DNA of 64,000 nucleotides. Origin: Thermomicrobium sp. (GTDB lineage: Bacteria > Chloroflexota > Chloroflexia > Thermomicrobiales > Thermomicrobiaceae). Numbering within the stretch: the first letter of the stretch is position 1; each line of letters begins with the position of its first letter. Position numbers and translations under genes: made by a program. The stretch spans positions 1 through 64,000 of the forward strand of contig JANZZC010000106.1 of assembly GCA_026419575.1 (NCBI GenBank). Reading direction: 5' to 3'. The notes beneath the pieces are model-generated. The model was not told where the DNA came from. It saw only the letters and a program-made list of their open reading frames with translations, and ran no database searches. Of this stretch, positions 1 through 64,000 are shown piece by piece.

Positions 1-22
1 ACTCTCGGTACGGCTCGCGCGT

Positions 23-334
23 TTGTACCGTGCTTGGCTACGGCTCGCGCTGGCGCTCCTCGCGCTCGGCTTGGTGCTCGACGTGTTCGAGGACGGCCGT
101 CTCGAGCAGGCGACGGTCCCGCTCGGCGCGCTTCCCGAACAGCTCTTCCGCGGGGATCCCGCTGCCTTCGAGAGCCTCGCCATGCTCGTCGCCGTGCTCG
201 GGCCCGTCTGCGGCCTCCTGCTCATGCTCGTCACCTGCGTGCGACGGGGAGACCGGCGGACCGCGTCCCTCGCTGCCCTGGTGTTGGTCGTCGTCGCGGT
301 GCTGCCGGTCGCGCGGAGCCTCGGAGGGCGCTGA
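23..334 (+). CDS. DUF1634-like small membrane protein (5' end may lie upstream of window)
   Basis: 103 aa ORF with three hydrophobic segments, immediately upstream of a TauE/SafE gene as is common for DUF1634. Confidence 0.6.
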   Translation: MYRAWLRLALALLALGLVLDVFEDGRLEQATVPLGALPEQLFRGDPAAFESLAMLVAVLGPVCGLLLMLVTCVRRGDRRTASLAALVLVVVAVLPVARSLGGR

Positions 335-335
335 C

Positions 336-1178
336 ATGGGGCACCTCACCGAACTCAGCGTCTTCGTCGTCGCCGTGCTCGCCACGACGCTCGGTGCGAT
401 GGTGGGACTGGGCGGCGGTGTCTTCATGGTCCCGCTCTTTTCGGCGTTCCTGGGCGTACCGATCAAGACGGCGATCGCGGCGAGCGGGCTCGCGGTCGTC
501 GTCGGATCCCTCGGGAGTTCTTCGGTCTACCTCGAGCACCGCATGGTGAACCTGCGGCTCGCGCTGGTGCTGCTGATCGCCACGGCGCTGGGAGCGATCG
601 GCGGGGCACTGCTGGTCGCTGCCGCGCCGGTGAACGCCCTGCGTCTCCTCCTCGGGATCGTGCTCTACGCGATGGTCGTCCTCCTGAGCGTCCGGCGGGC
701 GAGCGTCGACCCGGTGGCGACCAGCGAGGATCGTTTCGGCCTGACGGCGAGCTTCTACGATCCAGCGGTCGGGAGCGACGTGCGGTACACCCCGCAGCAC
801 GTCGCTCCCGGGACGGCCCTGAGCACGATCGCCGGCTTCTTTTCCGGCTTGCTCGGCGTGGGGGGCGGCGTCATCCAGGTTCCGCTCATGAACACGCTCA
901 TGCGCGTGCCGGTCAAGGCCGCCGCCGCGACGAGCGCCTACATGGTCGGAGTCACTGTCGTCGGGAGCGTCCTCCTCTACTACGCGAACGAACTCCTGAT
1001 ACCGCAGGTCGCCATCCCGGCAGCCCTGGGAAGCTTCTTCGGCGCGCAACTCGGCTCACGGCTCGGCCGACGGGTGCGCGGTCTGTGGCTGCGCCGCCTT
1101 CTCGTCGCGATCCTGTTCTACCTGGCCACCACGCTGCTGCTGCAAGCGCTCGGTGTCCCCGTCCCCGGTACCCGCTGA
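336..1178 (+). CDS. TauE/SafE family sulfite exporter / membrane permease
   Basis: MGHLTELSVFVVAVLATTLGAMVGLGGGVFMVPLF... and ...GFFSGLLGVGGGVIQVPLM; duplicated GxGGGxxxVPL motif typical of TauE/SafE. Confidence 0.85.
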   Translation: MGHLTELSVFVVAVLATTLGAMVGLGGGVFMVPLFSAFLGVPIKTAIAASGLAVVVGSLGSSSVYLEHRMVNLRLALVLLIATALGAIGGALLVAAAPVNALRLLLGIVLYAMVVLLSVRRASVDPVATSEDRFGLTASFYDPAVGSDVRYTPQHVAPGTALSTIAGFFSGLLGVGGGVIQVPLMNTLMRVPVKAAAATSAYMVGVTVVGSVLLYYANELLIPQVAIPAALGSFFGAQLGSRLGRRVRGLWLRRLLVAILFYLATTLLLQALGVPVPGTR

Positions 1179-1267
1179 CCGATTCACCGCAAACCGACCG
1201 AGCGCCGGGAGCGTAGTACTTCTGGGTGCACCCATCGGGAGTCGGGCTTCGGTCAGGGAGGTCGACG

Positions 1268-1943
1268 ATGGCACGACTGGCCCTTCGGCATGCGCGACTG
1301 TTCGTGCTCCTCGGGACGATGGTGCTCGCGGCAGCGCTGCCGGGCAGTGCGTTCGCTGCCCCTTGAAGACCCCGCTGCAGCACCGGACGTCACGGTATCG
1401 ATCACGCTCACCGAGTTCTCCATCACCCCCGCGACGATTACCGTGCCGCTGGGCGAGCCGGTGACTTTCGTCGTCACCAATACCGGCGGCGCCCAACACA
1501 ACCTGGAGGTTGAGCTGGAGAGCCAGGGTATCGAGCGACGCCTCTTCGACACCAACCTGATGCCCGGCGAGACGCGCCGCGCGACCTTCACGTTCGAGGC
1601 TCCTGGCGAGTGGGAGATATACTGTCCGGTCGGCAACCACCGTGCGCTCGGCACGCAGAGAACGATCGTCGTCGCGCAGGTGCAACCGACACCCACGCCA
1701 TCGCCGTCCCCGACCGAACCTCCCACCCCGACGGCGGTCAGTCCCACCGCGCAACCGGGCGCGACTCCGAGCCCGACACCAGGTGTCGCAGCGACCCCGA
1801 CACCGCGTCCGCAGCTCGTTCCGGCGACGGGATCGCCACGCCGCCCCACCGGGCTGCCACTCGGCTTTGCGGCCATGCTCGCGGTCATCGCCGGTGTCCT
1901 GCTGGCTGCGCGGAGCGTGCGCCGACGCCTCTCCCGGCGCTGA
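1268..1943 (+). pseudogene. Secreted cupredoxin (plastocyanin-like) protein with apparent +1 frameshift between signal peptide and mature domain
   Basis: SD AGGGAGG then ATG at 1268 encodes MARLALRHARLFVLLGTMVLAAALPGSAFAAP then TGA at 1364; the cupredoxin domain (APDVTVSITLTEFSITPATITV...HNLEV...YCPVGNH) continues in the +1 frame to 1943. Confidence 0.7.
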
Positions 1944-2465
1944 GCGCCGATCCGGCGCCAGGCTGCGTGCGGTGAGCGAGCTCGCGACCCAGGGCCGAGC
2001 TCGCCGTACCGCGACTTCACGGCGTGCCGTCATCCCCGCCCCGGCACCGGAGCGGCTCCCCGCGACGCCCGCTCTCGGGAGGTCGCTCCGGTGACCGAGC
2101 GGGTGCGACCGGGCACCAGCGGTCGAGTCGTCGCTCGCTCGGCCGTTCCGGTACGTCCGCTCCGCGTCACCGCGCCGACCCCGACGCGGCTCCGCCGCGA
2201 TCCATCCACTGCCGTTCCCCGGCGGCCGCTGTCCCGGACCACAGCCTCTCGCCGTCCCCGGCATGCGTGCGCTCGCGCCGCCGGAGCGCCCACGACCGGC
2301 ACCGAGGCGCAGGACAACGCTCGACGGCCGCGGTCGACGATTCAGGCCAGCGTGCGACCGTTCGCCACGGAACGATCGCGGACAGACCGGCCTGCGTTTA
2401 CGCAGCGTTTACTTTCGAGCGCGAGAATCGATGCGCGGAGAGCGACCGTACGGCAGGGGGCGCGC

Positions 2466-3287
2466 ATGAGGGAACCGTCGACGATCCGCGACACGCAGCG
2501 AACCGGCACTCGCTGGCTCGGTCGGTTGAGGTGGTTCGCCGCGGGGATCCTCGCGACCCTCCTCGCCCTCGCTGCTGCGAGTTGGTTGCTGGCGCCCCAG
2601 CTCCTCGCGCACCGGGGCGAGTGGCCGTTCGAGCGGGCGCTCGGCCGCTGGGCGATCGACCGGATCGCCAGCGAGCGCAGCCGGGCGATCGCTACCCCGA
2701 CCGGCCAGAGCCGGCGCGCCATCGAGACCGGCCGCATCGTCTACCTCGGCGCCTGCGCCCAATGTCACGGGGCGGACGCCGACGGGAAAGGATGGCTCGG
2801 CACGTTGAGCTATCCGCCGGCCAGTCCGCTCGACGACGCCGATACTCGAGCGCGGAGCGACGCCGAGCTCTACTGGATCATCGCCAACGGCTTGAGCTTC
2901 GCCGGCATGCCGGGTTTCCGAGACCGTCTGAGCGAGGAGCAGATCTGGTCGGTCGTCGCGTACATCCGCGGTCTGCAGAGCGGCAACGCGGCCCCGCTGT
3001 CGGGTGTGCCCACGCCGTCGACGGAAGGGCTCGGTCGGGCGAACCCGGCGACCACGGGCGCGGCTCGTGGCGCCGCCCTGTACGTCTCGCTGGGCTGCGT
3101 CAACTGCCACGGCGCCGGCGGTAACGCGGCAGGGCGCCTGCAACTGCGGGCGACCGACCAGCGCGCCGTCCGGGCCATCCGCGAGGGCACGGACGAGGGG
3201 ATGCCTGCCTACTCCACCGACATCCTCTCGGAGAGCGACCTCGAGGCGCTCCTCGAGTACATCCGAACGTTCAGCACCGGAAGCTGA
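2466..3287 (+). CDS. Membrane-anchored diheme cytochrome c
   Basis: N-terminal TM segment plus two CxxCH motifs (CAQCH, CVNCH). Confidence 0.85.
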   Translation: MREPSTIRDTQRTGTRWLGRLRWFAAGILATLLALAAASWLLAPQLLAHRGEWPFERALGRWAIDRIASERSRAIATPTGQSRRAIETGRIVYLGACAQCHGADADGKGWLGTLSYPPASPLDDADTRARSDAELYWIIANGLSFAGMPGFRDRLSEEQIWSVVAYIRGLQSGNAAPLSGVPTPSTEGLGRANPATTGAARGAALYVSLGCVNCHGAGGNAAGRLQLRATDQRAVRAIREGTDEGMPAYSTDILSESDLEALLEYIRTFSTGS

Positions 3288-3557
3288 GCTGCGCCGCGCG
3301 ATCGCCGGGGAGCGCTCGCGTCCCGCATCGCCGCCCCTGGCTCCGGCCCGAACGGGATCGCTGCCGGAAACCGTTGCTCGCGCTGTATGCGTCCCGGAGA
3401 CCAGCAACAGCGGAGCCCCAGTTCGTCGCTACCGGTCAGCACCGCAGGGGCTCGAAAGAGCATCGCCCCGAGCCCGCGCCCCGCCGGTACCACGCGCCCG
3501 CCGCAGCGAACGCCGCGGTTCCCGAGACTCGGCCGCTCGGGAAGCGATCGCTCCCTC

Positions 3558-3586
3558 TTGACAACGGGGCACGGTTGTGCTGTACT
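3558..3586 (+). promoter_or_regulatory. Putative sigma70-type promoter TTGACA-17 nt-TGTACT
   Basis: Exact -35 consensus at 3558-3563, 17-nt spacer, TGTACT at 3581-3586, in a noncoding interval. Confidence 0.6.
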
Positions 3587-3589
3587 AGA

Positions 3590-3800
3590 GGTGCGGTTCC
3601 GAGGAGTCGGCAACGACCCGCTCGGAGGCACCCGGCGAAAGCCGGGTGACCGCTCCGGACAACCGGCAGGACGCGCACTGTACATGGCCCTGGAACGTGT
3701 ACAGGAGCGGTCCGAGCCGGAGCCGAGTGGGGAGGTGAATCCTCGTCACGGCTCACGGAGCGAGCGGGAACCGGGCGGCTCGTCGGAACCCTTCTTTTCG
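3590..3800 (+). ncRNA. Candidate structured noncoding RNA, family unresolved; 3' end approximate
   Basis: Nested complementary segments downstream of the promoter: GCGGU/ACCGC enclosing CCGAG..CUCGG and CACCCGGC-GAAA-GCCGGGUG; CUGUACAUG/CGUGUACAG; GCUCCGG/CCGGAGC; alternative GACCGCUCC/GGAGCGGUC. Confidence 0.45.
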
Positions 3801-3838
3801 TCTCGGCTCTCCGCGCAACACGCCGAGACGGCGCGTCG

Positions 3839-4966
3839 TCACGCCTCCTCGAGGAGCTCGCGCGCAGCGGCTGCCGTTTTGAGTCCGCTCCCGGTCAGGA
3901 GCACGACGACCGGCCCGGCCGGTTCCCAGCCTCGCCGACGCGCGAGACGATACGCGGCGGCTCCCAATCCCGCCGTCGGTTCGACGTACAGCCCTTGGCG
4001 CCAGAGCAGGCGAACGGTCTCCCGGAGCACCGGCTCCGGCACCGCCTCCGGCCAGCCGCCGCTGCGGCGCAAGGCCGCGAGCAGGAGCGCTCCGCGCGGC
4101 GGCGCGCCGATGCGGGCACCTTCCGCGAGCGTCTCCCCCGGTGGCAGCGGGTCGACCTCGTCCGATCCCCGCTCCCAAGCCCGCGCGAGCGGCGCGCACG
4201 CCGCCGGTTGCGCCGCCACGAGCAGCGGTCCACCCGCCCGCCCATCGAGCGCGCCGACCGCCAGCTCGGCACCCACCAGGAGACTGCCACCGCCGACAGG
4301 GACGAAGCAGGCTGCCGGCCAGCGGCGGCCGAGCTGCTCCCACACCTCGAGGAGCCACGTCTTCGTCCCTTCGACGAAGATCGGGTGCCAGTTGTGGCTG
4401 GCGTAGACCCTCCCCGGCACCCGCGCTGCGGCCTGCGCCGCGGCCGCGACCGTCTCGCGCGGTCCAGCGACGAGTTCTACCAGCGCACCGTAGGCGCGAG
4501 CCTGGAGCAGCTTCTCGGCGGACGTCCCAGCGGGCGCGAACACGCGCGCCTCCAACCCGTGCAGCGCCGCGTAAGCGGCGAACGCAGCGGCGGCGTTGCC
4601 GGACGAGTCGACCGTGAGGCACCGGACACCGGCCGCCGCCAGGGAAGCCACGAGCACGCTCGCGCCGCGATCCTTGAACGATCCGGTCGGCAGCGAAAAG
4701 TCGAGCTTGAACCAGACCGGCTCGCCGTCGAGTTCCCCAGCGACGAGCGGCGTCATCCCCTCCCCGAGCGTCCGGCGGGGTCGCGCCGCCGGAAGCACCG
4801 CGGCGTAGCGCCAGAGCGTCGGGTCGTCGCTCGCGATGGCAGCCGGATCCAGCCGCAGCGGCGGGTCGATCGCCAGCACTCCACCGCAACGCGGGCAACG
4901 CCACTGCGCGACGTCGCCCGGCGAGAGATGCCCGCAACGGGAACAGCGCAACGACCAGCCCGTCAT
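3839..4966 (-). CDS. thrC: Threonine synthase (PLP-dependent)
   Basis: MTGWSLRCSRCGHLSP..., SLPTGSFKDRGASVLVA PLP-lysine motif, DSSGNAAAAFAAYAA. Confidence 0.85.
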   Translation of the reverse strand: MTGWSLRCSRCGHLSPGDVAQWRCPRCGGVLAIDPPLRLDPAAIASDDPTLWRYAAVLPAARPRRTLGEGMTPLVAGELDGEPVWFKLDFSLPTGSFKDRGASVLVASLAAAGVRCLTVDSSGNAAAAFAAYAALHGLEARVFAPAGTSAEKLLQARAYGALVELVAGPRETVAAAAQAAARVPGRVYASHNWHPIFVEGTKTWLLEVWEQLGRRWPAACFVPVGGGSLLVGAELAVGALDGRAGGPLLVAAQPAACAPLARAWERGSDEVDPLPPGETLAEGARIGAPPRGALLLAALRRSGGWPEAVPEPVLRETVRLLWRQGLYVEPTAGLGAAAYRLARRRGWEPAGPVVVLLTGSGLKTAAAARELLEEA

Positions 4967-5064
4967 GCTCACTGACCTCTCCCGGGGAAGCGCTTCGGCG
5001 TCACTGCGCGGCCGGTCGACCTCCGAGTCGAAGCACCGCCCTCGCTCGCACGCCACCGTTCGCG

Positions 5065-6225
5065 TCAGGCGCCTCGATTCCCCCGCTGCCCGGCAAGACG
5101 GACGAGCTCCCGCACGATGATGTTCCGTTGGATTTCGCTCGTCCCTTCGTAGATCTGCAAGAGCTTGGCGTCGCGGAAGAGCTTTTCCACCGGATAGTCC
5201 GGGCTGTAACCGTTGCCGCCGAACACCTGCACCGCTTCGGTCGCCGCCCACATCGCGGCATCGGCCGAGAACGCCTTGGCCACCGCGGCCGCGAGCGTGT
5301 TGTCTTCGCCGCGATCAGCCAGCCAGGCGGCCAGGTAGGTGAGCTGGCGCGCGGCATCGAGACGGATGCGCATCTCCGCCAGCTTGTGACCAATCGCCTG
5401 ATGCTTGATGATCGGCTGTCCCATCGAGCGGCGCTCTTGGGCATAGGCGAGCGACTCGTCGAGGCAACGCTGGATGATGCCTGCGCCGAAGGCGGCCGCC
5501 ATCGGGCGCGTACGGCGCAGCGTCCGCATCGCGATCGCGAACCCTTCGCCTTCGCGACCGATGCGATTCTCGACCGGCACCGCGACGTCGTGGAACTCGA
5601 TCTCGCCGTTGGAGATCGCCCGTTGCCCGAGCTTGCGGAGCGGCCGCGTGACGATCCCGTCGCGCTCGCGCTCGACGACGAAGACGCTGATGCCGTTGCG
5701 ACCGGCAGCCGGGTCGGTCTTGGCGAAGACGACGAAGAAGCTGGCGATCGGCGCGTTGCCGATCCACCGCTTGTGACCGTTGAGGACGTAGACGTCACCA
5801 CGACGCTCGGCGCGCGTCGTCAGCGCAGCGACGTCCGAACCGGCCTCCGGTTCGGTAAGCGCGAAGCTCGCGTACTCGCCGGCCGTCAGGCGCGGGAGCC
5901 AACGGCGCTTCTGTTCCTCGGTTCCGGCGATCACGATCGGCTCGCCGGCCAGGCAGCTCGAGCAGGCCGCTGCGGTGAAACCGGCGCAGGCCCAGGCGAG
6001 CTGCTCAGCGACCAGCACCAGTTCGAGCACGCCGAGCCCTCGCCCACCGTATTCGGCCGGGATGGTGAGCTCGGTGAGCCCTTCCTCGCGCGCGCGCACG
6101 ATCAACTCGTGCGGATGCCGCTCTTCCCGGTCGTAGACAGCCGCGACCGGCTTGACGACCGTCTCGGCGAACCGGCGAGCACGCGCCTGGAGTTCCTGCT
6201 GCTCCGGCGTCAGACGGAAGTCCAT
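5065..6225 (-). CDS. Acyl-CoA dehydrogenase
   Basis: [29 protein letters not shown]..., [52 protein letters not shown]. Confidence 0.93.
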
Positions 6226-6470
6226 GGTACCCTCCCCTGCCTCGCTGCGCATCCCCAACCGTCCCATGATTTAGGCACGGCCGCAGCCGGTTGTCGAGAC
6301 GCGGCGGTCGGGCGAGCGACGTGCTCGTCGCGCGCTCCGGCTGGAGGGAGCGTGCCGCCGGTGCGGCGGCGGCACGGCGTCCCGAGCCGCTGCGGGAATC
6401 CCGAGGCGATACCATACGTGACGTGCGGAGCGAGCGCCGAAGTCCGGCAGCACCGGGAGGAGGCAGCGCC

Positions 6471-7007
6471 ATGACGACGCCGAAGGTCGAGGTGCGGATC
6501 GGCGATATCACCACCGTCGACACGGAAGCGATCGTGAACGCAGCCAACAACCGCCTTTGGATGGGCGTTGGAGTGGCTGGAGCGATCAAGCGGGCTGGCG
6601 GCGAGGAGATCGAGCGTGAAGCGATCGCGCAGGGCCCCATACAGGTCGGTGAGGCGGTCGTCACGGGGGCTGGTCGTCTCCCGCACAAGGCGGTCATCCA
6701 CGCTGCGGCGATGGGCTACGACGACAGCGGGGCGATGATCCCACCGACGCGGGAAACCGTGTACGCCGCGACCCGTGCCGCGCTCGCTCGTTGCGAGGAG
6801 CGCGGACTCCGCTCGATCGCGTTTCCCGCACTCGGTACCGGGGTCGGTGGACTCGACCTCGCCGTGTGCGCCGAAGCGATGATCCAGGCGGTACGCGACC
6901 ATGCAGCGACCGGTGCGACGTTCCCCGAGCGCGTCGTCTTCGTGGTACGGAGCGAGGAGGCAGCCGAAGCGTTCCGGCGAGCGCTCGCTCGCACGATGCC
7001 CGAGTGA
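6471..7007 (+). CDS. Macro domain (ADP-ribose-binding) protein
   Basis: IVNAANNRLWMGVGVAGAIKRAGG...FPALGTGVGGLDL, canonical macro-domain motifs. Confidence 0.9.
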   Translation: MTTPKVEVRIGDITTVDTEAIVNAANNRLWMGVGVAGAIKRAGGEEIEREAIAQGPIQVGEAVVTGAGRLPHKAVIHAAAMGYDDSGAMIPPTRETVYAATRAALARCEERGLRSIAFPALGTGVGGLDLAVCAEAMIQAVRDHAATGATFPERVVFVVRSEEAAEAFRRALARTMPE

Positions 7008-7081
7008 GCCGTATTCTCGCGCGATCCGAGAGCCGTTATCATGCGCCTGCAGGTTCGGTACCTGGCAGGCGAGGAGGTCGT

Positions 7082-8143
7082 ATGCAGCGGTTCCGGATCG
7101 CGGTGATCCCCGGCGACGGGGTCGGCAAGGAGGTCGTTCCGGCCGGCCAGCGTGTGCTCGAGGCGGCCGTGGCCGGCGAGGCCGAGCTTTTGTGGCACCA
7201 CTTCCCCTGGGGTTCTGACTACTATCGTCGCACCGGCGCACTCATGCCGCCGGACGGTGTCGAGCAGCTCCGGGGCTTCGACGCGATCTACTTCGGCGCT
7301 GTCGGCGACCCACCGCACGTCCCCGACCACGTCACCCTCTGGGGACTCCTGCTCCCGATCCGCAAGCAGCTCGACCTCTACGTGAACGTTCGGCCGATTC
7401 GCCTCCTCCCCGGCATCGCCGGTCCGCTGCGCGACAAGGGACCGGAACAGATCGACATGGTGTTCGTCCGCGAGAACACCGAAGGCGAATACGCCGGTGT
7501 CGGCGGCCGCGTCCACGTCGGTACGCCGCACGAAGTCGCGCTGGAAACCGCCGTCTTCTCACGGTTCAACGTGGAGCGCGTTGTGCGCTTCGCCTTCGAA
7601 CTGGCCCGCAAGCGCCGGAAGCACGTCACGAGCATCACGAAGAGCAACGCGCAGCAGTTCGGGATGGTCCTGTGGGACGAAGTGGTGCAAACGGTCGCCC
7701 GCGACTACCCTGACGTCACGGTGACCTCGCTCCTGGTCGACGCCGCTGCCGCCCTGATGGTCCGCGCTCCCGAGCGGTTCGATGTGGCGGTGGGGAGCAA
7801 CCTGTTCGCCGACATCCTGACCGACCTGGGTGCCGCGCTCATGGGCAGCCTGGGGCTCGCCCCCAGTGCGAACCTGGCCTCCGCCCCGGGCGTCCCCTCG
7901 CTGTTCGAGCCGGTGCCCGGCAGCGCGCCGGACGTCGCCGGTCGCGGCATCGCCAATCCGATCGGCACGATCTGGGCCGGCGCGATGATGCTGGAACACC
8001 TCGGGCTCGTCGAGGCCGCCCACCGCGTCCTCCGGGCGATCGAACGGTTGACCGCGGAGGGGAAGATCCTCACTCCGGACCTCGGCGGCACGGCCTCGAC
8101 CGAACAGGTCGCTGACCGGATCATCGAGTTGCTCGGCGCGTAG
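7082..8143 (+). CDS. Isocitrate/isopropylmalate dehydrogenase family (tartrate dehydrogenase-like)
   Basis: IAVIPGDGVGKEVVPAGQRVLEA..., FVRENTEGEYAGVGG, NLFADILTDLGAALMGSLGLAPSANL. Confidence 0.85.
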   Translation: MQRFRIAVIPGDGVGKEVVPAGQRVLEAAVAGEAELLWHHFPWGSDYYRRTGALMPPDGVEQLRGFDAIYFGAVGDPPHVPDHVTLWGLLLPIRKQLDLYVNVRPIRLLPGIAGPLRDKGPEQIDMVFVRENTEGEYAGVGGRVHVGTPHEVALETAVFSRFNVERVVRFAFELARKRRKHVTSITKSNAQQFGMVLWDEVVQTVARDYPDVTVTSLLVDAAAALMVRAPERFDVAVGSNLFADILTDLGAALMGSLGLAPSANLASAPGVPSLFEPVPGSAPDVAGRGIANPIGTIWAGAMMLEHLGLVEAAHRVLRAIERLTAEGKILTPDLGGTASTEQVADRIIELLGA

Positions 8144-8152
8144 GGGGAAGAG

Positions 8153-9352
8153 ATGCGCATCGTGGCCGTTCGCCTGCGCGAGGTCACCGGGACATTTCCG
8201 TACGATGGTCACTTCTGGGAAGAGCGGTTGGCTCGCCCGCTCGATATCTATCCCGAGCACCGCGCCGACCCGCGCGAGTGGTGGTTGCCGGAACAGGAGG
8301 GACCGGGTCCGTACCGGCTGCGGCAGATCTTCCTCGAGATCGAGACCGACGAAAGAGTGACCGGGCTCGCTGGGCCGCTCACGCGCGACGTCGCGCGGGT
8401 GATCGGCACCGAGCTTCGCCCGCGCCTCGTCGGCGCGAATCCGCTGGCGACCGAGCGGATCTGGGACGAACTCTACCGCACGTTCGTCCACGGGCGGAAG
8501 GGGGTCGTGATGATGGCGATCTCCGCCGTCGATTGCGCGCTCTGGGATCTGCGGGGGCGCTGGACCGGCGACCCGGTGCACCAGCTTCTCGGTGGACCGG
8601 TACGGACGGAGCTCCCCGTCTACGCGAGCACGCTCGGATACTCCCTGGAAATCGATCGCGCTACCGAACTCGCGCGGCAATTGGTCGCGCAGGGCTTCCA
8701 TGCCCAGAAGTGGTTCCCGCGTTGGGTCCCCTCCCAGGGACGCGAGGCGCTCCGCCGCACGACGGCCCTGTTCGCCGCCCTGCGCGCTGCGGTCGGCGAC
8801 GACGTCGAGCTCATGCTCGACGCCTGGATGAGCTGGGACTGGCCCTACGCGGTCGCCGCCGCGAACGAGCTCGCTCCCTATCGCCTGCGCTGGATCGAGG
8901 AACCGTTCCTCCCGGACCAACTGGACGCCTATGCGGCACTGCGCGAGCGTTCGCCGATTCCGATCGCTGGGGGCGAGCACGAGTACACCCGTTGGGGTTT
9001 CCGAGCGTGGCTCGAGCGACACGCGCTCGACGTCCTCCAGCCGGACATCTATTGGGCCGGGGGGCTCAGCGAGACGCTCAAGATCGCGGCGCTCGCCAGC
9101 GCCTACGGGATCCCGATGATCCCGCACGGCCATTCGGTGCCAGCGACGGTTCAGCTTCTCGCCGCCTTGCCCCAACCGGTCGCACCCTGGGTCGAGTATC
9201 TCCTGAAGTGGAACGAGCTCCTCCAGTTCTTCTTCCGGGAACCGGTGCAGCCGGTAAACGGGGTGATCCGCGTCCCCGAACGACCGGGGATGGGCGTCGA
9301 GCTGGACCCGAGCAAGATCGAGTCGGAGCGCGAACTCGCCTGGGTCGATTGA
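8153..9352 (+). CDS. Mandelate racemase/muconate-lactonizing (enolase superfamily) enzyme
   Basis: ISAVDCALWDLRGRWTGDPVHQLLGG, LMLDAWMSWDW, EEPFLPDQ, GGEHEYTRWGF, DVLQPDIYWAGG. Confidence 0.85.
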   Translation: MRIVAVRLREVTGTFPYDGHFWEERLARPLDIYPEHRADPREWWLPEQEGPGPYRLRQIFLEIETDERVTGLAGPLTRDVARVIGTELRPRLVGANPLATERIWDELYRTFVHGRKGVVMMAISAVDCALWDLRGRWTGDPVHQLLGGPVRTELPVYASTLGYSLEIDRATELARQLVAQGFHAQKWFPRWVPSQGREALRRTTALFAALRAAVGDDVELMLDAWMSWDWPYAVAAANELAPYRLRWIEEPFLPDQLDAYAALRERSPIPIAGGEHEYTRWGFRAWLERHALDVLQPDIYWAGGLSETLKIAALASAYGIPMIPHGHSVPATVQLLAALPQPVAPWVEYLLKWNELLQFFFREPVQPVNGVIRVPERPGMGVELDPSKIESERELAWVD

Positions 9353-9537
9353 GCGCACGCCGAGTGTCTCCCCTTTGCCCCTCACGCGCGCTTCGGCGGA
9401 GGAGCGTGCTCCGGGGAACGACACCGCTCGCTGCGGTCTCTCGACGCCTCGTTGCACCCGCTCGAGCGGAAGCGGTGCCGCTCTCGTATCCTCGTTCTCG
9501 ACGGCGACGCTCGACCCGCCAGTACCGGGAGGACCAC

Positions 9538-10170
9538 GTGGAGGAGCTGGTTCGGGAAACGCTGGTGACGCTGGGATACCTCGGCCTCTTCCTGCTCCTG
9601 GTCGCGGAGACCGTCTTCCCGCCGATACCCTCGGAGGTCATCCTGCCGCTCGCGGGTTTCCTCGTGAGCCGCGGGCACCTGAATCCGCTCGGGGCGATCG
9701 CGGTTGCGACGGCCGGCTCCTACACCGGTGCTCTCGTGCTGTATCTCGCTGGCCGGTACGGCGGGAACTCGCTCCTCTCGCGCTACGGGCGTGCGCTCCG
9801 CTTGAGACCGGAGACGCTCGCCAACGCGAACCGCTGGTTCGGCCGCTGGGGGCCGCTGTTCGTCCTCTGGGGTCGGCTGGTACCCGTCGCGCGGAGCATC
9901 GTGTCGGTTCCCGCCGGCACGTTCCGAATGCCGTTCTGGCAATTCACCCTGCTCACCCTCGTCGGCAGCGGTGTCTGGAACACGGCGTTGATCGGTAGCG
10001 GCTGGCTCCTCGGGGAACACTGGGAACGTGTGACCGGCTGGGTCGAGCGCTACACGACCATCGTCCTCGTGCTCGCTGCGCTCGCTGCGGTCGTCGCGCT
10101 CTCCTCACTCATCGCACGGCGGCGCCTCCGGACGCGCGAACGCGCCGGAGCCCACGGGGATCCGGATTGA
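9538..10170 (+). CDS. DedA family membrane protein
   Basis: GTG start; ETVFPPIPSEVILPLAGFL...GRFVPVARSIVSVPAGTFRMPFWQF-type DedA/SNARE-associated motifs. Confidence 0.85.
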   Translation: MEELVRETLVTLGYLGLFLLLVAETVFPPIPSEVILPLAGFLVSRGHLNPLGAIAVATAGSYTGALVLYLAGRYGGNSLLSRYGRALRLRPETLANANRWFGRWGPLFVLWGRLVPVARSIVSVPAGTFRMPFWQFTLLTLVGSGVWNTALIGSGWLLGEHWERVTGWVERYTTIVLVLAALAAVVALSSLIARRRLRTRERAGAHGDPD

Positions 10171-10220
10171 CGACGCCGGCAGCCGCTCCTCCCGCCAGGC
10201 TCGCCCGGCTGCGCGCGTCG

Positions 10221-11153
10221 TCAGCCGCGGTCGAGCACCTCGAGCACCCGAGCGAGCTGCTCCAGCCCTTCGAGGGTGTTCGGCTCGATCCGGAGCTGCA
10301 GGTGCCGGACGCCGGCTCGCGCATAGGCACGGAACTCCTCGGCGATCTCCTCGGGCGTCCCCCGTACGGGATCGGCGACGACGCCGTAGATGCGGCCGTG
10401 CCCCGGGAACGCGACGAGGGCCGAGGCGGACAGTTCGACGGTGGCCGGATCCCGGCCGACGTCCGCGCAAGCCGCGTGGAAGGACGCGATCTGCGGTGCG
10501 AGCCCGCTGGCCCGGTTACCCGTGAAGTCGTAGTAGGTGTTCCAGATGTCGGCGTAGCGTGCCGCCAGGCGCAGCACGCGCGGACCGTTCCCGCCCACCA
10601 GGATCGGCGGACCTTGCGAGCGAGGGCCGCGCGGGCGGAGGAGACAGTCGCGGACCGTGTAGAACTCGCCCGAGAAATCGATCCAGCCGTTCCGGAGCAG
10701 CCCGTGGATGATCTGGAGCGCCTCGGCGAACCGGCTGACCCGCTTCTCCCAGGGGAAGCCGAAGCGACGGAATTCGTGCTCGGTATTGCCGGCGCCCACG
10801 CCGAGGATGAGCCGCCCCCCGCTGATCTCGTCCACGGTTTCCGCCATCTTGGCGATGAGTGCCGGATTGCGCCAGTTCGTGCAGACGACGAGCGTGCCCA
10901 ACTTCACGCGCTCGGTGACGGCCGCGAGCGCCGAGAGGAGCGACCAGCATTCCCACATCCCTTCGGGCTCACCGTCCGGTGTGCGGTACAGGAGATGGTC
11001 GACGACCCACAGCGAATCTAGGCCGATCTCCTCGGCCAGCCGAGCCATCGCTCGGAGGTCACTCCAGCGCGGCAAGCGGCCGTTCCAGCGGTACTCTCCC
11101 TGCGGCACGAGGATGCCGATCTCGAGCGGGCGCGTCCGTCCGTTCGTCCCCAT
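10221..11153 (-). CDS. LLM class flavin/F420-dependent oxidoreductase
   Basis: LEIGILVPQGEYRWNGR...LDSLWVVDHLLYRTP..., KMAETVDEISGGRLILGVGAGNTEHEF. Confidence 0.88.
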   Translation of the reverse strand: MGTNGRTRPLEIGILVPQGEYRWNGRLPRWSDLRAMARLAEEIGLDSLWVVDHLLYRTPDGEPEGMWECWSLLSALAAVTERVKLGTLVVCTNWRNPALIAKMAETVDEISGGRLILGVGAGNTEHEFRRFGFPWEKRVSRFAEALQIIHGLLRNGWIDFSGEFYTVRDCLLRPRGPRSQGPPILVGGNGPRVLRLAARYADIWNTYYDFTGNRASGLAPQIASFHAACADVGRDPATVELSASALVAFPGHGRIYGVVADPVRGTPEEIAEEFRAYARAGVRHLQLRIEPNTLEGLEQLARVLEVLDRG

Positions 11154-11432
11154 CGACTGACCTCCCGGCGATCGTCGCGACCGGTCCGCACCACCGTTTT
11201 CGCGCAGTCCGGGCGCGCCGGCAAGAGCCGTCGTCGCTCGCGGGCCGGTGCGACCGTCCCGGACCGCGCGTTGCAGCGGTCGCCGGATCGCGTGCCGAAC
11301 GGGAAAGGCAGGCGCGCTCCCCGCAAGTACCTTCGCACCCGCTCGGGGAGCTCGGCGCGACCGAGCGACCGCCGGACATCGGCCGCGCCGGACCGCGACC
11401 TGGTGCGCTATGATCCCGCCGAGGAGGGTCGG

Positions 11433-12623
11433 ATGCGCCTCACGACCGCGCTCACGGAGAACGCTCGGCTCGCCACCTTCATGCTGGGACACTTCAGCGT
11501 CGACTTCATGAGCGGTCTGCTTCCAGCGCTCTACCCGTTGCTCGTCCTCGAACTCGGCTTCGACTACAACGCGATCGGGAGCCTCGCCTTCGCCTATACC
11601 GCTGCTGTCTCGCTGACGCAGCCGCTCTTCGGCTATCTGGCCGACCGTTGGGGAGTCCAGCGCCTCGCGCCGCTGAGCTTGGTCTGGTCGGGGCTCTTTC
11701 TCGGCCTGTACGGTTTCGTCCGCAATCCGGTTGTCCTCTATCCATTCGCCTTCCTGGCCGGTCTCGGCTCGGGAGCCTACCACCCGATCGGCGCATCGCG
11801 GGCAGCGTTGCTGGCTGCCGAGCGACACCGCAACACCACGATGTCGGTCTACACGGTGAGCGGGACGATCGGGTACGCGCTAGGTCCACTGGCCGGTGTC
11901 GTCCTGTTCCGCACCTTCGGCCTCGCTGGGACCCTGGTGGCCGTCCCCCTGGGCCTGGTCGCGGCGCTCCTCGTCCGCTGGGCACTGCGCCGCTTCCGCG
12001 ATCGCAGCGCGACGGCGCACGCCGCGGCGAGCGGGCTCGAGCGCCAGATCCACTGGCGCGCGCTCGTTCCCGTACTCGCGGTCGTGATGCTGCGGAGCTG
12101 GGCCTTCATGACCGTCGCGACCTTCGCACCGGTCTGGTACCGCGAGCTCGGTTACGAGGTCCTGTACGGTGTGGTCGCGACGGTCATCGTCCTCAGTGGC
12201 GCCGTGGGTACGTTGCTCGGCGGCTACCTGGCGGATCGGATCGGCTCCTGGCGCGTGTTGATCGGCTCGCTCGCGCTCGCTCTACCGGCGCTCCTGCTCT
12301 TCACTGCATTGCCCAACCAGTTCGGTCTCCTCGCTGCCGCGCTGTTCGGGTTGCTGGCCGACGCGTCGATTTCGGTCACGCTCGTGGCCGCCCAGCGGTT
12401 GCTCCCTGGTCGGGCCGGTGTCGCCTCCGGCTTCATCCTGGGGATGGGCTTCGTGACCGGCGGAATCGGCGCGCCGGTGACCGGCTGGATAGCCGACCGG
12501 ATCGGGCTCCAGCTGGCGCTCGGCTCGACCGCACTGGCGCTGCTCGCCGCCCTCGCGCTCTGCTGGGCGATTCCGGTCGGCGTGTTCCGGAGACCGTCAG
12601 TGGCGAGGGCAGCGAGCGCATGA
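11433..12623 (+). CDS. MFS transporter (fosmidomycin-resistance-like)
   Basis: about 12 TM segments, HFSVDFMSGLLPALYPLLV, repeated GYLADR motifs. Confidence 0.8.
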   Translation: MRLTTALTENARLATFMLGHFSVDFMSGLLPALYPLLVLELGFDYNAIGSLAFAYTAAVSLTQPLFGYLADRWGVQRLAPLSLVWSGLFLGLYGFVRNPVVLYPFAFLAGLGSGAYHPIGASRAALLAAERHRNTTMSVYTVSGTIGYALGPLAGVVLFRTFGLAGTLVAVPLGLVAALLVRWALRRFRDRSATAHAAASGLERQIHWRALVPVLAVVMLRSWAFMTVATFAPVWYRELGYEVLYGVVATVIVLSGAVGTLLGGYLADRIGSWRVLIGSLALALPALLLFTALPNQFGLLAAALFGLLADASISVTLVAAQRLLPGRAGVASGFILGMGFVTGGIGAPVTGWIADRIGLQLALGSTALALLAALALCWAIPVGVFRRPSVARAASA

Positions 12624-12677
12624 GCCCCCAGCCTCGTTCGCGAACACCGCAGCGAGCGTCCGTCCGCCAGGTCACCA

Positions 12678-13760
12678 TCAAAGCCAAGAGGGATCGAGTG
12701 GAAGGTCGTCCCCGCAGTAGACCGCTTGCCAGGCCAGCCACCACGGGGTACACGGTATCTCCCAGTGGCGGGAGAGTCCGACGGTCGCTGCAGGGGACCC
12801 GGGTTCCGGCACCAGCGAGATCCAGGGGCGCACCTCGATCAGCGCCCACTCCATGTCACGGAGCAGATCGTCGACCTCGTCCGACAGGCCGCTCTTCGCC
12901 AGAGCGTCCGGTCGGATGGCTTCCCGAAACTGGCCGGTCAGCAGGAGGCCGACATCGTATCTCGTTTGGACCGCACGGAGCTCGCTCGGAACGATCGCGG
13001 CAGTAGCGATGACGTCCTTCAGCTCTTCGAACCACTCCTCGGCCCTGTTCAGTACTGGTTCGCTTCGCTCGCGCAGTGCCGCCACGACGGCATCGCAGGC
13101 CGACAGGGCGATACGCGCTCGCTCGAGGGGGCTCGCATCCTTGCAGCTCGACCAGTCCAGCCAAGGCAGATCGGCGAGCTCGCCCGGCTCGGACATGCGA
13201 TTCCACGCCTCCTTGAGGATCGAGAGGATCATCACCATCCACAGGTAGCAGCCGCGCGCTTCCTCGACCGTGATATCCAGGTTCGGCGAGTTGCTGTAGT
13301 TATATTCCACACCGAGCCCGGGTCGCTCCCACGTTCCACCGACCGGGTCGTACCAGCCGAGCGGCCCCAGGCCCTCTTTACGCGGTGCCGCCGGATACTC
13401 CCATGCGGCCGTGAGCCACTTCTCGATCGCCAGCGCACGCGCTGCTTCGTAACCGACCTCACCGAGGGTGTCCAAATAGTGCACGGTCCGCACGACAGGG
13501 AAGTCAGCCAGAAGTTCCCGGATGGACTCCCAAGCCTCCAGATCGTCCCATTCGGGCAAATTCTGGAACGGGTCATTAGGACCAGCGACCGACCTGATGC
13601 GCGCGAGCCACCACCCGATGGCACTCGAGACATGCGCGTCGCAGAATCCATCGGCCTAGCGGAACATCTCCGCGGTGAAATCGAGCGTCTGCCGACAGAT
13701 GTCGCGATCGATGAGCGGCGACAGGCGCTGGATCAGGTCCCGCACGAGCGTCATCGACAT
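12678..13760 (-). pseudogene. Hypothetical protein (about 360 codons) interrupted by one in-frame TAG
   Basis: ATG at 13760 preceded by SD-like GAGGGGGGG; MSMTLVRDLIQRLSPLIDRDICRQTLDFTAEMFR-TAG(13656-13658)-ADGFCDAHVSSAIGWWLARIRSVAGPNDPFQNLPEWDDLEAWESIREL...; same frame on both sides of the stop. Confidence 0.6.
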
Positions 13761-13973
13761 ACCCCCCCTCAGCGTCAGCACGACAGGTCCACCGCATCGA
13801 TTGTCCTGTCCGGGGAGGAACCCTGGTATTCCCGTCGTGCCGGTCCCGTGCGCTGCACGGTCGACGCCGAAGAGACGACGTGTAGCGCTCGAGTGCTTCG
13901 GACAGGGGTCAGCGAGAGAGGCGACCCTGCCTGTCGGGAACCCGCAAGCAGGGCCGCCCGCACGCACCACGGA

Positions 13974-16274
13974 TCAGGGCGCCGGGGCTCCGTGCCCCTC
14001 GTAGCGCTCGCGCAGGCGCCGGGCAGCCTCGACCATGTTCCGGAGCGACGGCCAGACCTCCTCGGGTCGCCGCGTCTTGAGACCACAGTCCGGATTGACC
14101 CAGAGCTGCTCCGGACGGAGCGACCGGAGCGCCTGCTCGAGCAGGCCGACCATCTCCTCGACAGTGGGGATACGGGCGGAATGGACGTCGTAGACCCCCG
14201 GACCGATCTGCCGCGGATAGCGGTAGTCCTGGAAAACGCGCAGGAGCTCACCCTGACTGCGGCTGTTCTCGATCGAGATCACGTCGGCATCGAGCGCATC
14301 GATCGCCTCGACGATGTCGGCGAACTCGCTGTAGCACATGTGGGTATGGATCTGCGTCTCGTCGCGCACTCCGGAACTCGCCAAGCGGAAGGCCCGGACG
14401 GCCCAGTCGAGGTACTCCGCCCATTCGGCACGCCGCAGCGGCAGCCCCTCGCGGAGCGCCGGCTCGTCGATCTGGATCATGCCGATGCCGGCCGCCTCCA
14501 AATCCTGCACCTCGTCGCGCAGCGCCAGCGCGATCTGGTAGGCGACTTCGCGTCGCGGGATGTCCTGGCGGACGAACGACCAGTTCAGGATCGTCACCGG
14601 ACCGGTGAGCATCCCCTTGACCGGCTTCCGCGTGAGCGACTGCGCGTACCGGATCACCTCGACCGTCATCGGTGCCGGTCGGGCGACATCGCCGAAGATG
14701 ATCGGGGGCCGGACGACCCGGCTCCCGTAGGACTGGACCCAGCCGTGCTCCGTCAGGACGAAACCATCCAGTCGCTCGGCGAAGTACTCGACCATATCGG
14801 CGCGCTCGAACTCGCCGTGCACCAAGACGTCGAGGCCGAGTTCTTCCTGGCGGGCGATCGCCTCGGCGATCCGTTCGCGGATGAACGCCCAGTACTCCTC
14901 GTCGCGCAGTTTCCCCGCGCGCCACTGCGCGCGTGCCCGACGCACGTCGGGGGTCTGCGGGAAACTCCCGATCGTCGTCGTCGGGAAGAGCGGTAGCTGG
15001 AAACGCGCCCGTTGGAGGGGCTCGCGAATCTCGTACGGTGACGCGCGCCGGAAATCGTCTTCGGTCAACGCGGCGAGACGCTCGCGCACCTCTGGACGGG
15101 ACAGCCGCAGACCGTCGAGCGCGACGCGGAAGGCTTCGGCGTTCCGTTCCAGCTCGTCCAGGATCGCGTGCCGACCTTCGTTCATCGCTCGCGTCAGGAC
15201 GACGAGTTCCTCGAGCCGCTGCTCGGCGAACGCCAGCAGCGCCCGCACCGGCTCCGGCAGGTGACGCTCCAGCCGTAGGTCGTGCGGGAGATGCAGCAGC
15301 GAGCATGTCGGCTGCACCCAGATGCGGTCGACCGAAACGTGCTCCGCGATCTCCTCGAGCTTCTCCAGTGCCTCGACGAGATTCGTCCGCCAGACGTTGC
15401 GTCCGTCGACGACGCCCGCACCGAAGACCTTGTCCTCGGGGAACCCGTGCCGGTTGAGCAGCGCACGGTTCCCGTCGTCGCGCACGAAGTCGAGTCCGAT
15501 CCCTTCGACTGGTAGATTGGTCACCAGGTCCCAGCTCGCCTCGTCCAAGCTACCGTAGTAGGTCTGCAGCATGATCTTCGGGCGCGTGCTCGCCCGCCCC
15601 AGCCGCTCGTACGCCTGCCGGAGCAAGCGGAGCTCCTCCTCCGTCCGGTCCTGAACGAGGACCGGTTCGTCGATCTGGACCCACTCGGCGCCGGCGCGCG
15701 CCAGCCGCTCGAGCACCTCCTGGTAGATCGGGAGGAGTTCGGCGAGATGCTCGCCGAGCGGTCGCACGTGCCGTTTACCGAGCAGCAGGAGCGAGAGCGG
15801 GCCGAGAAGGACCGGCTTGGCTGGCCGCCCCAGGAAGGCCGTCGCCTCGGCGAACTCCTCGAACGGTTTCGCGCTCGCCAAACGCGGACGCGGTCCGTCG
15901 AACTCGGGTACGAGATAATGGTAGTTCGTGTCGAACCACTTGGTCAGCTCGAGCGCTGGTACGCCGGCCGCACCGCGCGCCATCGCGAAATAGGTGGCCA
16001 GGCTCACCTCCGGCTCGGGCGACCCGAAGCGCTCCGGGACGAGTCCGACGAGGCAGATCGTGTCGAGGACGTGATCGTAGAGACTGAAATCGTTGCAGGG
16101 GATGAGATCGATTCCCGCGTCCCGCTGCACCTGCCAGGCCGCTCGCCGCACGGCACGAGCGGTCTCTCGGAGGGCCGCCTCGTCGCTTTCTCCTGCCCAG
16201 CAGCGTTCGAGTGCCCACTTGAGTTCGCGATGCTTCCCGATCCGGGGATAGCCGAGGACTGAACTCTTCGCCAT
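13974..16274 (-). CDS. metE: 5-methyltetrahydropteroyltriglutamate--homocysteine methyltransferase (cobalamin-independent methionine synthase)
   Basis: MAKSSVLGYPRIGKHRELKWALE..., TTTIGSFPQTPDVR, HTHMCYSEF, VNPDCGLKTR. Confidence 0.96.
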   Translation of the reverse strand: MAKSSVLGYPRIGKHRELKWALERCWAGESDEAALRETARAVRRAAWQVQRDAGIDLIPCNDFSLYDHVLDTICLVGLVPERFGSPEPEVSLATYFAMARGAAGVPALELTKWFDTNYHYLVPEFDGPRPRLASAKPFEEFAEATAFLGRPAKPVLLGPLSLLLLGKRHVRPLGEHLAELLPIYQEVLERLARAGAEWVQIDEPVLVQDRTEEELRLLRQAYERLGRASTRPKIMLQTYYGSLDEASWDLVTNLPVEGIGLDFVRDDGNRALLNRHGFPEDKVFGAGVVDGRNVWRTNLVEALEKLEEIAEHVSVDRIWVQPTCSLLHLPHDLRLERHLPEPVRALLAFAEQRLEELVVLTRAMNEGRHAILDELERNAEAFRVALDGLRLSRPEVRERLAALTEDDFRRASPYEIREPLQRARFQLPLFPTTTIGSFPQTPDVRRARAQWRAGKLRDEEYWAFIRERIAEAIARQEELGLDVLVHGEFERADMVEYFAERLDGFVLTEHGWVQSYGSRVVRPPIIFGDVARPAPMTVEVIRYAQSLTRKPVKGMLTGPVTILNWSFVRQDIPRREVAYQIALALRDEVQDLEAAGIGMIQIDEPALREGLPLRRAEWAEYLDWAVRAFRLASSGVRDETQIHTHMCYSEFADIVEAIDALDADVISIENSRSQGELLRVFQDYRYPRQIGPGVYDVHSARIPTVEEMVGLLEQALRSLRPEQLWVNPDCGLKTRRPEEVWPSLRNMVEAARRLRERYEGHGAPAP

Positions 16275-16346
16275 CGGTCGCCACACCCTCCCGCGCACCA
16301 CCGCTGGTCATCGGCCGTCCCGACGCGCCGTTCCGGTGGCAAGTGA

Positions 16347-16375
16347 CGATAACACGGCCAGCGGCGCACCGTCAA
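16347..16375 (-). promoter_or_regulatory. Putative metE promoter TTGACG-17-TTATCG
   Basis: Minus strand reads TTGACG GTGCGCCGCTGGCCGTG TTATCG upstream of metE. Confidence 0.45.
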
Positions 16376-16404
16376 AAGCGAAGGCTCCCCATGCTGGGGA
16401 GCCT
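16374..16404 (-). terminator. Rho-independent terminator-like hairpin downstream of 16453-16920 gene
   Basis: Minus strand AGGCTCCCC AGCAT GGGGAGCCT TCGCTTTT. Confidence 0.7.
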
Positions 16405-16452
16405 CGATCCGTTGCCCGCTCGACGCCGACGCAGCCGGCGAGGAGACCGCGA

Positions 16453-16920
16453 TCAGCCGTCGGCAGCCTCGGCCCCTGCCCCCTCGCTGACGAGACGCCG
16501 GATCATCCGGGCGATCTCCGGCTTCATGAAGTAGATGCGACGACCCGGCGCCTCGTCGCCACCGGTGCGGAACTCGACCGGCTCCTCCTTGTTCGGAAAG
16601 CGCCGCATCGCGTGACCGACCGAACTCAGCCGCCCGCCGATGACCCGGGCCGGCACACCCAGCGCCCGTTCCAGCTCCACCATCGGGTAGCCCTCCGGAC
16701 GCTTGGCGATCTCCGCCAGGATCTGCCGCGCCCCGTCCTGCAGGCGACTCCAGAATTGCCTGAACTCCTCGTACGTCCAGGGCTCGCGTTCCCCGGCGCC
16801 GCGGCTCGTTTCGCCGAGCTCCACCTCCGTGCCGGCCAGACCAGCCAACCGCTGCAGAACTTCCTGAATCGCCCCGATTTCCTGCGAATCGCCCTCGATC
16901 GTGATCACGATCCGCGCCAT
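16453..16920 (-). CDS. Hypothetical protein (155 aa)
   Basis: MARIVITIEGDSQEIGAIQEVLQRLAGLAG... followed by terminator hairpin; no family recognised. Confidence 0.6.
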   Translation of the reverse strand: MARIVITIEGDSQEIGAIQEVLQRLAGLAGTEVELGETSRGAGEREPWTYEEFRQFWSRLQDGARQILAEIAKRPEGYPMVELERALGVPARVIGGRLSSVGHAMRRFPNKEEPVEFRTGGDEAPGRRIYFMKPEIARMIRRLVSEGAGAEAADG

Positions 16921-16985
16921 CGCCATCCTCCGTAGAAGACCCAACGCACACTATCAACAGTCGAATGATACTCTCTCCAAACACT

Positions 16986-18230
16986 TCATGCAACCGGCTC
17001 TCCATTTCCACCAGATTTCCCACCCGAGGATCCTGTACTCTGTCCGGAACCGCTCGCGAACCAGTCGGGCGGAACCTCTCCCTCAACCGGCAAGGCAGCG
17101 GCCGGTGCGAAGAACGGGAAATCGAACCGTACCGCGTCGCCGGCACGCGCGCCGGGAATCGGCATCAACCGGGCGACCAGCGGCTTGCCGAGCCGCACGG
17201 CCAGTGTCGCGACATCGAGGATCACCGCACTGAGCTGGGCCGGCCGGACGTCGCCCGGGAGCGGCACGACGTCGAGCCCCACGCCGCAGACCGCCGACGC
17301 GGCGAGCAGCGTCACGAGCGACAGGCGCCCGGCGCGTGCGAGTTCGGCGAGCCGGGAATCCTCCAGGACCGGCACCATCAGCCCGCAGAAACCGGTTTGC
17401 GGTACCGGGAGCCCCCGGAGGGCCTCGGTGACCAGGCTCGCGACCGCCAGCGTTCCCGGTCCGCCGAAGGGGCGCACGCCGAGACGCTCGAAGGCTCCCG
17501 CTACGCTCCGCTCCGCCTCCGGGAACGGCGCGAGCGAGCAGTCGATCCCGAGGAAGCGCCCGCTGAGGTCGTCCGCGAGCTCCTCCGCGGCCGCACGGAG
17601 CTCCTCCGCTCGTGCGGTCAGGCGTTCCTCCAGCCGCCGCTTCGCCTCGGCGAGCGATGCGACACCAGCGAACGCCGCACCGACCTCGTCCGCGATCTCC
17701 CACGCTACCGACAAGGCGAGCGATCCACCGTCGTGGTACGCTGCCGGAAAGAACGGGATGCCAGGCGGGCAGGCCGCCAGCGCCGCGAAGCGCAGATTGC
17801 CGAATCCTCGCTCGGTTCGTCGCGCGAGCTCGGCGATCGTCTCACCGGCGAGCCCGACCGCTGCGAGGGAAACCTCACCGTCGTCACCGGTGACCGACAC
17901 GGCCGCGAACAGCGCCTCGTTGGCGACAAGCGCCGACACCATGGCCGGTATCCAGGATCCCTGGTGCGGCGCAACCGGCCCCATCGCGACGTAGTCGAAC
18001 CCGGCAGCACCAGCCATCGCACAGAGTTCCCGCGCGAAGTCGACGACGGCGTCGGGGGGAACGATCCCAGCGAACGGCTGCGTCGCCAGGCGCACCGTCT
18101 GGAGCTCGAAGCCGCGGCGTGCGAAAGACTCCCGAATCCGTTCAGCGATCCCGGCGCACTCGCCAGCATTCACGATCCTGCCCGATCGCCACTCGACCGT
18201 CCAGCCGACGGTCACCGCCCGCACTCGCAT
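16986..18230 (-). CDS. DUF711 / UPF0210 family protein
   Basis: MRVRAVTVGWTVEW...; DYVAMGPV, TGFCGLMVPVLEDSRLAELA, VCGVGLDVVPLPGD typical of DUF711. Confidence 0.75.
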   Translation of the reverse strand: MRVRAVTVGWTVEWRSGRIVNAGECAGIAERIRESFARRGFELQTVRLATQPFAGIVPPDAVVDFARELCAMAGAAGFDYVAMGPVAPHQGSWIPAMVSALVANEALFAAVSVTGDDGEVSLAAVGLAGETIAELARRTERGFGNLRFAALAACPPGIPFFPAAYHDGGSLALSVAWEIADEVGAAFAGVASLAEAKRRLEERLTARAEELRAAAEELADDLSGRFLGIDCSLAPFPEAERSVAGAFERLGVRPFGGPGTLAVASLVTEALRGLPVPQTGFCGLMVPVLEDSRLAELARAGRLSLVTLLAASAVCGVGLDVVPLPGDVRPAQLSAVILDVATLAVRLGKPLVARLMPIPGARAGDAVRFDFPFFAPAAALPVEGEVPPDWFASGSGQSTGSSGGKSGGNGEPVA

Positions 18231-18402
18231 GGAACGTACCGTCCTCCCACCTGCTCGCCGCTCCATCGCGGCTATACTGCCACGCGGGAGGCCAGCCGGG
18301 CCGGCGAGCGACGGTTCGCCGCCCCACCGCGACTCGCTGGCAGCGTCCGACTCCGGTACGCCACGTCTCCTGGCCGCCGGTACGATCCTAGGGAGAGGAC
18401 GA

Positions 18403-19131
18403 GTGCCCGTGACCGGAACGATCCGTCATGTCGGAGCACCACCCCCAGCCGAGCGCGTCCTCCTCATCGGCGCGCATCCGGACGACCCCGAATTCTTCTG
18501 CGCCGGCACCGTCGCGCGCTGGGTCGCCGCCGGAACTGCCGTCCACTACGTCGTGGTCACCTCGGGCGACAAGGGACAGCCGCCGGAATGGCCCGGCGAC
18601 CGACCGTTCGGCGAACTCCGCGAGGCCGAGCAGCTGGCCGCCGCTCGCCTCCTCGGCGTACAGGGTGTGACGTTCCTACGACTGCCCGACGGGGAAGTGT
18701 TCGACACGCTCGCACTCCGGGCACAGTTGACGGCGGAGATCCGACGTTTCCGCCCCGATCTTGTCCTGACCCATGACCCGCTGACCCGGCTCTACCGCCA
18801 GCATCCCGATCACCGTGCCGTCGGCGCGGCAGCGCTCGCCGCAGCGTTCCCAGCCAGCCAGCTCGCGACCTTCTTCCCAGAACAGCGCGCCGCCGGCCTC
18901 CAGCCCCATCGTGTGCGGACCGTGCTGCTCTTCGGAAGCGATCGTCCCGACACGTTCGTCGATATCGCGCCCGTCCTGGAGCGGAAACTCGCTGCCCTCC
19001 GGTGCCACGAGAGCCAGGCGAGCGCCTTCCCCGGCGGCATGGAGCAGCGCGTGCGCACCCGGGCACGGGAGGCAGGCGCACCCGCCGGCCTCGAGTTCGC
19101 CGAGGCGTTCCTCTGGGTGGATCTCGAGTGA
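18403..19131 (+). CDS. PIG-L family deacetylase
   Basis: VLLIGAHPDDPEFFCAGTVARW, TSGDKGQ, HDPLTRLYRQHPDHRAVG. Confidence 0.9.
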   Translation: MPVTGTIRHVGAPPPAERVLLIGAHPDDPEFFCAGTVARWVAAGTAVHYVVVTSGDKGQPPEWPGDRPFGELREAEQLAAARLLGVQGVTFLRLPDGEVFDTLALRAQLTAEIRRFRPDLVLTHDPLTRLYRQHPDHRAVGAAALAAAFPASQLATFFPEQRAAGLQPHRVRTVLLFGSDRPDTFVDIAPVLERKLAALRCHESQASAFPGGMEQRVRTRAREAGAPAGLEFAEAFLWVDLE

Positions 19132-19134
19132 GGA

Positions 19135-20043
19135 TCACACGTTCGAGAGTCGATGCTCGACTTCAGGAATCACCGCCTCGACGAAGTGTCGCGCCTGCGC
19201 CACGTAGTCGCCGGCGACCGGCCAGAAGACGAAGGTGTCCATCCCCGATTCCACGAACCGCACGATCGCATCGACCCATGCGTCCGCTGGACCACCGAGG
19301 AAACCCGGCCGGTTCACGCGCAACGGGCGTGCGCCGGGCACGTCCAGGACGCCGAGCAGGTTGTAGAGGCGACGGATGCTTCCCGGATCACGTCCGGCAG
19401 CATGCGCTCCCTCATCCACCAGCCGATTCACCTCCGGCAGACGCTCCGGAGGGACGTACGGCGTCGAAATCGTCAGCCCATCGGCGAGCGCACCGGTTAG
19501 GCGGAGCGCCCGCGGGCGGAGCGCACCGACCCACAACGGGATCGGGTGCGCCGGCGCCGGTCCGCACTGGAGGCCTTCCACCCGGAACAGGCGGCCGTGG
19601 AACGTCACCGGCTGACCGGTCACTGCCTTCTCCCAGAGCAGGCGACACAGCCGGAGCGCGTCTTCGAGCGCACCGAGCGCTTCGGCAGGCGGCCAGCGCG
19701 GCCCTCCCATCGCCGCGATGCCGTCCCAGAAGGCACCGGCGCCCAGGCCGAGTTCCACGCGACCTCCGGTCAGACGGTCGAGCGTCGCCGCCGCTTTCGC
19801 CAGTATGACCGGCGAACGCAGGGCGAGCGTCGCGACGTTGGTGAGAACGTGCACCCGCTCGGTACGCAACGCGACCGCGGTCAGCAAGGTCCAGGTGTCG
19901 CCGAAGCGCGGGTTGTACGCGTGATCCTGCATCGCGATCAGCGCGAGCCCGGCCCGGTCGGCGAGCTCGGCGAGCGCAGCGACTTCCGCTGGTCGATCGA
20001 CGACCGGATCGATGTTGAGACCGAAACGGATCTTCCGCTCCAT
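19135..20043 (-). CDS. LLM class flavin/F420-dependent oxidoreductase
   Basis: MERKIRFGLNIDPVVDRPAEVAALAELADRAGLALIAMQDHAYNPRF..., DRLTGGRVELGLGAGAFWDGI. Confidence 0.88.
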   Translation of the reverse strand: MERKIRFGLNIDPVVDRPAEVAALAELADRAGLALIAMQDHAYNPRFGDTWTLLTAVALRTERVHVLTNVATLALRSPVILAKAAATLDRLTGGRVELGLGAGAFWDGIAAMGGPRWPPAEALGALEDALRLCRLLWEKAVTGQPVTFHGRLFRVEGLQCGPAPAHPIPLWVGALRPRALRLTGALADGLTISTPYVPPERLPEVNRLVDEGAHAAGRDPGSIRRLYNLLGVLDVPGARPLRVNRPGFLGGPADAWVDAIVRFVESGMDTFVFWPVAGDYVAQARHFVEAVIPEVEHRLSNV

Positions 20044-20088
20044 GAGGCTCCGCTCCTGACCGATGGTGTCTCGCAGACCCTGTCCCGT

Positions 20089-22404
20089 TCAGCGCCGGAG
20101 AACGGCTGGAGCATCCGGTGCGACGACGAGTCCGCGTCGGAAGAGATTTTCCGGGTCGTAGCGCTGCTTGAGGGCACGCAAGCGGACCCAGGTCTCACCG
20201 GGGAACGCTTCCGGTACCCGCTCCGGTCGCACGTCCGAGGTGTACGCCGCGTAGATGCCACGAACCAACGGGGCGACAATGGACCAGGCTTCGTCCTGTT
20301 CCTCCAGCGATACCGGGTGGAACCAGGCCGCGAGGAAGACGTCGTGCGTCCGGTGCGCGAAGGCTGTCGCCAGCGAATCCACCTCGGCGTTCGCACCGCC
20401 CATCGACCGGAGTTCGACCAGCACCGTGGGCGGTCGCCGGAGGAGCTCGGCGACCGCCTCCGCATCCTCTTCCGCGATGCGGTCGAGAAAACCGTTCCGG
20501 ATCTTCACCGTCTGCTGGCCGATGTGGAGCTCGTGCGACGGGGGAACGAGCGAGGCGTACGGGACGAGTACCGCGCGCTGCTGCAGCACCGGTGCGATCC
20601 TGGCCAAAGGTGCCAGAGTCTCGGCCGCCCGGTCGACGTCCTGCCCAGCGAAGACGGCGTACAGCTGAGCGGTCGGTGGCCGGTGGCGCCCACCCGGCAC
20701 CAGCCAGAGGAACGTGGTGAGCTCCCAGGGTGCCGTCGCCATCCGCTCTGCCCAACGTCGCACCACACCGGCGGTCTCGGTCGCATCGAAGACGATCGAC
20801 GCGAAAACGACGCGCCGCAGCTCGAAGACACGGAACTCGAAGCTCGTCACCACCCCGAGCATGAAGCCCGCCCCGCGCAGTCCCCAGAAGAGCTCGGGAT
20901 GCGAGGACGGGTCGGCCCGGACGATCCGCCCATCGGCCAGAGCCACGTCGGCCGCGACGACGTGATCGATGGTCAGTCCGTGCCTGCGAACCATCCAGCC
21001 GAGCCCACCAGCGGTGGCCAGTCCGCCGACCCCGACGTCACCGTAGTTTCCCGACGTCATCGCCCACCCGTACGGAGCGAGCGCCCGGGCGACTTCGCCC
21101 CACGTCGCCCCCGCGCCGATCCGAACGATCCGCTGCGTACGGTCGAGCACCTCGATCCCCGAGAGCTTGCGGAGATCGACGACGATACCGCCGTCGTTCG
21201 TCGCCAACCCAGCGATCCCGTGACCTCCCGAGCGGATCGACAGCGGCGCCTCCCGTTGGGTCCGCGCGAAGGCGAGCGCGGCGACGACGTCGTCGGGCGA
21301 CTCGCAGAGAACGATCAGACCGGGGCGACCGCGGGCCATGTACACCGAGCGCAGTTCGTCGTACCGCTCGTCGCGCGGCGTCACCACCTTTCCCGCGAGC
21401 TCGGGCGGAACGGCGCTGTAATCGATGAGCGAGCTGAGCGGCAGACTCCGGTACCGTAACCACCGCCCGCCGACGACGAGCGGCTGGGGATCGCGGGGCT
21501 CGGAACGCGACGAGCGACGAGCACGCTCGGCCGCGACGCGCTCTCGGACCGCCGGTGCAACGGTCTGTGCGAACCGCTGGATCGTCCACGTATCGTCGCT
21601 GGCCAGGAGGAAGGCCGAGATCCCTTCCTCGAGCGCCAGCGCCGTCAGCTGTTCGATCCAGAGCTCGGGCGGTCCGACGAGAAAGCCGCGCCCGCGATCG
21701 GTGAACCGCCCACCGATATTGAGCAGCCTTCGGATCTCTGCCGGATCACGGCCGGCCGCGCGTGCCGACTCATCGATGAGGCGGTTTCCGGTCGTGAGAT
21801 CGGCCAGACTGTCGAGGTAGGCGACCGACGGCAGCCAGCCGTCCCCCTTCCGGCCTATGAGCTGCAGCATGCGCGGTCGATAGCCACCGATCCAGATGCT
21901 GATCGGATGCACCGGCTCCGGCCCCGGCTCCGTACCGGGCACGGTGTAGAAGGTTCCTTCGTGACTGAAGATAGGACGCCGCGTATCCCAGAGACCGCGC
22001 AGGATATCGAGCGCCTCGTCCAGTGCTGCGACCGCGGCCGCCGGACTCAGGCGCCGCCCGCCCATCCCCTTGATCGCGTCCCAGAAGTAGCCGGCACCGA
22101 GACCGAGCTCGACACGGCCACCGCTCAGCCGGTCCAGACTAGCGACCGAGCGAGCCAGCATCGCCGGGTGCCGCAGCGGGAGATTCGCGACATTTGGGGC
22201 GAGCCGCACGCGCTTCGTGCGCGCCGCGACGTAGGAAAGGAGCGTCCACGTTTCGAGGAATCCGGGTCGATACGGGTGATCCTGAAACGTGACGAGATCG
22301 AGCCCGAGCGTGTCGCACCGCCCGACCAGCTCGACCACGCGTTCCGGATCGGCCGCGGTAGGAGTCAGAAAGACACCGAACAGCAGCGAATGCCCGTAGT
22401 CCAT
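20089..22404 (-). CDS. Fusion protein: N-terminal LLM-type flavin/F420 oxidoreductase plus C-terminal FAD-linked oxidase (BBE type)
   Basis: One uninterrupted 771 aa ORF: DRLSGGRVELGLGAGYFWDAIKGMGG (LLM) then LIVLCESPDDVVAALAFARTQREAPLSIRSGGHGIAGLATNDGGIVVDLRKL ... RYDPENLFR (FAD_binding_4/BBE). Confidence 0.85.
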   Translation of the reverse strand: MDYGHSLLFGVFLTPTAADPERVVELVGRCDTLGLDLVTFQDHPYRPGFLETWTLLSYVAARTKRVRLAPNVANLPLRHPAMLARSVASLDRLSGGRVELGLGAGYFWDAIKGMGGRRLSPAAAVAALDEALDILRGLWDTRRPIFSHEGTFYTVPGTEPGPEPVHPISIWIGGYRPRMLQLIGRKGDGWLPSVAYLDSLADLTTGNRLIDESARAAGRDPAEIRRLLNIGGRFTDRGRGFLVGPPELWIEQLTALALEEGISAFLLASDDTWTIQRFAQTVAPAVRERVAAERARRSSRSEPRDPQPLVVGGRWLRYRSLPLSSLIDYSAVPPELAGKVVTPRDERYDELRSVYMARGRPGLIVLCESPDDVVAALAFARTQREAPLSIRSGGHGIAGLATNDGGIVVDLRKLSGIEVLDRTQRIVRIGAGATWGEVARALAPYGWAMTSGNYGDVGVGGLATAGGLGWMVRRHGLTIDHVVAADVALADGRIVRADPSSHPELFWGLRGAGFMLGVVTSFEFRVFELRRVVFASIVFDATETAGVVRRWAERMATAPWELTTFLWLVPGGRHRPPTAQLYAVFAGQDVDRAAETLAPLARIAPVLQQRAVLVPYASLVPPSHELHIGQQTVKIRNGFLDRIAEEDAEAVAELLRRPPTVLVELRSMGGANAEVDSLATAFAHRTHDVFLAAWFHPVSLEEQDEAWSIVAPLVRGIYAAYTSDVRPERVPEAFPGETWVRLRALKQRYDPENLFRRGLVVAPDAPAVLRR

Positions 22405-22515
22405 CGCCTCCGAACCCTCGGTTTGTCCGATCTCTCCTCTGGCAAGGTGAGCACGAGCGTGTGCGGAGCCCGCTCGACCCGTGCCTCGTTCCACACGCAT
22501 CACAGGCTCGATGAC

Positions 22516-22557
22516 GGCGCGCGGTCAGGCACGCGCGTGCGCTTCTGACCGCGCGCC
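22516..22557. repeat. Long inverted repeat: 13-bp perfect arms, loop containing a second palindrome
   Basis: GGCGCGCGGTCAG-GCACGCGCGTGC-GCTT-CTGACCGCGCGCC. Confidence 0.75.
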
Positions 22558-23149
22558 GCTCGAAGCGTCCGTACCATCGGGGACGAGCGCCGACACCGTC
22601 ATGATCCTGAGTGCAGGTGCGAAGTCTGCGTGCACCGCAGCTCGCCCTTCTCCTCCACCGTAGGCAGCCTCCGCCCAGGATCCACCCCGACCGCTGCAGC
22701 CCGGTCGTGCAGGACGGCATCCTCGGCGATACGACGACATGCCACCGGATGCTCTGGCTGGATCCGGTCGATGTGATCCCCGTGCGCCCCACGGCCGCCG
22801 ATCACCTCGTCCGCCCTGCGGGCACGGAGCCCCGGCATCGAGCACGGATCATCGAACGGTCGCTCCGGGATGAACTCGGGGCGGAACCGAGGCCGATCGG
22901 CGAACCGATTCGGCTGCCACCAGTGCTCGCGACGGCTTCCTCGCTGCGCTCCTCGGAACCGAGGACCCGCTCGAGCGGCTCCGGGGCTGGCACGAGCCCG
23001 GCGCACCGGTGGACGGACGCGACCTTCGGTGCCGGGCCAGGGCCCACCGCACCCGTCGCGACCCAAGAGCGTAGCGGGCGCAGAGAGCCGCGCGGACGAA
23101 CCCGGCCAGCGTTGGCGCTGTCCTACCGCTCCTCGACCCTTCCGGCCCC

Positions 23150-23539
23150 TCAGCTCCCCAAGCTCAGCGGCCACGGCGTCGGCACGCCGAGCAGGGCCAG
23201 TGCCGCACCGGCCAGCGCCAGATTCTTCAGGAAGTGCGCCATCTGGTTGGCGCGCGCCATCGGATCGCTTTCGGCCCAGAAATTGTGCATCCAGAAGGCG
23301 ACCGGCACGAGGAAGACGATCAAGAGGAGGTTTCCGATGACCGGTTGATAGCCGGTCGCCACGCTCGCCCCACCGAGCAGGAGCATGACGCCGGTCACGA
23401 TGACCGCCGCCTGGGGCGCCGGAACCCCCTTCGAGGCCGCGTACATGCTCGTACCACGGACGTTGACGAAGTGGTTGATACCGTTGAAGACGAAGAAGAG
23501 ACCGAAGACGATCCGCCCGATGAGGAACGCCCAGTCCAT
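23150..23539 (-). CDS. DoxX family membrane protein
   Basis: MDWAFLIGRIVFGLFFVFNGINHFVN...GVPAPQAAVIVTGVMLLLGGASVATG. Confidence 0.85.
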   Translation of the reverse strand: MDWAFLIGRIVFGLFFVFNGINHFVNVRGTSMYAASKGVPAPQAAVIVTGVMLLLGGASVATGYQPVIGNLLLIVFLVPVAFWMHNFWAESDPMARANQMAHFLKNLALAGAALALLGVPTPWPLSLGS

Positions 23540-23578
23540 CGCCGGCCCTCCTCTCCACCCCCTGCTCCGGAACGGGCG

Positions 23579-23610
23579 GAGGCGGGGCAGGGGCGCTCCT
23601 GCCCCGCCTC
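23579..23610 (-). terminator. Strong hairpin between yceI-like and doxX-like genes
   Basis: GAGGCGGGGCAGG-GGCGCT-CCTGCCCCGCCTC, 13-bp stem; no U-tract. Confidence 0.5.
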
Positions 23611-23614
23611 GCCG

Positions 23615-24196
23615 TCAGGCTGCGTCCTTGCGGACCAGCTCCACCTCGATGAAGACGTCGACCGTATCGCCGACGAGCCAACCGCCCGCTTCCAGCGCCA
23701 CGTTCCAGCTCGCCCCGAAGTCGTGCCGGTTGATCTTGGTGCGCGCCTCGAAGCCGGCCCGCACACCGCCCCACGGGTCCTTGGCCACGCCGTGGAACTC
23801 GGTCTCCAGCGCCACTTCCTTGGTGACCCCGCGGATCGTGAGATCACCGATCACCCGATAGCGGTTGCCACCCAGCGGCTCAATCCGCTTGCTCTTGAAG
23901 GTGATGGTGGGATAGTGCTCGACGTCGAGGAAGTCAGCCGATCGCAGGTGGGCGTCGCGTCGCTCCTCGCGCGTGTCGATGCTGGCTGCGTCGATCGTCA
24001 CCTCGACCTTTCCGTTCTCCGGGTGCGCTGGATCGAACTCGACCCAGCCGGCGAAGTTCTTGAATTGCCCGCGAACCGTGGTCACCATGAGGTGACGGAC
24101 CGCGAAGGTAATCTGGCTGTGCGCCGGATCGATCTCCCAGCGCGCGAGACCGGTGAGCTCCGGTGTGACCGTGGTCACTGCTTCCCCCTTTCGCAT
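23615..24196 (-). CDS. YceI family protein
   Basis: WEIDPAHSQITFAVRHLMVTTVRGQFKNFAGWVEFDP..., INRHDFGASWN. Confidence 0.92.
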   Translation of the reverse strand: MRKGEAVTTVTPELTGLARWEIDPAHSQITFAVRHLMVTTVRGQFKNFAGWVEFDPAHPENGKVEVTIDAASIDTREERRDAHLRSADFLDVEHYPTITFKSKRIEPLGGNRYRVIGDLTIRGVTKEVALETEFHGVAKDPWGGVRAGFEARTKINRHDFGASWNVALEAGGWLVGDTVDVFIEVELVRKDAA

Positions 24197-24204
24197 CTCC
24201 ACTG

Positions 24205-24237
24205 CTACGCAATACGTAGCAACTACGAGTATCGTAG
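24205..24237. promoter_or_regulatory. Two tandem perfect palindromic operators CTACG-N5-CGTAG, 18 bp centre to centre
   Basis: 24205 CTACGCAATACGTAG 24219 and 24223 CTACGAGTATCGTAG 24237 in the yceI/HxlR divergent intergenic region. Confidence 0.75.
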
Positions 24238-24259
24238 TATTGGGGACACCGGTTGTCAA
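24231..24259 (-). promoter_or_regulatory. Putative yceI promoter TTGACA-17-TACGAT, -10 inside the operator
   Basis: Minus strand TTGACA (24259-24254), ACCGGTGTCCCCAATAC, TACGAT (24236-24231). Confidence 0.65.
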
Positions 24260-24436
24260 GGGCTCGAGAGGACGATCGAGCTCGGTCGTCGTGTCGGTCG
24301 CGGGCAGGACAGGAACCGGGCGGAACGCAGCGGAATCGAGGCGGGAGACGTCCCGAACGGCTGCCCCGGTCGGTGCGACCGGTCGCATCGGGTCGCGGCT
24401 CGGCCGCGGTACAATGACTCCGGTGAGGAACGGACG

Positions 24437-24811
24437 ATGCGACGCGATGCTCATCACGAGGCGAATTGTCCCATCGCTCGGGCAGCGCGGCTTCTCGGTG
24501 ACCACTGGGTGCTGTTGATCTTGCGGGAACTCGGCCGAGGCGACCGCCGGTTCCACGAGCTGCTCGTGGGCATCGGGATCAGCCCAGCGGTGCTCTCGCA
24601 GCGGTTGCGGTACCTCGAAGCCGAGGGACTCGTGTCGCGCCACGCGTATCCGGAGGTGCCGCCACGGGTGGAGTACGCGCTGACCGACAAGGGCCGAGCT
24701 GCCCTCCCCCTCATCGAGCAGCTGCGGGAGTACGGCGAGCGTTGGCTCTCGCCGGAGCCACCGGAGAATGCCGAGCTGGCACCCGACGCACCGAGCGTCG
24801 CTGGGGTGTGA
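24437..24811 (+). CDS. HxlR family transcriptional regulator
   Basis: NCPIARAARLLGDHWVLLILRELGRGDRRFHELLVGIGISPAVLSQRLRYLEAEGLVSR, typical HxlR wHTH. Confidence 0.92.
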   Translation: MRRDAHHEANCPIARAARLLGDHWVLLILRELGRGDRRFHELLVGIGISPAVLSQRLRYLEAEGLVSRHAYPEVPPRVEYALTDKGRAALPLIEQLREYGERWLSPEPPENAELAPDAPSVAGV

Positions 24812-24829
24812 GCGGACACTGGGGGATCG

Positions 24830-25774
24830 GTGCGGATCGTCTCGCTCCTCCCGAGTCTCACCGAAATCGTCTGGGCGCTCGGGCTCGCCGACGAACTCGT
24901 CGCCGTGACGCACGAATGCGACTACCCTCCAGCGGTGCGCTCGAAGCCGCGTATCACGCGGAGTCTCGTACCGCCCGGGCTCGACCACGCTGCCATCGAC
25001 ACCGCAGTGCGGGAGCGGGTGGCGGCGGGGCTGCCGCTCTACGAACTGGACCTGCAGGCGCTTCGTACGCTCGCACCCGACCTCATCCTGACGCAGGATC
25101 TCTGTCCGGTCTGCGCTGTCTCCGTGGAGGACGTCTGCCGCATCGCGGCCACCCTGCCCCGTCCACCGCGCGTCGTGTCAGTGCAGCCGATGCGACTCTC
25201 GGAGATCCTCGCGTCGATCGAGACGGTTGGCGAGGCAACCGGGCGCCCTGCGACCGCACGGGCGCTCGTCGCGGCGCTCGGGCAGCGGCTCGACTGGGTG
25301 CGCCAGCGGCTGAGTGGCGCGGATACCCGGCCGCGCGTGGTCTGTCTCGAATGGCTCGCTCCCCCGATCGTGGCCGGCCACTGGGTTCCCGACATGGTCG
25401 AACTCGCCGGCGGCGTGGATGCGCTCGGCGTGGCAGGCCAGCCGTCGTACACCGTGACGTGGGAGCAGGTCGCCGCGGCAGCGCCGGACGTCCTTGTGGT
25501 CATGCCGTGCGGCTACGATCTGGCCGGCTCGCGCGAACTCGGGCAGCGCTACCTGAGCGATCCGGCGCTCCAGGAGATCCCGGCGGTCGCGCGCGACCGG
25601 GTCTGGGCGGTCGACGCCTCCAGCTACTTCAGTCGACCGGGGCCACGGGTGGTCCACGGCGTCGAGATCCTCGCTGCGCTCCTCCACCCCGAGCGGTGCA
25701 TGACCGACACGAGCGCGCTCGCCGCACCGGTTGCCGTCGCAGCATCGCACGTCCGCTATGAGCCGGCTGGCTAG
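24830..25774 (+). CDS. BtuF-like cobalamin/metal-chelate-binding protein, no signal peptide
   Basis: RIVSLLPSLTEIVWALGLADELVAVTHECDYP...PDLILTQDLCPVCAVS; GTG start directly at domain. Confidence 0.8.
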   Translation: MRIVSLLPSLTEIVWALGLADELVAVTHECDYPPAVRSKPRITRSLVPPGLDHAAIDTAVRERVAAGLPLYELDLQALRTLAPDLILTQDLCPVCAVSVEDVCRIAATLPRPPRVVSVQPMRLSEILASIETVGEATGRPATARALVAALGQRLDWVRQRLSGADTRPRVVCLEWLAPPIVAGHWVPDMVELAGGVDALGVAGQPSYTVTWEQVAAAAPDVLVVMPCGYDLAGSRELGQRYLSDPALQEIPAVARDRVWAVDASSYFSRPGPRVVHGVEILAALLHPERCMTDTSALAAPVAVAASHVRYEPAG

Positions 25775-26573
25775 ACTCCTGGGCGTCGCCAGTGTCGTAC
25801 TCGCCTCGCTCGGCGGCGTGAGCGCCTTTCTCGCTCCGTTTCTCTTCGCAGCTTTCGGTGTCGAGCCGGCGCGGAGCAGCGCGATGGTCGTCCCGCTCCT
25901 CTTCGCGCTGCTCGCCGTCGTCTCGCTCGTCGTCCTCACGAGCGAGTTCGCGGCAGCGCAGCAGACGCGGGAGGACGCCGCACGCGTCGTCGCGCTGCTG
26001 GCCGTCCTCGTCGCGATCGACGCGGCCTTGCGCTTCGTGCCGAGCCTGGTCGGCGCGAGCCCGATCTTCCTGCTCATGATGGCGAGCGGGTACGTCTTCG
26101 GCGCACGTTTCGGTTTTCTCATGGGTGCGCTGACCTTGCTGCTCTCGGCCGCGCTGACCGGCGGCATCGGCCCGTGGTTGCCCTACCAGATGCTGTGCGC
26201 CGGATGGCTCGGTCTCAGCGCTGGCTGGCTGCCGCGCACGAGTGGCTGGCGACGCCGCCTGCTCCTCGCATCGTTCGGCGCCTTCTGGGGATTCCTCTTC
26301 GGTGCCTTGATGAACCTCTGGTTCTGGCCCTTCGCCGCACCCGGCGTGAGCGAGAGCGCCGGCCTCTACTGGACACCGGGGATGACGGTGGGCGAGACGC
26401 TGCGCGCCTACGGCCGCTTCTACCTGGCCACCTCGCTCGTGTTCGACGGGACGCGCGCGCTCGGCAACGCTCTCCTCGCCCTCCTCCTGGCCGATCCGCT
26501 CTGCGCTGTGCTCGAACGCTGGCGCACCCGGCTCGCATGGCAGCCTTGGCAGGCGATGGACGAACCGGCCTAG
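25758..26573 (+). CDS. ECF transporter S-component-like membrane protein
   Basis: Multiple TM; VLVAIDAALRFVPSL...GGIGPWLPYQMLCAGWLGLSAG...GFLFGALMNLWFWP; overlaps upstream gene by 17 bp. Confidence 0.7.
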   Translation: MSRLARLLGVASVVLASLGGVSAFLAPFLFAAFGVEPARSSAMVVPLLFALLAVVSLVVLTSEFAAAQQTREDAARVVALLAVLVAIDAALRFVPSLVGASPIFLLMMASGYVFGARFGFLMGALTLLLSAALTGGIGPWLPYQMLCAGWLGLSAGWLPRTSGWRRRLLLASFGAFWGFLFGALMNLWFWPFAAPGVSESAGLYWTPGMTVGETLRAYGRFYLATSLVFDGTRALGNALLALLLADPLCAVLERWRTRLAWQPWQAMDEPA

Positions 26574-27760
26574 AGCGCGCCGGCCTCCCGCATCGCGGCG
26601 ATCTCCGCCGCGCTGTAACCGAGCTCGGACAACACCTCCTCGGTGTGCTCGCCGAGCAGGGGCGGATGCCGACGGATCGCCGCCGGTGTCCGGGAGAAGC
26701 GCCACGGGAAACCCGTCTGGTCGACGGTTCCCAGCGTCGGGTGCGGGATCCGCTGGTGCAGCTGCAGATGCTGTACCTGCGGATCGGCGAAGACTTCCGG
26801 AACGGTGTAGATAGGCCCGCACGGTACCTGCGCGGCATCCAGGCGTCGCACGATCTCCGCCGTCGTGAGGGTTCGCGTCACCGCTTCGATCCGCTCGACG
26901 AGCTCCGGCAGGTTGGTGATGCGCCCGGCGTTGTCGGCGAAGCGCGGATCGGCCAGCAGCTCCTCCAGCCCGAGCGCCCGGCACATCCGGGCGAAGATCG
27001 CGTCGTTCCCCGCCGCGATGTTGACGTGTCCGTCCGCGCTCCGGAACGTCTGGTAGGGCGCGACAATCGGGTGCGCGTTTCCGGTGCGCTTCGGTGTCTC
27101 TCCGGTCGCGAAGTAGATCCCAGCCTGGTAGGTGAGCAGTGCGACCTGACCCCCGAGCATCGAGGTGTCGATGTACTGCCCTTCGCCAGTCCGTGCCCGG
27201 TGGTAGAGCGCCGCGACGATCGCCAGAGCCGCGAACATGCCAGCGCCGATATCGGCGATTGGCACGCCGAAGCGAACCGGTTCACCGTCGGGGAAACCGG
27301 TGACGCTCATCAGCCCGGACATCCCCTGGACGATGAGGTCGTAGGCCGTGCGGTCCTTTCCCGGGCCGGTCTGACCGAAGCCGGAGATCGAGCAGTAGAT
27401 GATCTGGGGCCGACGACCGCGCACGGCGTCGTAGCCGATGCCGAGACGATCCACCGTCCCCGGGCTGAAGTTCTCCACGATCACGTCGGCGCGATCGACG
27501 AGTCGCCAGAACACTTCTTGTCCGGCCGGGTGCTTGAGATCGAGCGTGATGCTCCGCTTGTTCCGGTTGACCGAAAGGTAGTAAGCGCTGACCCCGTCGA
27601 TGAAGGGCGGTCCCCACGACCGAGTGTCGTCTCCGGTGCCGGGACGTTCGATCTTGATCACGTCGGCGCCGAGGTCACCGAGAAGCATCGTACAGTACGG
27701 GCCAGCCATGACCCGCGTGAGATCGACGACGCGAACTCCGCTCAGGGGCAGCGCAGCCAT
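26570..27760 (-). CDS. CaiB/BaiF family CoA-transferase
   Basis: MAALPLSGVRVVDLTRVMAGPYCTMLLGDLGADVIKIERPGTGDDTRSWGPP. Confidence 0.95.
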   Translation of the reverse strand: MAALPLSGVRVVDLTRVMAGPYCTMLLGDLGADVIKIERPGTGDDTRSWGPPFIDGVSAYYLSVNRNKRSITLDLKHPAGQEVFWRLVDRADVIVENFSPGTVDRLGIGYDAVRGRRPQIIYCSISGFGQTGPGKDRTAYDLIVQGMSGLMSVTGFPDGEPVRFGVPIADIGAGMFAALAIVAALYHRARTGEGQYIDTSMLGGQVALLTYQAGIYFATGETPKRTGNAHPIVAPYQTFRSADGHVNIAAGNDAIFARMCRALGLEELLADPRFADNAGRITNLPELVERIEAVTRTLTTAEIVRRLDAAQVPCGPIYTVPEVFADPQVQHLQLHQRIPHPTLGTVDQTGFPWRFSRTPAAIRRHPPLLGEHTEEVLSELGYSAAEIAAMREAGAL

Positions 27761-27859
27761 TCCGTTCCGCCTCCCACCCACGAACCGCAACGACGAACGC
27801 CACCGGTTCCGGTGGCGTGCTCATACTCTGCCATACGCATGCGTCGGCCGGAAGAGCGC

Positions 27860-28537
27860 TCACCGACGCGGCGCGTCGGTCGGCCGCGGCACGAGCCCGT
27901 GCGAGATGGCGTAGATCACCGCCTGGGTACGGTCGCGCACCCCGAGTTTCTGGAACAGCGCGGAGAGATTGTTCTTCACCGTACTCTCGGCGAGGCGCAA
28001 CGCGTCGGCGATCTGCTTGTTGCTGTATCCCTGCGCCAGCAGCCGCAGCATCGTCAACTCGCGGTCGGAGAGTTCCTGCCCGCGCGTCGGTGCCTTAGCC
28101 AGCAGCCGCTGGTACTCCCGCATCAGGATGGGCGCGAGGTCGGGGTCGATCGTCGCCCCACCCTCCGCGGCGACGTGGATGGCACGCAGGAGTTCGTCCG
28201 GCTTGCTGTTCTTGACGAGATAGCTCCGCGCTCCGGCCCGAATCGCGTGCAGGACGTACTCCTCGTCGTCGTACATCGTCAGCATGATCACGTGGACGTC
28301 GCGGAAACGCTGGGCGATCGCCTCGGTCGCGCGGATACCGTCCATTCCCGGCATGTTGATGTCCATCAGCACGACGTCGGGATGGAGCCGCTCCACCAGT
28401 TGCACCGCCTCCTGGCCGGTCGCCGCCTCGCCGACGACGGCGATCGATTCGTCGGTCTCGATGAGCTGGCGCAGCCCTTCGCGGAACAAATCGTGGTCAT
28501 CCACGATCAGCACCCGGATCCGGCGCTCGCTTGCCAT
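27860..28537 (-). CDS. NarL/LuxR-type response regulator
   Basis: IRVLIVDDHDLFREGLRQLIE..DVVLMDINMPGMDG..LSDRELTMLRLLAQGYSNKQIADALRLAESTVKNNLSALFQKLGV. Confidence 0.95.
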   Translation of the reverse strand: MASERRIRVLIVDDHDLFREGLRQLIETDESIAVVGEAATGQEAVQLVERLHPDVVLMDINMPGMDGIRATEAIAQRFRDVHVIMLTMYDDEEYVLHAIRAGARSYLVKNSKPDELLRAIHVAAEGGATIDPDLAPILMREYQRLLAKAPTRGQELSDRELTMLRLLAQGYSNKQIADALRLAESTVKNNLSALFQKLGVRDRTQAVIYAISHGLVPRPTDAPRR

Positions 28538-28623
28538 CTCTCGCTCCTACAGGTCTGCTCAGGAATCAGCCAGCAGCTGCTCGCCTCCTGCTCCATTCAA
28601 CCGCATCCATGCCCGGTTCGTCA

Positions 28624-30837
28624 TCACCGGTTCGTCCCAATCGCTCCTCCGACAGGGGCCACCGTCGCATCGGCACGCAAGCTGATCGCCACGGCCGTCC
28701 CCCCGTCCGGCAGGCCGGTCGCGTGGAGCGATCCGCCCACGAGCCGCACCCATTCCTCGACCACTGCGACGCCGGGGAGCTGCGCCCAAGCCGAGGCGCC
28801 CTCCCACTTGCCGTCGTCGGCAAGCACCAGGAGAATCCCCCCGTCGCGCTGCTGCCGTACGCGGACGACCAGCCGCGTGATCCCCGCCGGGAGACGAGCC
28901 CGTTCGACGAGCGTCTGCACGATCCGATACAGGATCTCTTCCAGCTCTCGCCTTGGTCGCACCGGCAGCTCGCCCATGAACTCGACCGTCAGGCCGACGA
29001 CCCGCTCGAGTTGCGACGCGTAGTCCCGCAACGCTGCGACTACGCCGAGATGCTCGAGCGAGGCGGGACGCACGCGGAAAATGGCGTCCCGGAGGGCTGC
29101 GATCTCCTGAGCGAGTCGATCGCGTACCTGCTCGAGTTCCAAGACCGTCTCTTCGATCGGCTGTCGATCGGCCCGGCGCAGCGTCAACTCGATCCGGTAG
29201 AGCGTCGAGGCCAGTCCTTGGAGGACGGTGGTGTGGATCGTTTCGACAAGCTGCCGTCGTTCGCTCTCCCCGGTCACGAGCGCTTCCGCCAGCGCCCGCT
29301 CGCGACGATCCGGTTCGCCCGCCCGTTGCGCACGGGCGAGGAGCTCCGTCGTCGCCGGCGCGACGAGCGTGGCCAGTCGCTGGAGGGTCACCTCGATCGA
29401 ATGGCTCGGTTCCTCGCTCGCGCAGGCCGCGACGAGCGCGGCCCAGGCGGAGGGAAGCGGCACGACGAGGAGCGAGTGGGCCGGTATCCCCTCCGGCAGG
29501 CACGCCTGCCACTGCTCGCGCTCCGCCGGCCCCAGGCGGACGACCGGTGCCCCCGGCAGCGCCGCCCAAAAAGGAAGCTGCCCGAGCGGGACACGGCGCG
29601 CCGGGAGCGTTCGCCCCTCCAGCGCCCAATACCAGACGATGTCTCCGCCGTCCCGTACGGCGAGCGCGATCGCCACCGCCCCGTTCTGCGACGCGACGAC
29701 CCGCCACGACGCCCGGCTGAGCTGCTCCGGGTCGCTTGCAGCGACGAACGCTTCGGCGACGCTGCTCGACCACCGAGCCAGGCTGTTCGCCGTCGCGGCG
29801 CGCTCCTCCTCGTCGAGCCAAGCGAGGAGCCCGACCAGCGCCGGCGCGAGCTGCTCGAGCACGACTCGCGCGACGACCTCCCCCTCGGTCGTCTCATGCC
29901 GCCAGGCGACGAGAACCGCGCCGCGGGCTCGCTCGATGACGACCGGGAGCGGGACGGCGAGGACGGTCGCGACCCCGTGCGGGAAGAGCAGTTCGAGGCC
30001 ACCGACGGCGCGCAGGACCTCCGTTCGCCCGCGCTCGAGGATCCCCCGCAGCGCCGCGCTCACCCGGCTCGTCGAGAGCACCGCTGGGTCCGGCAGCGCC
30101 TCCGGTTCCCCCCGAGCGACAGCCAACTCCGGACGATCGTCGTCCGTCCAGCGCACGAGGAACGCCGCATCGGCCCGGGCACGCCAGCGCACCGCCTCGA
30201 GGAGTCGCGCGAAAGCCTCGCGAGCGCTGGCGACGGTACCGAGCGCAGCGAGCAGGAGTTCCGCCGGGTGTCCGGTATCCGGCTCACCGCGCAGGCGACC
30301 CCAGAGCGCCGCCGCGAGCACCGGTGCGAGCACGGTCGCCTGTTCCCGCGCCTCTTCCCCGAAGGGCTCCGCCCGCCTCCGACCGAGGTCGAGTCGACCG
30401 ACCACACGAGCGCCGAGACGCAGCGGCACGATCAGGATCTGCTCGAGGTGCTCCCTCCGGAACTCCTCGAGCTCCGCGGCCGTCACGACCGCACTCGCCG
30501 CCGACTCCCGCGGCGCACCCGCGACGACCGCGTCATCGGCGAGACGCTCGAAGTCCGGCGGTATCGCCCGCGAGCGGGGGACTCCCGCTTCAGCACCGCG
30601 CTGCGCGACCAGCTGGAGCTCCCCCCGCGTCACCCGCCAGATCCGCACCAGATCCGCGCCGGTCACCTCCTGCACGATGGCGACGACGGCGTCCCAATCG
30701 AGCGCTTCGCTCGGCGTCCGTGCGAGCATGACGAGGAGCCGCTCCAGCCAGGAGGGCACAGCACGGCCAGCGGTGACCGCCGCCGGCTGCGGTGCGGCCC
30801 GCTCTCGGCTCAACCAACGGAGGCGCCCGTCACGCAT
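28624..30837 (-). CDS. Cytoplasmic GAF-containing NarL-class sensor histidine kinase-like protein with degenerate catalytic domain
   Basis: Tandem GAF-like regions, ESERRQLVETIHTTVLQGLASTLYRIEL DHp-like helix, degenerate HATPase_c (no N-box Asn). Confidence 0.75.
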   Translation of the reverse strand: MRDGRLRWLSRERAAPQPAAVTAGRAVPSWLERLLVMLARTPSEALDWDAVVAIVQEVTGADLVRIWRVTRGELQLVAQRGAEAGVPRSRAIPPDFERLADDAVVAGAPRESAASAVVTAAELEEFRREHLEQILIVPLRLGARVVGRLDLGRRRAEPFGEEAREQATVLAPVLAAALWGRLRGEPDTGHPAELLLAALGTVASAREAFARLLEAVRWRARADAAFLVRWTDDDRPELAVARGEPEALPDPAVLSTSRVSAALRGILERGRTEVLRAVGGLELLFPHGVATVLAVPLPVVIERARGAVLVAWRHETTEGEVVARVVLEQLAPALVGLLAWLDEEERAATANSLARWSSSVAEAFVAASDPEQLSRASWRVVASQNGAVAIALAVRDGGDIVWYWALEGRTLPARRVPLGQLPFWAALPGAPVVRLGPAEREQWQACLPEGIPAHSLLVVPLPSAWAALVAACASEEPSHSIEVTLQRLATLVAPATTELLARAQRAGEPDRRERALAEALVTGESERRQLVETIHTTVLQGLASTLYRIELTLRRADRQPIEETVLELEQVRDRLAQEIAALRDAIFRVRPASLEHLGVVAALRDYASQLERVVGLTVEFMGELPVRPRRELEEILYRIVQTLVERARLPAGITRLVVRVRQQRDGGILLVLADDGKWEGASAWAQLPGVAVVEEWVRLVGGSLHATGLPDGGTAVAISLRADATVAPVGGAIGTNR

Positions 30838-30991
30838 CGCTCATCCTCACGGTCGCGCCCGTCCCCACCCGAAACCTTCGACTGTGAACGTTCGGTGGAG
30901 GAGTATCATCGGTACCGATCGTGCCGGGAGACAGGTCCTCGCAGCGAGGACCGCCGCGGAGCAGACTCGGACGGGGGAACGAGCACGCACG

Positions 30992-31756
30992 GTGCTGGGC
31001 TTGACGTTCTTGGGGACGGGCACATCCAACGGCATCCCGGTCATCGGGTGCCGTTGCCGTACATGCACGTCGGTCGATCCCCGCGACCGGCGAACCCGCT
31101 GCTCCGTCGTCGTCCATCTCGGCGAGCGCAACGTCCTGATCGACACCGCACCCGAACTGCGCCTGCAGGCGGTCGCGGTCGGCTTGACGACGCTGGACGC
31201 CGTCCTGTTCACGCACGCGCACGCCGACCACGTCGGCGGGTTCGACGATCTGCGCCAGTTCAATTTCCTCAGACAAGCGCCGATTCCGGCGTACGCTGAT
31301 CGCGAGACCGCGCGCGAGCTCCGCACGCGCTTCGGTTACGCTTTCAGCGACCCGCTCCCGTTCTACGGCGGGAAACCGGACATCGTGCTCCACGAGTTCG
31401 ACGGCCCCTTCGAGCTCTTCGGCATGTGCGTCGTTCCCGTACCCGTGCATCACGGCGGCTGGACCGTCTTCGGCTTCCGCTTCGGGCCGCTCGCCTACGT
31501 CACCGACGCGAAGACGATCCCAGCCTCGTCGCTCGAGCTCCTGCGTGGCGTCGAGGTACTCGTCCTCAATGCGCTGCGCGATCGACCGCATCCGACGCAT
31601 TTGAGTCTCTCCGAAGCGCTCGCGATTGTCGAGGAACTCGGACCGAAACGAGCGTATCTGACGCACGTCAGCCATGAAGTCTTGCACACCGACTGGAGCG
31701 AACGTCTGCCGAAGCACGTCGTCCTCGCGTACGATGGACTGCGGGTGTGGGTGTGA
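30992..31756 (+). CDS. MBL-fold metallohydrolase (PhnP-like)
   Basis: LTFLGTGTSNGIPVIGCRCRTCTS..., HAHADHVGGFDDLRQFN. Confidence 0.9.
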   Translation: MLGLTFLGTGTSNGIPVIGCRCRTCTSVDPRDRRTRCSVVVHLGERNVLIDTAPELRLQAVAVGLTTLDAVLFTHAHADHVGGFDDLRQFNFLRQAPIPAYADRETARELRTRFGYAFSDPLPFYGGKPDIVLHEFDGPFELFGMCVVPVPVHHGGWTVFGFRFGPLAYVTDAKTIPASSLELLRGVEVLVLNALRDRPHPTHLSLSEALAIVEELGPKRAYLTHVSHEVLHTDWSERLPKHVVLAYDGLRVWV

Positions 31757-33264
31757 GAACGAGGAGGAGTTCGGTCGTGCCCTCATGGCGCCTCCCGGTG
31801 GTGCTCGTCGCGCTCACCCTGGGTCTTCCGCTGGTGTCCTGGCTCCCCGTACGGGCGAGCGAGCTCCCGTTCGCCGATCCCGCGTTCGCCGCACGCTGGC
31901 AACGGGTCGACCGGCCGGTGGCAGCGGGGATCGTCCAGCGCTCCTGGTTGTGGGGGCCGGCGCCGCTCACGCCCGGATGGCGCGAACGGTACCAGGAGTC
32001 CCCGGGGCGCTCCCGCCTGGTCCAGTATTTCGACAAGGGACGCATGGAACTGACGCACCCGGACGGCGATCCGAGCGGGGCCTGGTACGTGACGGGCGGA
32101 CTCCTGACGCGCGAACTCGTCAGCGGACGGATCCAGCTGGGTGACCAGCTGTTCCTCGACACCGGGCGAGGAGCGAGCATTCCGGTCGCCGGGGATCCGG
32201 ACAACCCGTTCCCGACCTATGCCGATCTCGCCGCCGTCGTCGACCGGCCGCAGCCGGACCGTACCGGGCAAGCCGCGACGCAGGTGCTCTCCCCGCAGGG
32301 ATGGTCGGAACGTCCGGAAGCGAGCGCCGATCCCGGCGCCCGCTTCGTGACCTACGTGTCGTACGTCGGACCGGTCGGCGAGCCCGTCGGCTACAACATT
32401 CCGCAGGCGTTCTGGGACTTCATGCAGCGAGGTGGGCTCGTCTGGGAGGACGATGGGATCGCCGAAGCCCAGCCGCTCTTCGATTGGCTCTTCGTCCTGG
32501 GATACCCGATCGCCGATCCCTTCTGGGTCGAGGTGCGGGTGGGCGGGACGCCGACCTGGGTGCTCGTTCAACCGTTCGAGCGGCGGATCCTGACCTACAC
32601 GCCGAGCAATCCGCCTGACTGGCGCGTCGAGATGGGGAACATCGGCCAGCACTATCTGCGTTGGCGATACGAGAAGACGCCGCCCGCTCGCGTCGACGGC
32701 GACCCGGGTTTCTTCGGACTCCGTCCGGGAACGCGTGCCCTCTACTCCTCGACGAGCCGCCTCGACGAGACCTGGCAGGTGACCGGTCCCGATGCGGGCT
32801 TCATCGCCGGTTCCCAGCTCCTGGTGCGCGAAGAATTCCGCGGATCGAGTCGCTGGATCACCTACTGGGCCGTTACCGACCGAGGGCTCGCGCTCTGCGG
32901 GTGGGAACGCTTCACGCGCGCGGGCACCTTCATCGAAACCGTCGTTTTCTGGCCGGCGCTGCACATCCTGGCGCCGGAAGAACTCGTCGAAGGGAACAGT
33001 TGGGAGTCGACCGCCACCTATCTCTCGACGCGGGTGAGCGCGCACCCGGTCACGCTCCGCTTCCAGGTCGACGAACGGACGCTCGTGGGCACTCCCTACG
33101 GCGTGGTTCCGGCGTGGCGGTTGACGGTCGAGGCCAGCGATCCACCCACGTTGCTCCTCTCCTACCTCGACAGTACGCTCTGGTTCAGTCCCGACCTCGG
33201 AATCGTGCAATGGAGCTCGGACCGCTACGCGGCTCAGCTCCGCGAGTTCGTCCCACCCTCCTGA
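31747..33264 (+). CDS. Secreted hypothetical protein with repeat module (VQYFDKGRMELTHPD type)
   Basis: N-terminal signal peptide; shares YF..GRMEL and GYPIxxPFW-type motifs with the downstream gene. Confidence 0.7.
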   Translation: MGVRTRRSSVVPSWRLPVVLVALTLGLPLVSWLPVRASELPFADPAFAARWQRVDRPVAAGIVQRSWLWGPAPLTPGWRERYQESPGRSRLVQYFDKGRMELTHPDGDPSGAWYVTGGLLTRELVSGRIQLGDQLFLDTGRGASIPVAGDPDNPFPTYADLAAVVDRPQPDRTGQAATQVLSPQGWSERPEASADPGARFVTYVSYVGPVGEPVGYNIPQAFWDFMQRGGLVWEDDGIAEAQPLFDWLFVLGYPIADPFWVEVRVGGTPTWVLVQPFERRILTYTPSNPPDWRVEMGNIGQHYLRWRYEKTPPARVDGDPGFFGLRPGTRALYSSTSRLDETWQVTGPDAGFIAGSQLLVREEFRGSSRWITYWAVTDRGLALCGWERFTRAGTFIETVVFWPALHILAPEELVEGNSWESTATYLSTRVSAHPVTLRFQVDERTLVGTPYGVVPAWRLTVEASDPPTLLLSYLDSTLWFSPDLGIVQWSSDRYAAQLREFVPPS

Positions 33265-33314
33265 ACACGGACTGGAACCGAGCGGCACGATCCTGCGTTA
33301 GACTCTTATGGAGA

Positions 33315-33339
33315 GGAGCACCGCCAGCGGCGGTGCTCC
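33315..33339. repeat. Perfect 11-bp stem hairpin in intergenic region
   Basis: GGAGCACCGCC-AGC-GGCGGTGCTCC. Confidence 0.7.
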
Positions 33340-33365
33340 AGCGTAGGGTAGGGAAGGGGTCGTGG

Positions 33366-34739
33366 ATGCCTCGTCGCTTCCAGCTGTCCCTCGGCGTCGC
33401 GCTCGCGTTGGTCCTCTCGATCGTGTCGCAGGTCTCGGGGCCTCGGGACGCCGGTGCCGCCGCCTGGCGGGGGCTCGTCTTGTACTTTCCGCAGACCGGC
33501 CATCACCTCAGCGGCGACTTCCTGTGGGCGTGGATCAGCAACGGCGGGCTCATGACCTTCGGATACCCGATCACGGAGCCGTTCACGCAGGACGGCATGG
33601 TGGTCCAGTACTTCGAGCGAGCGCGCTTCGAGTATCATCCCGAGAACCAGGGGACTCGCTATACGGTGCTGGCGACGCTGCTCGGCAACTGGATGACGGA
33701 GGGGAGACGACACGAAGCGGCGTTCCGCCCGATCCGGATCGATCCGGCCGCGGTGCGCGACGATCCCAACCGACGCTACTTCCCGGAGACCGGGCACACG
33801 CTCGCCTACGGCTTCAAGGCGTACTGGGAGGCCAACGGCGGGCTCTACACCTTCGGCTATCCGATCTCCGAAGAGTTCACCGAGTGGAACCCCGACACCG
33901 GCCAGTACTACACGGTGCAGTACTTCGAGCGCGCTCGTTTCGAGTACCATCCCGAGAACGCCGGTACCCCCTTCGAGGTGCTGCTCGGCCGGCTCGGCGC
34001 CCAATACGCCCAAGCGCGTGGGATCGACACGAGTCCGGTTCCCAAGCGGCCCGATGCGATCGAGGTACCCCCGCAGCTCCTCGACTACCGCTGGTCGCGG
34101 GCAGTGGCCACCGACGACGGGGCCGTCTTCGGCAAGGTAACCGCGACGACGTTGGCGATCCGCAGCGCCCCGAGCAACGCTGCGCCCGTCGTCGCCTGGA
34201 CCTATGCGCGGCATCCGGTACCGATCCGCGGTCTCGTCGTCGGCGATCCGGTCGGAGGGAATCCGATCTGGTACGAACTCGGTGACGGCCGCTACGTCGC
34301 CGCCGCCTGGGTCGAACCGCTCGTGCCCGACCTGCCGCCCCAGCGCTTCGGCGGGCGCTGGGCCGACGTCAGCCTGCGCTCCTTCTATGCCGTCGCTTAC
34401 GACGGCGAGCGACCGGTCTACGTCGCCATCATAACGGCCGGGCGCGATGGGAAGACTCCGGTCGGAGTCTTCCAGATCTTCTACCGCGTGCGCAACGAGA
34501 CGATGGACGCCGCGACCGTCGGTATCCCGCCCGGCTCTCCCGGATACTACTACCTCACCAACGTGCAATTCACGCAGTACTTCAAGTCGGGCGGCTACGC
34601 GCTCCACGGGAACTATTGGACACCACCGTCGCAGTTCGGTGGCTTCACCTCGAACGGCTGCGTCGGCCTGCTGAACAGCGACGCCGAGTGGTTCTGGAAC
34701 TTCTTAAATATCGGCTCGGTCGTGAGCATCCACTACTGA
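33366..34739 (+). CDS. Secreted L,D-transpeptidase (YkuD) with two N-terminal repeat modules and SH3-like linker
   Basis: Signal peptide; two copies of YFPxTGHxLxxxFxxxWxxNGGLxTFGYPIxExF...VQYFERARFEYHPEN; C-term HGNYWTPPSQFGGFTSNGCVGL. Confidence 0.85.
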   Translation: MPRRFQLSLGVALALVLSIVSQVSGPRDAGAAAWRGLVLYFPQTGHHLSGDFLWAWISNGGLMTFGYPITEPFTQDGMVVQYFERARFEYHPENQGTRYTVLATLLGNWMTEGRRHEAAFRPIRIDPAAVRDDPNRRYFPETGHTLAYGFKAYWEANGGLYTFGYPISEEFTEWNPDTGQYYTVQYFERARFEYHPENAGTPFEVLLGRLGAQYAQARGIDTSPVPKRPDAIEVPPQLLDYRWSRAVATDDGAVFGKVTATTLAIRSAPSNAAPVVAWTYARHPVPIRGLVVGDPVGGNPIWYELGDGRYVAAAWVEPLVPDLPPQRFGGRWADVSLRSFYAVAYDGERPVYVAIITAGRDGKTPVGVFQIFYRVRNETMDAATVGIPPGSPGYYYLTNVQFTQYFKSGGYALHGNYWTPPSQFGGFTSNGCVGLLNSDAEWFWNFLNIGSVVSIHY

Positions 34740-34770
34740 GGCACGCCGGTTCCGGTCACCCGCGGGCCGT

Positions 34771-34797
34771 CGCTCCCGGGCTCGCCGCCCGGGAGCG
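34771..34797. terminator. Terminator-like hairpin after L,D-transpeptidase gene
   Basis: CGCTCCCGGGC-TCGCC-GCCCGGGAGCG, 11-bp stem; no U-tract. Confidence 0.45.
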
Positions 34798-34840
34798 GTG
34801 TCCAGCCGTGCCGTACCGGCCATGACGAGGAGCGCTCCGG

Positions 34841-36244
34841 ATGACGACGACCGTCTGGTGGATCCGGCGTGACCTACGGCTCGCCGACAACTGCGCGCTG
34901 GCGACGGCGCTCGAGGGTGCGACCCGGCTCGTTCCCCTGTTCGTCGTCGACCCGCACCTGACCGGTCACTCCGCGCGCAGCCAGCGTCGCATCGCGTTCC
35001 TCTTCTCCGCGCTGCGAGCGCTGGACGAGGCATTGCGCGAGCGCGGTAGCCGTCTCGTCGTCCGCTCGGGGGATCCCGTGGAAGTGCTGCCGCGCGTGGT
35101 CGCCGAGTGCGGGGCGACGCTCGTCGCGGCGGAGGCCGACTTCACACCCTACGCTCGTCGGCGCGACGAGAGGCTCCGGTCCCTCGTCCCACTGCGCCTG
35201 ACTCCCGGTCTCACCCTGCGCATGCCGGGCACCGTTGCGACCCGCGACGGACGGCCACCGCGCATCTTCCGCCACTTCGCGCGCGCTTTCCTGGCCGCTG
35301 GCGAAGCTTCCCGCGACGACCTCCTGCCGCCACCGAGGCGACTGCCCCCGCTCCCGCCGCTCGCGAGCGAACCGTTACCGGATCCACCAGCGTCGCTCCC
35401 CGAGCACTGGACGCCGAGCGAGACGGTCGCGCGCGCCCGACTCGCCCGCTTCCTCGGCGACGCGATCGCTCGGTATCACGAAGCGCGCCACTTCCTCGAC
35501 GGCCAGGGGACGTCGCGCCTCTCCCCCTATTTCCGTTTCGGGCTACTCAGCGTGCGAGAAGCCTGGCACCGCGCCGCGGAACTCCTCGACGATCCGGAAC
35601 GCGGCCCGGGGGCGCGCGCCTGGCTGGACGAACTCCTATGGCGCGAATTCTTCCACCATCTCCTGGCGGCGTTTCCGGAGAGCGTCACGCGGAGTCTCCG
35701 CCCGGCGTTCCGCGACGTCGATTGGCCTGGGGAACCATGGGCACTCGCCGCCTGGCGCGAGGGCAACACCGGCTTTCCGGTAGTCGATGCCGCGATGCGC
35801 CAGCTCGCCCACGAAGGCTGGATCAGCAACCGGGCGCGCATGGTCGTCGCGAACTTCCTGACGCGCTCCCTGCTCGTCGACTGGCGAGCGGGAGAACGCT
35901 GGTTCCGGAAACACCTGATCGACGCTGACCTGGCCGCCAACGTAGGGGGATGGCAGTGGTGCGCCGGTACGGGCACCGACGCGGCACCGTACTTCCGCAT
36001 CTTCGACCCGGTGCGACAAGCCGAGCGGTTCGACCCTACCGGGGAATGGATCCGACAGTGGGTACCGGAGCTCGCCGCCGTACCGCAGCCCTACCTCTCC
36101 GCGCCGTGGACGATGCCTCTGTCGCTCCAGCTGTCCACCGGTTGTCGGGTCGGCCGCGACTATCCCGCACCGATCGTCGACCTCTCGGCTGCGCGGGAAC
36201 GCGCCCTCGCCTGGTTCCGCCCGGTGACTCGACGGAAAGGGTGA
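34841..36244 (+). CDS. phrB: Deoxyribodipyrimidine photolyase / cryptochrome family
   Basis: TTVWWIRRDLRLADNCALATAL..., GTSRLSPYFRFGLLSVREAW, LLWREFFHHLL, NRARMVVANFLTRSLLVDWRAGERWF, GGWQWCAGTGTDAAPYFRIFDP. Confidence 0.95.
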   Translation: MTTTVWWIRRDLRLADNCALATALEGATRLVPLFVVDPHLTGHSARSQRRIAFLFSALRALDEALRERGSRLVVRSGDPVEVLPRVVAECGATLVAAEADFTPYARRRDERLRSLVPLRLTPGLTLRMPGTVATRDGRPPRIFRHFARAFLAAGEASRDDLLPPPRRLPPLPPLASEPLPDPPASLPEHWTPSETVARARLARFLGDAIARYHEARHFLDGQGTSRLSPYFRFGLLSVREAWHRAAELLDDPERGPGARAWLDELLWREFFHHLLAAFPESVTRSLRPAFRDVDWPGEPWALAAWREGNTGFPVVDAAMRQLAHEGWISNRARMVVANFLTRSLLVDWRAGERWFRKHLIDADLAANVGGWQWCAGTGTDAAPYFRIFDPVRQAERFDPTGEWIRQWVPELAAVPQPYLSAPWTMPLSLQLSTGCRVGRDYPAPIVDLSAARERALAWFRPVTRRKG

Positions 36245-37822
36245 CGCTGGTGGCGTCCATCCCGCGCACGACCGAACCCTCGGTGATCGTCATCGGCGGT
36301 GGTATCGGTGGACTCGCTGCCGCTGCGGCCATCGCCAACGCCGGCGTATCGGTGATCGTCCTGGAAGCGCACGTCTATCCCGGCGGATGCGCCGCGACCT
36401 TCCGGCACCGCGGGCGCTGGTACGATGCTGGCGCGACCCTCCTGGCCGGTTTCGCCCCCGGCGGGCCCATGCAGCTGCTCGGCCGAGCAGCCGGTATCCG
36501 GCACTGGCCGGTCCGGCCGACCGAGCTCGCCCTCACGGTCTACCTCGAAGACGGCACCGTGGTAGCGCGCGTCGCTCGCGACGCGCGTTGGGACTTCTAC
36601 CGCTCGGCGTTCCCGACGAGCCTCCCGTTCTGGCATTGGCAGGAGGCGACCGCAGCGCTGCTCTGGGACTTCGCCCTGCGGCTCCCCGAAATCCAGCCAC
36701 GGAGCTGGGCGAGCCTCCGCGAAACCCTCTCGGTGACCGGCGAATGGCTGCTGCGGAGTCGCCCCTCACCGCAGCTGCTGCTCGACCTCCTGCGTCCGGT
36801 CGCGCGTCGTCTCCCGGAAGATCCCCGTTTCCGGCGCTTCGTCGACGCCCAGCTCCTCATCGCCGCCCAAGCGACGGCCGACGAGGTCTACGCTCTCTAC
36901 GGTGCCGCCGCGCTCGACCTGCCGAACCGCGGCGTCGTCGAACCGGCCGGCGGCGCTGGAGCTATCGCCCGGACGCTCGTCGACGCCGTCCGCCGGCACA
37001 GCGGTACCGTGCACTTCCGCCAAGAGGTCGTCGAGATCGAACGGACGCAACGGACCTGGCGAGTCCGCACGCAGCGGGGGCTCGAACTCGCTGCCACGCA
37101 CGTCGTCGCGGACCTGACCCCGTGGGCGCTCGCGCGGCTCTGGAACGACGCACCAGCAGCGCTGCGCCGGCGGACCGAGCGTCCGCCGGCCGGTTGGAGC
37201 GCTTTCCTCACTGTACCTCAGTCTCGACGCCAGCCGCATGCCGGCGATCACGGGGTCGCACCATCAGGTCCTCGCGCCGGGACCGCTCGGCGAAGGGAAC
37301 TCGGTCTTCGTCTCGTTGAGCCCGGCCTGGGACGCGACGCGCGCCCCGGCCGGTCTGCGCGTCGCGACCCTGAGCACCCACACGACCTTCATCAACTGGT
37401 GGAAGCTGGCGCGAACCGATGACCACGCGTATCGAGAGCTCCGCGCGGCGTACGCCGATCGGCTGCTGGAAACCGCCGCGAGCGCCCTGCCTTGGCTGCG
37501 GGGTGCCGTGCGCGACGCCGTACCCGGCATCCCGCTCGCCATCGCCCGGTTCACCCGGCGGCCATGGGGTTGGGTTGGCGGATTCCCGCAACGACATCCT
37601 TTCGTTTCCTGGCCCAGCGAGGTCGCGCCGCACCTCTGGCTCGTCGGCGACAGTGTCTTCCCAGGCCAATCGATTCCGGCGACCGCGCTCGCAGGCCTGC
37701 GCGTCGCACGGGCACTGCTCCGCTCCTTCGGCGCTGACCTGCGGTTGGAGACCGACGAACCGGCGCTCCTACCGGACGTGGCGACCACCTCCGCGGCGCC
37801 GACGCTCGCTCACCCGAAATAG
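36241..37822 (+). pseudogene. CrtI-like FAD-dependent oxidoreductase (phytoene desaturase family) with apparent +1 frameshift near 37205-37225
   Basis: VIVIGGGIGGLAAAAAIANAGVSVIVLEAHVYPGGCAATF in one frame; C-terminal YLSLDASRMPAITGSHHQVLAPGPLGEGNSVFVSLSP...LWLVGDSVFPGQSIPATALAGLRVA continues in the +1 frame. Confidence 0.75.
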
Positions 37823-39984
37823 CCTGCCTGCACCGCCGCTTCGAGGATCCGTCGCGCGATCGGTGCCGCGACCCGTGACCCCTCGCCGCCGTGCTCGACC
37901 ATGACCACGAGCACGAGTTGCGGATCGTCGGCCGGCGCGATGGCGACGAACCAGGCGTGGGGAGCCTCTTGCCCGGATTCGGCCGTCCCGGTCTTTCCGG
38001 CCACCGGGAGCGAGAAGCCCTGGAACGCCGCGTAGGCCGTTCCGTTCGGGCGCGCCACGACGTCGCGGAGCGCCGCTCGGATCGCCGCGATGTGGTCGGG
38101 CGAAACGGGCAGCGTACCGCGTGCCTTCGGTTCGCTCCTCGCACGCTCGCTCCCGTCGATCGCGACGACGCGGTCGACGACGAACGGTCGCCAGAGCGTA
38201 CCGCCGTTCGCCAGCGCGGCGTAGGCGTCCGCCAGCTGTAGCGGCGTCGCCAGGAAGAACCCTTGGCCGATCGAGAGGTTCACGGCATCGCCGCGCGCCC
38301 AGTAGTCTCCCCGCTCACGCAGCTTCCAGCTCGGGTCGGGGACGAGACCAGGCGTCTCCGGCAGTTCCGCCAGCCCGGTTTCCTGGCCGAAGCCGAAAGC
38401 TCGGGCCATCTGCGGCAACAGGTTGGGGTCGCGGGCATCGAGTTCCGCTCCAATCTGGAAGAAGACCGTGTTGCAGGACTGGACGAGCGCGCTCTGGAGG
38501 GTCAGCCGGCCTTGACCCTGCGGGTTCCAGTCCCGCCAGACGACCGAACTCCCCGCTAGCGTGAACGTCGGCGGACAGTCGTAGGTACTCCCGGGACCGA
38601 GCCCGAGATACTCCATCCCCGCCGCCATCGTCACGACCTTGAACGTCGAGCCGGTGGGATAGCCGACCTGCGTGGCACGGTCGAGCAGCGGCTTCCGTTG
38701 TTCGTCGTTGAGCGCCTGCCATTCTTCTGGCCGCAGACCCAGGATGAAGCGGTTGGGATCGAAGCTCGGGCTGCTCACCAGCGCTCGGACCGCGCCGTCG
38801 CGCGGGTCGATCGCGACGACGCTCCCCACCCGGTCACCGAGCGCCTCGTAGGCGGCCCGCTGCAGGTCGGCATCGATCGTTGTCACCACGTCGGCGGCCG
38901 GTTCGGCCGGCACCTCGGCGAGCACGCGCCGCTCGCGCCCGTCCGGACCGACGATGACGAGCCGCCCGCCCCGCCGCCCGCGCAGGAAGTCCTCGGCCCA
39001 CGCCTCGATCCCGGTGCGGCCGATCCGATCTCCGGCTTCGTATCCCTCGGCTGCCGCGGTCCGGAGTTCCTCCGCCGAGACCTCGGAGAGATAGCCGGTC
39101 ACGTGCGCCGCGGCGGGTCCGAGCGGGTAGACGCGCTCCGGCCACTGCCGGACGACGACTCCCGGGATACCGGCGAGCTCCTGGAGCAAGGAGGGATCGA
39201 CCGGATCGGGCAACGTCGCCACCGGCATGAACCAGTCCGGTCGCCCGTTGGCGTATCGCTGACGGATCGTCTCGGGCGGGAGAGCGAGGAGCTCGCTCAG
39301 CCGCGCCAACAGCTGCTGCTCGTCGCCGATCTGGCCGGGGATGACTCCGACCCGGTTCACCAGCCCGAGCTCGGCCAATGGCCGCCCCTTGCGGTCGAGA
39401 ATCCGCCCGCGCTGCGGAACGGTCGGGATCCACTGCACTCGGCCGTCGCCCAGATCGGCGACGATGAGCGACGGTGTCCAGTCGACCCGATACCCGTCGT
39501 CCTCCCGCACTACCGGGATCGCGTTGTCCTCCTCGAGCCGACCGACCCGCGACGTTTCCCGCACGACGTGGATCGGGAAACGGAGCGAGCCGGGCAACGG
39601 CTCGCCGAGCGTCACGCGCACCGACAGTTGCCCCATCTCAGCGGCGATGCCCTCGTACCGCGCGACGAACGTCGCCTCGTCGATCCGCTCGCGCGCCGCT
39701 CTCGAGACGAGGGCGTACATCTCCCGGTACTCGCCGTTCTCCCACGCCCGGACGAAACGCTCCGCGGCTTCCTGCGCGGTCCGCGGGGCGGCCGTGGCCG
39801 GCGTGCTGCCCGGCGACACCGTCGCCGGCGTCACCGGTGCCTCGTTCCCGACGGTTCGCAGGCCGTACTGCAGCGCGACCGCGACGATTCCGCCGGTGAC
39901 CACGAGGAAGACGACGAATCCGGCGAAGAGCGCACCGATCGGACGACGCTGGCGGTGTCGAAGGCGGAGCGAGGATCGGGACAT
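37810..39984 (-). CDS. Penicillin-binding protein with MecA_N/NTF2-like domain and transpeptidase domain
   Basis: N-terminal TM; RTAQEAAERFVRAWENGEYREMYALVSRAARERI (NTF2-like); STFK, SCN and KTGT transpeptidase motifs. Confidence 0.9.
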   Translation of the reverse strand: MSRSSLRLRHRQRRPIGALFAGFVVFLVVTGGIVAVALQYGLRTVGNEAPVTPATVSPGSTPATAAPRTAQEAAERFVRAWENGEYREMYALVSRAARERIDEATFVARYEGIAAEMGQLSVRVTLGEPLPGSLRFPIHVVRETSRVGRLEEDNAIPVVREDDGYRVDWTPSLIVADLGDGRVQWIPTVPQRGRILDRKGRPLAELGLVNRVGVIPGQIGDEQQLLARLSELLALPPETIRQRYANGRPDWFMPVATLPDPVDPSLLQELAGIPGVVVRQWPERVYPLGPAAAHVTGYLSEVSAEELRTAAAEGYEAGDRIGRTGIEAWAEDFLRGRRGGRLVIVGPDGRERRVLAEVPAEPAADVVTTIDADLQRAAYEALGDRVGSVVAIDPRDGAVRALVSSPSFDPNRFILGLRPEEWQALNDEQRKPLLDRATQVGYPTGSTFKVVTMAAGMEYLGLGPGSTYDCPPTFTLAGSSVVWRDWNPQGQGRLTLQSALVQSCNTVFFQIGAELDARDPNLLPQMARAFGFGQETGLAELPETPGLVPDPSWKLRERGDYWARGDAVNLSIGQGFFLATPLQLADAYAALANGGTLWRPFVVDRVVAIDGSERARSEPKARGTLPVSPDHIAAIRAALRDVVARPNGTAYAAFQGFSLPVAGKTGTAESGQEAPHAWFVAIAPADDPQLVLVVMVEHGGEGSRVAAPIARRILEAAVQAGYFG

Positions 39985-40159
39985 CGCTGGACACCCTGGT
40001 CGGACGGCGACGGCTCGAGCGCGAGAAGCGTTCCACGCCGGCGCGGCCACCGTCAACCTCGGACACTCCGGCGGTCGACCCAGAGCCCGAACGTCGCCCC
40101 TCTCCGTCGGAGCCGCGTCGAGGAACGCCGAGCGTCGGACGGGGCGTGCGCGGGCGCGG

Positions 40160-41134
40160 TTACCGGAGCGGCAGGCGTCCGGCGCTCCGGTAGGCTAAGC
40201 TGACGCTGGCACCGGTGTGGATGCGCTGGATCGACTCGCCGAGCAGCGGTGCTACCGAGAGTACCGTGATCTTGTCCAGTCGCTTGTGCGGCGGCAGGGG
40301 AATCGTGTCGGTCACGACGACTTCCTTGATCGGGCTGAGCGCCAGACGCTCGACGGCCGGACCGCTCAGGACCGGATGTGTGCAGGCAGCGTAGACCTCG
40401 CGCGCCCCACGGGCGATGCAGAGCTCGGCCGCCTGGGTGATCGACCCAGCCGTATCGATCTCGTCGTCGATCAGGATCACCTGAGCGTCGTCGACCGACC
40501 CGATCAGGTTGAGCACTTCGGTGCGGTCGTCGTTCCCGAGTCGCCGCTTCTCGATGATGGCGAGCGGCGCGTTCAGCTCCTCGGCGAAGTTGCGCGCTCG
40601 CTTCGTGCTGCCGAGGTCCGGCGAGACGACGACCGGATTCTCCAGCCCCTTCTCCTGGAAGTAACGCGCCAGGATCGGCAACGCCGTCATCTCGTCGACC
40701 GGGATGTTGAAGAACCCCTGGATCTGCCCGGCGTGAAGATCGACCGTGAGGATCCGATCGGCCCCGGCCACCGTGATCATGTCGGCGATCAACCGCGCGG
40801 TGATCGGCACCCTGGGCTGATCCTTCTTGTCCGTCCGGCCATACGCGTAGTAGGGAATCACCGCCGTGATGCGCCCTGCCGAGGCCCGCTTGAGCGCGTC
40901 GATGATGATCAGGAGCTCCATGATGCTCTCGTTGACGGGACTCGAGAACGACTGGATGACGAAGACGTCGTTCTCCCGAACGCTCTCGCCGATGCGCACG
41001 AAGATGTTCTCGTTGCTGAACTTGAAGACCTCGATCCGGCCCGGCGGGATATCGATGTAGGCGCAGATCGCTCGGGTGAGTTCAGGATTCGAGTTCCCAC
41101 CGAAGATCGTCAGCTGGTCGTAGAGCCCGCCCAT
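40160..41134 (-). CDS. prs: Ribose-phosphate pyrophosphokinase
   Basis: LTIFGGNSNPELTRAICAYI..., YYAYGRTDKKDQPRVPITARLIADM, VILIDDEIDTAGSI. Confidence 0.96.
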   Translation of the reverse strand: MGGLYDQLTIFGGNSNPELTRAICAYIDIPPGRIEVFKFSNENIFVRIGESVRENDVFVIQSFSSPVNESIMELLIIIDALKRASAGRITAVIPYYAYGRTDKKDQPRVPITARLIADMITVAGADRILTVDLHAGQIQGFFNIPVDEMTALPILARYFQEKGLENPVVVSPDLGSTKRARNFAEELNAPLAIIEKRRLGNDDRTEVLNLIGSVDDAQVILIDDEIDTAGSITQAAELCIARGAREVYAACTHPVLSGPAVERLALSPIKEVVVTDTIPLPPHKRLDKITVLSVAPLLGESIQRIHTGASVSLAYRSAGRLPLR

Positions 41135-41138
41135 ACGT

Positions 41139-41897
41139 TCAGCCGATCCCCTCCGCCCGCAGTCGTTCGAGAGCCCGACGCGCCGCTTCCTGCTCCGCGG
41201 CCCGCTTGCTCGGTCCATGCCCGACGCCGTACGCTCGGTCACCGATCAGGACTTCGGCCGTGAACGTACGCTGGTGCGCCGGCCCCGTCACTGCAATAGT
41301 GCGGTAGACGGGCGTGACATGCAACCGCTCCTGGGTCAGTTCCTGGAGCCGCCCCTTGTAGTTCTCGTTCTGACCGAGCGCGATCAGCCCTTCCGCTTCC
41401 TCCTCGAGCAGCTTCTGGAGGAACGATCGCGCCACTCGCAGACCGCGGTCGAGGTAGATCGCGGCCAGGACCGCCTCGAAGGCACCGGCGAGGATCCGCT
41501 CGCGGACGGACTGGCCTGGGCGCGGTTGCTCGCCGCGCCCGAGATACAGGAACTCCGGCAAGCTGAGCCGCTGCGCCCACCGTGCCAGGGTCGTCGAGCG
41601 GACCAGCGCTGCCCGGTAGGCAGTGAGTTCCCCTTCACTGGCCTGCGGAAAGCGCCGGTAGAGGAACTCGCTCACCAGGAGTTCGAGGACCGCGTCCCCG
41701 AGGAACTCGAGGCGCTCGTTCGATTCGGTGATCGCCGCCTGGACGCTGCGGCTCCGCTCGTAGACGTAGGAGAGATGCGTCAGCGCCTGGCGCAGGAGCT
41801 GCGGACGGCGGAAGCGCACGCCCAGCGCAGTCATCGCCTGTTCCAGGCGTTCGACGTCGCTCGTCGCGCGAGGTCGCTCGAGTTCACCCGTTCGCAT
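41139..41897 (-). CDS. rnc: Ribonuclease III
   Basis: NERLEFLGDAVLELLVSEFLYRRFP, AFEAVLAAIYLD, C-terminal dsRBD. Confidence 0.95.
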   Translation of the reverse strand: MRTGELERPRATSDVERLEQAMTALGVRFRRPQLLRQALTHLSYVYERSRSVQAAITESNERLEFLGDAVLELLVSEFLYRRFPQASEGELTAYRAALVRSTTLARWAQRLSLPEFLYLGRGEQPRPGQSVRERILAGAFEAVLAAIYLDRGLRVARSFLQKLLEEEAEGLIALGQNENYKGRLQELTQERLHVTPVYRTIAVTGPAHQRTFTAEVLIGDRAYGVGHGPSKRAAEQEAARRALERLRAEGIG

Positions 41898-41900
41898 CGC

Positions 41901-42362
41901 TCAACGGTCCTCGAGGATGGCAGCGAGATCGACGTGCGCCTCGGCGGCGACGCGCGCGAGCGCGTCCCAGTCGACCGAAATGACGTACTGGTAGTGCATC
42001 GGCTCGGTCTCGCGGGTCGTCGACTTCGCCAGTCCCGGCCCGACGAGAAAGTGGATCAACGCTTCCGCCATCTCGTTCTCGTCGCGCTTGCGGTCGTCCA
42101 GGGTAATGGCGTTGCCGCCGGCGCGCGAGGCCTCGTACGCTCGGCGCAAGCCACGGTGGAAGGCCCGCGCCAGTTTGTCGGCCAGCTGGTGTTCGCGGCG
42201 CAGCACGCGCCGCTGCTCGGCTGCGATCTCGTGCTCCTCTAAGCCGGCCGAGCTCCGCTCGAGATCCTTCGCTTCCTCACGACCCGTGTACTGCTCAGCG
42301 AGGTAATGCAAGAGTCGCTGGACCTCGTCCGCCACGCGCCCCCGCCCTCCGCCGACCACCAT
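41901..42362 (-). CDS. Hypothetical protein upstream of rnc
   Basis: ORF in tight operon with rnc-prs; likely start internal (MADEVQRLLHYLAEQY). Confidence 0.5.
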   Translation of the reverse strand: MVVGGGRGRVADEVQRLLHYLAEQYTGREEAKDLERSSAGLEEHEIAAEQRRVLRREHQLADKLARAFHRGLRRAYEASRAGGNAITLDDRKRDENEMAEALIHFLVGPGLAKSTTRETEPMHYQYVISVDWDALARVAAEAHVDLAAILEDR

Positions 42363-42425
42363 CCAACCCAGGAGGTGCGACGCACGCCAATTGTCGCATA
42401 CGACCGTGTCGTGAGGGAACCGTGC

Positions 42426-42791
42426 TCAGTCCGAACTCGGCACGCCTCCCCGGCCGGCGCGCCGCGTCCGGTAGGCGATGACCTCGCAGTCGATCACGAC
42501 GATCAGGCCTTCGCCGACCATCTCGTCGATCTTGGGGAGAACGGACGCGATCCGTTCCGCCGTGTCCACGACATCGATCACCACCGGCAGGTCCACCGAG
42601 AGCTGGACGATGCGCGTCGTGTGCAGCATACCGCTCGCACCGTATCCGGCGATCCCGCGCAGCACCGTCGCTCCGGCGATCCCCTCGTGCCGGAGCACGT
42701 CGAGGATCGCCACGTACAGCGGTTTCCCGTGCCAGTGGTCTCGCTCACCGACGTAGATCCGGAGCCATTTGGCTGGACCTGCCAAGCGCAT
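42426..42791 (-). CDS. DUF190 family protein
   Basis: AKWLRIYVGERDHWHGKPLYVAILDVLRHEGIAGATVLRGIAGYGASG, adjacent to crcB. Confidence 0.9.
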   Translation of the reverse strand: MRLAGPAKWLRIYVGERDHWHGKPLYVAILDVLRHEGIAGATVLRGIAGYGASGMLHTTRIVQLSVDLPVVIDVVDTAERIASVLPKIDEMVGEGLIVVIDCEVIAYRTRRAGRGGVPSSD

Positions 42792-42809
42792 CCCTGCGTC
42801 TCCCGCGTT

Positions 42810-43184
42810 TCAGAGCGACCACAACCACCGGACAGTGACGCTCCCCAGCCACGCGAGCGAGATCCCCGCGACGAGCGATCCGACGCCGTAGACTAATGCT
42901 GGCAGGACATCGCCGTCTTCGAGCAACGCCAGCGTCTCCCAACTGAAAGAAGAGAAGGTGGTGAAGCCGCCGAGAATGCCGACCGCCAGGAAGAGACGCG
43001 CCTGGCTCGACAGGTACCCGCGCAGCGTCAATTCGAGCACCATCCCGATGAGAAAGCTCCCGACGAGATTCACCACGAGTGTACCCCAGGGGAAGAAGTC
43101 GACGCGCTGCTGCACCCAGCTGGTCACCAGATAGCGGAGCGTCGCCCCGAGCGCACCACCGAGCGCAACCAGCACGAGTTGCAT
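42810..43184 (-). CDS. crcB: Fluoride efflux channel CrcB/Fluc
   Basis: GGALGATLRYLVTSWV...FPWGTLVVNLVGSFLIGMVLE...GILGGFTTFSSFSWE. Confidence 0.93.
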   Translation of the reverse strand: MQLVLVALGGALGATLRYLVTSWVQQRVDFFPWGTLVVNLVGSFLIGMVLELTLRGYLSSQARLFLAVGILGGFTTFSSFSWETLALLEDGDVLPALVYGVGSLVAGISLAWLGSVTVRWLWSL

Positions 43185-43228
43185 GCGACCCTGTCCTTTC
43201 GCTCGTCCCCTCCGCCGAGCACGAGAGA

Positions 43229-43252
43229 GGGCTCCCCGCTATCGAGGAGCCC
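43229..43252 (-). terminator. Hairpin between tatA and crcB
   Basis: GGGCTCC ... GGAGCCC stem; no clear U-tract. Confidence 0.4.
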
Positions 43253-43325
43253 CGGCTCGCTCTCGAGAATCAGTGCACCCTCGGTCGAGGGCGACGCGGC
43301 AGGACACCGCTCGCGGCGGTCGCGG

Positions 43326-43520
43326 TCACGCGGTCTTGTCGGGCAGGTTCGTGGGCGCCTGCTCCGCCTGCTGGGCCTCCTGCGCCTCGCGGGCCGCTTG
43401 CCGGAACTCGCGGATGCTCTGTCCGAGTCCACGCCCGATCTCCGGCAGCTTGCTCGCGCCGAAGATGATCACGATGATGAAGAAGATGATCAGGAGTTCC
43501 TGCCAACCCAAATTCGGCAT
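43326..43520 (-). CDS. tatA: Sec-independent translocase TatA/E
   Basis: MPNLGWQELLIIFFIIVIIFGASKLPEIGRGLGQSIREFRQA. Confidence 0.93.
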   Translation of the reverse strand: MPNLGWQELLIIFFIIVIIFGASKLPEIGRGLGQSIREFRQAAREAQEAQQAEQAPTNLPDKTA

Positions 43521-43749
43521 CGCGCGCCTTTGCCTCCTCCGACGAGTCGGAACGCCCGCACACCCACAATTGAACACCCGCCGCTGACCGTTGGCAAGCG
43601 TCCGTCACCTCGGCACGGCCGGTGGTGGTTCGTCGATCCGCCTCCGCATCCCGGATCGCGACCGCCCTCCGCAGTCGTCGTCACAGGATCGCCAAGAAGG
43701 TTCCCGAAAGACGGAGTAGAATCGCCCTGAGGAAAAGGAGCGGGATCGA

Positions 43750-44556
43750 GTGGAACGGATGGAGCAGGTACCGCAGGTCGATATCCACACGCACGTCCTC
43801 CCCGGTCTCGACGACGGGGCTCGCGACGAACGCGAAGTGCTCGCCATGCTCCGCATCGCCGTCGAGGACGGCACCAGCGTGCTCGTCGCGACCCCGCACG
43901 CTCGGCGCTGCACCGCAGCCGCGGCCCGGACGACCGCCGATCGGTTGCGGGAACTCCTCGCGCGCGAAGCGATACCCCTCGCTCTGCTCGTCGGCATGGA
44001 GGAACAGCTGCTCCCCGACCTGCCCGAGCGACTGGCGCGCGGCGACGCGTTGTCGCTGGGGGACACGCCGTGGCTCCTGGTCGAACTCCCGGATTGGACG
44101 ATCTGGCCGGAGGACCTGGTCGAGCGGCTCCGGGCGATCCGTGCCCTCGGCTTCTGGCCGATCCTCGCCCACGTGGAGCGGTACGTACCCGTCCAGCAGC
44201 GGCCGGAACGTGTCCTGGAAGCGATCGAGGCCGGAGCGCTCGTGCAGGTCAACGCCGACTCGCTTTTCGGTCACCATGGGCCAGCGGCACAACGCGTCGC
44301 CGCGCTCCTGATCCGCGCGCGGGCGGTGAGCGTCCTCGCCAGCGATGCCCACAAACCGGATCACCGCGCTCCCCGGCTGCGCGCTGCCTTCGAACGGGTC
44401 AGCCGACTCGCCGGTGAAGACGTCGCCGAGGAGCTCCGGCGAACCGCGCAGGCGATCGTCAGCGGGGCTCTCGTCCACCCACCCCAGCCGGATCCCGCGC
44501 TCCTCCAGACCTCACCGACCCTCCTGGAGCGGCTGCGCAGCTGGGTCGGCGTGTGA
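43750..44556 (+). CDS. CpsB/YwqE-type PHP tyrosine phosphatase
   Basis: VDIHTHVLPGLDDGARDEREVLAMLRIAVEDG...ILAHVERY...ASDAHKPDHR. Confidence 0.88.
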   Translation: MERMEQVPQVDIHTHVLPGLDDGARDEREVLAMLRIAVEDGTSVLVATPHARRCTAAAARTTADRLRELLAREAIPLALLVGMEEQLLPDLPERLARGDALSLGDTPWLLVELPDWTIWPEDLVERLRAIRALGFWPILAHVERYVPVQQRPERVLEAIEAGALVQVNADSLFGHHGPAAQRVAALLIRARAVSVLASDAHKPDHRAPRLRAAFERVSRLAGEDVAEELRRTAQAIVSGALVHPPQPDPALLQTSPTLLERLRSWVGV

Positions 44557-45957
44557 CGCACGCCTTGTTCCCAACCCATCGAGGACCGCGCGCGCGGCAC
44601 GCCAGCCGCTGACGATGCAATCGGGCACACCGACCCCGTCGAACGCTGCCCCCGCCACCGCCAGCCCGGGCCACCGCGCCAGCGCCGAACGGAGTCGCTC
44701 GACCTGTCGCCGGTGCCCGACCGGATACTGCGGCAACGCCCGGTCGTGCCGCGAGACGACCGCATGGAGCGGTGCTGCGGCGCAACCAGTGAGCACCCGC
44801 AACTCCTGGAGCGCCGCAGCGACGAGCGCCTCCGGCACGGCCTCGTCGCGATAGCCGTGACGCCCGGACCGGAAGAACACCCGGGCGACGGCCAGGTCCT
44901 CCGGCGCTCGCTCCGGGAACTTGTTGGTGACCCACGTCACCGCCGAGATCGGCCGCCGTTCCCGCGCTGGTACGAGGAAGCCACGACCGCGCGCGACGCG
45001 CTCGAGATCCTCCCGCCGGTACACCAGGGTGACCGCCGCGCTCGAGGCATAGGGAAGGGAGCGGAACCAGACGACCTCGTCGGGGAACAACGGCTCGAGC
45101 AGGTCGGCCGCGGCGGCGGCCGGCGTCGCGACGACCGCTCCGTCGACCTCCAGCGCCGTCCCGTCGCTCGTCAGGATCCGGTAGACCCCTCCCCGGTGCA
45201 CGATCGCGACCGCGACCGTGCCCAAGCGCACCTCGGTCCGGCGCAAGCTCGCCGCGAGCGCCTCGACCAGGCGTTCCATACCCTTCCGCAGGGTCACGAA
45301 CGGCGTCCGCAGTGGTCCCGGCATCGCTGGTCGGCGTGCGCGCCCGCGCAGCACCGCGCGCAGCAGACTTCCGGCATCACGTTCCAGCTCGCGGTACTGC
45401 GGGGAGGTCGCGAGCAGACTCAACCGTTCGGCATCGCCTCCGTAGATGCCTGCCAAGAGCGGCTCGGCCAGTCGCTCGTAGAACTCCCGACCGAAGCGAC
45501 GCCGCACGAACGAGGCGACCGATTCGTCCTCGTCGTCGCATCTGGGAGGCACGAAGATTTCGGCCAAGAACCGAAGCTTCCCGAGCGGCGTGAGGAGGGG
45601 ACTGGCGAGGATCGGCGCGAGACGCGTCGGGACGAGGAGCGAGAGCCCCTCGGGGAGCGGCAGAATGCGCCCGTCGCAGACGATCCCGGTCCCCGCGCGC
45701 TCGAGCCGGAGGCCCACGAGCTCCGTCCCCAGCCCGAGCGCGCAGGCGAGGTCGGTCGCGCTCGGTTTCGCTGCGACCCACGAGTCGGGCCCGTGCTCGA
45801 TGACGACATCGCCCCACGACTCCGTCCGGATCCAGCCCCCCAGCCGACCCGTCGCCTCGAGCAGCACTATCTCGACGTCCGGCGCCGACCGCTCGAGTTC
45901 CCAGCAGGCGGCCAACCCGGCGATGCCACCGCCGATGACCGCGATCCGCCGCGTCAT
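44512..45957 (-). CDS. hemG: Protoporphyrinogen oxidase
   Basis: RRIAVIGGGIAGLAACWELER..., adjacent to hemH and hemE; HemY-type. Confidence 0.92.
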   Translation of the reverse strand: MTRRIAVIGGGIAGLAACWELERSAPDVEIVLLEATGRLGGWIRTESWGDVVIEHGPDSWVAAKPSATDLACALGLGTELVGLRLERAGTGIVCDGRILPLPEGLSLLVPTRLAPILASPLLTPLGKLRFLAEIFVPPRCDDEDESVASFVRRRFGREFYERLAEPLLAGIYGGDAERLSLLATSPQYRELERDAGSLLRAVLRGRARRPAMPGPLRTPFVTLRKGMERLVEALAASLRRTEVRLGTVAVAIVHRGGVYRILTSDGTALEVDGAVVATPAAAAADLLEPLFPDEVVWFRSLPYASSAAVTLVYRREDLERVARGRGFLVPARERRPISAVTWVTNKFPERAPEDLAVARVFFRSGRHGYRDEAVPEALVAAALQELRVLTGCAAAPLHAVVSRHDRALPQYPVGHRRQVERLRSALARWPGLAVAGAAFDGVGVPDCIVSGWRAARAVLDGLGTRRASHADPAAQPLQEGR

Positions 45958-45961
45958 CGCG

Positions 45962-46918
45962 TCAACCGACCGTGCGACGTGCCTGCTGGAGCGTGCGCCG
46001 GACCGCGGTCGCCAGCGCGCGGCACAACAGCGGGTGATCGTTCAGCATGGCCGGCCGCTCCAGTACGATACCGCGACTCGCCGCGTACTCCTTGTGCGCG
46101 ATATCGACGTCGTACAGCACTTCGACGTGGTCGCAGACGAAACCGATCGGCACGAGCAAGACGCGACGCACCCCTTCCTCCGCGAGCGCGTCGAGCGTCT
46201 CCTCGACCGTCGGGCCCAGCCACGGCTCCTCGCTCGCCCCTTGGCTCTGGAAGGCGAAGCGCCAGCGGAGCTGCGGGAACCGCGCGGCGACGAGCCGAAC
46301 CGACGTCAGGATCTCTCGCTCGTACGGATCGTTCCACTCGAGGATCCGGGTCGGTAGGCTGTGCGCCGTGAACAGCAGGACCACGTCGTCGCGCTCCTGC
46401 GTCGGGACACGCTCGAGCGCTTCCTCGATCCGATCGACCCAGGCAGCGACGAAGTCCGGCTCGTCCTTCCAGCTTTCCACCGCGTGCACCGGCAACGTCG
46501 CGCCGTGCTCGCGGAGGGCTTCCTCCAGGCGAGCCAGATAGGCACCGACGCTCATACGCGAGTAGTGCGGCGCCATGACCACGGCGACGATCCGATCGGC
46601 CCCGTCGCGCAGGATCTCCGGGACGACCTCGCGGATGTACGGATGCCAGTGCCGCATCCCGACGTAGACCCGGTAGCGCACCCCGTCCTCCGGCTCGCTC
46701 GCCCGGAGGAATGCCTCGACGCCGCGCGCTTCGGCATGGGTACGCTCCAGGATCGGCGATCGGCCACCAATCGCGCGGTACCGCTCGGTCAGGTCCGCCA
46801 GGAGCTCCGGCGGATAGGGTCGGCCGTGCCGGACATCGTGCAGGTAGGCCGGCAAGTCCTCGAGACCGTTCGGCCCACCGTAGGCCATCAGCAACACGGC
46901 GACTCGTTCGGGTTCCAT
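45962..46918 (-). CDS. hemH: Ferrochelatase
   Basis: VAVLLMAYGGPNGLEDLPAYLHDVRHGRP..., LFTAHSLPTR, VLLVPIGFVCDHVEVLYDVDI. Confidence 0.95.
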   Translation of the reverse strand: MEPERVAVLLMAYGGPNGLEDLPAYLHDVRHGRPYPPELLADLTERYRAIGGRSPILERTHAEARGVEAFLRASEPEDGVRYRVYVGMRHWHPYIREVVPEILRDGADRIVAVVMAPHYSRMSVGAYLARLEEALREHGATLPVHAVESWKDEPDFVAAWVDRIEEALERVPTQERDDVVLLFTAHSLPTRILEWNDPYEREILTSVRLVAARFPQLRWRFAFQSQGASEEPWLGPTVEETLDALAEEGVRRVLLVPIGFVCDHVEVLYDVDIAHKEYAASRGIVLERPAMLNDHPLLCRALATAVRRTLQQARRTVG

Positions 46919-46942
46919 CCTCGCCCCCTTCCTCCTGCCACG

Positions 46943-47977
46943 TCACTCCGCCTGCGTCCGGGCGGACCAGGCGTGCACCTCGTCGATCAGTACCGCGACG
47001 GCGTCCGGTTCCGTTTCCGGCAGGATCCCGTGCCCGAGATTGAAGATGTGTCCCGGTCGGCCGCCCGCGCGCGCCAGGATCTCGCGGACGGCCTTGCGGA
47101 GCTCCTCGCGCGGTGCGAGGAGCCAAGCGGGATCGAGATTGCCTTGGATCGCCCGGTCACCGATCGCCTGCCAGGCTCGCCCGAGGTCGATGCGCCAGTC
47201 GACCCCGATCACGTCGGCCTCCGTTTCGGCGACGAGATCGAGGAAACCGCTCGTCCCCGTGCTGAACACGATGACCGGTACGCCGAGCGCCCGCACCTGC
47301 CGAACGATGCGCCGCGTCCAGGGGAGAACGGCGCTCCGATAGAGATCGGGCGGGAGCGCGCCCGCCCAGCTGTCGAACAGCTGCACGGCATCGGCTCCCG
47401 ACGACACCTGCAGCGCGAGATACCGCACCGTCAGATCGGTCAAGCGGTCGAGCAGCCGCTCCCATGCAGCACGGTGCCGGAGGAGGAACCGCTTGGTCGC
47501 GAGGTAGGTCCGCGAACTTCCACCCTCGAGGAGGTAGCTCGCCACGGTGAAGGGCGCGCCAGCGAAGCCGATGACCGCGACGCTCCGCGGGAGCTCGCGA
47601 CGGACCAACCGGATCGCTTCCCCGGTCGATCGGAAGGCCGACTCGTCCGGTTCGGGCAGACGGTTGACGTCGTGCGGCGAGCGGATCGTCGCGACGACCG
47701 GTCCCTCGCCGGCCTCGAACGACACCCCGATACCGAGCGCAGCCAAGGGCCAGAGGATGTCAGCGAAGACGATGGCCGCATCGAGCGGAAAGCGCCGGAG
47801 CGGCTGCAGCGTCACTTCCGCTGCGAGTTCCGGGTGCCGGCAGAGGTCGAGCAAGTGGTAGCGCTCACGCAACGCGCGGTACTCCGGCAGGTAGCGTCCG
47901 GCCTGCCGCATCAACCAGACGGAGGTCCGGTCGGTCGGCATCCGACGGCAGGCCAGCAGGAAACGCGAATCTTCCAT
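46943..47977 (-). CDS. hemE: Uroporphyrinogen decarboxylase
   Basis: [18 protein letters not shown]..., [29 protein letters not shown]. Confidence 0.97.
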
Positions 47978-48180
47978 TGTGCACTCCCGTTCTCCGCAGC
48001 CTTGCCCGTGCGAAGCGCGTCTCGCAGCGGCATCCCCGGGCTCGCGCTTTCCTGCAGAGTCTACCACTGTGCGTCGACACGCTGGGCCTAGTACTCGCGG
48101 CTCATGGTCGGCTGCGACCCATCGGCTATCGGCAGGACGACGCCGTGCGCCGATCCCGTCAGAGGAAAGGAGCGTGGACC

Positions 48181-50022
48181 GTGCAGGGAGAGGCGAGAGA
48201 CAACTACCGGCAACGCTGGAGCGCAGCGGGGCGGAGTCTCGCACGCATGCTGCGGATTTCGAGCGAGAATTTGGCCGCGCGACGAGCCTTCGTCCGCCTG
48301 ACGGCTCAGGACATCCAGCTCCTGGCGCGGCTCGCCCCCTGGGCCGACCGCGTCGCCGACCGTATCGCGCGTCGGTTCTACGACCACCAGTTCGGGTTCC
48401 CGGACACCCGTCGCTTCTTCGAGCGCTACGCCCACGGACGGGGCATGACGCTGGAGGAGTTGCGACAAGGGCTCGAGCGGACGCAAGCGGCCTATTTCCG
48501 CTCGATCTTCGAGGAAGCAGCCCAGGGCGGCGACTTCGGTCCCGACTACTACGCCATGCGGTTCCAGATCGGAGCGGTGCACAACCGGATCGAGCTTCCG
48601 CTGAAGTGGTATCTCGGGAGCTACGCGCTGTACTTCGATCTCGTGCGCGACGAACTCCGCCGGGCGTTCCGCTTCAATCCCGGATTGCGCGCACGGGCCG
48701 AACGCGCCCTCTTCACGGTCTTCAACTACGATCTCCAGGCGGTCACGGACGCCTTCTTCCTCGACTACCTCCGGACGGTCGGGCTCGATCTCGACGCCGT
48801 ACCGGTCCGCGACGCGCGCGAGGATCTCACCGACCAGCACGGCGAGCTCCGGCAGCGCATGGCGAGCGCCGTCCAGGGCTTGACGACGAGCTGCCAGAAC
48901 GCCGCGCACCTGAGCCAGGCGCTCGCCCGCACCAGCGGAGACCTCGAGCGCGTGACCGAACGGATCGCGGCAGCGAGCAGCGCACTCGCCCGAACGGTCA
49001 CGGAAGACCAGCGGTTGGTCGATCGTGTCGCAGCAGCCCATGCGCAGATCGATCAAGCGGGCACCGCGATCGCCCAGGGCGCTGGACAGCAGGAGGGGGC
49101 GATCCGCTCGCTCCACGACGCGATGCGTGAACTGACGGAACGGATCGAGACGATCGTACGCCGTGCCGGCGAGGGCGCGGCCGAAGGGAAAGCAGCGCTC
49201 GCGTCGGCGGAAGAGGGCAGCCGCGTCGTCACCGCGACGCTGAACGAGTTCCGCGCACTCGCCACCGATATGCGTTCGCTCGCCGAGCAGGTCGAGCACC
49301 TCACCGAACTCGCCAGCCAGGTGGGCACGATGGGGCGCGCGATCGAGGAAATCGCCGAACAGACGAACCTGCTGGCGCTGAACGCCGCGATCGAGGCCGC
49401 CCGCGCCGGGGACGCCGGCAAGGGGTTCGCAGTCGTCGCCGAAGAAGTCCGGAAACTGGCCGAACGGGCCAAGCAGGCCACGACGGAGATCCTGTCGCTC
49501 GTTTCGGCGATCACGACGACGGTCGGCGAGGCAGCCGACTCGGCCCGTCAGAGCGCTCGGCGTGCCGGGCAGGGCTCGCAGCTGGACGGCGACGCCGAGC
49601 GGGCGCTCAGCGGCATCGTCGCGCGCGTCGGCTCGCTCGGCGGCGCGCTCGAGGCGATCGACCGCGACGGGCAAGCGGTGCGAGGATCGACGGCTCGGGT
49701 CAGCGAGATCCTGGAAACGGTCTTCGCCGTGACGCGCGAGCACGCCGCTGCCGCCGAAGAGCTCCACGCCACGATGCGCTCGGTCCACGAGCAGTGGCGC
49801 GACCTGGAGTCGCACCTCCGCGCCAACGCCGAGCGCACCGCGCAGCTTGCGAGCGAAGCGGACATCCTCGCCGAAGTCGCGCGCGAGGTCGCACGTCTCG
49901 CCCAGCTGATCGAAGCGCAGTCGGCGACTTTGACGCACCTGGGCGAGGCGTTCGCCCGGGGCGACGCGGCTGGCGCGACCTCCGAGCGCTCGACCCCCGC
50001 GGTGCTGGTCGCTGCTGAATGA
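48181..50022 (+). CDS. Globin-coupled sensor methyl-accepting chemotaxis protein (HemAT-like, soluble)
   Basis: N-terminal protoglobin-like domain ([21 protein letters not shown]), no TM, C-terminal MCP hairpin [47 protein letters not shown]. Confidence 0.9.
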
Positions 50023-50100
50023 GGGAGCCAGGGAACCTCCTGCCGGCCGAAGACGTCTATTCTTCGGGACCGCATCGAGCCGGGAGGAGGTCGTCACGTC

Positions 50101-51045
50101 ATGCATGGACGAGAACGCGCGCGGGCGAGGAAACGCCTCCGATCGACGGTACCGTTTGTCCTCGGAGCCTTCCTGCTCGGTGCCTGCGCGTCGCTCGGTA
50201 CCGCACCGACGCCTCAACCGACGCCGCAACCGTCGCCGACCCCGATTCCGCATCCGACCGGTGCGAACGAACTCGTACTCCGCATCGAGACGAGCGGGGG
50301 ATTGATCCCGCCCTTCCGTCTCGTCAACGAACTTCCCGAGTTCTCGCTCTACGGCGACGGTACCGTCGTGACGCTCGGTCCGCAGATCCTGATCTATCCG
50401 CCGCCGGCACTGCCCAACGTTCTCCGGAGTCGCTTGAGCGAGGAGGGTATCCAGGCGCTCCTCCGCGAGGCAGCAGCAGCCGGATTGCTCGCTGGTGACG
50501 CCGACTATCCGATGGAAGGCATCGCCGACGCGCCGACGACGTTCTTCACCGTGAACGCCGTCGGTCGGATCAGTCGGGTCTCCGTCTACGCGCTCGGGCT
50601 GGAGGACCCCGACGATCCACGCCTCTCTCCGGAACAGCGCGTCGCGCGCCAGCGGCTCGCCGAGTTCGCCCGGAAAGCGCGGGACTTCCTCGCCTGGCTA
50701 CCGCCCGAGACGATCCTCGAACGGGAAACGCCGTACGTCGTCACGCGCCTCCAGCTCGTCGCGTTTCCAGCCGAGGCAGCCGAGCCGCCACCGTCGGACG
50801 TCCTGGTCTCGACGCTCGACTGGCCGTTACCGACACCGTTGCGCGATTTCGGCGACCCCGCCCCCTGGATCGGCCCCACCGCCCGGTGCGCCGTCGTCTC
50901 CAGTCGCAAGGAACTGCCGCGGCTGCTCGACGAGCTCCGTCGAGCGAACGCCCTGACCCGCTGGCGGAGCGACAGCGAGCTCTACACGCTGCTCGTCCGG
51001 CCGCTCCTCCCGGACGAGCCCGGTTGCGTCCCCAAGCAGTGGTGA
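50101..51045 (+). CDS. Putative lipoprotein, hypothetical
   Basis: Lipobox LLGAC followed by P/T/Q-rich linker. Confidence 0.7.
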   Translation: MHGRERARARKRLRSTVPFVLGAFLLGACASLGTAPTPQPTPQPSPTPIPHPTGANELVLRIETSGGLIPPFRLVNELPEFSLYGDGTVVTLGPQILIYPPPALPNVLRSRLSEEGIQALLREAAAAGLLAGDADYPMEGIADAPTTFFTVNAVGRISRVSVYALGLEDPDDPRLSPEQRVARQRLAEFARKARDFLAWLPPETILERETPYVVTRLQLVAFPAEAAEPPPSDVLVSTLDWPLPTPLRDFGDPAPWIGPTARCAVVSSRKELPRLLDELRRANALTRWRSDSELYTLLVRPLLPDEPGCVPKQW

Positions 51046-51049
51046 GGGC

Positions 51050-51853
51050 CTACACGAAGCAGACGGTCAGCGGCGGCTGACCGTGCAGCTCCACGACGAA
51101 CACGTCGCCTCGCTCGGCGGGAAGCGCCCGTGCCAGCGAGCCGGAGAGGACGATATCGCCCGGTTCGAGCGCGATACCGAACTCGGCGAGCTTGTTCGCG
51201 AGCCACGCCACGCAGCGAGCCGGGTGGCCGAGTGCCGCCGCCCCGATCCCCTCGGTGGCGAGCTCTCCGTTCTTGTGGATGAGCATCCCGACCGTGCGCA
51301 GATCCTCGTGCAGGAGACGCCTGCTCCACGGGCCGACCGTGAAGGCGCCGAACGACGCGTCGTCGGCGATCGTATCGGCCAGCTTGATCCGCCACGCCTC
51401 GATGCGACTGTCGACGATCTCGACCGAGAGCGCGACCGCCTCGGTCGCGGCCAGGACCTGCTGGGGCGTCACGCCCGGCCCCTGCAGGCGCCGACCGAGC
51501 AGGAAGGCGATCTCCCCCTCCAGGCGGGGTTGGATGAGGACCCCCATCGGAACCTCGACCCGCCCCCCGCTCGCCGGGAAATAGCGCGACGCCCAGAGGC
51601 TCCCGTAGTCGGGCTCCCGAACACCGAGCTGTTCCTGCATCGCCCGGCTCGTCAAACCGATCTTGCGGCCGATGACCCGTTCGCCGTGGGCGACGCGGAG
51701 CTCGGTCCATCGTGTCTGGATGGCGTAGGCCTGCTCGGGCGTGAGCGGCCCGAGCGTTTCGGTCAGGGGTGGAATCGTTCGCTTCGTCGTCAGCGCTGTC
51801 TCCAGTTGCCGAGCGATCGCCTCGACATCGAGCGAAACCAGTTGCTCCGCCAT
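51050..51853 (-). CDS. dmpE: 2-keto-4-pentenoate hydratase (2-oxopent-4-enoate hydratase)
   Basis: AYAIQTRWTELRVAHGERVIGRKIGLTSRAMQEQLGVREPDYGSLW, meta-cleavage cluster context. Confidence 0.85.
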   Translation of the reverse strand: MAEQLVSLDVEAIARQLETALTTKRTIPPLTETLGPLTPEQAYAIQTRWTELRVAHGERVIGRKIGLTSRAMQEQLGVREPDYGSLWASRYFPASGGRVEVPMGVLIQPRLEGEIAFLLGRRLQGPGVTPQQVLAATEAVALSVEIVDSRIEAWRIKLADTIADDASFGAFTVGPWSRRLLHEDLRTVGMLIHKNGELATEGIGAAALGHPARCVAWLANKLAEFGIALEPGDIVLSGSLARALPAERGDVFVVELHGQPPLTVCFV

Positions 51854-51854
51854 C

Positions 51855-52583
51855 TCACGCCTCCAGTCGCGCCAGGAGGAGCGAACCGCAGGGACCGCGC
51901 AATTCCAGGATGCCCGGCTTGGCCGGGACCGCCGCTGCGGGCGATCCGAGAAAGACGACCTGTCCGGCGGCCAGCCCGCCGACCGCCGACGCCAGCCAGG
52001 CCAGGTGCTCGACGACCGGCTCCAAGGCCGCGACCGGCCCGGCCGCGACCGGTTCCTCGTCGAGAAAGAGCGCCAGATCGCCGTCCAGCGGCCACGGCAG
52101 CGCCCGGTCACCGAGCAAGAAGGCGCCGCCCGAGGCGTTGTCGGCGACCACGTCGGCCGCGCTGAACCGGTACCCCTCCCACACGCTGTCGAGGAGGTCG
52201 ATCCCCAGGAACACCGCGCCGATCGCCAGGGCGACAGCGCCGGGGGCCGACCCCGGCGGCACGGCGTCACGCAGGACGACGGCGAGTTCCGGTTCGACCC
52301 GTGGCTGGACGAACTCGCCGAGGGAGATCGTCCCCTCGCGCAGCATCGCGCGGCTGATCCGCCCGTAGATCGGGCTGGAGACCGCCATCTGTTTCTGCTT
52401 GGCTGGACTCACGAGCCCGAGCTTGTAGCCGACGATCTCCTCGCCAGCGAAGGAGGCTTCCTGGACACGATACGCGCCGGCCAAATCCACGCCGAGCGAC
52501 TCCGCGAGCGGCGTGCGTGGCCGGCGCTCCTGCCGCGCCGTTCGAATCGCGTCCAAGAGTTTTTTCTCGGCTTCGCTCAGCAT
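51855..52583 (-). CDS. dmpH: 4-oxalocrotonate (2-oxo-3-hexenedioate) decarboxylase-like
   Basis: IVGYKLGLVSPAKQKQMAVSSPIYGRI; paralogous hydratase/decarboxylase family next to dmpE. Confidence 0.78.
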   Translation of the reverse strand: MLSEAEKKLLDAIRTARQERRPRTPLAESLGVDLAGAYRVQEASFAGEEIVGYKLGLVSPAKQKQMAVSSPIYGRISRAMLREGTISLGEFVQPRVEPELAVVLRDAVPPGSAPGAVALAIGAVFLGIDLLDSVWEGYRFSAADVVADNASGGAFLLGDRALPWPLDGDLALFLDEEPVAAGPVAALEPVVEHLAWLASAVGGLAAGQVVFLGSPAAAVPAKPGILELRGPCGSLLLARLEA

Positions 52584-52602
52584 CGTTCTCCCCCATCCCT
52601 CC

Positions 52603-52842
52603 TCACGCCCCTGCTCGGGACGCCGCGGTGCGGTCGCGTTCGGCCATGGTGACCGTCCCGATACCCCATTCGTCGCGACCGACCTCGTAGACGATCGTGC
52701 GCACCTCGTCGACCGGTACACCGAAATGGCGGGCCGCTGCCTCGGCCAAACGCCGAATCAGCGCCGCCTTTTGCTCGGTCGTCCGACCCTCGACCATGGT
52801 CACCTTGAGGACGAGCACGGTTCCACCTCGCTCAGAGTTCAC
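52603..52842 (-). CDS. 4-oxalocrotonate tautomerase family protein lacking N-terminal Pro
   Basis: (V)LVLKVTMVEGRTTEQKAALIRRLAEAAARHFGVPVDEVRTIVYEVGRDEWGIG; likely GTG start (SD GAGGTGG) gives Met-Leu rather than Met-Pro. Confidence 0.8.
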   Translation of the reverse strand: MNSERGGTVLVLKVTMVEGRTTEQKAALIRRLAEAAARHFGVPVDEVRTIVYEVGRDEWGIGTVTMAERDRTAASRAGA

Positions 52843-53683
52843 CGCGCAGGAAGGCGCGGATCAACGCGTTGAAGCTGTCGCGCTTCTCGATCTGCACCCA
52901 GTGGCTGCACTGCCCGAACACGTGGAGCTGCACGCGCGGCAACCGCGGCAAGAGCCAGAGGCTCGTCTCCAGCGGGACGATCACGTCGTCGCGCCCGTGC
53001 ACGAGCAGGACGGGCCGGTCCATCGCCCGGTAGGCCTCTTCCGGCAACACCAACGCCTCCAGGTGCTGCTGGCGCGGCGCCGGGAACATCGCCTCGTAGC
53101 TCCGGCGAACGACCGGATCGAGAGCCGCCTGGAGACGATCGCGGGCGATCGCCTCGAGATCGCCGCCGACCGTCGCCGGGTCGTAGACGAACCAGCGGAT
53201 GATCTGCGCCAAACGCTCGGCCGTCGGCTCCTCGTAGAACCCCCAAGCGACGTCGAGCTGCTGGGTGATCCGGTGCGGCGCGCCGGCTGTCCCCATCAGG
53301 ACGACGCGCTCGAACCGCTCCCGGTGCCGGTGCAGGAGATGCAGGGCGATTGCTCCACCCATGGAGTTCCCGACGACATGCGCCCGCTCGATGCCCAGAT
53401 GATCCATGAGCGCGATCACCTGCTCGACCCAAAGGTCCATCCACGCGCGGGCTCCGACCGGCGGCGGATCCGGATGACCGCTCCGGGCGAAGCCCCAGAG
53501 ATCGGGCGCGATGCAGTCGAACTCGTCGGCGAGCGCGGGGACGGCGAAGCGCCAGTTCGCCCAGGCGGTCACCCCCGGTCCCGAACCGTGCAGGAAAATG
53601 ACCGGCTGCCCCTGACCGGCACGATGGAGATGCGTCGGCCAGCGTCCGGCTTGGACGGTCGACTCCTGTACCGATACCGACAC
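52832..53683 (-). CDS. dmpD: Alpha/beta hydrolase, 2-hydroxymuconate-semialdehyde hydrolase-like
   Basis: PVIFLHGSGPGVTAWANW..., VVGNSMGGAIALHLL; meta-cleavage hydrolase features. Confidence 0.85.
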   Translation of the reverse strand: MSVSVQESTVQAGRWPTHLHRAGQGQPVIFLHGSGPGVTAWANWRFAVPALADEFDCIAPDLWGFARSGHPDPPPVGARAWMDLWVEQVIALMDHLGIERAHVVGNSMGGAIALHLLHRHRERFERVVLMGTAGAPHRITQQLDVAWGFYEEPTAERLAQIIRWFVYDPATVGGDLEAIARDRLQAALDPVVRRSYEAMFPAPRQQHLEALVLPEEAYRAMDRPVLLVHGRDDVIVPLETSLWLLPRLPRVQLHVFGQCSHWVQIEKRDSFNALIRAFLRGEL

Positions 53684-53716
53684 GTCCCGCTTCCCTTCCC
53701 GTGAGGTACCCCGACC

Positions 53717-54265
53717 CTACCACCACCACATGCTGGTATCGTGCAGCTGCACTTCGAGGCAGCGGAAATCGCCCCCGAAGAAGACGAGCGGCTCCCGGTC
53801 CCAGTAGTCGAGCCAGCGCACCCGACCCAGGACCAGCGTGTGGTCCCCCGCCGGGACCCGCTCCCAGACGTCGCAGACGATCTGGGCCACCGCCCCCTCC
53901 AGGAGCGGAATGCCCTCCACCCAGCGGAACTCCGGCTGGTACCCCGCCTGCGGCTTGCCGGCGAAGTGCCGCGCCGCCGCTTCCTGCTCCCGCGCCAGTA
54001 CGCTCACCCCGTAGCGGCTCGCCTCCTCGAGGTACCCGTGCATCCGCGCCCGCCGGTCGACCGAGACCAGGACGAGCGGCGGATCGAGCGAGACCGAGAG
54101 AAAGGCGTTGGCCGTCATCCCGTGCGGCCCCTCCGGCCGGGCGACCGTCACCACCGTCACCCCGGTCGCGAACCGCCCGAGCGTCCGGCGGAAGTGCTTG
54201 GGGTCGATCGCCGAAGCGGCCTCCTCAGTCGGCAGTTCGCTCGGCCGCGGCCGGTTCGCGTGCAT
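53717..54265 (-). CDS. Flavin reductase domain protein (monooxygenase reductase component)
   Basis: [53 protein letters not shown]. Confidence 0.93.
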
Positions 54266-55301
54266 CGCCAGCTCCTTCCGCGCCGCGCTTGCGACGCAGG
54301 ATGTCGAGCGCGACGTCCAAGATCCAGTCCTCCTGCCCGGCGACCGCCTGCCGACGCCCCAGCTCCACCAGGATCTCGCGGGGGTCGAGACCGAACTCGG
54401 CCGCGATGTGCCGAGCATGGAGCAGGAACGTCGAGTAGACGCCGGCGTAGCCGATGGTGATCGCGTCGCGATCGGGGATCGGCTGGTACGGCATGATCGG
54501 CGCCACGATGTACTCGGCCGCGTCCATCAGCTTGAAGACGTCCAATCCCGGATTGATCCCGAGCTTGTCCAGCACCGCCGCGATGAGCTCGGTGGCGGCA
54601 TTGCCGGCGCCGGCGCCGAGCCCCCGCAAGCACCCGTCGACTTGATCGGCCCCTTCTTCGATCGCCGCCAGCGTGTTGCCGATCGCCAGGCCCAGGTTGT
54701 TGTGCGCGTGGAAGCCGACTTGGACCGAGAGGCGCTCCTTGAGGGCCGCCACGCGCCGTCGCACGTCGTCGGGGAGCATCGCCCCGGCCGAATCGACGAT
54801 GTAGACGCAGTCGGCACCGTACGACTCCATCATCGCCGCCTGCTCGGCCAGGAACTCCGGTGGGCGCATGTGCGCCATCATGAGGAAGCCCACCGTCTCC
54901 AGCCCCATCTCCTTCGCCATGCCGAAGTGCTGCTCGGAGATGTCGGCCTCCGTGCACTGCGTGGCGATGCGGACCACCGTGATCCCGCGTTCGATGGCCG
55001 CCGCGAGCTCCTTGCGCGTCCCGATCCCCGGCAGCAAGAGCGCCGCGATCTTGGCGCGCTTGGCCGTCTTGGCCGCTTCCTCGATGAGATCGAGCTCGCT
55101 CGTCCCGGAGAAGCCGTACTGGATGGAGCTCCCGCCGAGGCCGTCCCCGTGGGTGACTTCGATCACCGGCACCCCGGCCTCGTCAAGCGCCGCCACGATC
55201 GCCCGCACCTGCTCGCGGGTGAACTGGTGCCGCATCGCGTGCGAGCCGTCGCGCAACGTGGTATCGGTCACCCGCGGGGGCTTGAGCGTCTTCGCCGTCA
55301 T
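54225..55301 (-). CDS. dmpG: 4-hydroxy-2-oxovalerate aldolase
   Basis: [52 protein letters not shown]. Confidence 0.96.
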
Positions 55302-56230
55302 GCCGCCACCTCCTCCCGAATGCCGAGCAAGTGCCGGGCGAAGAGTTCGCCGACCCGCCAGGCCGCCGAGGTCATGATGTCGAGATTGCCGGCGTACGGC
55401 GGGAGGAAGTCACCGGCACCCTCGACCTCGAGGAGCATCGCGATGACCGTCCGCTCGCCCCACGGCGTGCGCCGCCGGTCGAACACCGGCGCGTCCTTCA
55501 GCCGGTATCCCGGCACGTACTGCTGCACTTCCGCGACCATCTGGTCGACCGAGGCCACGATCGCCCCCTGGTCGAACTCCTCCGTCGCCGGAATCACGTA
55601 GACCGTGTTGCGCATGATGATCGGCGGCTCGGCCGGGTTCAGGATGATGATCGCCTTCCCCTGCTCGGCCCCGCCGATCGCCTCCAGCCCGTGCGCGGTC
55701 GTGAACGTGAACTCGTCGATGTTCTGCCGCGTCCCCGGACCGGCCGACTTGCTCGCCACCGTCGACACGATCTCGGCGTAGCGGACCGGCACGACCCGAT
55801 GCACAGCGTGGACCAGCGGGATCGTCGCCTGCCCACCGCAGGTGATGAGATTCACGTTGTCCTTGTCCAGATGCGCCCCGAGATTGACCGGCGGCACGAC
55901 GTAGGGTCCACGCGCGGCCGGCGTCAGGTCGATCGCGATCTTGCCGGCCTCGCGGAGCATCTTGGCGTGCCGGACGTGCGCCTTGGCACTCGTTGCGTCG
56001 AAGACGATGCGGATCTCCGGGTCCTCGAGGATCGCCTTGATCCCCTCGTAGCTCGTCGGGATCCCGAGCTTCTTGGCGCGCGCGATCCCCTCCGACTGCG
56101 GATCGATCCCAGCGAACATCGCCAGCTCCATGTGCCCCGGATTGCGCAGGAGCTTGTACATCAAGTCGGTACCGATGTTGCCAGTCCCGAGGATCGCGAC
56201 CTTGACGGCTTGCCGTTCTCCCATGGCCAT
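55298..56230 (-). CDS. dmpF: Acetaldehyde dehydrogenase (acetylating)
   Basis: [72 protein letters not shown]. Confidence 0.96.
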
Positions 56231-56994
56231 GCCTCCTGGTAATACCCGAGTTCTTCCGAGACCCGTCGCGCGGCATCGACGATCGCCGTGGTGAGGCGCT
56301 GCCGGTTGGGATAGAAGCGATAGGCCGGCACCGAGAGACTCATCGCGGCGATCACCTGCCCGCTCTCGTCGTAGATCGGCGCGGCGGCGCAGCAGAGCCC
56401 GACCATCACTTCCTCTTGGTCGTAGGCGAACCCCTGCTGCCGCACGCGTTCGAGCTCCGCCCGCAGCTGCTCGACGGAGCTGATCGTGTTCGGCGTGAAG
56501 CTGACGAGCCCCGTCCGCTCCACGATCGCGAGGACATTCTCCCACGGCTGGTGGGCGAGCAGCACCTTGCCGACCCCGGAGCAGTGCGCCGGCAGCCGCT
56601 TGCCGACCCCCGAGAGGACGATCTCCAGCGCCCGATCGCCCTGGAGCTTCTCCACGTAGAGCACCTGGCCGTCGACGAGCACCGCCAGCTGCGTCGTCTC
56701 GCCCCATCCGGCGACCAAGCGCTCCATGATCGGCCGCGCCGCCCGCAGGAGCGCGCTCGAATCCAAGAGCGTCTGGCTCAGCTCGAAGAGCGACCAGCCG
56801 AGGCGGTACCGGCCGTTCGGTGTCCGCTGGAGCAACCCTTCGGCCGCGAGCGTCCGGAGCAGCGCGTGCGCGCCCGACTTGGGAATCCCGAGCACCGCCG
56901 CCACCTCCGTCACGCCCCACTCGGGCTGCTTCGGCGTGAAGAGACGGAGCACCTGCGCTGCCTTTTGCACCGTCTGGAGCATCGCGCCCCCCAT
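56161..56994 (-). CDS. IclR family transcriptional regulator
   Basis: [65 protein letters not shown]. Confidence 0.95.
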
Positions 56995-57036
56995 GCCCTG
57001 ACGATACCAACCCGTTGCCAAACGAGCAAGGCGACC

Positions 57037-57053
57037 GTTCAGAATGCACGAAC
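57037..57053. promoter_or_regulatory. Imperfect copy of putative IclR operator
   Basis: GTTCAG-AATGC-ACGAAC, same 17-bp architecture as the perfect site at 57098. Confidence 0.5.
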
Positions 57054-57097
57054 CGATCGCTTCCTGTGTGTCCGCGGAGGACTGGCGGCGACTCCGG

Positions 57098-57114
57098 GTT
57101 CAGTATACCTGAAC
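57098..57114. promoter_or_regulatory. Putative IclR operator, perfect inverted repeat
   Basis: GTTCAG-TATAC-CTGAAC between the IclR gene and the hydroxylase promoter. Confidence 0.65.
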
Positions 57115-57121
57115 GCCCGAG

Positions 57122-57150
57122 TTGACAGGGCACGGCGGGACCGCTATGTT
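57122..57150 (+). promoter_or_regulatory. Putative promoter TTGACA-17-TATGTT for monooxygenase operon
   Basis: Exact -35, 17-nt spacer, TATGTT, about 60 bp upstream of ATG at 57210. Confidence 0.65.
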
Positions 57151-57209
57151 GAGCGACAGAGACGGCGCTCGGCACCGAGGTGTCTGGAGAGATCGCGAGG
57201 AGTGTGCTG

Positions 57210-58745
57210 ATGACGCAGGGAGTACAGTCGACGACTCGCCCGATGACCGGCGAGGAGTACCTGGAGAGCCTGCGCGACGGCCGGAAGGTCTTCTTCCGCG
57301 GGGAGTGGGTCAAGGATGTCACCACGCACCCGGCGTTCCGCAATGCGGCACGCTCGGTCGCTCGCCTCTACGATGCTCTCCATGCACCGGAGACCCGCGA
57401 CGTCCTGACCAAAGTCGATCGGCAGGGCATCCTGACGCACAAGTTCTTCGCCCCGGCCTACTCGTCGCAGGACCTCAAGGAGGCGGCTGAAGCGATCACG
57501 GTGTGGCAACGGATGAGCTTCGGCTGGATGGGGCGGACGCCCGAGTACAAGGCGGCCTTCATGGCGACGCTCGGGGCCGATCCGGACTACTACGCGCCGT
57601 TCGGCGAGACCGCCCGTCGCTGGTATCGGCAGTACGCCTCCCGCGTCCTCTTCATGAACCACGTCATCGTCGACCCGCCGATCGACCGCAATCGGCCACC
57701 GAGCGAAGTGCGGGACGTCTACATCCACGTGGTCAAGGAGACGGACGGCGGGATCATCGTCAGCGGTGCCAAGCAGGTCGCTACCGCGTCCGCCTTGACC
57801 CACGGGACGTTCGTCGGCGTCAACAGCGGGAGCGCTGCGCGGCTCCAGGAGGGGCGGGACGAGGACGTCGCGCTCGTCTTCTTCGTCCGCATGGACAATC
57901 CACGGCAGTATCTCATCTCCCGCGCCTCCTACGAACTCAACGCCGAGAGCCCCTTCGACAACCCGCTCTCCAGCCGTTTCGACGAGAACGACGCCTTCCT
58001 CGTCCTGGACGAGGCGTTCATTCCCTGGGAGGACGTCCTGATCTACCGCGACGTCGCCAAGTGCAAGCGCTTCTATGCCGACTCCGGGTTCTTCAACCGC
58101 TTCAACCTGCAGACGACGATCCGCTTCATGATCAAGCTCGAGTTCATGATCGGACTCCTCCAGAAGGGGCTGGAGTGCAACGGGACGGCCGACTTCCGCG
58201 GCAACCAAGTGATGGTCGGCGAGCTCGTGGCGCTGCGTCACCTCCTCTGGGCGATCGTGACCGCGATGGTCAGCGACCCCGAGCCGAGCCTGGGCGGCTC
58301 GGTCGTGCCGCGCCTGGAGTACGCCGCAGCCGCGCGCGTCTACACGAACTTCGCCTGGGACCGCATCCGGCAGATCTACGAGCGGATCCTCGGTGGGGCA
58401 CCGATCATCAACGTCTCGAGCTACCGCGACTTCCAGAATCCGGAGGTCCGACCCATCCTCGACCGCTACCTGCGCGGAACGGGCATGACGGCCGAGGAAC
58501 GCAGCAAGCTCTACAAGTTGGTCTGGGACGCGATGTACTCGGAGTTCGGCGGTCGGCACGGCCTGTACGAGCTCAACTACGCCGGGAACCACGAGCAGAA
58601 GTATCTGGATCCCCTGCAGTGGGCCGAACGGCGCGGCTTCATGCAGCAGTGGAAGGCGCTCGTCGACGAGTGTCTGAACCAGTACGATCTCGAGGGCTGG
58701 CGCGACTCGACCTGGGTGTGGGAACCGAACGGTCGCGAGCGGTGA
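57210..58745 (+). CDS. 4-hydroxyphenylacetate 3-monooxygenase / phenol hydroxylase oxygenase component (HpaB/PheA1 family)
   Basis: [45 protein letters not shown]...[38 protein letters not shown]. Confidence 0.92.
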
Positions 58746-58781
58746 GGTGTGGGGTTGTACCCGTTCGAGGGAGGTGTCGTC

Positions 58782-59762
58782 ATGGCTGACACGCGTGTGC
58801 CCGTCGTCGCGCAGCTCGCGCACGTCGAGATCTATACCCCGAAGCCGGAGGAGAGCCTCTGGTTCTTCACCAAGCTCCTCGGGATGAGCGTCGTGCACCG
58901 CGAGGGGCAGTCGGTCTACCTCCGCGGCTACGAGGACTGGTACCTGTGGACGCTCAAGCTGACCGAAGCGCCCCAGGCGGGCCTCGGCCACGCGGCCTGG
59001 CGCGTTTCGGCACCCGAGCTCCTCGACGAAGCGGCAGCCAAGCTTGAGGCAGCCGGCTACGGCCTGGGCTGGCAGGAGAGCGAGTACGGCGCGGGACGCG
59101 CCTACCGCTTCCGCATGCCGGACGGGCACCGGATGGAACTCGTCTGGGACCTCGAGTACTACCAGGCACCCGAGAGCCAGCAGAGCCAGCTCAAGAACCG
59201 CCCGCAGCGCCGTCCGCTCGACGGGGTTCCGGTTCGTCGGCTCGACCACATCAACTGCTTCGTGAGCGACGTCGAGACGCACGAGGCGTTCCTGCGCGAG
59301 TTCCTCGGCTTCAAGCTGCGCGAGACGAAGATCGACGCCAACGGCAAGAAGGTCGGTTCCTGGCTCTCGGTGAGCCCGCTCGTCCACGAGATCGCGGTGA
59401 TGCGGGACGGTACCGGGCAGGGGAACCGGCTCCACCACATCGCCTTCTGGTACGGCTATCCGCAGCACTGCTACGACTGCGCCGATGCCTGCCGCGACTG
59501 GGGCATCAAGATCGAGGCCGGGCCCGGCAAGCACGGTACGACGCAGGCGATGTTCCTCTACGTCTTCGAACCGGGCGGTAACCGCGTCGAACTCTGGGGC
59601 GATGCCGGGTATCTCATCTTCGATCCGAACTGGCAGACGGTCGTCTGGGACGTCTCGCACGAGGCGGATCTCTACTCCAGCACCGTCTGGCTCGGAGCCT
59701 CCACCATGCCCGAATCCTTCTACACCTACGGGACACCCGAGAAGGTGACCGTCGGCGTCTAA
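58782..59762 (+). CDS. Catechol 2,3-dioxygenase (extradiol, VOC fold)
   Basis: [52 protein letters not shown]..., [27 protein letters not shown] (His/His/Glu ligand motifs). Confidence 0.93.
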
Positions 59763-59773
59763 GGTGCGTTCGC

Positions 59774-59803
59774 GGACCCAGGGGAGCGTGCTCCCCTGGG
59801 TCC
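59774..59803. repeat. Near-perfect palindromic hairpin between dioxygenase and livK-like gene
   Basis: GGACCCAGGGGAGC-GT-GCTCCCCTGGGTCC, 14-bp arms; no U-tract. Confidence 0.75.
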
Positions 59804-59852
59804 CACTGCAGACAGAGGGTCGGGTCGACTTTCGGAGATCGTGAGGAGGGGA

Positions 59853-61208
59853 ATGATGGAGCGTGCAGATCTTGCGCGACGACTCGGTCACCGGATGACG
59901 CGACGATCCGTGCTTGGCTCGATCGGTCTGGCTGCGCTCGGCGGCTTGCTCGCCGCTTGCGGCGGTGGCGGTGCGACGCCCACCCCGACGGCCGCGCCGG
60001 CGACGCCGACGCCGGCACCGACCCCCACGCGGGCGCCAGCCGCGACACCGACGCCTGCGGCGGCCGCGACGCCGACCGTGATCGCGAGCCCGGCCGCGGC
60101 CGCCGAACCGATCCGGATCGGTTTGATCCACGGCTACACGGGCGTCTTCGCGGCGCTTGCCGAGAACCTGACGCGCGGCATCCAGCTCTACTTCGAGTCG
60201 ATCGACAACGCCGTCGCCGGGCGGAAGGTCGTGTTCGTGCAGGAAGACGACGCCTCGAACCCCGACCAGGGCTTGACGAAGACCAAGCAGCTGGTCGAGC
60301 GCGACAAGGTGCACCTCATCATCGGCTACAACCACAGCGGCGTCGCACTCGCGGTCCGCGACTACATCCATCAGTCCGGCGTGCCGACGATCATCGACAA
60401 CGCGGGCGCCGCCGCGCTGACGCGCGATCCGGCACGGCGCAGCCCGTACATCTTCCGCGTCTCCTTCGCCAACGGCCAGTACGAGTGGCCGATGGGCCCG
60501 TACGCGGTGGAGCAACTCGGGTACAAGCGCCTCATCTTCACCGCTTCGGACTTCGTCGCCGGGCACGAGAAGACGGAAGCGGTCAAGAAGGCCTTCCAGA
60601 ACGCCGGTGGCGAGATCGCCGGCGAAGTCTACCCGCCGCTCGACACCGCCGACTTCGCACCGTTCCTGCAGCGCATCCAACAGATGCAGGCGGACGCCGT
60701 GTGGGCCTTCTTCGCCGGCGCGGACGCCGTCCGCTTCGTCCAGCAATACGCCGACTTCGGTCTCAAGGACCAGTTCCCGCTGATCGGCGTCGGCGACCTC
60801 GTCGACGAGGCCTACATCGACCAGCAGGGCGACGCGGCGCTCGACGTCGTCACCTCGCTGCACTACTCGCCCTACATCGACTCGCCGGAGAACAAGGCGT
60901 TCGTCGATGCCTTCAAGGCGAAGCACGGTCGCGTCCCCAACCAGTTCGCCTATCAGGGATACATCGCCGGTCGCGTGGCCGCCGAGGCTCTCAAGGCCGT
61001 CCAAGGCAAGGTCGAGGACACGCAAGCCTTCTTGAAGGCGCTCAAGGCGGTCCAGTTCGTCGGACCGGCCGGACCGTTCCGCTTCCACCCGGAAACGCAG
61101 AACGTCGTCCTCACCGTCTACTTCCGCAAGGTGCAGCGGCTACCGGACGGGAGCCTCGGCAACGTCGTGCTCGGCAAGCGCGAGAACGTCGACGATCTCT
61201 CGTTCTGA
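59853..61208 (+). CDS. Liv-type ABC transporter substrate-binding lipoprotein
   Basis: Lipobox LAAC, P/T/A-rich linker, EPIRIGLIHGYTGVFAALAENLTRGIQLYFESIDNAVAGRKV. Confidence 0.9.
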   Translation: MMERADLARRLGHRMTRRSVLGSIGLAALGGLLAACGGGGATPTPTAAPATPTPAPTPTRAPAATPTPAAAATPTVIASPAAAAEPIRIGLIHGYTGVFAALAENLTRGIQLYFESIDNAVAGRKVVFVQEDDASNPDQGLTKTKQLVERDKVHLIIGYNHSGVALAVRDYIHQSGVPTIIDNAGAAALTRDPARRSPYIFRVSFANGQYEWPMGPYAVEQLGYKRLIFTASDFVAGHEKTEAVKKAFQNAGGEIAGEVYPPLDTADFAPFLQRIQQMQADAVWAFFAGADAVRFVQQYADFGLKDQFPLIGVGDLVDEAYIDQQGDAALDVVTSLHYSPYIDSPENKAFVDAFKAKHGRVPNQFAYQGYIAGRVAAEALKAVQGKVEDTQAFLKALKAVQFVGPAGPFRFHPETQNVVLTVYFRKVQRLPDGSLGNVVLGKRENVDDLSF

Positions 61209-61218
61209 CGACGGCCAG

Positions 61219-61260
61219 CGGAGCAGCGCACGACCGTGCGCTGCTCCGCCTCGGTTTTTG
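61219..61260 (+). terminator. Rho-independent terminator between SBP and permease genes
   Basis: GCGGAGCAGCGCAC-GACC-GTGCGCTGCTCCGC followed by CTCGGTTTTT. Confidence 0.85.
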
Positions 61261-61359
61261 CGACTTCACGACCACTGGAGTATCGTTGAGGTATCAAGGG
61301 AGCAGGCTCCACCCGCTGTCGGATGCCGGACGCGACACGCTAGAAGGGGGAGACGACTG

Positions 61360-62220
61360 GTGCCGATCAACACCGCGAGTCTCGTCATCGGTCTGTCGTA
61401 CGCGAGCCTCCTGTTCCTCGTCTCGGTCGGGTTGTCGGTCGTCTTCGGGCTGATGCGTTTCGTCAATCTGGCGACCGGCTCGCTCTACCTGATCGGTGGG
61501 TACGTCGCGTGGAGCGTCGCCCGCAAGTCGAACAGCTTTCTCCTGGCGCTGATCGCTGGCGCGGCGGCAGCGCTCGTGCTCGGTATCCTGATCGAGCGCG
61601 GCTTCCTCCAGCGACTCCACCGGCAGGAGCTCCTGCAGGTGGCGCTGACGCTCGGCATCGCCTACATCGTGCAGGACGTCACCCGCTGGATCTGGGGCGG
61701 CGACCCGCTGCGGCTCCGGCCACCGGCCGTCTTCCGAGGTTCGATGGAGCTGTTCGGTTCGGTCGTCCCGACCTACCGCGTCGCGCTGATCGGGATCGGT
61801 GCGGTCCTGGCGATCGCCGTCTGGTATCTGCTCGAGCGCACCAAGTGGGGCGCCTACGTCCGGGCCGGCGTCGACGATCTCGAGATGGTGCAATGCCTCG
61901 GCATCAACGCGCGGCGCATCTTCGCGGTGGTCTTCGCGCTCGGCGCGCTGCTGTGCGGGCTGGGAGGCGCGCTCGGCACGCCGGTGACCGGCGTCGCACC
62001 GGGTACCGATATCCAGTTGCAGCTCATGGCGCTGATCGTCGTCGTCCTCGGCGGCTTGGGCTCGGTCGCGGGAGCTATCGTCGCCAGCATCGTGGTTGCC
62101 TTGGTCGATACGATGGTCCGTACCTTCTGGCCCGAGGCATCCTTCTTCGCGGTCTGGGCACTCGCTGCCTTCGTGCTCATCGTTCGCCCGCAGGGTCTCT
62201 TGGGTCGTACCGGGTGGTGA
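61360..62220 (+). CDS. Branched-chain-type ABC transporter permease (LivH)
   Basis: GTG start; SYASLLFLVSVGLSVVFGLMRFVNLATGSLYLIGGYVAW. Confidence 0.92.
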   Translation: MPINTASLVIGLSYASLLFLVSVGLSVVFGLMRFVNLATGSLYLIGGYVAWSVARKSNSFLLALIAGAAAALVLGILIERGFLQRLHRQELLQVALTLGIAYIVQDVTRWIWGGDPLRLRPPAVFRGSMELFGSVVPTYRVALIGIGAVLAIAVWYLLERTKWGAYVRAGVDDLEMVQCLGINARRIFAVVFALGALLCGLGGALGTPVTGVAPGTDIQLQLMALIVVVLGGLGSVAGAIVASIVVALVDTMVRTFWPEASFFAVWALAAFVLIVRPQGLLGRTGW

Positions 62221-62233
62221 CAGGGGGCATTCG

Positions 62234-63283
62234 ATGAACGCGCTCGCGATCCGGCGACAATGGCGTCTGGCTATCGTGGCCGTCCTCGCCGTGCTCCTCG
62301 TGCTGGCGCCGGCCCTCTTGCCGACCTATCCGCTGAGCGTCCTCACCGAGATCCTCATCTTCACCTTGTTCGCCATGTCGCTCAACATCCTCCTCGGCTA
62401 CGCCGGCCTGCCCTCGCTGGGGCATTCCGCCTTCTTCGGAACCGGGGGCTACGCGGTCGGCCTCCTCGCCAAGTACTACGGCACGCCCGCGGCACTGGCG
62501 CTCGTCATCGCGGTCGTCGCCGGGATCCTCGTGGCCATCGTCACTGGCCCCTTCGTCCTCCGGACTCATGGCGCCTACTTTCTCATCCTGACGCTCTCGC
62601 TCACGCAAGTCCTCTTCGGCATCGTCTGGCTCTGGCGGAAGGTGACCGGCGGGGACGACGGGCTGCCCGGCATCCCGAGCCCCAGGATTCCGTTCCTCGT
62701 CGGACGCATCTCCGATACCGCGAACTTCTACTACCTCACGCTGATCGTCGTCGGCATCGCGGTCGCGGCGATCGCCTGGATCGTCCGCTCCCCGTTCGGT
62801 CTCGCGCTCGTCGGGATCCGCGAGAACGAGCGCTATCTCGAGGGACTCGGCTACCCGACCTGGACCTTGAAGTACGTCGCGTACATCCTGGCTGGCGGCT
62901 TCGCCGCGCTGGCCGGCGGCCTCTTCGCCTACTTCAAGGGCTTCGTCGGTCCGGGACAGATCAGCTGGCTGCTGGCCGGCGAAGGCATGGTCATGGTCAT
63001 CCTCGGTGGCGCTGGGACCTTCTGGGGTCCGGCGATCGGTGCGCTGCTCGTCCTGCTCCTCCGTTACGAGGTCAGCGCCTTCACCCAGCGCTGGGTGATG
63101 ATCCTCGGTATCGTCTTCATCCTGAACGTGCTCCTGTTGCCGCAAGGCATCGTCCGTTTGCCGCAGCGGATCCGCGAGATCCGGGCACGGTTGCGCCGGG
63201 AAACGACGCTCGCGCCACCGCTCGCCGAGGCGACCGCCGCGGCGCCGGACCGGTCGGTCGAGCGCGTCATCGAGAGGTCGTGA
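62234..63283 (+). CDS. Branched-chain-type ABC transporter permease (LivM)
   Basis: LTEILIFTLFAMSLNILLGYAGLPSLGHSAFFGTGGYAVGLLA. Confidence 0.93.
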   Translation: MNALAIRRQWRLAIVAVLAVLLVLAPALLPTYPLSVLTEILIFTLFAMSLNILLGYAGLPSLGHSAFFGTGGYAVGLLAKYYGTPAALALVIAVVAGILVAIVTGPFVLRTHGAYFLILTLSLTQVLFGIVWLWRKVTGGDDGLPGIPSPRIPFLVGRISDTANFYYLTLIVVGIAVAAIAWIVRSPFGLALVGIRENERYLEGLGYPTWTLKYVAYILAGGFAALAGGLFAYFKGFVGPGQISWLLAGEGMVMVILGGAGTFWGPAIGALLVLLLRYEVSAFTQRWVMILGIVFILNVLLLPQGIVRLPQRIREIRARLRRETTLAPPLAEATAAAPDRSVERVIERS

Positions 63284-63285
63284 CC

Positions 63286-64000
63286 ATGACGGTACCAGCG
63301 CTGCAACTCGAACACGTCAGCAAGGTCATCGGTGGTCTCACCATTCTGGAAGACATCTCGCTCACGGTCCAGCCCGGTGAGCGACGAGCCGTCATCGGTC
63401 CGAACGGTGCCGGCAAGACGACGCTGCTCAACGTGATCGCCGGGTTCCTCCCCGCGACGCAAGGACGCGTCGTCGTCTTCGGCCGCGACGTGACCAAACT
63501 GCCAGCGCATCGCCGCGTCGACGTCGGCCTCCTCAAGACCAACCAGCAACCGGCCGTCTTCCACGAACTCACGACCCGGCAGAACGTTCTGATCGCGCTG
63601 CTGCGCGGGCGGCACCCGTTGCTCGGGCTCGGTGGCCTGGTCGAGCGCGACCGAGAAACCCAACGGCGCGCCGAGCAGGTGCTTGAGGAATGGGGACTCC
63701 TCGACGTCGCCGACGTCGAGGTCCGGCACCTCCCGCACGGGTACCAGCGCCGGGTCGAGCTGGCTGCACGCTTCGCGCTCCGACCGAAACTGTTGCTCCT
63801 CGACGAGCCGGCCGCGGGTCTGGCCGTCGACGAGATCCCCGCCTTCATCGAACGGCTCAAGCAGCTTCCGCGCGACATGACGATCGTCCTGGTCGAGCAC
63901 AGCATGCGGGTCGTCTTCTCCTTCGCCGACCGGATCACCGTCCTCCACCACGGGGCCATCTTGGCCGACGGTACTCCGGAAGAGATCCAGAACAACGAGG
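63286..64000 (+). CDS. Branched-chain-type ABC transporter ATP-binding protein (LivG), truncated by window end
   Basis: ATG at 63286; VIGPNGAGKTTLLNVIAG Walker A, LPHGYQRRVELA signature, LLLLDEPAAGL Walker B; ORF runs off the window, so it is absent from the supplied ORF track. Confidence 0.92.
   Translation, partial: MTVPALQLEHVSKVIGGLTILEDISLTVQPGERRAVIGPNGAGKTTLLNVIAGFLPATQGRVVVFGRDVTKLPAHRRVDVGLLKTNQQPAVFHELTTRQNVLIALLRGRHPLLGLGGLVERDRETQRRAEQVLEEWGLLDVADVEVRHLPHGYQRRVELAARFALRPKLLLLDEPAAGLAVDEIPAFIERLKQLPRDMTIVLVEHSMRVVFSFADRITVLHHGAILADGTPEEIQNNE

Follow-up and report, generated by a model that had tools for sequence, protein, structure and literature searches.

The window analyzed here, a stretch of 64,000 nt of Thermomicrobium DNA, almost certainly holds at positions 3558-3799 of the forward strand a complete stand-alone noncoding RNA gene. 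Its own promoter, a terminator-like U-run, a covarying structure and the lack of a conserved open reading frame are found together, and comparative evidence strongly supports its assignment to a new class of RNA whose general kind is known. On balance we consider it somewhat probable that the whole segment is a gene for a trans-acting structured RNA of ~205 nt that would act as the scaffold of a ribonucleoprotein. A previous sequence-only reading had pointed to an orphan RNA at 3558-3800, structured and with a promoter of its own; homologues of this RNA exist, the compensatory substitutions sought among them are strong, and the proposed extent fits the distance from the -35 box to the U-run almost exactly. 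The main feature that reading overlooked is the stem in which the 5' and 3' ends close upon each other (3593-3608 with 3777-3792), together with the U-run.

Read from 5' to 3' on the forward strand, the segment presents TTGACA, a 17-nt spacer, TGC-TGTACT, ~205 nt and then UCUUUUC. The -35 box (TTGACA, 3558-3563), the spacer and the -10 hexamer (TGTACT, 3581-3586) are all present in the sequence as first proposed, and TGC directly before the hexamer completes an extended -10 element (TGC-TGTACT, 3578-3586), whose hexamer is conserved among homologues at positions 1, 2 and 6. In 36/36 homologues TTGAC precedes the closing-stem motif by 36-39 nt; the two covariance models used for searching (R1 and R2, see below) cover the RNA body only and exclude the promoter. 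In 31 aligned promoters, TTGACA, the 17-nt spacer and a hexamer of the form T-(A/G)-nnn-T (T at position 1, A or G at position 2 and T at position 6, each in 29/31) are accompanied by an unexpected spacer element, GnCA(C). It lies in the window as GnCAC at 3568-3572 (+), 4 nt past the -35 box, and is conserved as G in 28, C in 29 and A in 27 of the 31 promoters. A sigma-70-type promoter with an extended -10 element is a well supported prediction. A promoter scan listed no site at the RNA gene because it demands A at position 2 of the -10 hexamer; the homologues settle the promoter.

The pattern TTGACAnnnnGnCAn9TRnnnT occurs three times in the 2.7-Mb genome from which the window comes, two of the occurrences being its two RNA genes, and the reversed control gave none. 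At the third site (L150 1501-1529; G000:C48:3504-3532) no Rfam RNA or tRNA was found. It was also observed that the spacer of the window promoter contains a palindrome, GCAC-n4-GTGC (3568-3580), of which the element at 3568-3572 is the left half and which recurs in several homologous promoters; it is possibly the site of a regulator.

The RNA is predicted to start at ~3590-3593 and to end in the U-run at ~3796-3799. Model R1 was built from five congeners, and model R2 from 13 copies that belong to the second of the two RNA types and were structured by hand; R2 matches 3590-3799 (+) at 42.7 bits (E 1.1e-12), and the window type is absent from its seed. The terminator-like U-run (UCUUUUC, 3793-3799, +) directly follows the closing stem, and its T-richness is conserved, the first 8 nt past that stem holding 3 to 7 T in 35 members. 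Compared with shuffled sequences, the fold energy reaches z -7.8 for 3590-3799 and -7.0 for 3589-3838, and -3.8 for the antisense strand. As a control, 69 random 210-nt segments of the window have a mean z of -0.38 (sd 1.17, minimum -3.71), and the fold energy is extreme even given the GC-rich genome and beyond chance. The earlier view that no credible reading frame is present here also stands, and a protein is unlikely, since the congeneric copies differ by indels of 1 and 2 nt and most of their frames contain stops.

The predicted architecture is a closed multi-branch RNA (all elements on the forward strand), and not the three-way junction originally suggested. A closing stem of 15 bp (3593-3608 with 3777-3792) consists of P1a, in which GCGGUUCCGA (3593-3602) pairs with 3783-3792 in 10 pairs, and P1a', in which GAGUC (3604-3608) pairs with 3777-3781, the joined 3' strands reading GGCUC-G-UCGGAACCCU (3777-3792). 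P1a has double-sided changes in the full family, and its pairs form in 32-35 of 35 members. Within it, P1b joins CCCGCUC (3617-3623) to GAGCGGG (3762-3768); its pairs are nearly invariant among congeners, and six of seven covary family-wide. P1c joins CUCCG (3653-3657) to CGGAG (3756-3760), covaries in both genus and family, and encloses the remaining hairpins; its first modelled pair is UA in 24, CG in 7 and GC in 1 across the family.

The P2 hairpin, with its GAAA loop (3627-3651), has 5/10 pairs changed on both sides within the genus, and contains the GAAA-capped 8-bp hairpin already recognized in the sequence and supported by the congeners. P1a (10 bp), P1a' (5 bp), P1b, P2 and a short P1c are shared by both RNA types, except that P2 is missing in the first copy of genus g3. 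The types differ inside P1c, where the other type has three hairpins and the window type has one long branched hairpin and a 3' hairpin. The long branched hairpin (3663-3720) shows two-sided changes in 7/16 pairs among the five congeners; inside it lies the 9-bp helix CUGUACAUG/CGUGUACAG (3678-3686 with 3696-3704), correctly proposed beforehand as a hairpin at 3678-3704 and backed by the congeners. The 3' hairpin (3722-3752), which bears a Shine-Dalgarno-like GGGGAGGUGAA, is mostly invariant in congeners. Other pairings offered by the sequence-only reading fared less well. GCGGU/ACCGC with its GCAA hairpin can form in congeners but has no two-sided change and competes with the covarying closing stem, and for the mutually exclusive pairings GACCGCUCC/GGAGCGGUC and GCUCCGG/CCGGAGC the complementarity is present without compensatory support from congeners. 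Sequence conservation peaks in the closing stem (P1 holds 21 of the 36 invariant columns in the alignment of 13 copies), while the hairpins keep their pairing and not their letters.

Covariation offers what we regard as decisive support for this structural model. Three alignments were examined. It should be noted that the pair counts of two of them lean towards structure: one comprises 13 copies of the other type structured by hand, with N padding and with some loop letters omitted for register, because the interior is misaligned when plain MAFFT is applied to the paralogue types together, and one comprises all 36 members fitted to R2. A MAFFT alignment of the five congeners is free of hand-building and model-fitting bias, its RNAalifold structure being derived from that same alignment. 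In the congeners, 14 of 69 pairs have two-sided changes by count, matched in 0/500 shuffles, and sliding the structure along the alignment drops the paired cells from 97% to 39-42%. The 13 hand-structured copies are 95% paired over 43 pairs, 22 of them with two-sided changes. For the 36 members fitted to R2, 93.7% of cells are paired against only 35-46% in slid structures, and two-sided changes occur in 30/43 pairs (0/500 shuffles match) and in 226 cells, compared with 73 in shuffles. When P1a is counted straight from the sequences, most pairs hold in 35/35, and GC and AU replace each other at positions 1, 4 and 6.

The class is represented by 36 homologues in 22 genomes from two families of Thermomicrobiales. 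BLAST recovers copies 80-82% identical in four congeners; in the rest of the family and within the window's own genome it sees mostly the promoter and the 5' stem, so covariance models were needed outside the genus. With R1 alone and strict filters, many paralogues were missed or under-scored. R2 recovers each of the 36 members once in the expected place, and in 189 kb there is no further match at E<1e-5; they reside in 18 home-family genomes and in four from the order's second family, where the length measured by P1 is greater, at 256-279 nt. Among home-family genomes at least 90% complete, the RNA is present in 14/14, usually as two paralogues. Two copies each were found in Thermomicrobium, the Sphaerobacter group, the Thermalbibacter group and genus g4, except for a single copy in genome G004, and one per genome in genus g5. 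A supposed second copy in genome G006 at C2:381995 proved false; the true one is at C1:612001. The RNA was not found in 196 further genomes of the phylum (E<=0.001, strict filters).

When a degenerate pattern describing only the closing stem was run against 84,980 species genomes, 61 sites matched, 11 of them from Thermomicrobium, Sphaerobacter, Thermalbibacter and allied genomes. In precisely these 11, TTGAC precedes CCGA by 41 nt, and 7-8 of 8 outer stem positions pair in them; the promoter accompanies none of the other 50, of which only one reaches 7 pairs.

A separate 88-nt, near-perfect hairpin with a U-tail was noticed in the window's own genome (G000:C115:792-880, -) and at L146 1377-1464 (-). 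It is matched by R2 in six genomes of its own genus (E 2e-7 to 4e-6) and shares the look of the closing stem and not the interior; it has no Rfam match and is not SRP RNA. In genome G005 this element is the only R2 match, and 19 home-family genomes have an R2 match of any kind. A fluoride riboswitch (RF01734, 46.8 bits) lies ~0.4 kb from the element, at L146 877-955 (-).

In the window, the RNA gene follows a c-type cytochrome gene (open frame 2091-3287, +; PF13442 6.7e-27, PF00034 1.2e-19; the true start probably lies inside the frame) and converges on a PALP-fold, threonine-synthase-like enzyme gene (3839-5251, -; PF00291 3.8e-64) that falls below the thrC cut-off (PRK08197, 210.9 bits vs 303). 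Directly downstream of the RNA, at 3800-3829, is a GC-rich inverted repeat (CGTCTCGGC...GCCGAGACG), perhaps the terminator of the converging gene pair. One congener carries a window-type copy in the same cytochrome/thrC interval. In other genera, where neighboring genes were named by reading their translations, copies adjoin rsmI, PDH genes, pyk, glnA, gltB, ABC transporter or MFS genes, on either strand, and no neighbor is constant among the homologues. The Sphaerobacter group has its two paralogues on either side of pyruvate dehydrogenase genes, 6-8 kb from each other, an arrangement that differs in other genera; at L138 the paralogues occupy 3068-3294 and 11464-11693 (-), with pyruvate kinase also there. 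Neighbors differ between genera, and therefore the RNA is best regarded as acting in trans and not as a cis leader, the latter point having already been made by the sequence-only reading; no conserved class of gene lies behind it, in the manner of a riboswitch or leader, and in the window it converges on the thrC-like gene.

This context bears on two further readings. The segment might be a 3' UTR, an attenuator or a bidirectional terminator acting in cis between the cytochrome and thrC-like genes, as its place between converging genes and the repeat at ~3800-3829 would allow, but its own promoter and the unrelated genes flanking its homologues on either strand render this scarcely probable. 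It might instead be a small mobile element whose closing stem represents terminal inverted repeats, given the conserved ends, the variable interior and the two copies in most genomes. The probability of this is close to negligible: the promoter, which lies outside the repeat, is conserved, the interior helices covary, the cytochrome/thrC interval is also where a congener has its copy, and the copy number stays at one or two. Neither reading accounts for the conservation of the promoter or the covariation of the interior.

No catalogued family matches the RNA and its relatives keep its shape while the letters change; it is thus probably a working RNA. We propose that it would accumulate as a discrete transcript and serve as the scaffold of a ribonucleoprotein with a putative protein partner, a mechanism to which we give nearly even chances. 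The near-invariant closing stem could be a common handle for protein binding and for protection and termination of the transcript, although its conservation could also come from termination or RNA stability alone. The hairpins, variable in sequence and conserved in shape, may present the form that the partner recognizes or may specify the role of each paralogue, and the paralogue pair of most genomes would then represent a single machine in two versions that differ in their arms. More tentatively still, and with slightly less than even confidence, we suggest a previously undescribed Thermomicrobiales RNA class with two paralogues in most genomes, a dedicated ribonucleoprotein and a core cellular function, possibly with the 88-nt element as a third relative in Thermomicrobium.

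A regulatory RNA that base-pairs with mRNAs through loop or junction sequences is unlikely: it would agree with the own promoter, the terminator-like end, the intergenic position and the paralogues with different arms, but most nucleotides are paired and the loop and junction sequences are poorly conserved. An Hfq-dependent sRNA in particular is disfavored, since a search of 21 family genomes gave no Hfq above the cut-off, with positive controls. Alternatively, the GGGGAGGUGAA hairpin could mimic a Shine-Dalgarno sequence and titrate 30S subunits. The window copies, and likewise the C89-type copies of g1, g3 and g4, do have a GGAGGUGA-like sequence at a similar place, but it is absent from the Sphaerobacter group (g2), from g5 and from second copies, and it is largely base-paired in the fold. 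As the motif is not kept in every genus, a Shine-Dalgarno function was dropped, and titration of 30S subunits appears very improbable.

RNA genes of ~200 nt that persist across a bacterial family with an elaborate covarying fold often prove to have a central role; of those confined to one lineage, few are understood. With the coordinates, the structural model and the homologue list, the class can be tested directly in cultured thermophiles (e.g., Thermomicrobium, Sphaerobacter), and the pair of paralogues provides an internal comparison of which parts matter.

Comparison with known RNAs agrees with the first impression that the RNA belongs to no known family. None of the 4227 families of Rfam 15 matched anywhere in the window at gathering scores, and at E<=10 the RNA locus gave chance-level matches only. 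The best of these sub-threshold scores came from the GGCGAAAGCC hairpin and was to the Caulobacter sRNA CC3552 (RF01529), a chance match (22.7 bits vs a gathering score of 50, E 0.23). The homologous loci, scanned with Rfam, yielded only a tRNA and the fluoride riboswitch, none at the RNA, and ARAGORN reported there one unrelated tRNA-Arg (L145) and neither a further tRNA nor a tmRNA. SRP RNA (RF00169) was set aside, the genome's own SRP RNA lying elsewhere (G000:C74:4567-4666, 70 bits). Thermomicrobium and Sphaerobacter go unmentioned in three papers on bacterial RNA discovery (PMC11109978, PMC8632094, PMC2864571), where absence is not proof.

A likeness to Y RNA (YrlA) and its protein Ro60 (Rsr) is seen in the conserved closing stem, the variable interior and the presence of paralogues. 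This reading is disfavored because no Ro60 gene was found in the family (TROVE domain, PF05731, in 0/21 genomes, with a positive control genome); neither Rfam nor ARAGORN found a tRNA-like match at the scanned loci.

6S RNA (RF00013) invites a closer comparison, with its length of ~200 nt, a closing stem that pairs the ends, a stand-alone gene and the possibility of two copies. Bacillus subtilis has two 6S RNAs. On this reading the Thermomicrobiales RNA would be a closed, double-stranded, polymerase-binding RNA through which transcription is adjusted to the growth phase; besides its size, long closing stem, own promoter and two paralogues, it could claim that Rfam 6S is not recognized in Thermomicrobium, g3 and g4, so that a replacement is conceivable there. 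6S may be missing from these genomes or too diverged; in g5 it is seen below threshold. However, covariation backs a multi-branch junction in the interior and no single central bubble in a rod, and the window gave no 6S match even at E<=10 (gathering score 46.4 bits). Furthermore, Sphaerobacter-group genomes carry true 6S above the gathering score at other loci (e.g., G007:C1:1341265-1341421) beside both copies of the new RNA. We therefore consider a polymerase-binding role decidedly unlikely. The mycobacterial Ms1 is a polymerase-binding sRNA of 6S-like kind (PMC4191392), which lends that role some support; set beside Ms1 by description only, the new RNA is likewise a lineage-specific structured RNA where 6S is unrecognized. 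Finally, Chloroflexi-1 (RF01698), OLE and GOLLD differ from the new RNA in size and structure, and none is matched to it by Rfam, but they resemble it in kind, as lineage-restricted RNAs with a conserved complex fold whose function was at first unknown.
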